From: Halocaridina rubra
Lineage: Eukaryota; Arthropoda; Malacostraca; Decapoda; Atyidae
Length of the DNA: 64,000 bases
Reading direction: 5' to 3'
Assembly: GCA_037179515.1 (NCBI GenBank)
Contig: JAXCGZ010021127.1
Span: 1-64,000 of the forward strand
Part shown: one piece after another, positions 1 to 64,000 of the stretch
How positions within the stretch are numbered: position 1 is the first letter of the stretch
Layout: every line of letters begins with the position of its first letter
Program-made: the position numbers and the translations under genes
The notes under the pieces: model-generated
Told to the model about the DNA's origin: nothing
What the model saw: only the letters and a program-made list of their open reading frames with translations
Database searches by the model: none

Positions 1-151
1 TTAACCGACTAATGGTATTGAAGATAGGGTGTTCAAGTACAAATATCTGTCCTGTCTGTTTGTGAGCTCTTAACCGAGCTCGGTACTTTGAGTCCCCTTA
101 GTAAAACAGAATCTTAACACTCTAGCATCATCATTAAAACAAACTCCCACA
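1..151 (+). mobile_element. end of a G-family (Gmr1-like) LTR, sense orientation
   Basis: The reverse complement of this stretch matches the first ~150 bases of the G LTRs at 44,259, 45,526 and 61,433 as read on the plus strand. Shared blocks include the words for TTCTGTTTTACTAA, GACTCAAAGTACCGA and CTCGGTTAAGAGCTCACAAA. It therefore lies opposite to the other G copies and ends in CCCACA at 151, the canonical CA end of the LTR. Family A coding sequence begins at the next base, so this is best read as the 3' end of an LTR or solo LTR that inserted into the A copy; the rest lies left of the window. Confidence 0.75.
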
Positions 152-1228
152 GCTAGAATAGGTGGAAATGTTTTGGAATGGATAAAAACTTACTTAGAAG
201 GAAGGGAACAGAGGGTTAGAGTAAGACACTCAGTGTCTGAATAGAGAAGAGTTAGTAGTGGAGTTCCACAGGGTTCAGTTTTAGGGCCACTTTTGTTCCT
301 TGTATATGTAAATGACCTACCAGAGTCTGTAAATTCATTCATGAATATGTTTGCAGATGATGCAAAGATTGTGAAGAAAGTAAAAAACGAGAACAATGGT
401 AGAGAACTTCAGGAGGATCTAAATAATCTGCATGAGTGGGCAGAAAAGTGGCTAATGAAATTCAATACTTAAAAATGTAAGGTAATGAGAATGGGTACAA
501 GTGCAAGAAGGCCCAAGCTTGACTACTCGGTGGCTGGAGTACAACTTCAAGAAACAGAAAAGGAGAGAGACTTCTAGGAGCAAACATACTGGCAGATTTG
601 TCTCCAGAAATACATATAAATGGCATAGTAAGGGCAGCATATGCATTCTTATCAAATGTAAGGGTAGCCTTCAGGCACATGGACAAGGAAATGTTCAGAA
701 ATATTTATGTATCCTATGTGAGGCCAAAACTCGAATATGCAGCCCCCTTTTGGAATCCGCACTTGAAAAAGCACATAGCTAAGCTTGAAAAAGTGCAAAG
801 ACATGCCACGAAACTGGTGCCAGAAATACGCAATCTCAGTTATGATGAGAGGCTGAGGGAATTAGACTTACCATCACTCGAAGCTAGAAGAGTGAGGGGG
901 GATATGGTGACAGTCTTTAAATTCCTTCATGGTTATGATAGAGTGGATAGGGATCGATACTTTGATATGGCTGGCTCTAGAACTAGAGGTCATAGTTTGA
1001 AGCTTCGTAAGAAAACTTCTTTGCAGGATGTAAGAAAATACTTTTTCAGTGTAAGAGTAATTGATAATTGGAATTGGCTAAGCGAGGAGGTAGTTAATGC
1101 TTTCTCAATCCATAGTTTTAAGGACAGGTATGATAAGTATCACTAAGTCTAAAATGGAACCGATCAGGAGACGGGAAGATACGAGTTTTGGGCTCTTTCC
1201 CGTAAACACAATTAGGTAATCACAATTA
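152..1228 (+). pseudogene. family A (CR1/L2-like) reverse transcriptase, C-terminal half
   Basis: This codes for the C-terminal half of the RT of a non-LTR retrotransposon. Visible are the SGVPQG box (motif B), the FADDAKI catalytic box (motif C) near 347-370, and the C-terminal region with RHATKLVPEIRNLSYDER and WNWLSEEVVNA, ending at the stop at 1144-1146. The frame is broken: a TAG at 242-244 replaces a Trp, TAA follows near 470, and a frameshift near 565-575 moves the rest into the frame of 598-1146. The 3' end carries two copies of the tail unit AATTAGGTAATCAC (about 1211-1239). It is very similar to the copy at 46,793-49,106 and shares its TAG. Upstream it meets an LTR end at 151/152. 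Confidence 0.9.
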
Positions 1229-1668
1229 GGTAATCACACACAGAATTGTTAAATGTTCTAGAAAAGGAAAGACAAGAACAATGAAAGCAACTTTTGAGAG
1301 AGAGGGCACATGTATAGAAGTGCAGACCAGAGGAAAAACTTTAAATATCTTCAAGAATTCAAAACAATGTTCATTAGACCATACAGAACGTTGAAGAGAT
1401 GGAAATGATAAAAAAGAAAAAAATTATTGTAAGAGGCTAAAAGGGTAAATGAAGGAAGTAATAAAGATGAGAAGAAAATATTTGTTTCAGAATATTCCAT
1501 ACAAAGGGGATATGAAGAAGATAATGCTAAAAGATCAGGGCATGCAGCCTCATTAATTGCAATGTACACAAATGCTGATAGGGTAGCTGGTAAGTCAGTA
1601 GAATAAAGGATGCGATGCACAACAGTAAGGCAGATATAGCTTCGGTTACAGACTAAATTAGGTTATTA
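1229..1668 (+). mobile_element. family A 5' leader and start of endonuclease ORF (fragment)
   Basis: The stretch 1360-1665 aligns with the most upstream part of the A copy at 25,190-25,478 (minus strand), covering the linker and the start of the endonuclease (NADG.AGK.VE block). The stretch 1229-1355 matches the 5' leader seen again at 1,669-1,747 and, inverted, at about 11,900-12,005; shared words are GAATTGTTAAATGTTCTAG and AACTTTTGAGAGAG. It follows the tail of the previous A copy directly, head to tail. Frames are broken and no long ORF survives. Confidence 0.75.
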
Positions 1669-1747
1669 CAAACACATACACACACAGAAGTGGTAAACAT
1701 TCTAGGAAATAAGAGACAAGAATAATGAGAGTAACTTTTGAGAGAGG
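1669..1747 (+). mobile_element. family A 5' leader, second short piece
   Basis: This begins with ATTAGGTTATTACAAACACA and repeats the A leader (CACACACAGAAGTGGTAAAC, TTTTGAGAGAGGG). It stops abruptly at 1747/1748 where unrelated LTR-like sequence begins. Confidence 0.65.
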
Positions 1748-2073
1748 GTGACGTATAGGATTTCCCCTTCATTATAACTGTAGGTAGCGCATAACAGATA
1801 TGCATCTTCTTCTTTATATTTGTTTATTAAAACTATTAAAACCTCAAAGCTCCCCTTGCTACACCTTACAGTTCCCTGCCCCCTTAGAGGGAATCTTCTA
1901 CATAGATCGTAGTTCTGCCCACAGGAAGGTCTAACTTCCAACTGACGCGCTCTGTGTATGCTCTCCTCTCTGGTGGGTGGAGCTGAGGTTGCGCCCTCTG
2001 ACCCCTACCAGCTCTTGGCGTCTGTGTTACAGGCAACACAAACACTGGACTTCCTTAAACTTTTCTTACGACA
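1748..2073 (-). repeat. putative 326-bp LTR (3' LTR) of an unidentified LTR element
   Basis: On the minus strand the segment starts TGTCGTAAG and ends CCTATACGTCA (TG...CA). It contains an AATAAA signal (complement near 1824-1830). It is directly preceded on the minus strand by a purine-rich tract (complement of 2074-2087). Its other edge falls exactly where the A leader is interrupted. I see no matching second LTR or clear target duplication in the window, so it could be a solo LTR or the 3' LTR of a deleted element. Confidence 0.4.
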
Positions 2074-2087
2074 CTCCCCACCACCAC
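2074..2087 (-). other. purine-rich tract before the 326-bp LTR
   Basis: The minus-strand sequence GTGGTGGTGGGGAG directly abuts the TGTCGTAAG start of the putative LTR, which is the position and composition expected of a polypurine tract priming plus-strand DNA synthesis. Confidence 0.4.
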
Positions 2088-2880
2088 TCTGAAATATATT
2101 TCAGACAAAGCGTTAAACATTTTCTTTAAGAGCCTTATAATTTTCTAACTATTATTATTTAAAAAAAAGGGGGGCAGAAATATCTAATGAAATGACTTAT
2201 GACACCATTACAATTTCATATAATTACCTACACAGATTACAGGCATATCAAAATTACAATGCTCTTAATGCTTACTAAAATTCTCCTGAAAGGCATTCTC
2301 ATACATATTGAGCATTTGATTTCAGAAAAACTAACAAAAGAAATATATGTTCCTTACAATAAGCATTCTAGTTAAAGACAAAAAATCAAATTAAGTATTC
2401 ACAATTGCAATAAATAGCTAGTAATCATTGACAAAACTATTTAAGAAGAAAACTAAATAAGCTATTACATTACTCAAATAATATATAATACATCTAGATA
2501 TGATCTATGCAAATATTCAGTAATAAATCACTACAACATAGTACAAAAATAGTCACAATTTCAATATATAGCTACTAATCATTGACAAAAATATTTAAGA
2601 AGAAAACTAATTAAGCTATTACATCACTCAAGTAATATATAATACAGTTGGATATGATCCCTGCAAATATTCATTACTAAAAAAAAAAATTGTCATAGTG
2701 AGAAAAGAGAGTTAAAAATATTCAAAATTACAATATGTAACTACTAATCGATGACCAAATTGTTTAAGAAAAAAAATAAATAAACATAGATATCTTACTA
2801 AAATAATGCAAAATACAGTTGGATAGGATCTATGCAAATATTCAATAGTAACATATAACACACATTATAGTGAGAAAAAA
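2088..2880. repeat. AT-rich region with about three diverged tandem units of ~155-170 bp
   Basis: A unit containing CTAGTAATCATTGACAAA, TTAAGAAGAAAACTAA, AAGCTATTACAT and GATATGATCTATGCAAATATT recurs at about 2398-2520, 2550-2665 and 2715-2838. Anchor words are 154 and 171 bases apart. The flank at 2088-2397 is AT-rich without a recognisable gene. A partial further unit appears to be interrupted by the B copy that starts at 2881. Confidence 0.6.
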
Positions 2881-4760
2881 AATGAGCCTGTGGACTGGGT
2901 TACCAAACACCAATACCTGGGTGTAATCATCGACCAAGGACTAACCTTTGGACAAGAAATTCAACACTTGCGCGACAGGTGCAGCCAGCGACAAGCGGCC
3001 CGTCGGGCGGGCCTCTACGATGGTGCATCATTTAATGTCCTCAGAACCTTCTATGTACAAGCCATACTCAGCCTCATAGGCTATGCTTGTCCCACACTCT
3101 GGCTACTAACAGACCAACAGTGGGACAAGATAGAAGTAATTCATAACAACGCCACACGTATCATGCTAGGAGCCCCCATGTGGACCAAGAGAGAAAATAT
3201 CCAGATGGAATCGGGACTCATCCCACTCAAACTCAGAGCTCAGCAAAGACTGACCCTCCTTGTGGTCAAAACCACCACTGCCCAACATAAATGCCTAGCT
3301 GGCACAAATCTCCATCTAGAACTCAATCGCCACCCCAACCACCATCCTAGAACCTGGGCAGCCAAGGTCTGTGCTAGCCTGCAAGCACTACCAGTCAGGG
3401 AGAGCATCCTAGCCAAGATACAAGACACACCGCTTCCTGAATACAGATGCCCACCCCCATGGAATGACCAAGCACTCGACATAAAGATCGAGCTCCCTGA
3501 CCACCCCAAAAGCTTGGTAAACCCGCTTGTCCTTAAAAACATATATAAGGACAAAATTCAGAGCTGGAGCAGGCCAACCTCTCAAGTCTACTACACTGAC
3601 GGTTCAGTAAATCAAGAAACTGGAGCCTCAGCCACCGCCTTCACCACTGAAAACCACGTCCTATCCTGGAGACTGTCAAACTCCTGCTCATCGCTCCAGA
3701 CTGAGCTTGTTGCCATAGCTAACGCCCTCGACTTCTTCATCCAGCAAGGAGCTGACCATGCCCTAATTCTCTCTGACTCCAAAGGCGCCTTACAGGCCAT
3801 CAAGAAGCCACACCTCAGAGACAATGTACGCATCATCACCACCATCCTCAGCCACTACCACAGGACAACCAGCCTTGGAAAAGCCATCACTCTTGCCTGG
3901 ATTCCCAGCCACGTCGGCATCAAGGGAAATGAGGAAGCCGATCAAGCCGCCAAACAAGCCACTCTCAGAGCAGAAATCCAGATATCTCTGTCTCCTGGGA
4001 TGCAACAGATAAAAAATGAAGCCACCAAGTCACTCTTTAACACCTTAACAACTAAACACAACCTGTGCACAGACAATGGCTCCCCCTCCACCTGGTGGTA
4101 CAAAGCCACCTCTGATCTTCGGCGTATCACCCTGCCGAAGAGCCTTCTACGAAGCACTGAGCTCAATGTGTACCGTCTGAGACTCGGGTACAAGTGCACC
4201 TGGCAAATAGTGCAGGATATCATCAGGGAATGCACCTTTTGCCAGGTAGCCTCACCACATCCACTGCTACATTACATCCTGGAATGTGATTCTTTTTCAG
4301 AAATACGACGAAAAACTGGTGCCCCCGCAACATCTAGTGAAGACCCAAATGCCCTTCATGTTGCTAGCTCCATCATCAGACTAGCAACAAATAACCACAT
4401 GAACAGTTTACTAAATATTATCAGACAATACCCTCCACCAAGATAACCATGCAATAACTCTCTCTCACCCCAAAACAGGAATTCATTTAAATTGTTTGAT
4501 GTAAACTAATAATTCACAACTGAATAATTATGCTCTCCGTTATCTTTACAGCTTAGCACAATCTCACCTGCGGGCCAATTAGGAAAGTCCGATCACCAAC
4601 AATAACAAGATTTCACCCCACCTCCTCACCAACAGGAAAGCCCATTCGCCCGCAAGAGCGAATACCACGTACACTCCAAAAAAATCCCAACCCACCTGCG
4701 GGCCACAAGTGGAAGGTCCGCTCACCCTCAAGGGTGAACATCCAAGAACAACAACAATGA
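2881..4760 (+). mobile_element. family B non-LTR element, 5'-truncated, with 3' UTR
   Basis: A 5'-truncated copy beginning just before the NEPVDWVTKHQYLGVIID segment of ORF2 (compare 58,405 in the plus-strand copy). It contains the RT thumb, RNase H, a C-terminal zinc-finger-like segment and a 3' UTR of about 310 bases ending in an A-rich tail near 4760. The 3' UTR has hairpin units, including complementary arms at 4645-4662 and 4722-4737. It sits between AT-rich tandem repeats and a long TA tract. Confidence 0.9.
2890..4446 (+). CDS. ORF2 C-terminal fragment: RT thumb, RNase H, zinc finger (family B)
   Basis: An open frame of 518 codons, unusual in this window. Residues 1-130 are the RT thumb. 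RNase H follows with the acidic set D237 (YYTDGS), E272 (QTELVAI), D296 (LILSDS) and D351 (GNEEADQAA), plus H341 in IPSHVGIKG; all expected residues are present. Near the C terminus is a Cys/His cluster (ECTFCQVASPHPLLHYILEC), typical of I-group non-LTR ORF2 ends. RNase H would degrade the RNA strand during target-primed reverse transcription. The ATG is only the first Met after the truncation point, not a natural start. Without endonuclease or the RT core it cannot be an autonomous element; whether it is transcribed is unknown. Confidence 0.85.
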   Translation: MDWVTKHQYLGVIIDQGLTFGQEIQHLRDRCSQRQAARRAGLYDGASFNVLRTFYVQAILSLIGYACPTLWLLTDQQWDKIEVIHNNATRIMLGAPMWTKRENIQMESGLIPLKLRAQQRLTLLVVKTTTAQHKCLAGTNLHLELNRHPNHHPRTWAAKVCASLQALPVRESILAKIQDTPLPEYRCPPPWNDQALDIKIELPDHPKSLVNPLVLKNIYKDKIQSWSRPTSQVYYTDGSVNQETGASATAFTTENHVLSWRLSNSCSSLQTELVAIANALDFFIQQGADHALILSDSKGALQAIKKPHLRDNVRIITTILSHYHRTTSLGKAITLAWIPSHVGIKGNEEADQAAKQATLRAEIQISLSPGMQQIKNEATKSLFNTLTTKHNLCTDNGSPSTWWYKATSDLRRITLPKSLLRSTELNVYRLRLGYKCTWQIVQDIIRECTFCQVASPHPLLHYILECDSFSEIRRKTGAPATSSEDPNALHVASSIIRLATNNHMNSLLNIIRQYPPPR

Positions 4761-4790
4761 AATTACAATGTTTACGTCTATTCTATAAAG

Positions 4791-5075
<285 letters not shown>

Positions 5076-6373
5076 GGGAATTTTTCTCTTTCCCATCCTT
5101 ATGAGTTCGAATATGTAGCTGAAAAGACGTTATTTCCCTTTGGGGACATTTTTTAATTTTTAATTATTTAATTTTCTTAATTATAAGTATTTTCAATTCC
5201 CTTTCTCATTCTTATGGAATTTATTATATGTATGGGGATTTTTTTTCATCTCCCTTTCTCATTTTTAATTTTAGAGACTTTCATTTCGCCTTTTCTCATT
5301 TTTAGTTAAAGGGATTTTCATTTTCCCATGTCCCAGTACCCATCATTGCTAGGTCTTGGGCTTATTCCTACACCTTGTTCCCGGTAAACCCCCACCTTAC
5401 ACTTTGAAATAGGTCCGGGTTGTAACCATGGACCGTGAATTCTTTTTCTTGAGACACTCTTGAGACACGGCTGGACAACAGAAGGGCGCCGATATATCTG
5501 CCATGAGCCTCTTCCGCCCACGTTGCTGCAAATCTCGAGGTGGTCCTAGGACCACCACTCACGCCACCTCCCCATGGAGGTGCATCTCCCTCCAGCTGAA
5601 AAATATGAACATAGCCTGGAGTAGATTCTAGGGCCGGAAACTAGGGCCTGATGTCGCTAATACAAATGCAAGAGAGAATAGATATAACCTCTGAGTACAA
5701 ACAATGGCATTATGTAAGCATTCAAAGAGCATACTTCGCCTCCCTGCATCTGCAGGCGCTTGCAATCTCTCCAATGGGTAAAAGGGACTGGTTTGTGAAA
5801 ATAAACTTTAAAATTGCAGGTTGGGGTTACCTGGAAATAGGGAGGTAATTGAAAGTATGTGTCTACACCATTAAGTAATTATTCTAAGATACTTACGATG
5901 TAGCTGAGTAACTAATAAATAACATTAGCACACAATAGATATAAAAAAGAAGAGTCATGAAATGCTAAGAACAGCCAATAAAGAAATATTCTTATTAGCA
6001 GTGACTACATTAGTATAAAAGTATGAATTCAAGATAAAAAGATACAAATCATCTGGTTACTACTGATAGCATTAATATCTATCTACCTTGGCTGTTTCCC
6101 CCTTTAATTGGAGGGTAGCCATCATAAAAAAAAAGAAAACAATAAGGGGATTACTTTGCTCTATGGACAATGAGGAGGGAGCTAGTGACTGTTCAGAGGC
6201 AATGCTGGAGTGCCACAGCCCATCCTCCCGGCTCTCCCACAACCTGTGTCGCTTAACAACTGCCAACTCCTCTACTGCCCCCACCACAGGGCTACCTCTG
6301 TAAGATGCAGCCCCGTAGTAACAGCAGATACCGATCAGAGCTGCATCACAATCTCTCCCTACTCATTCCTATT
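5076..6373. other. unassigned region, pyrimidine-rich then mixed
   Basis: The stretch 5080-5330 holds loosely repeated pyrimidine-rich words (CCCTTTCTCATTTTTA and GGGATTTTCATT variants). The stretch 5330-6373 has no open frame that I recognise; the longest ORFs are under 100 codons with no family features. GC rises around 5330-5600 and 6170-6370, so decayed repeats are possible. Confidence 0.4.
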
Positions 6374-6688
6374 CCTAGCACGGGCACTCATACCTGAATC
6401 TTGGATGTTGCACATTAAAGTCGCCTCCTGTTACCAAGTCACCATGGCTGGCTAATCCGAAGACGGCAGACAGGTCTAAGTCACCACTGTGTTGTCTATA
6501 AATGTTGTAAAGAGCTATACAGTTGCCATGTAGTTTAATGTTGACTGTGACGACATGGACACCTTTGCTGCAAAAGACAGGTTGGGTGATTTCCTTGGCT
6601 AGTAAGTTTTTCCTGATAAAGGTGGCGCTGCCTCTATTCTCCCCTGGAGTTCAGTGCTAGTAGAATCCCTGGTACCCAGAGACTTTGC
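6374..6688 (-). pseudogene. family B endonuclease fragment (left piece of a split copy)
   Basis: Matches the minus-strand B copy at 33,680-33,985 almost throughout (endonuclease middle to N-terminal part). Its right edge near 6688 continues, without apparent loss, at 9428. It was therefore one B copy split by the insertion at 6689-9427. The part of ORF2 further 3' (left of 6374) is missing. Confidence 0.8.
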
Positions 6689-7130
6689 TCCCTGACTATC
6701 GATACCCTTCTCCATGGGACGACTAACCACTCGACATAAATCTCGAGCTGCCAGATAACCCCAAATGCTCAGTTAACCCGCTTGTCCTTAAAAACACATA
6801 CAAGGACAAAATTCTGAGGCGGAGCAGGCCAAACTCCCAGATCTTCTACACTGATGGCTCAGTCAATCAAGAAACTGGAGCCTCAGCGGAAGCCTTCACC
6901 ACCGAAGACCACGTCCAATCCTGGAGGCTGTCGAACTCCTGCTCCTTGCTCTAAACTGAGGTGGTTACCATATCCAATGCCCTCAGTTTCTTCTCCCAGT
7001 AAGGAACTGACAATGCCCCTTTTCTCTCTGACTTTAAAGGCATCCTACAGGTCATCAAGAAGCCACTCTTCAAAGATAATATGAGAATTATTACTGGCAT
7101 TATTCACCTTTACCACAAACAAACAATTAT
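6689..7130 (+). pseudogene. family B RNase H fragment, opposite orientation
   Basis: Matches 3440-3880 of the B copy at 2881 (YTDGSVNQETGAS, GALQAIKK region) with several frameshifts and stops. Both ends are truncated. It abuts the minus-strand endonuclease piece at about 6689. No tail or 3' UTR is present, so it may be a rearranged piece rather than an independent insertion. Confidence 0.75.
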
Positions 7131-7499
7131 TTCCATTTTTGTACAATGGCTAGTCTTATACAAATTTAAGGGTAACTTATAAGTAGACATGTAATTGAAC
7201 TAATAAGTAAATAGATAATACATACAGATAAAATTAATATAGCTTTCCTAGAAAATAATAGTTCTGTAATAAAAATTTTAACAATAATGTAGATAAAAAA
7301 GTAGCAATAGTAACACTCGATACAGGATTGTTATTATCGGTATCATCACCATAATTGTATTCCTTACAAGAGAATAATTAGTTCTTAACTTAGAGAACAA
7401 AGAGGGCAATATCAGTTTACATATAGAGAGATTAGTGTTAAGGGAAATTGGATTAATTCATTAAGTTTAATTAATGCATGAGCAGCAACTATTTGTCCA
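7131..7499. other. AT-rich stretch, possibly 3' UTR of element C
   Basis: No ORF. It lies directly downstream (minus-strand sense) of the element C coding remnant, so it may be the 3' UTR of C. I see no defined tail. Confidence 0.3.
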
Positions 7500-9427
7500 A
7501 AGGAAAACCATATAGTTTGCCTTTGAAAGGTGCGAAGGAAGATTAATTTTTAAGATTCTCTGGTATATTGTTCCAGAGTGCTAGCCCTTTATTAGTGATC
7601 ATCTTTGAACCCGCTCCTGTGTTTGTTCTCTTAATAAAGAGCTCACTACTCTGTCTTGTGTTGGTTCCCCTTATATCCCTGACTGTTTTTAATTTAATTA
7701 GCCAGCTAGGATAATGATGGTTCAAAATTTTGTATACAAAACATAAATAGCAAAGTCGACCTTGTTTTCTGCCCTCAGCCACTCAAGGCTTTTGAGAGCT
7801 GGTGTGATGTGGTCATATTTTTTTATTCTTCCCAGGGCAACTCGAGCTGCAAAATTAATAAGCTTCTGTATTCTATTTAGCTGAGTCTTAGTGATAGCTC
7901 CCCAAACAGTTGTGCAGTAATTTATGTGACTTAGGGCTAGAGATTTAACAACAGTTATTCGAGTGGTAGAGTCTCAAAATTATCTTTTATATGTGATAAG
8001 TACATTAGTGTTCCTGTAACATTTTTTGCATACTTTATCTATATGGGAATCAAACATGTAGTTATAAAAGTGAATTCCTAGAATTTTGACTGTTTTGCTA
8101 GGTGTGATAATATTGCCGCAAAAAGTAATTGCTGTGTTTTCTGGGATTTGTGCTATATGGAACCTTAAGCTAATAAACATGCATTGTGTTTTACTTTCGT
8201 TAATTAACAGCCAAACTTCTTGAAAATAGGGTTTAATTTTTGAAAGAGTGTTTTCTGCTCTTAAGGTTAGCTCTGGGAGATTATTACTATCACCAATAAG
8301 GAGTAGTTGAGTATCATCTGCATATTGCACGACTAGACAGTCAGAAATTAAAGAAGATAGATCATTTACGTAAATGGAGAAGAGGATAGGACCAAGTACT
8401 AATCCCTGTGGAACACCAAATGATACATTTTCTGGCGTAGAGATAATGTTGTTAATACGGATAGATTGTTAGCGATTAGACAGATACTCTCTAAACCAGC
8501 TAGGGTCAATATTTAGGTTAGTACATTTACTAAAAGAATTTCATGGTTTACACTGTCGAAGGCTTTAGATAAGTTTAATAATACAAGCAGAGAGAATTTT
8601 TAAGGTCTAAATTATGGTATATGCTATTTGTAACTTTGAGGAGGGCAGTTTCCGTCAAGAGTTTCTGTCTGCAACCATGTTGGTTATAGCTAATAGTCTA
8701 TTTGACTCTAAATATGACTAAGCTGACGTGCAACTATTTTTTCTAATATTTTAGAGAAAGTGGGTAGCAGGAAAATGCGACGATAGTTTGCCACATCTTC
8801 TCTTTTCTCCTTTTTATGTAGAGGTATTACATGTGATTTTTTCCAAGAGTCAGGAAACCTTTCAGTACCAATGGAAGTGTTTATAATAGCTAGAATATAA
8901 AATACAATCATGGGTAAAGTATCTTTGATGAATTGAAATGGCATAGCATCTGAACCATAAGAGCCAGAGTTTCTTAGGCTCTTTATGGTAAGAATTAGGG
9001 TAGCACAATCGACAGATTTTATCTTGAACCACTCTCTTGTGCTTACATTGGAAGAATTGACATTTAAGTAATTACTCATGTTCACTGAATGGATGTTTTC
9101 TTGTGTTTCCCATATGTATTTTTCCCGTTAGCAAAATAGTTATTGAAGCTTTCCTCTTTGTCTTTCAACTCCGTAATATTTTCATAACTTTCTGAGGTAG
9201 TCTTTCCATTTGGTATCACGCTTCTTTTCAATTTCCATGTTGCTGCTGTATCATGTCTAGAGTCATTAAATTGTTCTTTGTAAAAGTTTTTTCTACTTAT
9301 ATCGATGAGGGATCTGACACGTTTCATTTCTAGTTTAGAACGTTCACGGAGATTCATATCATATCCATTAATTTTTAGCTCCTTTTGCATTTGATTTCCG
9401 ATTTGCATTGCCTCTTTGATGTCATTA
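7500..9427 (-). pseudogene. element C: CR1/jockey-like reverse transcriptase, 5'-truncated
   Basis: A second non-LTR lineage, distinct from A and B. In minus-strand order the linker is at 9082-9408. The RT N-terminal part is at 8708-9085, with HVIPLHKKEKREDVANYR and FSKILEKIVARQL. Motif B/C surroundings are at 8330-8460, the catalytic QYADDTQLLL box is at about 8300-8330, the thumb with INESKTQCMF is at 8100-8230, and a C-terminal piece with LALWNNIPENLKN is at 7543-7782. Frames shift several times, so it is inactive. It lies inside a family B endonuclease gene, and its 5' edge at 9427/9428 meets the interrupted B sequence. No endonuclease domain is present. CR1 versus jockey assignment is uncertain. 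Confidence 0.8.
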
Positions 9428-9570
9428 CTTTAGGAGTGTTTTGATCGGTACACAGGGTTTCTTGAATCATAATGACATCGATATTGTCAGCCCTGGCAAT
9501 ACCTTCCAAGTTTTGGATTCTTTGTCTCACTCCAGTTTAGGATCCCAATATTAGGCGTCATGAAGATTTG
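9428..9570 (-). pseudogene. family B ORF2 start (endonuclease N terminus), right piece of split copy
   Basis: Continues the endonuclease reading of 6374-6688 up to the ORF2 ATG near 9565 (M-T-P-N-I-G-I-L-N-W). Copies at 34,121 and 56,274 begin equivalently with M-T/S-N-L-G-I-L-H-W-N-A. The ORF2 ATG overlaps the end of ORF1. Stops are present a few codons in. Confidence 0.75.
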
Positions 9571-11011
9571 AAAGGTGGAGGTGGAAGGAGCGACGGCCTG
9601 AGGAGGCTGGCGGTGGTTCCTGGAGACGAGGGCTTGGGCAACAAATGCTATGAGTAATTTCAGTGACTTGATTGAAGGCGTCTCTGGGAGAGGCATTGGC
9701 AGTGAAGAGTCGAACGGCTGCTTGACTAGCCTGAATAATGAGGCTGGTGATGTCTTCCATCATGAAGAAGGGTTGAAGATTGGGAATGGTTTAGGATGAG
9801 GAGGCAGAGGAAGGTGTTTGAGGAGGCTGTTGAGAATAAGTGGGATTACATGAGTAAAGTCTGGGGTCCTGGGACCTGGTGTAGTGAGGAGGTCTGTAAG
9901 TGGTGGTAGCTGTAGTCTGAGTGTTGCAAGAGGTGGTGTTATGTGTCTGGGTGTTTTTTGGGGTGGTGATGTTAGTGTGGGTGTTGTGTGGGGTGTCAGT
10001 GGGAGTGTGACTGCTGTTTGAGGTAGTAGCTGGAGTTTGTGTGGGAGTAGGAGCGGTAGGAGGTTAAATCTGTGTGTCAGGGGCTAGGTTAGTGTTGTGA
10101 GATGCATGTTGGGTAGGGGGGTTGGGTCTGGGTGCGGCAGGAGTGGATCTGTGCCAAGGATTGGAGGTGGGGGGAGGAGCAGGAGTGAAGACAAAGGTTA
10201 TGCAGTTGGTGGCAGGAGCAGAGGAAGGGAATCTCTGAGGAATCCTCTTCAGCCTCTCAGGACAATGAGTATTCCATGCATGTTGGTGCCCCCGGCAGTT
10301 AGGGCACTTGGCCACTGTCTCTTCATTGGCCTTGTATTTAGTAATGCAATGGTCGGTGGCATGCCCCCCTCTGCAGATAGCACATCTCACTGGGAAATGG
10401 CAGGTGTTCCGGTGATGACAAAACCGTTGACAGCAGAAACATCTCAGGGGTTCAGGGTTATATTCCCTTAAATGGAATTTGCCCCAGATGCCAAGGTTCA
10501 CTTGGGCAGGAGGTGGATCGCAGATGTGGGCTAAGACATACTTTGAAGGGACAGTTTGCCCTTCAATCTTGGAGGAGCAGCGCGAGGCGGAGGTGATGTA
10601 TGACTACTTGGTCAATAGATCCGTTGACCAAGCAATGGGGAAGTTAACGAGGATGAACTTTCTTATTTCTTGAGCTGGGGTCATCTCGACCAGGTGAGGA
10701 GAGTTGAGGTCACAGATCTTCTCCACAGCTTCTGTGGAGGATGGGTGTATGATAAATTCACCATTTACATTGGGTTTCACACTGCAGCCAAACTCGGTGA
10801 GCTGGTCTTTCAGCTCTCTTAGGAGAGTGTAGGTTTCTGCAGTGGAGGGGGACTGTACTTTGACTTTAGTGATGGGCTCTCTAACGGCAGCAGACTTCAG
10901 AGCTGGAGAGATAAATGGAGCGGCAGCGCTCTCCTGGCTGCTGCCAGAGGCCATCCTTTGCCTCTTCTTTCCCACAAGCGTCCACCCCTCCTGGGGGTGG
11001 TTAAGCTCCAT
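9551..11011 (-). pseudogene. family B ORF1 (zinc-knuckle Gag-like RNA-binding protein)
   Basis: The ORF1 product of non-LTR elements binds element RNA. Read from 11,011: an N-terminal part (MELNHPQEGWTLVGKK), a domain around 10,604-10,870 (LRELKDQLTEFGCSVKPN, IIHPSSTEAVEKIC), then at 10,064-10,501 a zinc-knuckle array whose first unit is CFCCQRFCHHRNTC, followed by CRGGHATDHC and CPNCRGHQHAWNTHC. A long Pro/Thr/Asn-rich segment (about 9,800-10,150) precedes the C-terminal part at 9551-9763. At least three frames are needed, so it is broken. The first knuckle has Cys in place of Gly (FCHH; FGHH in the 55,276 copy). Confidence 0.85.
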
Positions 11012-11793
11012 CTCCCCTCAGGGGGGTAGCAGAAGAGTCGGAGGAGGGGATGACTAGAACTTAGTCATGTAGATCCACAGACCCTCACTGGGCACTATAT
11101 TTCGTTACTTGCACTGAACACTTTTTCAAATTGATTTTTATAATAATACAGGCATTACCACTATGAAGCGGTTATGAATCACACTATAGCGCCGAGGATA
11201 CAGAAACGGAGGTGCAAATAAAAAATAAAATAAAAAAGAAGTACCTGAAAATGTATTTATCACAAAGGTAAGCACAGAAGACACTGTATATACGAGTTAG
11301 TTAGCACAGAAAAAAAATCTGAAAGGGAATTTGTTACTTAGATTAACACAGAAATGAAAACCCTGAAAAGGAAATTTATCACTGAGCACCTTCATAATAA
11401 ACACTAAAATCACTTAGCACTGTACACAGAACAGAACCTGGATAAAAGGAGAGAGTTAACATGGTTTAATAGCACAAAAACGCACCTGGAAGGAGACGAA
11501 AACAAGAATCGTTAAGCCTGCTTTGCTTTTTTAACTCTCACAAAAGAAAAAAAAAGGTAAAAACCGTCAGTTTCGATTTATAAAAAAGACCTACTATTCT
11601 AATTTTACTCCTTCAAGAGAAAGAAAAAAACAACGTTATTAACTTTCCAATGAGGGAAAGGAGTACAGGAGGATATCCAGTATATCTGGAAGAGGAGTCG
11701 ACTTCAAGCTGCTGGCTTCTAGCTGCTGGCTGGGCAGGAGATTAGAGGAAGATGTCTGACCGCTACTGGGGCTGGAACCTGACTGCTTCATTT
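11012..11793 (-). mobile_element. family B 5' UTR (full-length 5' end)
   Basis: Non-coding leader upstream of ORF1. Its 5' end on the minus strand, CAGTCAGGTTCCAGCCCC at 11,793, matches the 5' end of the B copy at 36,485 (CAGTCTGGTTCCAGCTCC). The two thus reach the same true 5' terminus. Purine-rich and pyrimidine-rich blocks alternate. Confidence 0.65.
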
Positions 11794-12008
11794 AACCTTT
11801 TTGGTTCTTGCAATAAATATTTTATCCCTTCCAAATCTTCAAGTGTTCTGCATAGTGTAATGAACATTGCTTTTAAGTCTTGAAGATATTTTAGTTTTTT
11901 TTTGCTCTCATCAGTAACTCTCTACATGTGCCCACTCTCTCAAAAGTTACTTTCATGATCCTTGCCTTTCCCTTCCTAGAATATCTACCAATTGCATGTG
12001 TGTTTTTG
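11794..12008 (-). mobile_element. family A 5' leader fragment
   Basis: The reverse complement matches the leader at 1229-1440 (ACTTTTGAGAGAGTGGGC, ATCTTCAAGACTTAAAAGCA, AATGTTCATTA, AGGTTAAATGAAG). It is cut at 11,793/11,794 by the 5' end of the family B copy and directly follows the tail of the A copy at 12,009, again head to tail. Confidence 0.7.
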
Positions 12009-12574
12009 TGTTTGTAATTACCCAATTGTAATTAATTAATTGTGCTTACAGGAAAGAGCCCTATGCTCGTAACTTCCCATCTCCTGGTTGGTTCCATTTT
12101 CTTTACTCAATGATACTTCTATACTTGTCCTTAAATCTATGAATTGAGTTAGCATCATCTACCACCTCGCTTAGCCAATTCCAATCATCAACTACTCTTA
12201 CACTAAAAAAGTACTTCCCTACATCCTGCAAAGAAGTTTTCATATGGAGCTACAAGCTATGACCTCTAGTTCAAGAGTCATCATAAAAAAAAAATCGATC
12301 CCTATTCACTCTGTCAAAACCATGAAGGAATTTAAAAACCATCACAATATCCCCCCTCATTCTACTAGCTTTGAATGATGGTAAGTCTAATTCCCTCATC
12401 CTTTCCTCATAACCGAGATTGAATATATCTGGCACTAGTTTCGAGGCATGTCTTTGAACTTTTCCAGCTTATTTATATGCATATGCAAGTGTGAATTCCA
12501 AAAAGGGGACTGCATATTCAAGCATTGGACTCACATAAGTTACAAAAAATATTTCTGAACATTTCCTTGGTCAT
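12009..12574 (-). pseudogene. family A RT C-terminal fragment (first of two tandem copies)
   Basis: Contains only the 3' part of the A ORF, from about the MTKEMFRN segment to the end (words such as RHASKLVPDIFNLGYEERM) with stops, plus tail repeats at about 12,020-12,045. Its 5' truncation at 12,574 abuts the tail of the next A copy. Confidence 0.8.
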
Positions 12575-14640
12575 GTAATTACCTAATTTTGCTTACGGGA
12601 AAGAATCCCATGTTTGTAACTCCCCATCTCCTGGTCGGTTCCATTTTTGCACTTAGTGATACTTATCGTAATTGTCCTTAAAACTATGGATTCAGCTGGC
12701 ATTAACTACCTCCTCGATTCCAGTTATCAACTACTCTTACACTAGAATAGTACTTCCTTAACTCCTGCAGAGAATTTTACTTATGAAGCTTCAAACTATG
12801 ACGTCTAGTTCTAGTGCCAGATATATCAAAATGTCGCTCCCTAGCCACACTGTCATAACAATGAAGGAATTTAATAACCGTCACCATGTCCCCCCCTCTA
12901 TTTTCTAGCTTCAAGTGATGGTAAGTCTAATACCCTCAGCCTCTCCTCATAACTGAGATTGCGTTTTTCTGGCATCAGTTTTGTGGCATGTCTTTTAACA
13001 TTTTCCAGCTCTACTACGTTGCTTTTCAAGTGTGGATTACAAAAGGGGCCTTCATATTCAAGGTTTGGCCTCAAATAGGTTACATAAATATTTCTGAACA
13101 TGTCCTTGTCCATGTGCCTGAAGGCTACCCTTACATTTGTTAAGAAAGCATATACTGCCCTTACCATGCCATATATATGCATATCTGGAGACAAATCAGC
13201 CAGTATCCATACTGCTAGATCTCTCTCATTCTTTGTCTCTTGAAGGTCTGCCCCTGCTATTGAGTATTCAAGCTTGTACCCATTCTCATTATCCTACATT
13301 TAAAGGTATTGAATTTCATTAGCCACTATTTTGACCTCTCATGCAGACTATCAAGGTCTTAATGAAGCTCATTACCATTGTTCTCGTCTCTCACTTTCTT
13401 CACAATCTTTGTTTCATCTGCAAACATATTCATGAATGAATTTACAGATTCTGGTAAGCCATTTACATATGCAAAGAACAAAAGTGACCCTAAAACTGAA
13501 CCCTTTGAAACGACACTACTAATCCTTCTCCATTTAAACTCTGAGTGTCTTACTCTACTCCTTCTCAGTAAGCTTTTTCCATTTTTAAGACATATCAACC
13601 TATATTTGCCATTGCTTGCAATTTCTTAATAAGTCTCCCATGTGGGACTATATCAAATGTATCCTGAAACTCTAGGAATATGCAATCTGTCCAGTCCTCT
13701 TTTTCCTTTAAGATTCAGCTTACCCCATCATAAAATTGTAATAAGAGTGTTACTGTTGATCTACCTCCTCTGAAGCCATGTTGTCTCAGACAAAATGTTA
13801 AAGGATCCCAAGTGGAGAGAAATATGCTTTCTTAGTAGTTTCTCCATAACTTTGCAGACTATGCTGGTCTACGAAAGAGGCCTATAATCTAGATCTGCAT
13901 CCCTCCTTTCCATTTGAAAATAAGTACAATGTTCACTTGTTTCCAGCATCTTGGAATCTCCCCAGATTTCAGGAACTTTTCATATATGATGCATATTGCC
14001 AGCTCATTTCTTAAGTACGTAAGGGGAAATATCATCAGGACCTATAGCTTAATGGGCATCTAACTCCATCAATGATGTGCATACCTCTGTGGCTGAAAAG
14101 ATGATATTCTTTAATACTTGTCCATGAACCCCTATCTTTGCTATCTGAATGGATGGGGTATTTTCTGCTGTAAACACTGTCTGAAACATATTGTTAAGTT
14201 CTTCACAGATCTCTTCATCTGTTTCAGAGATGCTTCCATCCACTCTGTTTAACTTTAAAAATTGTTCTTTGACCTTCAGCTTTCCTCTGATAAAGCTGTG
14301 GAAAAGTCTTGGATTTTCTTTAGACTTCCTGGTGATATCAGTTTCATAATCTTGCTTTGCCTCTTTTCATTTACTTAGGTAATCAAACTTTGCTCTCTTA
14401 TAGGTCTGCAAGGCATTCATGTGTCTTCTTCTCTTTTACCTTTTCCAACACTTTCCCCTCTACTCCTTAGCTCTCTTACACTCATTATTGAACCATTTCT
14501 CTCTGGTATGAATAACTCCTATATTAGTGGAAGGTATGCAGCAATTTACTATCTTCTCATAATCCTCACAAAAGATTTCATACATTTCTTGTGCTTATTT
14601 GTTGTCAAATAAGACCCTCCAGTCAATAACTACAAAATAG
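12575..14640 (-). pseudogene. family A RT, older decayed copy
   Basis: Reading from about 14,640: YFVVIDWRVLFDNK (spacer after the endonuclease), the INE-like linker at 14,049-14,243 (SISETDEEICEELN), RT motifs in several frames, the box MFADETKIVKKV at 13,359-13,598, and the C-terminal segment at 12,898-13,194. Divergence from the other copies is the greatest in the window, with a substituted second Asp in the catalytic box (FADE), many stops and indels. It is 5'-truncated at about 14,640. It ends with the tail near 12,575-12,600, into which the 12,009-12,574 copy is joined. Confidence 0.85.
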
Positions 14641-14818
14641 GATTTTAGAATAGAATTTTGTGACTTTAACAAGTAGATTAGTCCTGTTTTCAGGTATTTG
14701 GACAACTCCCGGCATTTTTGGGTCAAAGTTGGCAAACAAGCCTTTTCTAGTTTTTTTTCTGAGTCCATTTTTTCTGTTTGCCAAACTGTAGTTCTCAAAC
14801 TGACACCATCAGATGGGT
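14641..14818. other. unassigned spacer
   Basis: No ORF or recognised repeat between the A copy and the left inverted repeat at 14,819. Confidence 0.4.
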
Positions 14819-14835
14819 AAATCCAAGATGACCAC
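14819..14835 (+). repeat. left 17-bp inverted repeat (candidate TIR)
   Basis: AAATCCAAGATGACCAC is the perfect reverse complement of 18,319-18,335. A related motif (TCCAGGATGGCTGAC) lies inside at about 14,991. The pair brackets the PIN/FEN-like pseudogene. Confidence 0.6.
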
Positions 14836-15067
14836 CTTTAGCTCAAAAGCTTCATTTTTACAAGTGTTGCCTTGTCTGTATATCATTATGATAACCATAA
14901 AACCTTATGAAACCCATTATAAAGTCATTGTGAATTAGTAATTTTTTTATATAACTTTTCTCACAAGAAAGTAATAAACATAAACGTAAGTCCAGGATGG
15001 CTGACAACACATTTAAATTAGAAGTTGCAGATTGCAAATTGATGAACAGGCATAGTGGCAGTGTGTT

Positions 15068-18000
15068 TTACACAACGTCATTGTTGGACTTCAACATTGC
15101 TACAATCGTCATTGGATGTTCTACATTTGCATGCTGCTGTACAACGCAAGTGGGACTTTTACATTTGCAACGTACACTCATACATCCATTGGCGCAGTTG
15201 CAGGTGCTCAGTTCCAAACATAAGTCTGAGATTGTGGTAGGGACATCAGCAATGGCACAAGTGATACACCTTCCATCCTCCATCCCATCGGCTCCGGTTG
15301 AGGTAGTTCTGGATACTGTTTATTTGCCTGTTGCCACACAGATGTTTGACAGTGAGCTCTTTGGATGTGAAACAAGAGGGCATCACCAGTTGGAGGAAGA
15401 GTCTCTGGAGCATTGGACTTCACGAGCAGAATTTCCCGCACCTTATTGACTTTTGTAATGTTGGGGACATTGTACAACTTACAGATGAATAATTCAGCGT
15501 TTTTCACTGTTGTGTCATCGAGTTCAGGTTGACCTAGACCTACAAGAAGGCGAGAGTGTTCTTGAAGCACTTTCCAGTAAGTTTTCTTTCCATGCCTGAA
15601 GAGGTATGAAGTTGTGTCACTATCAGTGATGGCGTGAAATGCTGTAATGGATTCCATCTTATCATTATCAATAGCAAGCTGTTCCGCAATAGTTTTTATA
15701 GGAATATACTTCCTGTTTGCAGCTGTTCCAACCTTCAACTAAACTTTGTCACTGGGCATTTTATGGAAATGTGCAAGTAGTAATACCAGGACATCTGTGT
15801 CAAGTGCAGCTAGCACAATGCTAGAGGCTTGAATTTCTGTACAATGCAGAATCATTCTTGTATCTGCCTCTTCATGCCGAGCTTTGAGTTTGTTTGCTCC
15901 CACTTCTGGATCCTATGATTCCACCTGTTATTCATCGACGAATCTGCCAGATACCACAACTGTTTTGTTTGCTGAAACATTCATCATCAGTTGTTGTGAG
16001 AGGAAATTGACCAATTCTGCCTTGTTTTCAGGATGTGCCATAAAAGTATTCCACTTTCCTGGGAGTGGAACATTCCTAACTTCAGTAAAACATCAGATCT
16101 CCACTTATGCTTGACCACGTCCTGTTCTTGTTCACTCTTTGATGGATTTCTCAGGGTATTTGTCAAACACTACATCAATTCGTTTGAACAGAGTCCCCCC
16201 TTGAAGAATAGCTCTAATGAATACGTGAGCTAGGTCTCCAAATGTGGCTGCTTTGAGTGGTTTCCCAGTGGAACAAACCATTGCTTGACCATCAGTTATG
16301 AGTGCTGCTGTTTCCCCAAGCTCTGCAGCGCCTATGCTTGGAGGACATTGTATTCCTAAAGTGTTTGCATGAGCCAAGTCTGCTTTTCATCCAGATTGAA
16401 GTCTACCATTTGTCTTAGCTAGATCCTGGGGGACAGTTAAAAGTTCATTCATCAGTACTTCTGACAGGTTTACGTGTCGGCCACTTTCATAGGCAGTGAT
16501 CAGGAGATGGATAATTTTCCTATCTGCTATGAGGGACTTCTCAATACCTTTCTGTCTTGTAACTTTGTGTTTTACTTCATAGAATGAAGCAAACGTGAGG
16601 ACCTTTTGGGGTAGAGGATCTCAGAGCTTGACCTGTCTCTGTTCTGGAGCAATGAGCCTCTCTTGGATGAGGTTGTTCAAGTTTTCCTGTCCTCTTCAGT
16701 GTGCACATAGTAAGTCATTTTCAATTTCCATTGTGGCAAAGTCCTCATCTAAGAATTGGTTGAATGACTTCAGTGCTACCAGAAGACTGCCCTCATCACA
16801 GCTGTCTTGCATTTGCCTTGCTTTGAAGGACTTGATGTGCTAGTAGTCATCATCATAATCCAGTCTGTAAACAGCTCTCGTTTTGTTGGAGACATGGGAC
16901 TGTAGGTTGTAAGAGAGCACCCATTTACTCAGTGCAGATGATATTTTGGTTATGCCTATTCTTACCTCCAGTGGCGCTGTAAACAAAATCTTGTACATTA
17001 CTATGAGCTCTTGCTTGACTGCCATCCTTTTTTGTATCGTCTGGGTCTGCTTCAAAAAGACTCTGTCAACCAAACATCAACTGAAGGAACACAAAAAAGC
17101 TATTTGGGATGCAGGATATCATTTCATCTTCATTGATAACAAATCCCTTGTACATGGGATGTGCCAGTATATCACCTTTCAGTCTAAAAGCCAAATGAAT
17201 CATCTCAATATATCCTTCTTGAGCCTGATATTTTGGTATCAGTGTTGGTTCCTTCTATTCAGAGAGTAATGTTGAAGAAGGGACTTTCGAAATCCAACTG
17301 GTATGAGTAACATCTCTCGTTCTTCTAGCGTTATCAGTTCATATACCTTTTGCAGGCATTGTTCCAAATTTTCTTTAAACGTACCCCATCTACTGAAGTA
17401 AGATGGGAGTATGGCTATCGTTGCACATTCTGCCAAATCACAATACCTCTGCCATATCTCGGATAGTTGGAAGATGTGTGCCTTTGTTGCTGCTGCTGTT
17501 AGTCCATCAATCAACCATTTCAAAGCTAGACCTGTAGTTTGTGCACTTTCTCTTGTTTTGGAAGTCATACGAAGCAACTGCTGGTAACATGGATTGTCTT
17601 AACTTTCCTTAGGCAGCTATGAGGTCACTGACCCCAGCAAGGTCAAGAGAAAGACGTTGGTCATAATTTGCAGCTTCCAAAATCCGGTCACTCTTATTCA
17701 TCATAATAACAGATGAGATCTTGACTTTCGAAGTCACATCTTGGCAGAACATGCATGCATTCCAATTAATAACCCCTGAAGAGATCCTGAGAGTTGATGA
17801 TGGTCTACTTGACTCTGCACCTGCGTGGTAGCAGTCGGTATTCTATGCTGTTGGTCAAACTGTAGCCTGCATATGTGGCTCTTGCCTGTAAAAGAAGGAT
17901 AACAAGACTGGTGCCAGATCAAATGTTGTTCTTCTGCATTGGAAATTCCAAGAACACGCTCGAGTTCAACTCTGTTTTGAGGATCCCAAAGTTTTGACCT

Positions 18001-18141
18001 GCTTTGTGCTGCTTCTAGGAGTGTTTGTAGGCCTTGTTTTGTCGCATTGTACAACTTGTCTGCTTTATTGGCCTCTTGACATATAAAGCAATTCTTTAAC
18101 GTACTGGATCTGTTTCGTCTCAGATTACAGACATCTTCCAT
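15068..18141 (-). pseudogene. decayed gene for a large zinc-finger / PIN-FEN-like nuclease protein
   Basis: Read from 18,141 down; about 1,000 codons in several frames with stops. The N terminus has a zinc-finger-like block (CFICQEANK ... IWHQSCYPSFTGKSHI), and a second block starts NACMFCQ near 17,745-17,765. The segment 17,239-17,577 has WLIDGL and WGTFKENLEQ. At 16,132-16,377 is ATFGDLAHVFIRAIL followed by RIDVVFDKY. At 15,760-15,880 are EEADTRMILH and ALDTDVLVLLL, then AFHAITDSDTTSYLFRHGKK at 15,590-15,650. The C terminus is Cys-rich (NCANGCMSVRCKCK). The order VFD, EADTR, DTDV, xxDTTS matches the acidic motifs of FEN/XPG-type PIN-like nucleases; that assignment is my inference. From memory it belongs to a large uncharacterised family frequent in cnidarian, fish and invertebrate gene sets. 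In-frame stops (for example after MPSDKV near 15,740) and frameshifts make it a pseudogene. Confidence 0.75.
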
Positions 18142-18318
18142 GATGGTACCACATGCTCTGGAAATAAAGAATAACTCATTAGGACATTTATTTCAATTAA
18201 TGCATGCCATTGCAAGTGAGTAACATTCATGCACTTGGGGCAACTGCAAATTGATGACAATCTGTTAAAAATAAAACAAAAACATATCATATACATTGTT
18301 CAACAATTAAATAAAACT

Positions 18319-18335
18319 GTGGTCATCTTGGATTT
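18319..18335 (-). repeat. right 17-bp inverted repeat (candidate TIR)
   Basis: GTGGTCATCTTGGATTT, perfect complement of 14,819-14,835. A further related motif (GGCGGCCATCTTGGTATTT) lies outside at 18,468-18,486. No target duplication is obvious at either edge. Confidence 0.6.
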
Positions 18336-18544
18336 TCAGTTTATAACGCACTATTTACACACAAAGACACACATTTTACATATTTTATTATTAATATGTA
18401 CATTAGAAGCTTGTGCAATGCATTATATCCATTAATATAGTTCTTATTTGAAGCCCAGCATTTTCTAGAAAATTGGCGGCCATCTTGGTATTTGTTTGCT
18501 AGGAGCAGCCCCTCACAAGATACGGCTTGGTAAATGTAGGGAAG
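18336..18544. other. unassigned spacer
   Basis: AT-rich, with one more copy of the CCAAGATGGC-type motif (complement) at about 18,468. No gene seen. Confidence 0.4.
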
Positions 18545-20284
18545 ATGTTGGTATGTTTCAGTTTTACTAAGGGGGCTCACTTTCTGAATTTCATTAGGAC
18601 AGATATTACTTGCATACCCTAATACCCCTACTCGGTTAAGTGAAACTCAGAATTCAACTTTCTTTTAATTTTGGAAATGCAAGGACACATTAAAAAAAAA
18701 TTAATTGATTTTGGAAAACTGGAACAAACATATAAATTTAAATTTATGGAATGCAGCCTCGAATCCTGGAGGTGGTGAGCACAATTTCAATTCCCGGCAC
18801 CACAGACAGATGCCAAGATTTTGGCCTCAACTCGACGATTACCTCTGTCACACAGGCAGAGTTGAATATAGGATACTGCAATTGCAGAAACAGAAATGAC
18901 ACACCTTTAATAATGAGAAAACTGAAGGCACGAGCACACAAATAATGAATTTCCAATATTATTCCACTGGATGAAAAACAATTTATTCACAATAAATGAA
19001 GAATCAGTGAGACAAATACACTATGTATATATTAAATTGTGGTTAACTAGAAACGTTTGCAATGCCAACAGGGCAAAATTACTTATTAATTATTTGCAAT
19101 TAATAGCGTAAAACACTTTATTTAAATTATTAATTATTAATTAATTACTAATTATTTGCAATAAATGAAGAATCAGCTATATTCATTAAATTGTGTTTAA
19201 CAAGAAACGTTTGCAACGCCAACAGGGCAAAATTACTTATTATTTGCAAATCATAGCATAAAACGCTTCATTTAAATTCTTAATTATTTGCAATTTATAT
19301 CGTAAAACACTATATTTACGATAAAGCAAGAATCTACAAGTTAATATGTATCATTAAATTGTGGCTAGCAAGAAATGTTTGCAGTGCCAAAAGGGCAAAA
19401 ACACCTTACGAATTATTTGCAATTTGTAGAGCAAAGCATTTTTATTTACAACTATTGACATAAAACACTTTATATATGATGATAGAAAAGGGGTGAAATT
19501 AAATTTGAATTCGTTAGGAGAAGGGATAGATTTTTGCTTGATAATGAACAATATTCTGAGGGCAAAATTTTACCTGGGCATCCGCAATGAAAGATATTTT
19601 TTATCAGAGTATATCAGCGGTAATTTCCAGGTCAAGGAATTAAATTTGGCAAATGAGATTCCAGTTAGGTAATCTACAAAACAGCATTTTGTATATGAAT
19701 GGAACTGAGAAAAATTTCTTAGGATTTGACCAGTAACAGATTTGACCAGTAACGGATTTATCCAGTTTCTCGAATTCCCAATTTGCCTGACCAACGAGCT
19801 TTACCTTCAACTATCTCTCACCTTTTACTTGTGTCAGATGAATTCATGTGAAGACTGCTCCTACAAAAGAAGTTTGGAGTAAGCGTGACTGCTGAGGCAA
19901 AATCTTGCCTCTGGGATGTTTGGTCGCCAATTGAGAGCGATCAAGCGTCTCTCCTGGTGATGTCATCATTTGGCCAGCCTGTCGGGTTTATAGAGAGCAG
20001 TAATTTTTTCCCCAATGGGTTTTTTTAATAGCGGTGGTCCCTGGTTGCTAGTTTTGCAGAGATGCAAGGGAGAGACAGTATTTTAGGTACAAGAATATTG
20101 AAATAAAAAATATTTAAGATTAGCTATATATTGAAATATAATTTGCAAATAATCATAATCTGCAAAATGCAAGGAGTGAGATTCTTTTTTAGTAAGAAAA
20201 GAAAGGACAGTTAAAAGTTCACTAAATAACTAGTAAGGCAGCTATAAAGACCTCTGGTGACTTGGAGCAGAATAGTCTGTCACA
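18545..20284 (-). repeat. lone G-family LTR, about 1.74 kb, diverged
   Basis: Aligns along most of its length with the 2.17-kb LTRs of G1 and G2. Shared landmarks are TCAGAATTCAACTTTCTTTTAATTTTGGAAATGC, repeated TTATTTGCAATTTATA.CGTAAAACACTTTATTT blocks, GACCAACGAGCTTTACC, and GCAGAGATGCAAGGGAGAGACAGTATTTTAGGT. It ends in GTCACA at 20,284. The first ~70 bases are poorly conserved and some internal repeats are missing. No G internal sequence flanks it, so it is a solo LTR or remnant. Confidence 0.85.
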
Positions 20285-20308
20285 GCAAACAGCAAAATTG
20301 GATTCAGC

Positions 20309-20341
20309 AAAAAAAATAAATAAATAAATAAAAAAAAAAAA

Positions 20342-20431
<90 letters not shown>

Positions 20432-20448
20432 AATAAATAAATAAATTT
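20309..20448. repeat. (AAT)n / (AAAT)n microsatellite
   Basis: An A-rich lead-in (AAATAAAT), then about 27 AAT units and about six AAAT units. Confidence 0.95.
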
Positions 20449-20961
20449 AATAAAAAAAGAAAGCTAGTTTGCCAACTTTAACTGAAAAATACCTGAGGAT
20501 TTTCATACAGGAACATTTTCCAGATATTTCAATGTAGTATGCTGTTTAGTTTCCTAAAGTGTTTGAATCAACTCCTGTTGTCCAATATTAAAATACTCTT
20601 TTGATGGTTTAAGCATTTGCATTAGGTACTACATAAATTTTTCACTGGTATTCGTTTTGTTTTTTTTTCATTTACAGGTTCCAGCATTATGTTCCCTATG
20701 CAATGTCTTCATTATAATACAAGAATGTAATTAATTTAGAAGCCTTGATAGAGATAATGTTATTAGGGAAAATTATATGATATTCTTTTATATTTTTGGT
20801 ATGCTCCACAAGTGATATTTATAATTTAGTATAATGTTTAGTAGGTTGTAGAATACTGTATTTTACTAGAAAAAAAAATATAGGAAAGGATTTAGTGTCA
20901 CCCCGGTTGTTTCCTTTGCCTAAAATTAGTATTAAATCTAGTAAATGTCCCAGATTTGACA
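20449..20961 (+). repeat. possible 5' LTR of the BEL/Pao element (left boundary not found)
   Basis: No ORF. The right edge, GATTTGACA at 20,961, ends in CA just before a primer-site-like sequence and 86 bases before the Gag ATG, as expected of a 5' LTR. I cannot locate its start and no 3' LTR is in the window. Confidence 0.35.
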
Positions 20962-20984
20962 TTTTGGTGCCCAGGCCCGGGATT
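20962..20984 (+). other. putative BEL/Pao primer-binding site
   Basis: TTTTGGTGCCCAGGCCCGGGATT has the TTGGTG...CCCGGGAT form common in BEL/Pao elements. It sits right after a CA-ending sequence and ahead of gag. Confidence 0.45.
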
Positions 20985-21047
20985 TAGCAACCCTAGGACG
21001 TCATTAGTAAGTGTGAAGCTGCTTTCTTCTCCAGCAACATAGAGATA

Positions 21048-22399
21048 ATGGAGCAGCTTCAGAAGGCCAAGGCAGCAGCACAAGGTTGGGTGATTAGGGC
21101 ATGTACCAAACTAGAAAGCCTCCTGGCTAGAAGTTCTACAGCGACCACAAATGAGTTAGTTGACGGTTTGGAGGACTCTGATAAGAAACTTGCTAAATTA
21201 GAAGTGCAGTCAGAGATAGAGTTAGCAGTAGACCCTAAGGAATTAGAAGATTACCTGGACCAAGCAGATGCATTTAAGCAGAAGGCCTGCCACAAGTGGT
21301 TGTTATGTGCTGGTACTTTTAAGGAACTGATTGCAGATGATGGAGGTAAGGTTTCTACAGAATCTGCAAATACTACAGCATCTTTACATGCAAGACTTCA
21401 GAAAATAGAATTGCACAGATTCGATGGTGACATCACACAGTGGCAGAGCTTCTGGGAGTAAATGTAAAACTCGGAACTGCCTATCATAATTAGCTTAACC
21501 TAGTTTTTGTCACTATTAGATGGAACTGCTAAGGAAGTGGTAGAAGGGGTGCCGCACACAAGTGCTAGTTATAAAACAGTTATTGACTTGCTTAAGCAAC
21601 GATTTGGCAAGTCAGAGTGTATAATCCAAGCTCATATCCAAGCTCTTCTTTCTCTTCAAGTGCCTATTAACCAGGGCAAGAACTACACTACACAGCTGTG
21701 GAGACTTCGTGATGAAGTAGTCAAGCATACAAGAAGCTAAAAAGCCCTGGGAATTACCGGAACACAGCGTGAAGTTCTGTTAACTCCTATGATTATCTCT
21801 AGGCTGCCAACAGAGCTACGGTTAGGGTGGTCAAGAAACTGTACTGGACATGAAAGTGATCTTGATTGGTTACTAAATTGGTTACAAAAAGAAATGGAAG
21901 TTTTAGAGAGAGGTGAAATGTATAAAGGAAATAATGTTAGTGTTAAGAATAGGGAGAGAAAGAAAGGTTTTTGGTCTAGTAGAGAAAGTAAGGAAGGATT
22001 GTTCACGACCTCAGCCATGCATGTAGTCTCCCAAAAGAAGGCTCGAGTTGTGTGTTTTGTAATTAGAAAAACCATAGGACTGAGAAATTTTACAATTTCT
22101 TGGCATTGGATGGGCGGCAGAGGTTTGACAAGATAAAGGAGTTAGGTGTCTGTTTTACATGATTAAATAGTGGACATATTTCTAGAAAGTGTAAGGCTAA
22201 GTGTATTAAGTGCCAAGGTGATCATGATGTGACAATGTGTGGTATTAGGCTAAATAAGGTCACCAGAATAAATGCAAAGGAAAATAATCATATGGGCCCA
22301 CAAAACTTGCTATGTTGTCAAGCCACTGTAGGAATAAGACTATATTACAAAGAGCTAAGGAAAAGGTGGTGAATAGAGAGGAGAATATTGTCACTGCCT
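21048..22399 (+). pseudogene. BEL/Pao Gag (DUF1759-like) and zinc-knuckle region
   Basis: 21,048-21,461 starts MEQLQKAKAAAQGWVIRAC and leads to KIELHRFDGDITQWQSFWE, the hallmark of BEL/Pao Gag (LPKFDGDxxxWxxFWD). After a frameshift, 21,507-21,740 carries MSLLDGTAKEVVEGVPHTSA and DLLKQRFGKSE, the next DUF1759 block. At 22,150-22,245 a degraded pair of zinc knuckles (GHISRKCKAKCIKCQGDHD) appears, with the first Cys pair altered. Gag packages element RNA into cytoplasmic particles. Several frameshifts and stops make it defective. The protease/DUF1758 part is cut at 22,400-22,407 by the A insertion and resumes at 25,482. Confidence 0.85.
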
Positions 22400-22407
22400 A
22401 ATTATTG
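22400..22407. repeat. target-site duplication, left copy (AATTATTG)
   Basis: Identical to 25,482-25,489 and exactly flanks the A insertion in the BEL element. Removing one copy plus the A element rejoins the BEL sequence just before D-R-T-Y-V-S. Confidence 0.7.
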
Positions 22408-22497
22408 TAATTACCCAATTGTAATTACCTAATTGTGTTAATGGGAAAGAGCCCAATGCTCGTATCTTCCCGTCTCCTGATCGGTTCCATTTTCTAC

Positions 22498-24062
22498 TTA
22501 GTGATACTTATCATACCTGTCCTTAAAACAATTGATTGAGATAGCATTAACTACCTCCTCGCTTAGCGAATTCCAATTATCAACTACTCTTACACTGAAA
22601 AAGTCTTTCCTTACATCCTGCAAAGAAGTTTTCTTACGAAGCTTCAAACTATGACCTCTAGTTCTAGAGCCTGCCATATCAAAATATCGATCCCTATCCA
22701 CTCTATCATAACCATGAAGGAATTTATAGACTGTCACCATATCCCCCCTCAATCTTCTAGCTTCGAGTGATGGTAAGTCCAATTCCCTCAACATCTCATC
22801 ATAACTGAGATTGCGTATTTCTGGCACCAGTTTCGTGGCATGTCTTTGAACTTTTTCAAGCTTAGCTATGTGCTTTTTCAAGTGTGGATTCCAAAAGGGG
22901 GCTGCATATATCGAGTTTTGGCCTCACATAGGTTACATAAATATTTCTGAGCATTTCCTTGTCCATGTGCCTGAAGGCTACCCTTACATTTGATAAAAAT
23001 GCATATGCTGCCCTTACTATTCCGTTTATGTGTATTTCTGGAGACAAATCTGCCAGTATGTTTACTCCTAGATCTCTCTCATTTTCTGTCTCTTGAAGTT
23101 GTACTCCAGCCAACGAGTAGTCAAGCTTGGGCCTTCTTGCACTTGTACCCATTCTCATTACCTTACATTTTGAAGTATTGAAATTCATTAACCACTTTTC
23201 TGACCACTCATGCAGACTATTTAAATCTTCCTGAAGTTCTCTACCATTGTTCTCGTTTCTTACTTTCTTCACAATCTTTGCATCATCTGCAAACATAATT
23301 ATGAATGAATTTACAGACTCTGGTAGGTACTGAACCCTGTGGAACTCTACTACTAACTCTTCTCCATTCAGACACTGAGTGTCTTACTCTAACCCTCTGT
23401 TCCCTTCCTTCTAAGTAAGTTTTTATCCATTCCAAGACATTTCCACCTATTCTAGCCATTGCTTGCAGCTTCCTAATAAGTCTCCCATGTGGAACAGTGT
23501 CAAACGATTTCTGGAAGTCTAGGAATATGCAATCTGCCCAGCCCTCTCTTTCCTGTAACATTCGGCTTACCTCATCATAAAATTCTAATAAGTTTGTTAC
23601 TGTTGATCTACCTTCTCTGAAGCCATGTTGCCTCACTGACAAAAAGTTGAAGGATTCCAAGTGAAGAGAGATATGTTTCCTTAGTAGTTTCTCCATAACT
23701 TTGCAAACTATGCTGGTCAAGGAAACTGGTCTATAGTTCAGAGCTGTGTCCCTCCTTCCATTTTTGAAGATAGGTATCACGTTTGCTTGTTTCCAGCATC
23801 TTGGAATCTCCCCTGACTCCAGTGACTTTTTAGATATGATACTTAGTGCCACTGATATTGAGTTTGCGCATTTTTTAAGTACATGAGGGGATATGTCATC
23901 AGGACCTGTAGCTTTATGAACATCTAACTCCATCAGCGCCTTGCATACCTCTGTGGCTGTAAGGTTAATATTCTGTAATACCGGCCCTTGAGCTTCTATC
24001 TCTGCAATTTGAGGGGGTGGGGTTTTTTCTACTGTAAATACTGACTGAAACTCCTTGTTCAA
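22498..24062 (-). pseudogene. family A reverse transcriptase
   Basis: From 24,062: linker, DVHKATGPDDISPHVLKK, NYRPVSLTSIVCKVMEKLL, QHGFREGRSTVTNLL, and motif A as FLDFQKSFDTVPHG (Ser replaces the usual Ala). A roughly 35-base deletion between motif B (VPQGS) and PESVNSF near 23,325-23,335 shifts the frame. The catalytic box FADDAKI then follows in 22,862-23,296, and the C-terminal region in 22,498-22,881 ends RYDKYH. The deletion removes the GPLLFL strand, so this copy is inactive. Confidence 0.9.
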
Positions 24063-24224
24063 TTCTTTGCAGATCTCTTCATCCTTCTCAGTGATGCTTC
24101 CATCCTCTCTCTTAAGCCTTAAAACCTGTTCTTTTACCTTCAGTTTTCCTCTGATAAAGCTGTGGAAAAGCTTTGGATTTTCTTTAGCCTTCCTGGTGAT
24201 GTCCCTCTCATAGTCTCTCTCTGC

Positions 24225-25478
24225 CTATCTTCTTTTACTTAGGTAGTCATTTCTTGCTCTTTTGTAGGTTTGCCAGGCATTTATATTTTTTCTCCTCCTA
24301 TCCCTTTTCCAGCATTTGTCTCTCCACTCCTTAGCTCTTTTACACTCATTTTCGAACCATTTCTCTCTGGCATGAATTACTCCTACTTTGGTGAAAGGTA
24401 TGCAGCAATCTACTATCTTTCCATATTTCTCACAAAAGATGTCGTACATTTCTTGTACAGATATGTTGTAAAATAAGGTTCTCCAGTCAATAACTGCAAA
24501 AAGCTCATTCATTTTGATGTAATCTCCTTTCGGATAGTTCCTCCTCATGTCCTCGGTACCTCTACTCTCTGGCAGAATATCTTCAATGATATTCTCCATC
24601 AACAACACAAAGTGGTCACTCTTTCCAATTGGTGGTTCATACTCAATTTTTTCAATATCCAACACATTATCTGTGAACACTAGATCAAGTAGTGATGGCT
24701 CATCCCCACCCCTGGCCCTCGTTGGTTCCATTACATGTTGGTGTAGGAAATTCCCTTGTATGCAATCTAGGAATCTTGCCCCGAATGAGTCCTCACCACT
24801 GTGTGGGTCAAGATTCATCCAATCTATCTCTTTATGATTAAAATCTCCCATAATCAAAATCCTGCATTTTCTCTCCCGTGCCATGTTAACAATTGAGTTT
24901 ATGACTTCAATAGTACTTATCTGACTTTTCTCATAAACTTCTAGCCTATTCTGGTTCCTTGGTGGGTTATAAACAACAGTTATTATAATGCTCTCTGACT
25001 CAGTATTTATGCGAGCAACAAGAAATTCCTTGAACTCACTTTCTATAGCCAAGTTTATTTCTTCAACTTAAATCCTTTCATTTATGAGCAGTGCTATCCC
25101 TCCACCAGTCCTCTCAGATCTTTCAACCCTTAATATTCTGAGGCCCTTAGGAAAAACTGTGACACTGTTTATGTCCTCACTCAACTTAGTCTCTGTAATT
25201 GCTTCTATATCTGCCTTACTGTTGTGAATCCTATCTTTTAATTCTACTGCCTTACCAGCTAATCCATCAGCATTTGTGTATAACAATCTTAATGAGGCCC
25301 CATCCCCTGATCTTTTGTCATTATCTTCTTTATCTTCCCTTTGTCTGGAAGAACTCTGAAATTAAAATTTTTCTTCTCTTCTTCATTTCTTTCCTCATTT
25401 AACCTTCTTGCCTCTTGCAACAAGTTTTTTATCTTTCCCATCTCTTCCTGTGTTCTATATCGTCTAATGAACACTTCT
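24225..25478 (-). pseudogene. family A endonuclease domain (APE type)
   Basis: Nicks target DNA to prime reverse transcription. 25,289-25,474 encodes a charged, coil-like N-terminal stretch (LLQEARRLNEERNEEEKK). 25,068-25,286 carries the start of the endonuclease (LYTNADGLAGK, AITETKLSED). A stop near 25,067 separates it from 24,225-25,052, which holds IMGDFNHKEIDW (catalytic Asp/Asn), LLDLVFTDN and the terminal GKSDHF (catalytic Asp-His). The catalytic words look intact but the frame is interrupted at 25,067 and again near 24,224, where a TAG cuts the linker to the RT. Confidence 0.85.
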
Positions 25479-25481
25479 TTG

Positions 25482-25489
25482 AATTATTG
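25482..25489. repeat. target-site duplication, right copy (AATTATTG)
   Basis: See 22,400-22,407. Confidence 0.7.
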
Positions 25490-26970
25490 ATCGTACATAT
25501 GTTAGCAACAAGTTTGTCGGAAAGTGTAAGCCAGACTGCGTTACTATCACAGAAGTCCCTTATAGTAGCTTTGGCACTTATATTTCTGACAGAGATATGC
25601 AAAGTAATGTATATAAGTTGAAGGTTTTAGATGAAAATTGTGATATTATTTCCATTGTAGCTGCAGGATTTCCAATAGTATGTGAGCCCCTAGTAAGACC
25701 ACTAGTTCCAGCCCTCATTTTAGATGCTTTTAGTCATTTGAAATTAGCAGATGATTTTAATCATAGTTCTCCTTTAGAATTCGAAATTCTCGTTGGTCTG
25801 GACTACTGCTGGAGTCTCATTACCCATAAGGATGCTGTTCAGTTAGGAAATACAGTTGCCATGAAGTCTGTGTTTTGGCTGGACTTTCTCTGGAAATATT
25901 AGTAAATATTCTAATCCTTTAAATGTTCCTTCAACATCAACATAGGAGTATTCATCATGCCAACTCTCATGTATCTCTAGGGTATCTGTTGCTGATATTT
26001 CAAAATTCTGGGACCTAGAGACCATTGGAATTAGTACTAGCAAAGAATGTAAGGAAAATATCAGAAATGAAATAGTTCAAGTGTTTAGTGACAAGATTAA
26101 TTTTATGAATGGCAGGTATGAAGTTCAGTTACCTTGGAAAGATGAAACTTGGAAACATTTTTTGATGAGTATGAAAACTATGTCATAAAGAGATTACATA
26201 AGCATTTAGTTAGATTAGATTAGGATGAAGACTTAAAGGCTGAGTATGTGAAAGTTTTTGGTGAATATGAGTCTTTGGGGATAATTGAGGAGGTTCCATT
26301 AGAGGAATATGAGCATCATGGACCTATTTACTACATGCCCCATAGACCTGTTTTAGGTTAGACAGTAGCACTACAAAGGTACGACCAGTTTTTGATGCCT
26401 TTGCCAAGGGACCGAATGGGATTTGTTTTAATGATTGTTTATTGACGGGTCCATCTCTCAACCTAGATATGGTGGAGATACTTATTAGATTTAGATGCTG
26501 CCCCTACGTGGTTGCTACTGATATTGTTAAGGCTTTTTTGCAAATAAGTGTACATAGCCAGGATAGAGATGTTCATAGGTCTTTGATACCAGGCAAAAAT
26601 GGAGTAAAACATATGAGATTTAATAGAGTTTTCTTTGGTGATACTTCAAATATTTTTTACTTAATGCTACTGTTAAATACCATTTAATGAAGAACTCTGA
26701 TTATGAAGTAACTCAGGATCTACAAAGAGATATGTAATTGGACAACTGGTTCAGTGGAGCTGATATTATAACAGGGGTATCGAGCAAGAATTTCACAGCA
26801 TACGACATTATAAGTGAAGCAAATATGTCCCTTGTGAAACTTGTATCAAATAGTTTAGTGATAGATCTAAGTTTAATGATAAAGTTCAATCTATAAGAGA
26901 TGATGAAACTAAAAGTGTATTAGATCTGAAATGGTATAATAACAGTGATACTTTTTCATATAGTGCATTA
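25490..26970 (+). pseudogene. BEL/Pao protease (DUF1758-like) and reverse transcriptase remnant
   Basis: Resumes with DRTYVSNKFVGK, the retropepsin-like segment after the expected D-S-G box, which is itself lost or damaged at the insertion point. DUF1758 continues to EFEILVGLDYCWSLIT at about 25,777-25,830. RT remnants follow in shifting frames: FNDCLLTGPSLNLDMVEILI and VVATDIVKAFLQISVHSQD (motif A, 26,442-26,570), then MRFNRVFFG. The YxDD region is not recoverable; LDNWFSGADI at about 26,740 is the probable decayed site (usually Y-V-D-D). It is cut at 26,970 by the left LTR of G1; the remainder presumably lies beyond the window. Confidence 0.8.
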
Positions 26971-29143
26971 TGGGGAGGTTGTTGTTAAGTTTCTGTTTTA
27001 CTAAGTAGATTGAAGTATTGAACTCGGTTAAGAGCTCACAAACAGACTGGACATTTATTAATTTTGCACCCCTACCGTGCAACCACTCTCAGTTAAATGA
27101 AACTCAGAATTCAACTTTCTTTTAATTTTGGAAATGCAATGACTCATTACAAAAAAATTGAATTAATTTTTGGAAAGCTGGAATAAATCTAAAATTTAAA
27201 TTTATGGAATGCTGCCTCGAATCCCAGAGGTGATGAGCACAATTTCGATCCCGGCACCACACACGGATGCCAAGACTTTGGCCTCAACTCGACAATCACC
27301 TCTGTCACACTGGCAGAATAGAAAGGAAGACACTGCAATTGAAGAAACAGAAATGACACACCATTAATAATGGGAAAACTGAAGGCATGAGCACACAAAT
27401 AATGAGTTTCCAATATTATTCTTCTGGATGAAAATATATTGGTTAGTCACAGCTAAACAGAAATATTTACGCTACCGTAAGAGCGTACAAAACCATTAAT
27501 TATTTGCCGGCATTAGCGTAAAACAATTTATTCACAATAAATGAAGAATAAGCGAGACAAACACAGTATGTATTCCTTAAATTGTGGGCAACCACAAAAG
27601 TTTGCAATGAAAATAGGGCAAAATTACTTATCAATTATTTGCAATTTATATGGTAAAATACTTTATTTACGATAAAGGGATAATCTACGATATGAATTCA
27701 GTATTCATTCAATTTTGGTTGGCAAGAAACATTTGCAATGCAAAAAGGGCAGAACCAACTTCTGGAGTATTTGCAACTTATAACTCTAAACACTTTATTC
27801 CCAAGATACGAAGACTTAGCAAGATAAATACAGTATGTATCCATTAAATAGTGATTAACAAGAAACAATTGCAATGCCAACAGGGTAAAATTACTTTTTA
27901 AATATTTATGGTTTATAGCATAAAACACTATTCAAATTATTAATTATTTGCAATTTGAATAGTAAATCACTTTATTTGTGAGTTCTGACGTAAAACACTT
28001 TATTTGTGATGATAGAAAGTGGGTGAAATTAAATTAGAATTCGTTGGGAAAAAAAGGATAGATTTTTATGTGGTAATAAGCAATCTTCTGAGGATGAGAT
28101 TTTAGTTTGGCACATTCATTGAAAGAAATTTTTTATCAATGTATATTGGCGGTAATTTACAGGTTAGGGAATTAAGTTTGGCAAATGAGATTCCAAATAG
28201 GTAATCTACAAAAGTTCGTTTTGTATGGGAATGGTATCTGAGAAAATTTTTGTAGTAGTTGACCAGAAAGGGATTTGACTAGCAATGAATTTAACCAGTT
28301 TCTCAAATTCCTAAATTGCTTGACCAACGAGCTTTACCATACATTATCTCTCACCTTGTTTATGCCAGAGGAATACCTGTGAAGACACCACATAAATAAA
28401 GTTTTAAGGAAATTTGACTCCTGAGCGAGATCTTGCCTCTGGGATGCTTGACCGTCAAAGGAAGACGATTCAATGTCCCTCCTGGTGACATCATCTGTAG
28501 TATATATATCCAGAGCAGTAACTCGTTCATATAAAATTCGAGGGCTACTGTAGCGGTGGTCCCTGGCAGGCATTTATGGCAGAGATGCAAGGGAGAGACA
28601 GTATTTTAGGTGCAACAAGCAAAAGCAAATGAAAATAAATGAGACTTATTACAGGCAAAATAGGTTACAGGCGAACAATCTCCAGAAAGTTCTTTGTGTT
28701 GCAGGAGACAGAATTTTAACTATTCATTTAATAAAGAAGCTACTAACAATGTATCTAGACAAGCTTATGACATATCAACAGGGCCAAATTTATAATAAAA
28801 TTATCAGAAAGAGCAATTTTTATAATATAACAAAATTTATCACCAAAACAAGTTTATAATAAGAAAATTGCATAAACAACGTATCTAACAGACTCTCTTG
28901 GATTATGGTATTGTGCTTGAGATAAAAAAAAGGCAGAAAACTGAGAAATATGGGGAAATTTTTATATTGGGATCATGCTTTCTACACATTCAAGAATATT
29001 AAATAAGATATATCTAAAATTAGCTATAAGCTGAAATATAAATTATTTTAGTAAGAAAAGAAAAGGCAGTTAATAGTTACTAAATTAACTAATAAAGCAT
29101 CTACTACAACTTCTAGTGACTTTGAGCAAAACACTCTGTCATA
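26971..29143 (-). repeat. G1 LTR (3' LTR in element sense), 2.17 kb
   Basis: Starts TGGGGAGG, ends GTCATA (expected GTCACA), 2,173 bases, against 2,172 for the right LTR of G2. Landmarks in order: GTTAAGTTTCTGTTTTACTAA, CTCGGTTAAGAGCTCACAAAC, the TTCAACTTTCTTTTAATTTTGG block, TTTGCAATTTATA-type repeats, GACCAACGAGCTTTACCATAC, GGGAGAGACAGTATTTTAGG. It is inserted directly into BEL/Pao RT-region sequence. Confidence 0.9.
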
Positions 29144-30065
29144 AAGGCCCTTTCTAGAGAATACTCAATTAACAAAATTCTACTACAGAAGGCGAAAAAG
29201 AAGAGGAAGTTATGGTGACTTCAGTGTTATTATGATGGATGAGAGATCCTTTTAAGGGGAAAGAACAATGAACAAAAACAAAAAAGGATCCACCACTGGA
29301 ACATATAATACTATCAGCAAATTGAGCAATTCTTATTAAAAAAAACATTATTGTTCCGGTTTTACGTCACGGACTCCCTTTTCAACCAAAGGCTAGGACA
29401 GTTACCTTCTTGTGAAGGAATTGTTTTGGTAGATGTAATCATTACCCTGAGTGCAAACCCTTGCTAACCTCAGACCGTGTTGGGGCGCTAACCCTCGACC
29501 TGATGCCTCAGAGTTGCAGATGCTACCACTTGAGCCACGGTGACTACATTAAAAAACATAAAATGACATGGAAAACATAAAGAAATGTGATCAAATTCAA
29601 ATTTCAAGAAAATTTAAATCACAATCAAATATTAGAGAATATTAATATGTAGGTTTAAGAAGTCTTCACATGCAATAAAGCATTAAATAATAATAATAAT
29701 AAAAAAAAGTACAATATCCGTAAAAGGAAAATGTGAACCAAGTCATCATTAACAGTGGCGAATGCATTTAATACAGCTTCAGCTATTCAACACTAAGCTA
29801 AAAGTGTCTGCCATGTTCTGACTATCAGAGTCCCACAGAGGGAAATATGAAACTACATTCAAAGAAATATTATTCATCTTCTTCGTCTTCCATTATGAAT
29901 AACGTTTTTACACATGGATGTGTTCCACAAGAGTTTATAAACACACTATACAAAAGAAAACTATGTGACACCCATTTTACGCTTACAAATTCAAATATGT
30001 ATGTAAGCTAAAATAAACAAATACAGTATTAAAGACATAAAAGAGAAACAAAAATAAACAACACA
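29144..30065 (-). mobile_element. G1 3' internal region with SINE insertion
   Basis: Matches 49,944-50,570 of G2 apart from the SINE at 29,349-29,547. Next to the LTR the minus-strand sequence AGAAAGGGCC is a weak polypurine-like tract. A short minus-strand frame M-E-D-E-E-D-E occurs at about 29,875-29,895 and its equivalent at 50,452-50,475; I cannot say whether it is translated. Confidence 0.7.
29349..29547 (-). mobile_element. tRNA-derived SINE, about 200 bp
   Basis: Absent from the equivalent place in G2 (about 50,130) and flanked by ATTAAAAAA(AA)CAT at 29,335-29,348 and 29,548-29,559, a target duplication. On the minus strand its head reads like a tRNA gene: CCGTGGCTCAAGTGGTAGC (A-box-like), then CAGGTCGAGGGTTAGC (B-box-like) about 30 bases on. 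The body is unrelated and ends ACCGGAACAAT. RNA polymerase III transcription from the internal boxes is inferred. The B box deviates from consensus by one missing T. Confidence 0.65.
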
Positions 30066-30246
30066 TCAGAGAAATAATCTTTAGAGACTAGTCAAGCTGA
30101 GGCTAACAACACCAGCTTCCTCATATGAGGGTAACGACCGCCGACTTTGAAGATCACCGAGGTCATTGTTCTTTCCATCATGTTGGGCAGTGAATTTAAA
30201 AAGATTCAGGAAAAGTGCCCACCTTTTCAGCTGAGGATTCAGCTTG
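30066..30246 (-). pseudogene. G1 pol C-terminal end (after RNase H)
   Basis: Encodes a stretch like LNPQLKRWALFLNLFKFTAQH and the tail to ...EEAGVVSL, equivalent to gypsy RNase H C-terminal sequence (RWALxLQxYxF). It continues at 36,486 beyond the inserted B copy. Confidence 0.75.
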
Positions 30247-30483
30247 TCGCTCTTGCGGGTGAATGGGCTTTCCTATTTGGTGAGGAGGTGAGGTGAAATC
30301 TTGTTATTGTTGGTGGTATTCACTCTTATGGGTGATCGGACTTTCCTATTTTGGCCCGCGGGTGAGGTTGTGCAAAACTGTAAAGATAGTGGAAAACATA
30401 AGTGTTCAGTTCAGGATTATTAGTTTACATCAAACAATTTAAATGAATTCCTGTTTTGGAGGTGAGAGAGAGTTATTACATGG

Positions 30484-32340
30484 TTATCTTGGTGGAGGGT
30501 ATTGACTGATGATATTTAGTAGACTATTCATGCAGTTGTTTGTTGCTACTCTGATTATGGAGCTAGCAAAATGAAGGGCATTTGGATCTTCGCTGGATGT
30601 TGTCGGGGCACCAGTTTTCCGTCGAATTTCTGAAAAGGAATCACATTCGAGGATGTAGTGGAGCAGTGGATGTGGTGAGGCTACCTGGCAAAAGGTGCAT
30701 TCCCTGATGATATCATCCACTATTCACCAGGTGCACTTGTACCCGAGTCTCAGACGGTACACATTGACCGCCGAGCTTCGTCAAAGGTTCTTAGGCAGGG
30801 TGATTCGCTGAAGATCAGTGGTGGCTTTGTACCACCAGGTGGAGGGGGAGCCAATGTCTGTGCACAGGTTGTGTTTAGTTATTAAGGCATTAAGGAGTGA
30901 CTTGGTGGCTTTATATTTTATCTGTTGAATCTGAGGAGGCAGAGATATTTGGATTTCTGCCCTGAGAGTGGCTTGTTTGGCAGCTTGATCGGCTTCCTCA
31001 TTTCCCTTGATGCCGACGTGGCTGGGAATCCAGGCAAGAGTGATGGCTTTTCCAAGGCTGGTCGTCCTGTGGTAGTGGATGAGGATGGTGGTGATGATAC
31101 GTACATTGTCTCTGAGGAGTGGCTTCTTGATGGCCTGTAAGGTGCCTTTAGAGTCAGAGAGAATTAGGGCATGGTCAGCTCCTTGCTGGATGAAGAAGTC
31201 GAATGCATTGGCTATGACAATAAGCTCAGTCTGTAGCGATGAGCAGGAGTTTGACAGTCTCCAGGATAGGACGTGGTTTCCAGTGGTGAAGGCGGCGGCT
31301 GAGGCTCCAGTTTCTTGATTTACTGAACCGTCAGTGTAGTAGACTTGAGAGTTTGGCCTGCTCCAGCTCTGAAATTTGTCCTTGAATATGTTTTTAAAGA
31401 CAAGCGGGTTTACCAAGCTTTTGGGGTTGTCGAGTGGTTGGTCGTTCCATGTGGGTGGGCATCTGTATTCAGGAAGCAGAGTGTCCTGTATCTTGGCTAG
31501 GATGCTCTCCCTGACTGGCAGTGCTTGCAGGCTAGCACAGACCTTGGCTGCCCAGGTTCTAGGATGGTGGTTGGGGTGGCGATCGAGGGCTAGATGGAGA
31601 TTTGTGCCAACTAGGCATTTATGTTGGACAGTGGTGGTTTTGGCCACATAAGAGGGTCCGTCTTTGCTGAGCTCTGAATTTGAGTGGCATGAGTCCCGAT
31701 TCCATCTGGATGTTTTCTCTCTTGGTCCACATGGGGGCTCCTAGCATGGTACGTATGGCGTTGTTTTGAATTACTTCTATCTTGTCCAACTGTTGGTCTT
31801 TTAGTAGCCAGAGTGTGGGACAAGCATAGTCTATGAGGCTGCGTATGGCTTGTACATAGAAGCTTCTGAGGACATTAAATGATGCACCATCGTAGAGGCC
31901 CAACATCCAACGAAGGACAGCATGTCGCTGGCTGCACTTGTCGCGCAAGTGTTGAATTTCAGGTCCAGAGGTTAGTCTGCCATAGATGATTACAACCAGG
32001 TATTGGTGCTTGGTAACCCAGTCCACAGGCTCATTATCTATGACCAGATTAGTGTCTGGTCTCCACTGGTGGATGGGAAGGGCCTTGGCTTTGCGGGCAT
32101 TGATTTTAACTCCGAGGGAGATGGAGGCTTGGTGAATCTTGGTGAGTCAGCGCTGTGTCTTGTTAGAGCTTCTGTCGCCTATTGTGACAAGGGCAAAGTC
32201 ATCCGCATAGTTGAAGAGTTTGGCTCCATGAGGTAGTGTGATGTCCATGAGTTTGTCCATGAGACAATTAAAGAGGAAGGGGCTAAGGATTCCACCTTGG
32301 GGGGTCCCATTTTTGTGGTTTTCGTAGGTGGAGTAGTGCC
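30484..32340 (-). pseudogene. family B ORF2: RT thumb, RNase H and zinc finger
   Basis: 31,619-32,026 holds the thumb (DWVTKHQYL onward). 30,781-31,647 is a 288-codon frame with the RNase H domain: YYTDGS, LQTELIVI, LILSDS and GNEEADQAAKQ keep the D-E-D-D set. 30,484-30,720 carries IIRECTFCQVASPHPLLHYILEC. Frameshifts lie at about 31,620-31,650, and a stop or frameshift near 30,720-30,780 separates the last part. Confidence 0.88.
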
Positions 32341-33390
32341 CATCTACTTTAACTCATGCACTACGGTTTTGTAGACTCTGCTTGATCCATGAGAGAAGGT
32401 TACCTTTGATTTGCTTTGGACCGAGAGCTGAGAGTATTGCCGGAACATTGGCTAGTTCAAAGACCTTCTCTAGGTATAGAAAAACGATGTATCCAAGACA
32501 GTTGCTGATAAATGATAGCATGGAGGCTATGCATTCTGGGAAGGGTGGGCATTTCCAGCGGACTCTGTTAAGTACCATCTTTTCTGCCGTCTTGCTCAGG
32601 CACCTTAGGAGGGAGATGGGGCGAGGGTTGTCAGGGTCCTGTGGTTTTCGGATGGGCTGAATGTCTGCTCTGTTCCATGAGGCTGGTCTGACTCTTTGTG
32701 TGTATGTCGAATTGAGAGAGCAGAGCAAGCTCCCCTTGGGGCAAAATATTTTGAATCATTGTGTATGTGATTCTATCAGTACCTGGGGCTGTGTTCTTGG
32801 AGTTTTTGCTTATGCTTAGTGGCTCAGTCAGAGAGAATGGAGCATCTGTTTCGTCTTCAGTGTTGATGGCCTCTTCTATATCTTCCCATCTTGCAGTGTT
32901 GAGGTCCTGAAGAGTTGTTCTGGTGGTGATGGGGAGCTGGTTGGAGCTTGCTCTATCCGCGAATTTGACGGAGAGTTCTTCTGCTGCCCTGCTAGGATTC
33001 CTGTGGGGGATGATTTTAGGAGGTTTTCCTTTAGCAAAGGAGTTAATGCTCCTCCACATCTGGCCCACAGAGGTGTGAGCATCCAGGGTGGAACACCACT
33101 CTAGCCATTTTTTCCTCTTAATGTTGCGTGTCTCTTCATGGACATGTTCTTTGACTGCCTGGAGAGTGTAGTAGGAGTCTTCAGTGCGACGTTTCCTGTG
33201 CATTTTCCGGATGACGTTGAGCCGGTGATTGAGTTCTTTAACTCTGTCACAGTAGTACCATCTGTCCCGATGAGTGGTGTGTTGTGGTTTGCAGAGGGGG
33301 ATGGAGAAGTTTGATGCAGCTTGCAGGGCACTGACTAGCTCGGCCTCTGCTTGGTCGATGTCTTTGGATGGTGTGTAGGCTGCAAACCAA
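32272..33390 (-). pseudogene. family B ORF2: spacer and reverse transcriptase
   Basis: The spacer includes MHRKRRTEDSYYTLQAVKEH (32,631-33,203). RT follows: SKNTAPGTDRITYTMIQN, PISLLRCLSKTAEKMVLNRV and motif A as LEKVFELANVPA (the usual D-L-E-K-A-F, here altered). Near 32,290-32,320 lie NGTPQGGILSPFLFN (motif B) and, at about 32,195-32,215, the intact box FNYADDFALVTIGD (motif C). A frame change near 32,650-32,700 and another near 32,350-32,500 interrupt it. Confidence 0.85.
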
Positions 33391-33404
33391 TTGCTGAGGT
33401 GCTC

Positions 33405-34121
33405 CTAGAATCGGCCCCAGTAGGCCTTCTTGAAATTCCATCGAGGGGGAGGAGCAGGGATTTGGAAGATTTCAGGAACTGGCAGCGTGAGATGGATCCC
33501 GTAGTGGTCGCTTGTGACCAGGGGATGAACTCTCCATGTGGCATCTTGCTTTAGGGAGTTGGAGACAAAGGTGAGGTCCAGTATTCCACCTCTGTCATGT
33601 GTTGGCTCATGATTGTTGAGAAGGGAGACGTCTTCTTGGTCATCCAGCAGGCTCATGATGTGTCTGCCTGCAGCACAGGGGCGCTCATACTTGAATCTTG
33701 GATGGTGCGCATTGAAGTCGCCTCATATTACCAAGTCACGATGACTGGCTAGCCCGAAGAGGGTAGTCAGATCTAAGCCACCATCCTGTGGTTTTTATAT
33801 GTTGTACAGATCTATGCAGCTGCCCTGAAGTTTGATATTGACAGCAAGGTCATGGACATCTTCGCCGCAGTGGACTGATCAGGTTATTTCCTTGGCTAAT
33901 AGGTTTTTCCTGATGAAGGTGGCGCTGCCTCTGTTCTCCCCTGGAGACCAGTTCTGGTAGAATCCTTTGTATCCTGAGATTTTTGGATTGTTTTGCTCTG
34001 TGCACAGGGTTTCTTTAACCATGATGACATCTATGTTGTCAGCCTTGGCAATGCCTTCAAGATGTTGTACCTTGTGTCTGAGACCCTGGGCATTCCAGTG
34101 TAGAATCCCAAGATTAGTCAT
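33405..34121 (-). pseudogene. family B ORF2: APE-type endonuclease
   Basis: ORF2 starts with ATG at about 34,121 (MTNLGILHWNAQGLRHK), overlapping the ORF1 stop. VKETLCTEQN holds the catalytic Glu region. GDFNAHH should lie near 33,710 but the frame is broken there. The 3' part, 33,405-33,656, ends in SDHYGIHLTL with the catalytic Asp-His intact, followed by PAPPPRWNFKKA. Confidence 0.85.
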
Positions 34122-34129
34122 CTTGATGA

Positions 34130-35639
34130 TTTAAGGAGGTGGAGGTGGTAGGAGTGGTGGGTTGTTGAGGCTGGTGGTGGTTCTGGAGACGAGGGCATGG
34201 ACGACAGTTAAGTGGGCTACTTCGACGACTTGATTGTATGCATCTTGAGGAGAGGCTCCGGTAGCAAGGAGTCGGACGGCTGCCTGCATGGCTTGAATAA
34301 TAATGTTGGTGAGCTCATTTACTGTGGAGAGGGTTTGCTGTTGGGAAGAGGAGGCAGAGGAAGGTGTCTGGATAGGCTGTTGAGGTGTGGGGGTATGGGA
34401 TGTAAGTCTAGGGTCCCGGGACCTGGTGTGGTGAGTGGATGTGTGTGTGCTCTGAGTGTTGCATGTGACTGTATTGTGTGTTTGAGTGTTGCATGGGGTG
34501 GAGGTGTTGGTGTGTTTGTTGCAAGAGGGGGTGGTAGGGTTGTGAGTGTTGTGTGGGGGGATGGTAGGAGTGTGAGTGTTGTATGATGTGGTAGATGGAA
34601 ACTGTAGAAGGTGTGATCTGTGTGTTAGGAGCTGGGTTGGTGTTGTGTGGTGGGTTTTGGGTGGGGAGGTTAGGTGTGAGTGGGGCAGGAAGGGGCCTTT
34701 GCCAAGAATTGGAGGTGGGGGGAGGAGATGGGGTGAAGTTGGAGGTGGTGTGATTGGTGACAGGGGCAGAGGGAGGGACTCTTTGAGGAATCCTCTTCAG
34801 CCTTTCTGGGCAGCGGTTGTTCCATGCGTGATGGTTTCCTTTACAGTTTGGGCAGTTGGCAACTGTTGCTTCATTGGCCTTGAATTTGTTGAGGCAGCGG
34901 TTGTTCCATGCGTGATGGTTTCCTTTACAGTTTGGGCAGTTGGCAACTGTTGCTTCATTGGCCTTGAATTTGTTGAGGCAGCGGTCAGTGGAATGTCTCC
35001 CACTGCAGATTGCACATCTCTCTGTTGGAGATGGTAAGTATTTCTACTGGTGCCCAAATCTTTGACTCCGGAAACATCTCAGTGGTTCAGGAGTGTAGTC
35101 TCTTATGTTGACTTTGCCCCAGATGCCGAGGTTTACTTGCGAAGGGGGTGGACCACAGATGTGGACCAGAACTTGTTTTGAGGGGACAGTTTGGCCCTCT
35201 ATTTTGGAGGAGCAACATGAGGCAGCCGTAATATACGTTTGCTTGGTTAGCAGGTCAAATGACCAAGCAACAGGGAAGGCAATGAGGATGTATTTTCTTA
35301 ATTTTTGGGCAGGGTTCATCTTTGCCAAGTGAGGTGAGTTGAGGCTGCAGATCTTCTCTACGGCTTCTGCTGAGGATGGGTGGATGATAAATTCACCCTG
35401 TACATTAGGCTTCATTTTGCAGCCAAACTCGGTGAGTTGGTCTTCCAACTCTCTGATTAGGTCATATGCCTCCTTAGTGGAAGGAGTCTGAACTTTGAAC
35501 TTTGATATGGGCTATCTATCGGTCTTTGGGGCTGGGGGGGAACTGGGGCAGCAGCACTTACATGGCTACTGCCAGAGGCCGTCCTTGGGCTCTTCTTTCC
35601 CACAACCATCCACCCCTCTTGAGAGGGGACGAGTTCCAT
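34130..35639 (-). pseudogene. family B ORF1, with duplicated zinc knuckle
   Basis: From 35,639: MELVPSQEGWMVVGKKSPR, then the domain with EDQLTEFGCKMKPN and IIHPSSAEAVEKICSLN (35,044-35,448), then CFRSQRFGHQ (first knuckle; second Cys changed to Ser). Knuckles of the form CPNCKGNHHAWNNRC follow, present twice because of an exact 84-bp tandem duplication at 34,810-34,977. A Pro/Thr/His-rich segment (34,400-34,700) and the C-terminal part ending ATGACTAA near 34,115-34,121 complete it. Frameshifts occur in the first knuckle and in the Pro/Thr-rich region. Confidence 0.88.
34810..34977 (-). repeat. exact 84-bp tandem duplication inside ORF1 (2 units)
   Basis: 34,810-34,893 and 34,894-34,977 are identical; 84 = 28 codons, so the frame is kept. 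Each unit spans KFKANEATVANCPNCKGNHH plus AWNNRC. Copies at 10,064-10,501 and 55,406-55,678 have one unit. Confidence 0.95.
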
Positions 35640-36485
35640 TTCCCCCTCTGGGGGGGAGCAGGAGAAGCGGCAGAGGCCATGACTAACAACTAGTCATGGA
35701 TATCACAGATTTCACAAGGTATATATCACTTTCACTGTTTGTCAATTTCGCTTAATAAAATATTGTGGCCTTGTGGCTGGATCACTTCACTTAATTGGAA
35801 CACTACAACTCTTTATCACTAAAACAGTCTTCTATCTTTCTTCCCAACTCTCGTGGGAGAGGGGAGTGCAAACATAAATTGTGCTCAGCACCACGTGTTT
35901 TTTTTATTTCTCTTCTCAGCTCTCTAAAGAGAGGGAAAAACAAACAGAATAAATGCAATGTTGAAATTTGAACACTTTCTATAGAATTATGGAACACACA
36001 ATAATGTGTGTTCAACCAAACAAAACAACACAAAAGCACAAAAAAACAACAAAACAAGGCAATCTTTCTGTTTCTCTCTTTGGCTCTCGTGAGAGAGGAA
36101 GAAAAGAAAACAGAGATACATAGGTTGTTTTTTTTTCCTTGTAGAAACTTCCACCTCAGATCATGGGATGGAGCGAAGGAGGAGAATTCACTTCACTGGT
36201 AGGAAGAGGCTTCAACTACCTATCACAAAAGAGATAAAAACAAATTAGAAACCTGAACACTTTCTCCCTTTTTCTTCCCAACTCTTATAAAAGAGAGAGA
36301 AGAGCAGGCAAAAATATTTGGGGTATATGACACACACAGTCACTTGTTTTCACTAAAACAAAAACGGGAACACAAAACAAAATAAAAACAATCTTTGCTT
36401 CTTTTTCTGGCTCTCGTGAGAGAGGAGGAAAAGAGGACAGAGATACTCAGGCAGGTCCTATCACTACTGGAGCTGGAACCAGACT
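35640..36485 (-). mobile_element. family B 5' UTR with five short palindromic stem-loops
   Basis: Non-coding leader. Palindromes with CTCTNNNNNNAGAG-type arms sit at 35,848-35,861, 35,920-35,933, 36,084-36,097, 36,282-36,295 and 36,411-36,424, each in a similar context (TTTCTT before, GGAA(A)A after). The 5' terminus (CAGTCTGG...) matches the copy ending at 11,793. Confidence 0.75.
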
Positions 36486-37530
36486 GAGAAGAAGATGTTG
36501 GTCATTTCTCAGCGTAAAATATCGGCCATACAGATGGACTTCAAATTTCTTTATGGCCCAATATGCTGCCAGAGCTTCTTTTCCACAGTGGAGTAATTCT
36601 GCTCTGCAGGACGAAACCTGTGGCTTGCATATCGCACTGAAGCTTGAGTTGTCCAATCGGGTTTGCAAGAGCACGGCACCCCGGCCTTCGTCTGAGACGT
36701 CGGTCTGCAAGCTAAAGGGAAAATCGGTATTTACCAGTTGGAATACTGGCTCACCCACCAATGCTTCTCGGAGCATGAAAAATGCTTTCTCCGCCTCGTC
36801 CATCCATTGGACAGGGGAGGTTCTACCTCGCTTTGAGGAGGTCATTTGCTGCAAATTTGCAATGATAGCATAAAAGTGTGGGATGAACAGTTGATAGTAG
36901 CCGACGCTACCTAGGAATTATCTCAGTTGAGTGACAGTAGCAGGTTACTCCATATCCTTATCCTGTAAAGGGGACATAACTCCTTCTCCGACCAAGTGGC
37001 CGAGATTCTGCAATTGTGTGAACCAAGCTCGCATTTGGAAGGCTTTAAATGATGTCCATGCTGGTTAAAATGAGCAAGAACTCTATGAAAAGTTGCAAGG
37101 TAGAATGACTAATCCTGAGACTGCACCAGGATGTCGTCTATAAACCATGAAATATTGTCGAGGTCCTGCAATACTGTCCTCATGTGTCAGTTGAAGCAGC
37201 AAGGGGCATTCACCATATCAAAAGGCATGACCCTGGACTGGTACAGACCATATCTTGTGGAAAAGGCTGTTAGAGGCATGTTACTCCTGCTCAGCAGGAC
37301 TAGTCAAAATCCACTGGCAAAATCCAAATTGGACAGGTAGCTGGCTCGGGAGAGCAATGAGAAAATATGCTCGGCATTGGCAATGGGCTCTTCATCAAAG
37401 ATAGTGCGGGAGTTAAATTTACAACAGTCAATGCATAACCTGTGACTGCCATCTTGCTTACGTACTGCCATTAACGGCAAATACCAAGGCAAAATGCTCT
37501 TTTCAACTATTCCGAGGCGACCCAAGCATT
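36486..37530 (-). pseudogene. G1 reverse transcriptase (C-terminal part) and RNase H
   Basis: 37,304-37,530 carries DGSHRLCIDCCKFNSRTIF, FSLLSRASYLSNLDFASGF (motif A, L-D-F-A). Around 37,130-37,160 DNISWFIDDILV supplies the catalytic F-x-D-D box. The region then has TSPVQWMDEAEKAFFMLREA and RNase H words FSLQTDVSDEGRGAVLL and KEALAAYWAIKKFEVHLYGR at 36,447-36,854 (their last bases overlap the B junction). The frame is broken several times. RNase H continues at 30,246 beyond the B insertion. In this element RT lies downstream of integrase, unlike ordinary Ty3/gypsy. Confidence 0.85.
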
Positions 37531-38349
37531 TTTTTTTCTTTGATGTTCTCCCTTGAGGGTGAGCGGACCTTCCCTTTTTGGCCCGCAGGTGGGGTAAGAT
37601 TTTGTTGACTGGATGTAGTATTTGCTCTTTAGGGTGAATGGGCTTTACTATTTTGGCGTGGAGGTGGGGTGAAATCTGGTTATTGTTGGTGGTATTCAAT
37701 CTTGAGGGCAATCGGATTTTCCTATTTTGGCCCGCAGGTGAGGTTGCGCAAAACTGTAAAGATAGCGGAAAACATAAGTGTTCAGTTGATGATTATTAGT
37801 TTCCATCAAACAATTTAATGAATTCCTATATTGGTGGTGAGAGAGAATTATTACATAGTTATCTTGTTGGAGGTTATTGACTGATGATATTTAGTAGACT
37901 GTTCATGTACTTGTTTGATGCTAGTCTGATTATGGAGCTAGCAATATGAAGGGCATTTGGATCTTCGTTGGATGCTGCGGGGGCACCAGTTTTCCGTCGA
38001 ATTTCTGAAAAGGAATCACATTCGAGAATGTAGTGGAGCAGTGGATGTGGTGAGGCTACCTGGCAGAAGGTGCATTCCCTGATGATATCAGCCACTATTG
38101 GCCAGGTGCACTTGTACCCGAGTCTCAGATGGTACACATTGACCCCCGTGCTTCGTCGAAGATTCTTAGACAGGGTGATCTGCTGAAGATCATTGGAGGC
38201 TTTGTACCACCAGATGGAGGGGGAGCCAATGTCTGTGCTCACGTTATGTTTAGTTATTAAGACGTTAAGGAGTGACTTGGTGGCTTTGGTTTTTATCTGT
38301 TGAATCCCAGGAGGCAGAGATATTTGGATTTCTGCTCTAAGAGTGGCTT
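37531..38349 (-). mobile_element. short family B copy (ORF2 C terminus + 3' UTR)
   Basis: 5'-truncated in RNase H at QATLRAEIQISL, continuing through ECTFCQVASPHPLLHYILEC to LLNIISQ (37,874-38,350). The 3' UTR has three units and an A-rich tail (complement of 37,529-37,541). It is inserted in G1 RT between LPHQLYVQLKADLE and GIVEKSILPW. The first residues of the 172-codon frame ending at 38,392 are G1 sequence, not B. Confidence 0.88.
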
Positions 38350-40140
38350 CAAGATCTGCCTTCAGCTGTACATATAGCTGGTGGGGAAGCATAGGAATGC
38401 CAAAATGGCTCTGGGTCAGTCAATCTGACATGATGCTCAAGGGTAGCGGTAGTGCCTGGGAGGTCATTGAATATGTTCTCGTAGTCCTCTAATAGCTTGC
38501 TCAGCTATTCCCGTTGACTCGGTTGCAGTCTGGATAATGCAATCACTAACACTTTCCTTTTGGTGTGTGGGAATAACAGGATCCTTACCATCATCAAAAG
38601 ATAAGGTTACGTCTTCAAGTGCGAGGGCAGGGGCTGCGGCCAGAGTGGTTTCTTCTGAAAAACTCCACACCTGTAAGTCTGTCTCTACTGCCAGGGAGGA
38701 GTCTTCCAATATAGGAGGTAAGAGGTGGCTATAATGGAGCACTTGTGTTGCTACTGCCTCGAAGGTAATGTTGATGCTGAGGGCACCTGTTGGGATTTCT
38801 GAGAGTCCAAGCACAGCATCACTATGGGCCTCCAGGTCCTCATGATACAGCTTCAGCTGATTAGTGTGGTATTTTCGGTTGTTGCCATCAACATTGAACA
38901 CATTATAGTCGGGAGTCACACGAGTATCTGTTGGAAGAAGCAACAGAGCTTGATATCCGAGTGTCAGGGCACAACACAGGGCATGCTTGTCAAAAAGGAA
39001 CTAGGCAGTCTGCTTGTGACCCTTAATGGTTAATTGTGCAGTTTTCCAGGCCTTTTTGAGGTGGGACGAACACCTCAAAATATACTCATGGACGTCCCTA
39101 TCGTCATCCTTGATGGTAGGCAAGTCCCACTTTCTGCCAAGAATTCCACTTGGCCTCTAACCTTATGACCAAAATCAGCTTGAAAGGTGAGCATCCAGTA
39201 GTGTCATGGGGTGTGTCTCTGTAGGAGAAAAGTGCAGCGGGGACATCCTTGTCCCACTGCCTGGATATATATATCATTAGCTTGCGCAAACATTGCTTCA
39301 ATGTCCCATTATAGCGTTCACATACTCCATTTGATTGGGCATGATAGACACTCATACAAATGTGCTTCATTTTTAAAAGGTTACAGAAAGCCTCAAAGTT
39401 CCTACTTGTAAACTGACTTCCATTGTCAGAAGTGACCTGCTCAGGAAAGCCGACCCTGGAGCAGATTTCCAATAGGGCTTGAGCGACTGCTTCTGTCATG
39501 ATAGAAGATAGCAGCACGGCATCTAGGTATCTTGTTGCCAGGTTGACTTATACCAGGAGGAACAGTTGCCCTGTGGATAAAGCTGAGTTAATAGAACTTA
39601 ATATGTCAATAGCGAACTTGGAAAATGGCTCTGTTTAGAGCTAAGTTATGCCTATGCAGACATTTCGGTATCAGTGCCATAGATGTGGATTGACAGATGG
39701 GCCAAGAGCCCATGTATCTGTCTACCTCAACGTACATGTTTGCCCATGCAAAAGCCTTCTGAAGGACATGCCAAGTTTTTGCTTTGCCTCTTTATCTACT
39801 CAAAGGTAAATGGTGTGCCACGTACATAAAATGGCAATGCAACGAAGAGGGCATCACCAACTATTTAAGCGTGTGGCAATCTTTGGTCACATCCCTACGA
39901 AGGACTCCATCTTCAAGTGGGTAAGTGATCTGGCCTCCTCCTCTCACCATAAAGGTTCTTCCTTTGGTGACCTGTTGCATCCAGCGTTTGAGGCTGGGGC
40001 AGTCGTGCTGCAGATTGGCGAAGTCCAAACGTGACTTCAGCGGCTCTAGAGGTGCATCATCTGGTAAAGGAGGAGGACACTCTCCACGTTCCACATTACG
40101 GGTACTAACTATGGCATAGTTTATTGAGTCAGTCGGAGAA
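38350..40140 (-). pseudogene. G1 integrase (zinc-binding, core, C-terminal) and linker to RT
   Basis: Order on the minus strand: PPPLPDDAPLEPLKS and the pre-integrase domain (39,860-40,140), the H2C2 region around 39,700-39,800 (WAKCPGRCPG-type decayed), then the core at 39,104-39,517 with SDNGSQFTSRNFEAF and SNGVCERYNGTLKQ (catalytic Asp and Glu; the first Asp-L-A-T-R-Y part is frameshifted near 39,520-39,550). The C-terminal piece is at 38,464-38,943 (NVFNVDGNNRKYHTNQLKLY), where about 40 bases of the GPY block are deleted. A 90-residue acidic linker follows, then RT. Integrase therefore precedes RT here. Defective. Confidence 0.88.
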
Positions 40141-40757
40141 TCGTCCTAATTCCTGGCATCAGAGCCAGTACTTCCTGCTGAAATGGCTTGTTCTGACTTC
40201 GCCCATGGGATGTTCCACTGAAAAATGTCCTCATGATAGATGTCAGCCTTGAAGATAGGAGCTAGGTTCAGTACCCGACCCAGCAAGACAGGGTACATAA
40301 GCCCAATCAATGCCATAGCTGCGGCTTTTCCCTTGTAGTATTTGCAATCCAGGTCAATGACTCAGCATCGTTGTATGTAAGGTTCTCCTTCAGCAACCCG
40401 CACATGAATGACTTTGCCTGTGAAATCTTCATCCCTGACGAATCTCTCGTCAACAAATATGCTACTGGTCCCTGTGTCGAGGGGTATCTCAGCTTCCACA
40501 CCATTTATGGTTCCAAGGCATTTATGGATCATCTTGGGATCATCATGTTCGACGGATTGCACATTGGCAAGTTTGTATGGTGGTTCCTTGGTGTTATCCT
40601 AGGTGGCCCTTTCAGGCCTTTTTTTATACGGCTGCAGTGAGAGTGGTGACTCTTAGACTTCGATTGAAAACCCTTGGAAGAAGGAGCAGGGTAATTGCAC
40701 ATGCCTCTGAACTGCTGAGGCTTAAGTCTTACTGAGTAGCCCTTCTTGAGTGAGTAC
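40141..40757 (-). pseudogene. G1 protease region
   Basis: 40,307-40,562 encodes INGVEAEIPLDTGTSSIFVD with the D-T-G active site of a retroviral-type aspartic protease, then ERFVRDEDFTGKVIHVRV. A frameshift near 40,360 separates DLDCKYYKGKAAAMALIG. It continues from gag to the right, where an A copy interrupts at 40,758. Confidence 0.8.
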
Positions 40758-42228
40758 CTAATTGCGATTACCTAATTGTGTTTACGGGAAAGAGCCACAA
40801 GCTCGTATCTTCCCGTCTCCTGATCGATCCATTTTCTACTTACTGATACTTATCATACCTGTCCTTAAAACTATGGATTGGGATAGCATTAACTACCTCC
40901 TCGCTTAGCCAATTCCAATTATCAACTACTCTTACACTGAAAAAGTATTTCCTTACATCCTGCAAAGAAGTTTTCTTACAAAGCTTCAAACTATGACCTC
41001 TAGTTCTAGAGCCTACCATATCAAAATATCGATCCCTATCCACTCTTTCATAACCATGAAGTAATTTAAAGACTGTCACCATATCCTCCCTCAATCTTCT
41101 AGCTTTGAGTGATGGTAAGTCTAACTCCCTCAGCCTCTCATCATAACTGAGACTGCGTATTTCTGGCACCAGTTTCGTGGCATGTCTTTGAACTTTTTCA
41201 AGCTTAGCTATGTGCTTTTTCAAGTGCGGATTCCAAAAGGGGGGCTGCATATTCGAGTTTTGGCCTCACATAGGTTGCATAAATATTTCTGAACATTTCC
41301 TTGTCCATGTGCCTGAAGGCTACCCTTACATTTGATAAGAATGCATATGCTGCCCTTACTATGCCATTTGTATGTATTTCTGGAGACAAATCTGCCCGTA
41401 TGTTTACTCCTAGATCTCTATCATTTTCTGTCTCTTGAAGTTGCACTCCAGTCACCGAGTAGTCAAGCCTGGGCCTTCTGGCATTTGTACCCATTCTCAT
41501 TACCTTACATTTTGAAGTTTTGAATTTCATTAGCCACTTTTCTGACCACTCATGCAGACTATTTAGATCTTCCTGAAGTTCTCTACTATTGTTCTCGTTT
41601 CCTACTTTCTTCACAATATTTGCATCATCTGCAAACATATTCATGAATGAATTTACAGACTCTGGTAGGTCATTTGCATATAGAAGGAACAAAAGTGGCC
41701 CTAAAGCTGAACCCTGTGGAACTCCACTACTAACTCTTCTCCATTCAGACACTGAGTGTCTTACTCTAACCCTCTGTTCCCTTCCTTCTAAGTAAGTTTT
41801 TATCCATTCCAAGATGTTTCCACCTATTCTAACCAGTGCTTGCAGCTTCCTAATAAGTCTCCCATGTGGAACAGTGTCAAATGCTTTCTGGAAGTCTAGG
41901 AATATGAAATCTGTCCAGCCCTCTCTTTCCTGTAAGATTCGGCTTACCTCATCATAAAATTCTAATAAGTTTGTTACTGTTGATCTACCTTCTCTGAAGC
42001 CATGTTGCCTCACTGACAAAAAGTTGAAGGATTCCAAGTGAAGAGAGATATGTTTCCTTAGCAGTTTCTCCATAACTTTGCAAACTATGCTGGTCAAGGA
42101 AACTGGTCTATAGTTCAGAGCCGTATCCCTCTTTCCCTTTTTGAAGATAGGTATCACATTTGATTGTTTCCAGCATCTTGGAATCTCCCCTGACTCCAGT
42201 GACTTTTTAAATATGATACTTAGTGCGT
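40758..42228 (-). mobile_element. family A copy inserted in G1 gag/pro region, 5'-truncated
   Basis: A copy truncated at ALSIIFKKSLESGEIPRCWK. Candidate 8-bp target duplications with one mismatch: GTGAGTAC at 40,750-40,757 and GTGGGTAC at 42,229-42,236. The tail (CAATTAGGTAATCG complement) is at 40,758-40,785. Removing the element rejoins G1 sequence colinear with 54,260-54,300 of G2. Confidence 0.88.
40840..42228 (-). pseudogene. family A RT, largely open
   Basis: The frame 41,204-42,367 covers the RT almost completely: NYRPVSLTSIVCKVMEKLL, QHGFREGRSTVTNLL, FIFLDFQKAFDTVPHG, SGVPQGSALGPLLFLLYAND and FADDANIVKK. It shifts near 41,240 (an extra G in a run), and the C terminus continues in 40,840-41,250. 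The first ~47 residues of the long frame are antisense G1 sequence. The Trp before SGVPQG is intact here (TGG), unlike the two TAG-bearing copies. Confidence 0.9.
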
Positions 42229-43315
42229 GTGGGTACATGACTGTAATAAGGCTTAGGAGTGTAAGGAGGATGATCTGGATGATTGAAATCCTGAGAAGGG
42301 CCCTTGTGCTTCCCAGTCCCGTGATCTTTCCTGTGAGAATCATGGCCTTCTGTGGGGGAGATGACACTCTTAGGATGAGCCTTGGGACCGGCTCTTCTTG
42401 CCCTCATAAGGTCACAGAGACATATTCCAGGCTGGTTGTGATGGAGGTACTCATGCACTGCAGCTAAATTTTTCTCGAAGTTGATCTCATCCTTAAGCTG
42501 GGTCTTTACATATACAACAACATCCATAGGGAAGTCATTGACAATTGAATCAAACATCAAGAACGGGTGCCACTACTCGTGAGGACACTTTACAACTTAC
42601 AACCAATCATTAAAGAGGCGAGCCTTGCGTTTGCCAGAGGCACTACAGTTCTCCTCCTTCAATGGGAAAGTGGAGACAAACCAAGCATGCCACTCAGCTG
42701 GCGAACAGTTCTCTGAGGAGTGGAGTGTTCGTTTAACTTTCTTGTAGTCCCTCAGTTGCCCGCAGTCGAATTCACTGACCAGGGAGAGCAGACGGGGTGG
42801 AATGGAGACGAGCAGCCAATGAGTCTTCTCAGAATCAGTGCCATCGTTAGCAGTGGCAAGACTTTCGAAAGAGCAGATATAAGTAGAGAGCAGTTGATTG
42901 CCGCCATCCTCGAATGTCCGTTTTGGGGGACCTCTCACGAGGCTGGTCCCCATTTTTGAGTGAAGCACCAATTTTAGGGATTCCAACTTTAATCCGAGCT
43001 AGTGCAAGCTCATGTTTTCGTCAGGCTTCATTACTTTCTTGTTTCACTTCTGCCTCATCCTGCTTGCGTGCTTTCCTCTCTAGCTGAGCTCGGCGTGCAA
43101 CACAAGGAGCTTCTCTCCGGACATGCTGCATCGCTCACCCAGAAGAAACAGCATGTCAATGTAACTGTCCCCATTGAATGTATTGATGATTTACTGTGAC
43201 TGCCAGTTTTCCATGGTGTTTCCTGTGACTGCCTGAGAGCCATGGTGGATTCCTGTGAAAGCCTGGTAGCCATGGTGCTTTACTATGACTGACTGGTAGC
43301 CATGGTGGTTTCCTG
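42229..43315 (-). pseudogene. G1 Gag
   Basis: Read from about 43,275: MATRLSQES-type start, a charged N-terminal stretch (ERKARKQDEAEVKQESNEA), then capsid-like sequence at 42,597-42,986 with STYICSFESLATA, SIPPRLLSLVSEFDCG and LRDYKKVKRTLHSSENCSPAEW, and 42,207-42,560 with SIVNDFPMDVVVYVKTQL. The C-terminal part is basic and His/Lys/Pro-rich (SHRKDHGTGKHKG) and I see no CCHC zinc knuckle. Frames change near 42,590, 42,990 and 43,050. Confidence 0.8.
43200..43315 (-). repeat. four ~30-bp tandem repeats, each with a Kozak-like ACCATGG
   Basis: The palindromic core CCATGG recurs at 43,211, 43,240, 43,270 and 43,300 (spacing 29, 30, 30). On the minus strand each gives AC(C)ACCATGGCT. The most upstream ATG opens a six-codon frame (M-A-T-S-Q-S-stop); the next reads through into Gag. 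Confidence 0.85.
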
Positions 43316-44258
43316 AACAGTCAATAATGAAGTGCCTATACAAATAAACCACAAAAATCAAAATTCTACAATAGTAATTATGACGCAAATGAAAGGAATG
43401 AGCAACAGCGAATTTTATGGACAATCACCCGGTGCAGGAGAATACAAACAAGTAAAGTATAGCGGCCGTGCCTGCATATGAGCGTTTATATAGTAGCACC
43501 AACAAGTAAAGCGTCGTAAGTAAATGGTGTGCCACGTACATAAAATGGCAATGCAACGAAGCGGGCATTACCAACTATTCTAGAGTGTTGCCAAAGTGCA
43601 CAGATCCTATGCAAAATACACCAAGGGTAAACTAACGGCTTACAAGGCAGCCAAATTGCACGTGCATCTACTAATAATGAAAAAAATTATTTTTTAGTGA
43701 AATCTAAGACACATGAGGGCAGCGGCTCAACAAACAACGTCAAAGGTTTTCTTTCCAATCTATGAACAGTCAATGCTTGAATATTAAAACTCAATTATAA
43801 GGAAAATACTTAACATGCTTACCCCCAATTTCTAAATCCTAAAGAAATATTAACAATTCCTAGCATATATCACCCTTTAATGAGATATATAAATCACTAA
43901 TGCTTGAAAACTCAATCTTATCACACAAGTAAATAAAATCTTAAATAACACATGCTCTTGTCATGCAAAATTTCTTAATTCTGTTACCACATAATCTCAT
44001 GCAGATTTCCTGAAATTTTGTTTACCACATAATAAACAAGGAAAATATTAGTTACTGTAATTAATATTGAAAATAGAAAGAAACTCTAAAACTCAATGTC
44101 TCTAGCGATAAAAAAATTTTGCGCAGTCTAAGATTCATTCATTTCAATAATCCGAGCCAATGGTAATTGGGTTTCATATGCAATGGTAAAAACAATATAA
44201 AAAAAATTATCAAAATCAGTCTGTCTGTTTGTGTTCCTGTTCGGATGCCAAATTGTGT
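43316..44258 (-). mobile_element. G1 5' leader with primer-binding site
   Basis: Non-coding, colinear with 60,283-61,432 of G2. It contains a 60-base insert (43,521-43,580) copied from integrase sequence and the primer site at 44,233-44,250. Confidence 0.8.
44233..44250 (-). other. G1 primer-binding site, tRNA-Lys-like
   Basis: Plus-strand GTTCCTGTTCGGATGCCA matches 15 of 18 bases of the 3' end of animal tRNA-Lys (GTCCCTGTTCGGGCGCCA). It lies 8 bases from the LTR. Confidence 0.7.
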
Positions 44259-45525
44259 TGTAGGGAGGTTCCTGTTAAGCTTCTGTTTTACTAATTGCTC
44301 TCAAAGTACTGAACTCGGTTAAGAGCTCACAGACAGACTGGACATTTATTAATTTTGCAAATTGACCATGCAACTACTACCCGGTTAAATGAAACTCAGA
44401 ATTCAACTTTCCTTTAATTTTGGAAATGCATTGACACATTAAAAAAGAATTGAGTTAATTTTTGGAAAGCTGGAACAAATTTAAAATTTGAACTTTTGGA
44501 ATGCTGCCTCGAATCCCGGAGATGGTGAGCACGATTTTGATTACCGTCACCACAGACAGATGCCAAGACTTTGGCATCAACGCTACCTGTCACACAGGCA
44601 GAGTAGAATAGAGGACACGGCAACTGCAGAAACAGAAGGCACAAGCACAAAAAATAATGAATTTCCATTATTATTCTACTGGATGAAATTATACTGGTTA
44701 GTCACAGCTAACCAGAAATATTTACGCTACCATAAGAGCATACAAAGCCATTTATTATTTGCTGGCATTAGTCCAAAACAATTTATTTAAAGTAAATGGA
44801 GAAGAAGCGAGACAAATACAGTATGTATTCCTTAAATTGTCGGCAACCACAAGTTTGTAATGCCAGTAGGGCAAAAATACTAATTAATTATTTGCAATTT
44901 ATAATTTAAAAAAATATATTTATGATAAAGGGAGAATCCACGAGATAAAAATAGTATTTATTCGATTTTGGTTTGCAACATATATTTGCAATGCAAAAAG
45001 GTAAAACCCCTTTTTAAAGTATTTGCAATTTATAACTCAAAACACTTTATTCCCAATATATGGAGAATCAGCAAGATAAATACAGTATGTATTCATTGAA
45101 TAGTGGTTAACAAAAAACATTTGCAATTCCAATAGGGTAGAAATACTTATTAATTATTTGCAGTTTATAGCATAAAGCACTTCATTTAAATTATTAATTA
45201 TTTGCAATTTATATAGTAAATCAATTTATTTACGAGTTTTGACCTAAAACACTTTATTTACGATGAAATAAAGGGGTGAAATGCAATTAGAATTCGATGT
45301 GAAAAAGGGGTAGATTTGTATGTGGTAATAAACAATATTTGTTTGACACATTCAGTGAAAGAAATTTCTTATCAATGTATATCAGCAGTAATTTCCAGGT
45401 TAAGGAATTAAGTTTGGCAAATGAGTTTCCAGTTAGGTAATCTACAAAAGTTTGTTTTGTATGGGAATGGAATCTGAGAAAAATTTCGTTGGATTTGACC
45501 AAAAAGGGATTTGACCAGTAATGAC
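44259..45525 (-). repeat. G1 5' LTR, first part (interrupted by G2)
   Basis: Starts TGTAGGGAGG at 44,259 and runs colinear with the other LTRs for 1,267 bases, then stops at 45,525 where G2 begins. Continuation: 63,605 to beyond the window end. The remaining ~900 bases needed for a 2.17-kb LTR fit that reading. Confidence 0.9.
45521..45525. repeat. G2 target-site duplication, left (ATGAC)
   Basis: Identical to 63,605-63,609; five bases as usual for Ty3/gypsy elements. Confidence 0.85.
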
Positions 45526-46792
45526 TGTGGGAATGGAGAGTTGTTAAGTTTCTGTTTTACTAAAGTGACTCAAAGTACCGAACTCGGTTAAGAACTCACA
45601 AACAGATAAGACAGATATTTGTACTTTAACACCCCGCCCGTATACCACTGCTCGGTTAAATGAAATTCAGAATTCAACTTTCTTTTAATTTTGGAAATGC
45701 AATGACATTAAAAGAATTGAATTATTTTTTTTAATAAGATATAATGAAATGCTGCCTCGAATCCCGGAGGTGGTGATCACGATTTCGTTTCCCAGCACCG
45801 CAGATGTATGCCAAGACTTCGGCCTCAACTCGACGATTACCTTTGTCACACAGGCAGAGTAGAATAGAGGATACTGCAATTGCAGAAACAGAAACGACAC
45901 ACCGTTAATAATGGGAAACTGAAAGCACAAGCACACATATAATGAGTTTCCAATATTATTTTACTGTATGAAAATATATTGGTTAGTCACAGCTAACCAG
46001 AAACATTTATGCTACCGTAAGAGCATACAAACCATTAATTCTTTGCTGGTATTAAAGGACAACAATTTGTTCACAATAAATGAAGAATAAGCAAGACAAA
46101 TACAGTACTGCATGTATCCCTTAAATTGTGTTCAACCCCAATAGTTGCAATGCTTATTAATGATTCACAATTTATATGGTAAAACAATCTATTTACAATA
46201 AAGGAAGAATCTAAGAGATAAAAAAAAAACAGTATTCATTCACTTTTGGTTATCAAGAACTATTTGCAATAAAAAAGGGGCAAAACCACCTTTTGAAGTA
46301 TTTGCAACTTATAACTCAAAACACTTTATCCCCAATATATGAAGAATAAGCAAGATAAATACATTATGCATTCATTAAATTGTGGTTAACAAAAAATATA
46401 TACAAAGCCAACAGGGTAAGATTATCTTTTAGTTATTTGCAGTTTATAGCATAAAACACTTTAGTTAAATGATTAATTACTGGCAATTTATGTAGCAAAT
46501 AGCTTTATTAATAGTTTTTGACGTAGAACATTTTATTTACGATGATTGAAAGGGGTGAAATGAAATTAGAATTTTCACATTCAGTGAAAGAAGCTTCTTA
46601 GCAATGTATATCGCCTGCAATTTCCAGGTTAAGGAATTGGTTTGGCAAGTGAGATTCCAGCTAGGTAATCTACAAAAGTTCATTTGTTTGGGAATGGAAT
46701 ATGAAAAAAAATTTGTAGGATTTGACCAGTAACGAATGTAACTAATTCTCGCAATCCCAATTTGCTTGACCAACGAGTTTTCCCATACACTA

Positions 46793-49018
46793 CTTGATCT
46801 AGTGTTCACAGATAATGTGTTGGATATTGAAAATATTGAGTATGTACCACCAATTGGAAAGAGTGACCACTGTGTGTTGTTGATGGAGCATATCATTGAA
46901 GATATTCTTCCTGAGAGTAGAGGCACTGAGGACATGAGGAGGAACTATCCGAAAGGAGATTACATCAAAATGAAAGAGCTTTTTGCAGTTCTTGACTGGA
47001 GAACCTTATTTTACAACAAATCTGTACAAGAAATGTATGACATCTTTTGTGAGAAATATGGGAAGATAGTAGACTGCTGCATACCTGTCACCAAAGTAGG
47101 TGTAATTCATGCCAGAGAGAAATGGTTCAATAATGGGTGTAAAAGAGGTAAGGAGTGGAGAGACAAATGCTGGAAAAGGTATAGGAGGAGAAAAAACATA
47201 AATGCCTGGCAAACCTACAAAAGAGCAAGAAATGACTACCTAAGTAAAAGGAGAGAGGCAGAGAGAGACTATGAGAGGGACATCACCAGGAAGGCTAAAG
47301 AAAATCCCAAGCTTTTCCACAGCTTTATCGGAAGAAAACTGAAGGTAAAAGAACAGGTTTTAAGGCTAAAGAGAGAGGATGGAAGCATCACTGAGACGGA
47401 TGAAGAGATCTGCAAAGAATTGAACAAGGAGTTTCAGTCAGTATTTACAGTAGAAAATACCCCACCCCCTCAGATTGCAGTGATAGAAGCTCAAGGGCCG
47501 GTATTAGAGAACATCAACCTTACAGCCCCAGAGGTATGCAAAGCGCTGATGGATTTAGATGTTCATAAAGCTACAGGTCCTGATGACATATCCCCTCATG
47601 TGCTTAAAAAATGTGCAAACTCAATATCAGTGGCACTAAGTATCATATTTAAAAAGTCACTGGAGTCAGGGGAGATTTCAAGATGCTGGAAACAAGCAAA
47701 TGTGATACCTATCTTCAAAAAGGGAAGGAGGGATACGGCTCTGAACTATAGACCAGTTTCCTTGACCAGCATAGTTTGCAAAGTTATGGAGAAACTACTA
47801 AGGAAACATATCTCTCTTCACTTGGAATCCTTCAACTTTTTGTCAGTGAGGCAACATGGCTTCAGAGAAGGTAGATCAACAGTAACAAACTTATTAGAAT
47901 ATTATGATGGGGTAAGCCAAATCTTACAGGAAAGAGAGGGCTTGGCAGATTGCATATTCCTAGACTTCCAGAAAGCGTTTGACACTGTTCCACACGGGAG
48001 ACTTATTAGGAAGCTGCAGTCAATGGCTAGAATAGGTGGAAATGTTTTGGAATGGATAAAAACTTACTTAGAAGGAAGGGAACAGAGGGTTAGAGTAAGA
48101 CACTCAGTGTCTGAATAGAGAAGAGTTAGTAGTGGAGTTCCACAGGGTTTAGTTTTAGGGCCACTTTTGTTCCTTGTATATGTAAATGACCTACCAGAGT
48201 CTGTAAATTCATTCATGAATTTGTTTGCAGATGATGCAAAAATTGTGAAGAAAGTAAAAAACGAGAACAATAGTAGAGAACTTCAGGAGGATCTAAATAA
48301 TCTGCATGAGTGGGCAGAAAAGTGGCTAATGAAATTCAATACTTCAAAATGTAAGGTAATGAGAATGGGTACAAGTGCAAGAAGGCCCAAGCTTGACTAC
48401 TCGGTGGCTGGAGTACAACTTCAAGAGACAGAAAATGAGAGAGATCTAGGAGTAAACATACTGGCAGATTTGTCTCCAGAAATACATATAAATGGCATAG
48501 TAAGGGCAGCATATGCATTCTTATCAAATGTAAGGGTAGCCTTCAGGCACATGGACAAGGAAATGTTCAGAAATATTTATGTAACCTATGTGAGGCCAAA
48601 ACTCGAATATGCAGCCCCCTTTTGGAATCCGCACTTGAAAAAGCACATAGCTAAGCTTGAAAAAGTTCAAAGACATGCCACGAAACTGGTGCCAGAAATA
48701 CGCAATCTCAGTTATGATGAGAGGCTGAGGGAATTAGACTTACCATCACTCGAAGCTAGAAGAGTGAGGGGGGATATGGTGACAGTCTTTAAATTCCTTC
48801 ATGGTTATGATAGAGTGGATAGGGATCGATATTTTGATATGGCTGGCTCTAGAACTAGAGGTCATAGTTTGAAGCTTCGTAAGAAAACTTCTTTGCCGGA
48901 TGTAAGAAAATACTCTTTCAGTGTAAGAGTAGTTGATAATTGGAATTGGCTAAGCGAGGAGGTAGTTAATGCTATCTCAATCCATAGTTTTATGGACAGG
49001 TATGATAAGTATCACTAA
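46793..49018 (+). pseudogene. family A endonuclease C terminus + complete RT, one TAG
   Basis: The best-preserved A RT. 46,793-48,118 covers the end of the endonuclease (GKSDHC; Phe or Val usual at the last position), the spacer, ATGPDDISPHVLKK, NYRPVSLTSIVCKV, QHGFREGRSTVTNLL and FLDFQKAFDTVPHG. It ends at TAG 48,116-48,118, which replaces the Trp before RRVSSGVPQG. The same frame then continues 48,119-49,018 through LGPLLFLVYVNDL, the catalytic box FADDAKIVKKV and the C-terminal RHATKLVPEIRNLSYDER to RYDKYH. Apart from the TAG no frameshift is seen. The ATG at 46,766 lies in LTR sequence. Shares the TAG with 152-1228. Confidence 0.92.
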
Positions 49019-49106
49019 GTATAAAATGGAACCGATCAGGAGACGGGAAGATACGAGCTATGGGCTCTTTCCCGTAAACACAATTAGGTAATCACAATTA
49101 GGTAAT
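46793..49106 (+). mobile_element. family A copy inserted in the G2 LTR
   Basis: 5'-truncated inside the endonuclease (LLDLVFTDN) and ending in two tail units (AATTAGGTAATCAC). It interrupts the LTR sequence CCCATACACTATCTCTCACC; CACTA occurs at both edges (46,788-46,792 and 49,107-49,111) as a short possible duplication. Confidence 0.92.
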
Positions 49107-49943
49107 CACTATCTCTCACCTTGTTTGTGCCAGATTAAATCCTGTAAAGACGCCATGTGAGTAAGGTTTGAAATAAGCTTGACTGCTGAGGCGAGATCTT
49201 ACCACTGGGATGTTTAACCGCCTAATGAGGACGCTTCAATGTCCCTCCTGGTGATGTCATCTGTAGGATATATTTCCAGAGCAGTAACTGGCTCTTATAT
49301 CATTTCAGGGCTACTTTAGTGGTCCCTAGCAGGTAATTATGGCAGAGATGCAAGGGAGAGACAGTATTTTAGGTGCAACAAGTGGAAGCAAAGAAATAAA
49401 ACGAGAATAATTATGGAAAATTAGGTTACTGGTAATCAATCTCTAGAATGATCTCTGCATTGTAGGAGACGGAACTTTACTATTCAAATAATAAAGAAGC
49501 TACTGAAATGTATCTAGACAGGCTAATGACACAACAGCAAGGGCAAATTTATCACAAAATTATCAGCAAGAACAATTTTTATAATATAAAAAAATGATTA
49601 ACGAGAGTTACTTAATCATAAAAACATTGTAAAGAAAACGTATCTGATAGGCTCGCTGAAGAAAGGGAACAGTAGGAAGAGAGAAATAGGGGGCAGACTT
49701 TATATTGGCATCATGGTTGGGGTAGTCTTTATATCGGGATCATGCTTTCTACACATACAAGAATATTAAATAAGATATATTTAAAAGTAGCTGTACGCTA
49801 AAATATAAATTGCAAATAATCATAATCTGCAAAAGGCAAGGAGTGGGAATTATTTTTTGTTAGAAAAATGACAGTTAATTACTAAATTAACTAATAAGGC
49901 ATCTAACAGCCTCTGGTGACTTTGAGCAAAACACTCTGTCACA

Positions 49944-50570
49944 AAGGCCCTTTCTAGAGAATATTGAATTAGCAAAATTCTACTACAGACGGCAAAAAAG
50001 GAACAGAGTGACTTCGGTGTTATTATGAGGGATGAGATATCCTTCTCATGGAAAAGAAATAATGAACAATAAGAATGGGATCCACCACTGGAATATATCT
50101 TACTATTAGGAAAAGTGAACAATTCTTATAAATAAAACATTAAATGACATGCAAAACATAAGAGGAATGTGATAAAATTCAAATTTGAAGAATATTAAAA
50201 TCACAATTTGATATCAGAGAATATCAATAATTAAGTTTAAGAATGCTTCACATGCAATAAGGCAATAAAATAGGATACAATAAAAATAGAGTATAGGCAA
50301 ATGGAAAATTTGAATCAAATCGTCATTAACATTGGGTACTGGATTTAAAACAGTTTCAGCTCTTCAAAACTAAACTAAACAGTTTCTGCCATGTTCTGGC
50401 TTTCAGAGTCCCACAAAGGGAAATATAAAACTACGATCAAAGAATTATTCTTCATCTTCTTCATCTTCCATTGGGAATAACAGTTGTACGCTAAAATAAA
50501 CAATTACAGCACAGTATTAAAGACATAAAAGATAAACATAAAAATAATCAACACATCAGAGAAATAATCT
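49944..50570 (-). mobile_element. G2 3' internal non-coding region
   Basis: Between the pol stop and the 3' LTR; colinear with 29,144-30,065. No env-like frame is seen. A small acidic frame (M-E-D-E-E-D-E) lies at about 50,455-50,475 on the minus strand. Confidence 0.6.
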
Positions 50571-52020
50571 TTACCGACTAGTCAAATTGAGGCTGACGGC
50601 ACCAGCTTCCTCATTTGAGGGTAACAACTGTGGACTTAGTAGATCATCGAGGTCATTTTCCTTTCCATCAGCATGTTTGGCAGTGAAATTGAAAAGATTC
50701 AGGTAAAGTGCCCACCTTTTCAGGCGAGGATTCAGCTTGTCAGCAGACTGTAAATAAAGGAGAGGACGGTGGTCGGTTCTCAGTGTAAAATGTCAGCCAT
50801 ACAGATGGACTTCAAATTTCTTTATTGCCCAATATGCAGCTAGAGCTTCCTACTCCATGATGGAGTAATTTCGCTCTGCAAGGCGAAGCCAACGACTTGC
50901 ATATCGCACTGGAGCTACTTCTGCTGAGTTGTCTGATCGGGCTTGCAAGAGCACGGCACCCAGGCCTTCATCTGAGGCGTCGGTCTGCAAGATAAATGGA
51001 AAATCAGGGTTTACCAGTTGCAATACTGGCTAACCCGCCAATTCTTCTCGGAGCTTGAAAAATGCTCTCTCTGCTTCGTCTGTCCATTGGACAGTGGAGG
51101 TTTTACCTTGCTTTGAGAAGGTCATTTGCAGCAAAAGGGCAGCGATAGTATTAAAGTGTGGAATGAACCGTTGGTAGTAGCCGTCACTACCCAGGAATGA
51201 TCTCAGTTGAGTGCCGGTAGCAGGTTTCTCCATATCCTTAATAGCTTATACTCTGTCCTGTAAAGGGGACAGAACTCCTTCTCCGACCATGTGGCCGAGA
51301 TACTGCAATTGTGTGAAACCAATCTCACATTTGAAAGGCTTCAAATGAAGTCCATGCTGGTTCAGACGAGTGAGAACTCTGCCTAAAGTATCAATATTTT
51401 ATGCTTTATAGACGACATCCTGTCGTCTATAAAGCATAAAATATTGTCAAGGTCTGTAGTACAATCCTCATGAGTCTGCTGGGGCAGCCAGGGGCATTCA
51501 CCATACCAAGAGGCATGAGCCTGAACTGGTATAGACCATATTTTGTGGAAAAGGCTGTTAGAGGCTTGGTAGTCTCATTCTGCGGGACTTGCCAAAATCC
51601 ACTGGCCAGATCCAATTTGGACAAGCAACAGGCTCGGGAGAACAATGAGAAAATATGCTCAGCATTAGCAATGGGCTCTCCATCAAAGATGGTACGGGAG
51701 TTAAGCTTACGACAGTCAAGGCAGAACCTGTGACTGCCATCTCGCTTATGCACTGTCAATAACACCAAACACCAAGGCGAAATGCTCGTTTCAACTATTC
51801 CGAGGCAGAAACAAGTGACAAGATCTTCCTTCAGCCATACGGACAGCTGGTGGGGAAGGCCATAGGAATACCGAAATGGCTCTGGGTCAGTCAGTCTGAC
51901 ATGATGCTCAAGGGTAGTGGTAATGACGTTTTCGTAGTCCTCTAATAGCTCGTTCAGCTGTTCAACATGACTCGGTTGCAGTCTGGAGTTAATAATGCAA
52001 TTACCCACACTTTCCTTTCA
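50571..52020 (-). pseudogene. G2 reverse transcriptase and RNase H
   Basis: 51,427-52,008 gives the RT N-terminal two-thirds: YGLPHQLSVWLKEDL, HKRDGSHRFCLDCRKLNSRT, LSKLDLASGFWQV (motif A) and YQFRLMPLGMVNAPGCPSRL (motif B). The catalytic F-I-D-D lies at 51,410-51,430, where a perfect 25-bp inverted repeat scrambles the frame. Downstream: GSDGYYQRFIPHF and STVQWTDEAERAFFKLREEL (51,030-51,233), RNase H with [13 protein letters not shown] and [14 protein letters not shown], and a C-terminal RLKRWALYLNLFNFTAKH ending near 50,575. It is the last pol domain before the 3' LTR, after integrase. Confidence 0.88.
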
Positions 52021-53640
52021 GTGTGTGGAATTGGCAGGATCCTTACCATCATCAAAAGCTAAGCTTATGTCTTCAATTGCGAGGGCGGTGGCTGCGGCCA
52101 GAGGGCTTCTTCCGAAAAACTCCACACCCGACAGTCTGTCTCCACTGGAAGGGTGGAGTATTCCAATATAGGAAGTAAGGTGTGGCTATAATGGAGCACC
52201 TGTGTTGCTGCAGCCTCGGAGGTTCTGTTGATGCTGAGGGTATCTATAGGGTTGCTGAGAGTGCCAGCGCAGGGTCCTCACAATACGGCTCTAGATGGTT
52301 AACATGGTATTTCTGGTTATTGCCATCAACATTTAGTACATAATTGTCAGGGGTCACCCGGTGTACCACAGCATACGGTCCTTTCCAGCGTAGCATTAGC
52401 TTGCGAGTATCTGTTGGAAGAAATAACAGAGCTCGAACTCCAGGTGTCAGGGCATGCCGCCGGGCACGCTTGTCAAAGAGAAGCTTGACAGTCTGCTTAT
52501 GACCCTTAATGGTTAATTGGGCAGTTTTCCAAGCCTTTTTGAGATGGGATGAAAACTTCAAAATATATTCATGGTCATCCCTATCGTCATCTTCGATGGT
52601 AGGTGAATCCCAACATTCTGCCAAGAATTCCACTGGGCCTCTGACCTTATGACCATAAATCAGCTCGAGAGGCGAGTATCCAGTAGTGTAGTGGGGCGTG
52701 TTTCTGAAGGAGAAAAGCGCAGCAGGGACGTACCTGTATCACTGCCTAAGTATATCTATCACTAGCTTGCGCAAATATCGCTTCAATGTCCCGTTCTAGC
52801 GTTCACATGCTCCAATTGATTGGGCATGATAGACGCTCGTACAAATGTGCTTCATGTCTAAGAGGTTACAGAAAGCCTCAAAGTGCCTACTTGTAAACTG
52901 ACTTTTATTGTCAAAAGTGACCTGCTCACGAAAGCTAACCTTGGAGCAGATTTTAAATAGGGCATGAGCAACTGCTTCAGTCGTGATAGAAGACAGTGGC
53001 TCTGCATCTGGGTACCTTGTTGCCAGGTCCATGCATACCAGGAGGAACTATTTCCCCGTGGACGAAGCTGGATTAATAGGACCTCATATATCAATAGCGA
53101 CCTTGGAAAACTGCTCCATTGAGAGCTTAGTTATGCCCATGGGAACTTTCTGTACCATTTGCCGTAGAGGTGGATTGACGGACAGGGCCGGAGCCCACGT
53201 ATCTGTCTACCTCAGCGTACATGTTTGGCCATGCAAAAGCCTTCTGAAGGACGTGCCGAGTTTGTGCTTTGCTTCTGTGTCCACTCAGAGGTAAATGGCA
53301 TGCCACATAAATAGCCTGGCAGTGCAATGAAGCGGGCACCACCAACTGTTTAAAGGTGTGGCCATCTTTAGTCACATGCCTACAAAGAACATCATCTTCA
53401 AGGGCGTAAGTGATCTGGCCACCTCCTCTCACCGTGAAGGTTCTTCCCTCGGTTATCTGTTGCATCCAACTTTTGAGGCTTGGGCAGTCTTGCTGCAATT
53501 TGGCAAAGTCTGGATGGGACTTCAGTGGCTCCAGAGGTGCATCATCTGGTAAAGGAGGAGGAAACTCTCTGCGTTCCACATTACGAGTACTAACTGCGGC
53601 AGACTCAACGGAGTCAGTCGGAGAATCGTCCATATTCATG
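52021..53640 (-). pseudogene. G2 integrase
   Basis: Upstream of RT. 53,127-53,639 has the N-terminal extension (PPPLPDDAPLEPLKSHPDF) and the H2C2 zinc domain: ACHLPLSGH supplies the two His, but the Cys pair is decayed (GSGPVRQ for C-P-V-C). The core at 52,796-53,032 has MDLATRYPDAEPL (first Asp), FDNKSQFTSRHFEAF (second Asp; Gly changed to Lys) and SIGACER (Glu). 52,244-52,633 holds the C-terminal domain with LMLRWKGPYAVVHRV (GPY/F motif) and YHVNHLEPY. It inserts element DNA in the nucleus. Frames break between domains. Confidence 0.9.
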
Positions 53641-53715
53641 GCATCGGAGATAGGAGTTGCTGTTGAAATGGCTTCTGGTGACTTTGCCCGAGGGATGTTA
53701 TAATGAGAACTGTCC

Positions 53716-55253
53716 TCATGGTAGATGTATGCCTGGAAGAGGAGCTAGGTTCAGCATGCTACCCAGCAAGACAGGGTACATAAGCCCAATCATTGCCACA
53801 GCTGGGGCTTTTCCCTTATGGTATTTGCAATCCAGGTCAATAACACAGCGTCGTATTTGGGGTGTTCTTTCAGCAACCCGCAAACGAACGACTTTGCCTG
53901 TGAAATCTTCATCCCTGACAAATCTCTCGTCAACAGATATGCCATTGGCCCCTGTGTCGAGGGCTATCTCAGCTTCCACACCATTTATAGTTCCTAGGCA
54001 TTTTGGGATCATCTCCGGATCATCATGTTCGGTGAATTCCACATTGGCATGTTTGTACGGAGGTTCCTTGGCATTATCCTCAGTGGCCCTTTCTGGCCTT
54101 GTTTCTACAGCATGGGCTGACTGAGTGGCCAGACAGCTATGTTTGCCGTCGCTGTGTGAGGGAGTGTGGTGGCTCTTAGAGTTTGGCTGAAAACCCTGGG
54201 AAGGTGGAGCAGAGTAATGGCTCTTGCCTCTGAACTGCTGAGGAGTAGGTCTTACCGAGTCATCTTTCTTGAGTGTGGATGCATGGCCGTAATGAGGCTT
54301 AGGAGTATGAGGAGGATGGACTGGACGATGAGAGTTCTGCGAGGGGTCCTTGTGCTTCCCGTTCCTGTGATCTCCTTTCCGGTGAGAATCATGACCTGCT
54401 GCAGAGGAGAAGAAACTCTGAGGACGAGCCTTGGAATCGGCCCTTCTTGCCCTCATAACATCATAGCGACATACTCCAGGCTGGTTGTGCTGGACGTACT
54501 CATTCACAGCAGCTAAACTTTTCTCGTAGTTGATCTCATCCTTAAGCTGAGTCCTTACATATGCAACAACATCCGGAGGGAGGTAATTGGCAATTGCATC
54601 AAACATCAAGAATGCATAAACTTCTCACAAGGACACTTTGCAACTCGCAACCAATCATTAAAGAGGCGAGCTTTGCTTTTGCCAAAGGTACTACAGTTTT
54701 CCTCCTTTAATGGGAAAGCAGAAATATATCTAGCACGACTCTCAGCTGGTGAATGGTTCTGCAAGGCCAGGAGTGTGATTTTAACTTTCTCATATTCCCT
54801 CAGTTGTATTTGGTCTTGTTAATTGACCAGGGCGAGCAGATGGGGTGGCATGGAGGCGAGCAGTCAATGACTCTTCACAGCCTCTGTGCCTCCGCTAGCT
54901 GTCGCAACACTTTCGAAAGAGCGGATGTAAGTATCAAGCGGTTGCTTACCGCCGTCCTCATATTTCTGTATGGGGGGGGGTCTCTTACGAGGCTGGTCCC
55001 CATTTCCAGATGAAGGACCACTGTCTGGGATTCCCGCTCAAAGCCGAGCAAGTGCAAGCTCATGTTCGCATTGGGCTTGTGCCTCATTACGGGCTTTCTT
55101 CTCCTGTTCAGCTCGGCGTCTAACCATCTTGTCATAAGCCCATTTGAAGAGCTTCTGTCCTGGAGAAAAACCTTATCTCTCACCCCTAGCAATCATCATG
55201 TTCAGGTAACGCTCCTCATCGAATGTTTCGATGGTTTTTTGTGACTGCCTGGT
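53716..55253 (-). pseudogene. G2 Gag and protease
   Basis: The probable Gag start is the ATG at about 55,251-55,253 (METRQSQKTIETFDEERY), 25 bases from the B insertion. A charged stretch follows (RRRAEQEKKARNEAQAQ), then capsid-like sequence (DTYIRSFESVATA, REYEKVKITLL), interrupted by stops. 53,716-54,609 is a 297-codon frame: YVRTQLKDEINYEKSLAAV, a His/Lys/Pro-rich basic segment (SHRKGDHRNGKHKD; no CCHC knuckle), then the protease INGVEAEIALDTGANGISVD with the D-T-G-A site and MIGLMYPVLLGSMLN. Confidence 0.85.
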
Positions 55254-55275
55254 TTCCATGTTTGTTTCCTGTGAC

Positions 55276-56281
55276 CGTCCCTCTAAACAAGTTCTGGTTC
55301 ACATCTGTGGTCCACCCCCTTCGCAAGTAATCCTCGGCATCGGGGGCAAATTCAACATAAGAGACTACACTCCTGAACCACTGAGATGTTTCCGGTGTAA
55401 AAGATTTGGGCACCACAGAAATACTTGCCATTTCCCAGAGAGATGTTACAATCTGCAGTAGGAGACATTCCACTGACCGCTGCCTCAACAAATTCAAGGC
55501 CAATGAAGCAACAGTTACCAAGTACCCAAACCGTAAAGGAAACCGTCACGCATGGAATAACTGCTGCCCAGAAAGGCTGAAGAGGATTCCTCAAAGAGTC
55601 CCTCCCTCTGCCCCCGTCACCAATCACACCACCCCCAACTTCACCCCATCTCCTCCCCCCACCTCCAATCCTTGGTAAATGCCCCCTCCTGCCCCACTCA
55701 CACCTAACCTCCCCACCCAAAACCCATCACACAACACCAACCCAGCTCCTAACACACAGATCACACCTTCTACAGTTTCCACCCCTACACCAACTCCATT
55801 CACCCCATCACACAACACTCACACTCCTACCATCCCCCCAAACAACACTCAAAACCCTACCATCCCCACACACAACACTCACACCAACACCTCCACCCCA
55901 TGCAACACTCAAACACACAATACAGTCACACGCAACACTCAGACCACACACACGCCCGCTCACCTCACCAGGTCCAGGGACCCTAGACTTAGATCCCATA
56001 CCCCCACACCTCAACAGCCTATCCAGACACCTTCCTCTGCCTCCTCTTCCCAACAGCAAACCCTCTTCACAGTAAACGAGCTCACCAACCTTCTTATTCA
56101 AGCCATACAGGCAGCCGTCCAACTCCTCAATATCAGAGCCACTACTCAAGATACCTACAATCAAGTCGTCGAAGTAGCCCACTCCGTTGTCGCACACGCC
56201 CTCGTCTCCAGAACCCACCACCAGCCTCAACAACCCACCACTCCTACCACCTCCACCTCCTCAAATCATCAAGATGTCTAA
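55276..56281 (+). pseudogene. family B ORF1 (partial)
   Basis: Zinc knuckles: CFRCKRFGHHRNTC (intact CX2CX4HX4C), then a frameshift near 55,450 (HSTDRC), then YPNRKGNRHAWNNCC, where two Cys are lost. A TAA at 55,675-55,677 interrupts SNPW. The remaining 55,679-56,281 is a Pro/Thr/Asn-rich tract with HNTHT-type repeats and a C-terminal conserved part (LTNLLIQAIQAAVQLL). Its stop overlaps the ORF2 start (ATGTCTAA, 56,274-56,281). Confidence 0.88.
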
Positions 56282-59200
56282 TCTCGGGATCCTACACTGG
56301 AACGCCTAGGGTCTCAGACACAAGGTACAACATCTTGAAGGCATTGCCTAGACTGACAACATAGATGTCATCATGGTTCAAGAAACCCTGTGCACAGAGC
56401 AAAGCACTTCAAAAATCTCAGGATACAAAGGATTCTACCAGAACTGGTCTCCAGGGGAGAACAGAGTCAGTGCCACCTTCATCAGGAAAACCCTATCAGC
56501 AAAGGAAATAACCCAACCGATCCACTGCGGCGAAGATGTCCACGTCCTCACTGTTAACATCCAACTTCAGGGCAGCTGCATAGAGCTGTGCAACATTTAC
56601 AGACCACAGGATGGTGGCTTAGACCTGACTACCCTCTTCGGGCTAGCCAGTCATTGTGACTTGGTAATAGGAGGCGACTTCAACGCGCATCATCCAAGAT
56701 TCAGGTATGAGCGCCCCTGTGCTGCAGGCAGACACATCATGAGCCTGCTGAACGACCAAGACGACGTCTCCATTCTCAACAATCATGAGCCAACACATGA
56801 CAGAGGTGGAGTACTGGACATCACCTTTGTCTCCAACTCCTTAACGCAGGATGCCACATGGACAGTTCACCTCCTGGTCACAAACGACTACTATAGGATC
56901 CATCTCACACTGCCAATTCCTGAAATCTTCCAAATCCCTGCTCCTCCCCCTCGATGGAATTTCAAGAAGGCCTACTGGAGCCGATTCCAGGAGCACCTCA
57001 GCAATTGGTTTTCAGCCTACACACCATCCGAAGACATCGACCAAGCAGAGGCTGAGCCAGTCAATGCCCTGCAAGCTGCAGTAAATTCCTCCATCCCCCT
57101 CTGCAAACCAAAACACACCACTCATCGGGACAGAGGGTACTACTGTGACAGAGTTAAAGAACTCAATTACCGGCTCAACATCATCCGGAAAATGCACAGG
57201 AAACGTCGCACTGAAGACTCCTACTACACTCTCCAGGCAGTCAAAGAACATGTCCATGAAGAGACACGCAACATCAAGAGGAAAAAATGGCTAGAATGGT
57301 GTTCCAACCTGGATGCTCACACCTCTGTGGGCCAGATGTGGAGGAGCATTAACTCCTTTGCTAAAGGAAAACCTCCTAAAATCACCCCCCACAGGGATCC
57401 TAGCAGGGCAGCAGAAGAACTCTCCGTCAAATTCACGGATAGAGCAAGCTCCAACCAGCTCCCAATCACCACCAGAACAACTCTTCAGGACCTCAACACT
57501 TTAAGATGGGAAGAAATAGAAGAGCCCTTCAACACTGAAGACAAAACAGATGCTCCATTCTCTCTGACTGAGCTACTAAGAGTAAGAAAAAGCTCTAAGA
57601 ACACAGCCCCAGGTGCCGATAGAATCACAAATACAATGATTCAAAATATGGGGCCCCAAAGGGAGCTTGCTCTACTCTCTCTGATCAATTCTACATACAC
57701 ACGAAGGATCAGACCAACCTCATGGAACAGAGCAGACATTCAGCCCATCCCAAAACCACAGGACCCTGACAACCCTCGCCCCATCTCCCTCCTAAGCTGC
57801 CTGAGCGAGATGGCAGAAAAGATGGTACTTAGCAGAGTCCGCTGAAAATACCCACCCTTCCCAGAAAACATGTTTGCCTACCTGCCTGGCTTAGGCACCT
57901 CAGAATGCATAGCCTCCATGCTATCATTTATCAACAACTGCCGTGAATACATTTTTTTCTAGACCTAGAGAAGGCCTTTGAACTAGCCAATGTGCCGGCA
58001 ATACTCTCAGCTCTCGCTTCAAAGCAGATCAAAGGTAACCTTCTCTCATGGATCAAGCAGAGTCTACAAAACTGTAGTGCATGAGTCAAAGTAGATGGGC
58101 ACTACTCCACCTACAAAAACCATGAAAATGGGACCCCCCAAGGTGGAATCCTTAGCCCCTTCCTCTTTAATTGTCTCATGGAAAAACTCATGGACATCGC
58201 ACTACCACATGGAGCCAAACTCTTCAACTATGCGGATGACTTTGCCCTTGTCACAATAGGAGACAGAAGCTCTAACAAGACACAGTGCTGCCTCACCAAG
58301 ATTCACCAAGCCTCCATCTCCCTTGGAGTTAAAATCAATGCCTGCAAAACCAAGGCCCTTCCCATCCACCAGTGGAGACAAGACACTAATCTGGTCATAG
58401 GTAATGAGCCTGTGGACTGGGTTACCAAACACCAATACCTGGGTGTAATCATCGACAACAGACTAACCTCTGGACCAGAAATTCAACACTTGCGCGACAG
58501 GTGCAGCCAGTGAAAAGCGGTCCTTCGTCGGATGTCAGGCCTCTACGAAGGTGCATCATTTAATGTCCTCAGAAGCTTCTATGTACAAGCCATACGCAGC
58601 CTCATAGACTATGCTTGTCCCACACTCTGGCTACTAACAGACCAACAGTGGGACAAGATAGAAGTAATTCAAAACCACGTCATACGTACCATGCTAGGAG
58701 CCCCCATGTGGACCAAGAGAGAAAACATCAAGATGGAATTGGGACTCATGCCACTCAAACTCAGAGCTCAGCAAACACTGACCCTCTTTGTGGCCAAAAC
58801 CACCACTGCCCAACATAAATGCCTCGCTGGCACAAATCTCCATCTAGCCCTCAATCGCCACCCCAACCACCATCCGAGAACCTGGGCAGCCAAGGTCTGT
58901 GCTAGCCTGCAAGCACTGACAGTCAGGAAGAGCATCCTAGCCAAGATACAGGACACACCGCTTCCTGAATACAGATGCCCACCCCCATGGAATGACCAAC
59001 CACTCGACATAAAGATCGAGCTCCCTGACAACCCCAAAAGCTTGGTAAACCTGCTTGTCTTTAAAAACATATACAAGGACAAAATTCAGAGCTGGAGCAG
59101 GCCAAACTCTCAAGTCTACTACACTGACTGTTCAGTAAATCAAGAAACTGGAGCCTCAGCTGGAAACCACGTCTTATCCTGAAGACTGTCAAACTTCTGC

Positions 59201-59960
59201 TCATCGCTCCAGACTGAGCTTGTTGCCATAGCCAACGCCCTCGACTTCTTCATCCAGCAAGGAGCTGACCATGCCCTAATTCTCTCTGACTCTAAAGGCG
59301 CCTTACAGGCCATCAAGAAACCACTCCTCAGAGACTATGTACGTATCATCACCACCATCCTTAGCCACTACCAGAGGACAACCAGCCTTGGAAAAGCCAT
59401 CACTCTTGCCTGGATACCCAGCCACGTCGGCATCAAGGGAAATGAGGAAGCCGATCAAGCCGCCAAACAAGCCACTCTCAGAGCAGAAATCCAAATATCT
59501 CTGTTTCCTTGGATGCAACAGATAAAAATTAAAGCCACCAAGTCACTCCTTAGCGCCTTAATAACTAAACAAAACCTGTGCACAGACATTGGCTCCCGCT
59601 CCACCTGGTGGTACAAAGCCACCACTGATCTTTAGCGTATCACCCTGCCTAAGAGCCTTCGACAAAGCACGGAGGTCAATGTGTACCATCTGAGACTCGG
59701 GTACAAGTGCACCTGGCAAATAGTGGAGGATATCATCAGGGAATGCACCTGTTGCCAGGTAGCCTCACCACATCCACTGCTCCATTACATCCTCGAATGT
59801 GATTCCTTTTCAGAAATTCGACGGAAAACTGGTGCCCCCGCAACATCCAGCGAAGATCAAAATGCCCTTCATGTTGCTAGCTCCATTATCAGACTAGCAA
59901 CAAACAACTAATTGAACAGTCTACTAAATATCATCAGTCAATACCCTCCACCAAGATAAC
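56274..59960 (+). pseudogene. family B ORF2 (endonuclease, RT, RNase H)
   Basis: Starts MSNLGILHWNA then TAG. The 490-codon frame 56,373-57,845 holds the endonuclease (QETLCTEQS, IGGDFNAHHPRF) whose terminal S-D-H-Y is changed to NDYYRIHL, so the catalytic His is lost. It continues through the spacer and RT to AEKMVLSRVR, where TGA replaces Trp. Then come FLDLEKAFELANVPA (frameshifted), NGTPQGGILSPFLFN, and 58,178-58,513 with FNYADDFALVTIGD. A TGA at 58,511 follows, then 58,532-59,182 (thumb to YYTDCSV; G changed to C). A short deletion and stop near 59,160-59,182 precede the rest of RNase H (LILSDS, GNEEADQAAKQ) and the zinc finger (ECTCCQVASPHPLLHYILEC). Multiply defective. Confidence 0.9.
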
Positions 59961-60282
59961 CATGTAATAACTCTCTCTCACCCCCAAAACAGGAATTCAT
60001 TTAAAGTGTTTGATGTAAACGAATAATCCTCAACTGAATACTTATGCTCTCCATTATCTTTACGTTTTTGCACAACCTCACCTGCGGGTCAAAATAGGAA
60101 AGTCCGATCACCAACAATAACAAGATTTCACCCCACCTCCTCACCAAATAGGAAAGCCCATTTGCCCGCAAGAGCGTATACCATCTACATTAAAAAAAAA
60201 TCTTACCCCACCTGCGGGCCACAAGGGAAGGTCCGCTCACCCTCAAGGGAGAACATAAAAAAAAAAAAAAAATTCAGGTGAC

Positions 60283-61432
60283 TACCCAGTTGCCATAGTG
60301 GTTTCCTAAACAATCAATAATGAAGTGCAAAAAAAAAACACACACAAATAAATCTCTACAATAGTAAAAAAAAAAAAAAATGAAAGAACCACACAACACC
60401 AAGGAGAGAAAAAAATTTTTCAACACCACAGTTCAAACTTAAACATAATGTTGATCTCAATACTTCACCATAAAAGTGACATCAAAATACAATAAAGTGC
60501 AACAGCAGCAAAATGTTGCAAAACAGTGCATGAAACACTGGTAATACAGGGTGGCAGTCGCACCTGCTTAACAGCAATATGCGGCAGTACCTGCGGTTAT
60601 GGTGTAAAGGAAAGGCATGAGCAACAAAGAATTTTACTGACTAGCACCCAGTGCCAGAGAATACAAACAAGTAAAGTATAGCGGTCGTGCCTGCGTATAA
60701 GCGCGTATTTGGCAGTACCCACAAATAAAATGTCGTAAGTAAAATTCTGGAGTGTTGCCAGAAGGGCACAGATCCTATGCAAAATACACCAAAGATAAGC
60801 TAACGACTTACAAGGCAGCCAGATTACACATATCTACTAGTAATGAGAAAATTTATTTTTGAGTGACAACTCAGACAGATGAAGGGCTTAGCCTAGTCTC
60901 ATTAAACGACACCAATGTTTTCCTTCCCAATCTATGAGCAGTCAATGCTTGAATATAAAACTCAATTATAAGCAAAATACATAATACGCTTACTCCCAAT
61001 TTCTAAATCCCAAGGAAATATCAACAATTCTTAATAAGTATCACCCTTTAACGGATATATAGAGCACGAATGCTTTAAAACTCAATCTTATCACACAAAT
61101 AAATGAAATTTTAAATAACATGTCTTCTCGTCAGGCAAAATTTCTTAATTCTTTTACCACATAATCTCATGCAGATTTCCTGAAATTTTGTTTACCACAT
61201 GGTAGACAAGAAAATATTAGTTAACATGATTAATTTTGAAAATAAAAAAAAAATTGTTCTGATCCGCAACATCTCTAGCAATAAAATTTTCGTATGCAGC
61301 CTAAGATTCATTCATTTCAATAATTGAGCCAATGGTAATCGGGCTTCATGTGCAATGTTAAAAGGCAAAATAAAAATAAATTTATCAAAATCAGTCTGTC
61401 AGGTCGGGTCCGTGTTCGGGCGCTAATATTGT
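60283..61432 (-). mobile_element. G2 5' leader
   Basis: Non-coding, colinear with 43,310-44,258 of G1 and containing poly-A/poly-T runs at about 60,370. It lacks the 60-base integrase-derived insert seen in G1. Confidence 0.85.
61408..61425 (-). other. G2 primer-binding site, tRNA-Lys-like
   Basis: Plus-strand GTCCGTGTTCGGGCGCTA matches 16 of 18 bases of the tRNA-Lys 3' end and lies 7 bases from the LTR start at 61,433. Confidence 0.75.
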
Positions 61433-63604
61433 TGTGGGAATGGAGAGTTGTTAAGTTTCTGCTTTACTAGGGCGACTCAAAGTACTGAACTCGGTTAAGA
61501 ACTCACAAACAGACAAAACAGATATTTGTACTATAACACCCCGCCCGTATACCACTATTTGGTTATATGAAACCCAGAATTCAACTTTCTTTTAATTTTG
61601 GAAATACAATGACATTAAAAGAATTGAATTAACTTTTTTAATAAGATTTTATGAAATGCTGCCTCAAATCCCGGAGGTGGTGAGCACGATTTCGTTTCCC
61701 GGCATCACAGATGTATACCAAGACTTCGGCCTCAACTCGACGATTACCTCTGTCACACAGGCAGAGTAAAATAGAGGATACTGCAATTGCAGAAACAGAA
61801 ACGACACACCGTTAATAATGGGAAACAGAAAGCACGAGCACACATATAATGAGTTTCCAATATTATTCTACTGTATGAAAATATATTGGCTAGTCACAGC
61901 TAACCAGAAACATTTATGCTACCGTAAGAGCACACAAACCATTAATTCTTTGCTGGTATTAAAGGAAAACAATTTATTCAAAATAAATGAAGAATAAGCA
62001 AGACAAATACAGTAATGCATGTATTCCTTAAATTGTTGGCAGCCCCAATAGTTGCAATGCTTATCAATGATTTACAATTCATATGGTAAAACACTCTATT
62101 TACGATAAAGGAATAATCTACGAGATAAAAAAAAACAGTATTCATTCACTTTTAGTTATCAAGAACTATTTGCAATGAAAAAGGGGCAAAACCACCATAT
62201 AAAGTATTTGCAACTTATAACTCAAAAGACTTTATCCCCAATATATGAAGAATCAGCAAGATAAATACAGTATGCATTCATTAAATTGTGGTTAACAGGA
62301 AATATCTGCAAAGCAAACAGGGTAAATTTACCTTTTAATTATTTGCATTTTATGGCATAAAACACTCTAGTTAGATGATTATTTACTTGCAATTTATATA
62401 ACAAATAGCTTTATACACGAGTTTTTGACGTAAAACATTTTATTTACGATGATAGAAAAGGGTGAAATTAAATTAGAATTTGTTAGGAGACGGGATAGAT
62501 TTTTACACGGGCTCATAACCAATCTTCAGAGGATGAGATTTTCATTTATCACATTCAGTGAAAGAAACTTCTTAACAATGTATATCAGCTGTAATTTCCT
62601 GGTTAAGGAGTTACGTTTGGCAAGTGAGATTCCCGTTAGGTAATCTACAAAAGTTCGTTTGTATGGGAATGGAATCTGAGGAAATTTTCGTAGGATTTGG
62701 CCAGTAACAAATGTAACTAATTCTCGCAATCCAAATTTGCTTGACCAACGAGCTTTCCCATACACTATCCCTCACCTTGTTTGTGCCAGATGAATTCCTG
62801 TGAGGACGCCACATAAATAAGGTGTGAAATAGGCTTGACTGATGTGGCAAGATATTGCCTCTAGGATGCTTGGCTGCTAAATGAGGATACTTCAATGTCC
62901 CTCCTGGTGATGTAATCTGTAGGATATATTTCCAGAGCAGTAACTGGCTCTTATATCATTTCAGGCCCACTTTAATGGTGGTCCCTGGCAAGCAATTATG
63001 ACAGAGTTGCAAGGGAGAGGCAGTATTTTAGGTGCAAGAAGTATAAGCAAATAATATAAAATGAGAATAATTATGGAAAATTAGGCTACTTGTAAACAAG
63101 CTCTAGAACGTTCTTTGCGTTGTAGGAGACGGAACTTAACTATTCAAATAATAAAGAAGCAACTGAAATGTATCTAGACAGGCTAACGACATAACAGCAA
63201 GGTAAAATTTATAACAAAATTATCAGCAAGAAAAATTTTTATAATATCAAAAATTTATTAGCAAGAGCTATTTTATCATAAGAAAATTGTAAAGAAAATT
63301 TATCTGATAGGCTCGCTGAAGAAAGGGAATGGTAGGAAGACAGCAGTAGGGGGCAGCCTTTATATTGAGATCATACTTGGGGCAGCCTTTATATCGGGAT
63401 CATGTTTTCTACACGTACAAGAATATTAAATAAGATATATTTATAATTAAATATACACTAAAATATAAATTGCAAATAATCAAAATCTGCAAAAGGCAAG
63501 GAGTGGGAATTATTTTTACTTAGAAAAATGACAGTTAAGTTACTAAGTTAACTAATAAGGCATCTAACAGTCTCTGGTGACTTTGAGCAAAACACTTTGT
63601 CACA
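61433..63604 (-). repeat. G2 5' LTR, 2,172 bp
   Basis: TGTGGG...GTCACA. Highly similar to the left LTR 45,526-49,943 once the A insertion is removed. An intact, uninterrupted reference copy of this LTR. Confidence 0.93.
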
Positions 63605-63609
63605 ATGAC
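63605..63609. repeat. G2 target-site duplication, right (ATGAC)
   Basis: Pairs with 45,521-45,525; the base before it is the terminal A of the LTR. Confidence 0.85.
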
Positions 63610-64000
63610 TTTTACCTGTTTCTCGAATTTCCAATTTGCTTGACCAACGAGCTTTAACATACACTATCTCTCACCTTGTTTGTGCCAGATGGGTTCCTGT
63701 GAAGACACTATGTAAATAAGGTTTGAAGTAAGCTTGACCTCTGAAGTGAGATCTTGCCTCTGGGATGTTTGGCTGCCAATTGAGGACGATTCAATGTCCC
63801 TCCTGGTGAAGTAATCTGTATGATATATATGCAGAGCAGTAACTCTTTCATATATAATTCGAGGGCTACTGTAGTGGTGGTCCTTTGCAGGCAATTATGG
63901 CAGAGATGCAAGGGAGAGACAGTATTTTAGGAGTAACAAGCGGAAGCAAATAAAAAAAAACAATAATTATTATGGGCAAAATAGTTCCTGGCGAACAATC
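63605..64000 (-). repeat. G1 5' LTR, continuation (cut by window end)
   Basis: Continues from 45,525: TTTACCTGTTTCTCGAATT and GCTTGACCAACGAGCTTTAAC follow the position at which the first part stopped, by comparison with 28,270-28,340. GGGAGAGACAGTATTTTAGG at about 63,910 is the usual landmark. Confidence 0.88.

What the first reader, a model, noticed from the sequence alone, without database searches (positions are those of the whole stretch)
14819..18335. Decayed PIN/FEN-like nuclease gene bracketed by a perfect 17-bp inverted repeat: possible undescribed DNA transposon
A ~1,000-codon pseudogene with N-terminal zinc fingers, a VFD...EADTR...DTDV...DTTS series and a Cys-rich C terminus lies between AAATCCAAGATGACCAC and its exact reverse complement, 180-230 bases outside the coding ends. 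Two further CCA(A/G)GATGGC-type motifs lie nearby (14,991 and 18,468). By my estimate a perfect 17-bp inverted match at this spacing is improbable by chance. The protein family, as I recall it, is uncharacterised and erratically abundant across animals, which is what a transposon-borne gene would look like. The acidic motifs resemble FEN/XPG nucleases, not the DDE fold, so this would be an unusual mobile nuclease.
Basis: partly seen in the sequence, partly recalled or inferred. Interest (0 to 1): 0.8.

Follow-up and report, generated by a model that had tools for sequence, protein, structure and literature searches.

The report
Decayed, core-deleted Academ-type DNA transposon

The parts
14674..20539 (-). 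Whole element: internally deleted, decayed copy, gene sense on the minus strand, interrupted by a nested insertion
   Evidence: Limits of homology among copies and aligned ends; 3' terminus matched by pattern at 14674-14699 with 2 mismatches; 5' limit extrapolated by 8 bases from the match
14674..14741 (-). 3' terminal inverted repeat (outer part), ending ...ACTAATCTA (family ...ACTAGTCTA)
20463..20539 (-). 5' terminal inverted repeat, decayed (outermost 8 bases degenerate)
   Evidence: local match q9-77 of the 77-base 5' end to index 970-1038, i.e. window 20531-20463
14819..14835 (+).
18319..18335 (-).
18475..18492 (-). Further subterminal repeat AATACCAAGATGGCCGCC
14992..15001 (+). Further, weaker subterminal repeat CCAGGATGGC (L039, L042 and L045 have AAATCCAGGATGGCTGAC about 160-170 bp from their outer 3' motif)
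15096..18150 (-). Broken coding region, equivalent to P0001 residues 22-422 and 916-1549
   Evidence: tblastn; stop-to-stop pieces
16959..16962 (-). Junction of the internal deletion: 1,459 bp absent relative to L036, P0001 residues 423-915, most of the DUF6589-like core
15290..16390 (-). FEN/Exo1-like nuclease region (limits approximate); the seven acidic positions still read D/E although the frame is broken
   Evidence: fold on relative P0016
15096..15232 (-). Cys-rich C terminus, CXC/TSO1-like by a source's name for relatives
   Evidence: names of P0028, P0059
18551..20289 (.). Nested unclassified repeat inserted in the 5' end of the element (limits approximate); a relative sits inside copy L042

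Best explanation
The feature is an old, non-autonomous, internally deleted copy of a cut-and-paste DNA transposon of the Academ superfamily, nuclease lineage (AcademX). A full-length element is about 5.5 kb, has TAG...CTA terminal inverted repeats with subterminal repeats, and encodes one protein of about 1,530 aa: two N-terminal CxxC...HxxC motifs (probable zinc fingers), a DDE/RNase-H-type transposase core (DUF6589-like), a FEN/Exo1-type nuclease and a Cys-rich C terminus. Inferred mechanism: the zinc fingers and/or Cys-rich tail bind the TIR and subterminal repeats; the DDE core cuts at the ends and joins them to a target with a 3-base stagger; the FEN-type domain cuts the other strand or removes 5' flaps at the excision or insertion junctions. 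Shown by sequence or model: the ends, mobility, 3-bp duplication, domain order, nuclease fold, conserved residues and core deletion. Inferred: the RNase-H fold of the core, the binding roles, and every catalytic step. Being core-less and broken, the window copy cannot move by itself.
Against: No Academ sequence was at hand to compare directly, and the defining Kojima 2020 paper is not held; the label rests on shared features. The core's RNase-H fold is not shown by structure search: the best non-FEN hit is RAG1 at E 0.28, probability 0.25. The six DUF6589 scans gave five matches, all below Pfam's cut-off, and none for P0006. The window copy itself shows no target duplication (GCA/CTT, 0 of 3) and C19476 only 1 of 3. 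The window's 5' terminus is degenerate. The two N-terminal motifs match no Pfam zinc finger.
Confidence: 0.87

Rival explanations
1. One reading: an undescribed transposon whose ends are the 17-mers and whose only enzyme is the PIN/FEN nuclease.
For: The exact inverted pair is real and rare; the nuclease fold is right.
Against: Homology among copies passes beyond both 17-mers and stops at other termini. The family form of the motif differs and lies about 146 bp inside the 3' end, with two copies near the 5' end of L036. Relatives have a large conserved core beside the nuclease.
Confidence: 0.02
2. A transposon of the same build that belongs to an unnamed superfamily close to, but outside, Academ.
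For: No direct alignment to an Academ reference was possible; a second subfamily has much longer TIRs (about 830 bp in L050).
Against: Nuclease-fused transposase, 3-bp duplication and length all fit published Academ features.
Confidence: 0.09
3. A host gene (domesticated FEN-like nuclease) that has become a pseudogene.
For: Wide animal distribution of the protein (names).
Against: 90 matches over many contigs (several are pieces of one copy), shared ends with unlike flanks in the aligned copies and 3-bp duplications in the 18 tested as a group.
Confidence: 0.01

Closest known systems
AcademX, the nuclease-encoding lineage of the Academ DNA transposon superfamily (Kojima; passage in PMC10045372)
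   Same: Nuclease beside a DDE-type transposase, TIRs, 3 or 4 bp target duplications (here 3), about 5.5 kb
   Different: No sequence difference could be tested. This copy lacks the core and is interrupted; its ends and subterminal repeats are those of its own subfamily
AcademH, the helicase-encoding lineage of Academ (same passage)
   Same: Same superfamily by publication
   Different: Helicase instead of nuclease, 9 or 10 bp duplications; no helicase domain matched in the 22 relatives scanned at E 0.01
Flap endonuclease family (Exo1, FEN1, XPG/Rad2, XRN1/2)
   Same: Predicted fold of the C-terminal half; seven conserved acidic residues
   Different: About 12% identity; fused to a transposase, with a Cys-rich tail; no sequence-level PDB match by profile
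Pfam PF20231, DUF6589
   Same: Weak match over the central core in 14 of 22 relatives
   Different: Below the curated cut-off in the relatives scanned; no paper naming it in the searched library

Membership tests
Academ, nuclease lineage (AcademX) | Encodes a nuclease as well as a transposase | tested here: met
   FEN/Exo1 fold; both sets of conserved residues in 58 of 60 full-length relatives. That the partner core is a transposase is by inference
Academ, nuclease lineage (AcademX) | Target duplication of 3 or 4 bp | tested here: met
   3 bp: 41 of 54 bases and 8 of 18 perfect, 0 of 20,000 shuffles; the window copy itself 0 of 3
Academ, nuclease lineage (AcademX) | Terminal inverted repeats | tested here: met
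   about 830 bp at 90% in L050
Academ, nuclease lineage (AcademX) | DDE/D transposase with RNase-H fold | tested here: inconclusive
   Conserved D, D, E in 59 of 60 and fitting secondary structure, but only a weak RAG1 structure match
Academ, nuclease lineage (AcademX) | Sequence homology to reference Academ transposases | not testable with these tools
   Repbase is not held; the defining paper is not held
Academ superfamily | Length about 5.5 kb (bivalve mean 5,565 bp, PMC10294476) | tested here: met
   L036 element 5,490 bp, one copy
FEN/Exo1/XPG nuclease family | PIN-like FEN fold with seven acidic active-site residues | tested here: met
   pairing with the FEN1 residues is by recalled motif order, not by a residue-level superposition
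FEN/Exo1/XPG nuclease family | Structure-specific 5' nuclease activity | not testable with these tools
   needs purified protein

The most novel reading that the evidence does not exclude
DUF6589, a Pfam family of unknown function, is the DDE transposase core of Academ-type elements; and these transposases are two-nuclease enzymes in which a built-in FEN/Exo1-type domain does the strand-processing step that other cut-and-paste transposases do with hairpins or leave to host repair.
Probability: 0.4. Interest if true: 0.5.

Novelty: new member of a known kind. Interest (0 to 1): 0.3.

Why it matters
It turns an apparent 'mobile PIN nuclease' into a probable member of a known superfamily, with accurate ends, target duplication and domain map, and it warns that internally deleted copies can hide the transposase core. 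The link between DUF6589 and a conserved D, D, E core next to a FEN nuclease gives a testable function to an uncharacterised Pfam family, and asks what a flap nuclease does for transposition.

Tried and rejected
17-mers as termini: rejected. Chance origin of the 17-mer pair: rejected, with the limits of the control told above. Third exact 17-mer (L001, C16194): it has two direct copies of the motif about 150 bp apart. Its best alignment to the first 700 bases of the L036 element scores 79, above all 50 simple shuffles (mean 57, maximum 74), partly through the shared motif; best blastn E 0.048; no protein match better than E 0.9. A distant relation is open; left unexplained. Short non-autonomous elements of subfamily A: no 5'/3' pattern pair closer than 2.5 kb among 14 and 12 hits; of the six 5' ends on contigs without a listed protein match, two were read (L058, L059) and both are ordinary element 5' parts of at least 1 kb. 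In subfamily B, C3571 has both ends 2.5 kb apart and no listed protein match, so it may be a deleted derivative; its inside was not read. Viral contigs: no match for P0001. PDB sequence profiles: none; a single ORF gave only an antibody chain at E 0.57. NCBIfam: none for 4 proteins. Viral structure library with the longer model: top rows mostly XRN, FEN and exonuclease proteins. Papers, listings only: Academ with DNA transposon and XPG, 5, none about it by title; DUF6589, 0; XPG nuclease with transposase, 2 unrelated by title; flap endonuclease with DNA transposon, TIR and TSD, 1 unrelated by title. Passages, no use beyond background: PMC9004415, PMC9587614, PMC10799480, PMC12730594.

Full report
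Observation. The 17-mer AAATCCAAGATGACCAC lies at 14819-14835 and its exact reverse complement at 18319-18335; the genome search lists one more exact copy in 1.18 Gb. No perfect inverted 17-mer within 4 kb arose in 40 random Markov-1 windows; the real window has 9,328 such pairs, nearly all in simple repeats, and 13 with more than two letters at three places, this pair being one. So the pair needs a cause. Between the two, the minus strand holds pieces of one gene, 18150 to 15096, with stops and frameshifts.

The family. A read-through of the pieces found 60 relatives at E 0.001 or better; only the 7,993 candidates sharing most words were scored. The best, P0001, is 1,550 aa and 60% identical over 59% of the query. 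Names given by sources include animals: Nucella, Porites, Oculina, Branchiostoma, Frankliniella and Nymphon; two rows are named after a bacterial MAG, Sedimenticola, which I take for host DNA in a symbiont's bin (inference). A second search with the core of P0042 found 66 proteins, one of them the query itself and two others already in the first list.

What is missing from the window copy. tblastn of P0001 covers residues 22-422 (18150-16958) and then jumps to residue 916 at 16959. Against the longer copy L036 the gap is 1,459 bp. The missing part holds nearly all of the region that matches Pfam DUF6589 (P0001 779-912; 656-927 in P0002, P0004 and P0010). Of the 16 copies compared (15 fetched loci and the window), 11 have an internal gap of 455 to 2,869 bp against L036, with different break points; L036 is the reference, L040 and L047 lack a large gap, and L041 and L048 are incomplete in the fetched stretch. 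Such deletions are usual in cut-and-paste elements (established knowledge).

The core. In the same 60, D497, D663 and H692 are invariant, and E903 is present in 59 with one gap (P0059). In the P0037 model D497 sits in the first strand, D663 follows a later strand, GGxH follows the next, then comes a long all-helical insert, then the helix with E903. That is the order of RNase-H-type transposases with a helical insert (established knowledge). The structure search does not prove it: beyond FEN proteins the best hit is RAG1, E 0.28, probability 0.25. So a DDE core is likely, not shown. The two N-terminal CxxC...HxxC motifs are kept in 53 to 60 of the 60, depending on the position; 'zinc finger' is inferred, as Pfam matches none.

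The ends. Copies share sequence beyond both 17-mers. Aligned ends show 5' TAGACTAGTGGAATATCTGG and 3' CCGGACTAGTCTA with unlike flanks outside; of the 15 fetched loci 8 show the 5' end, 11 the 3' end and 5 both. In the window the 3' end is at 14674 and the decayed 5' end at about 20539; the latter is cut off from the body by a nested repeat (about 18551-20289) and a microsatellite. A second subfamily (L049-L051) lacks the motif's 10-base core at up to 1 mismatch in 3 of 3 loci and ends in TAGTAGAGGAAA; its TIR is about 830 bp at 90% in L050, in pieces in L049, and only the 3' end is present in L051.

Target duplication. For 18 insertions with both ends located (6 of subfamily A including the window, 12 of subfamily B), the three bases next to the two ends agree at 41 of 54 positions, 8 perfectly. 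Shuffled pairing of flanks averages 18.3 and never reached 41 in 20,000 trials; lengths 2 and 4-8 show nothing. The window copy is the one complete miss (GCA/CTT). Limits: in L040, L043 and L045 bases at or next to the terminus are mutated, so the ends were fixed by ungapped alignment; L044 lies in a TA run and carries an insertion near its 5' end; in C1623, C13902, C19476 and C16651 the two ends are 14-19 kb apart, so these may not all be single insertions. Contigs with only one end located were not counted; C19423 (5' stretch reads N) and L051 (no 5' end) were dropped for that reason. The first 9 copies alone gave 20 of 27, and the first 8, without L044, 17 of 24 with a fraction 0.0001 of shuffles as good.

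Classification. The passage read in PMC10045372 says that AcademX generates 3 or 4 bp and AcademH 9 or 10 bp duplications, a difference that seems related to the nuclease and the helicase that they encode. Passages in PMC10294476 give 100 curated bivalve Academ elements, mean 5,565 bp; L036 is 5,490 bp. The AcademH paper itself is not held, so no sequence of a named Academ was compared. That the Academ nuclease is of XPG type is recalled.

Mechanism. Inferred: sequence-specific binding by the Cys/His motifs or the Cys-rich tail to TIR and subterminal repeats, DDE cleavage and joining with a 3-base stagger, and flap or second-strand processing by the FEN domain. The window copy lacks the core and is broken, so it can at most be moved by proteins of other copies.

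Verdict. A real and instructive fossil of a known kind.

Noticed in passing
window 18551-20289: Nested unclassified repeat of about 1.75 kb in the element's 5' end; a relative sits inside copy L042 (4758-6839) with an apparent 8-9 bp duplicated flank; three of its ORFs have no Pfam match at E 0.1.
   Followed up: partly
window 20321-20460: T/TTA/TTTA microsatellite of about 140 bp between the 5' terminus and the nested repeat.
   Followed up: no
window 13359-13625: Minus-strand ORF with a weak reverse-transcriptase match (RVT_1, E 0.0041, below cut-off), about 1 kb outside the element's 3' end.
   Followed up: partly
L001 (C16194), 1349-1517: Third genomic copy of the 17-mer, with a second near-copy in direct orientation about 150 bp away; only a weak, open relation to this element.
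   Followed up: partly
window 51392-51446: Palindromic stretch: nested perfect inverted 17-mers.
   Followed up: no
L049, L050, L051: Second subfamily in the same genome, with a TIR of about 830 bp in L050 and copies mostly 85-92% alike, against 79-87% for most matches of the window copy to its own subfamily; it may be younger.
   Followed up: partly
C3571:31259-33770 (genome G000): Both subfamily B ends only 2.5 kb apart with no listed protein match: possible non-autonomous derivative.
   Followed up: no
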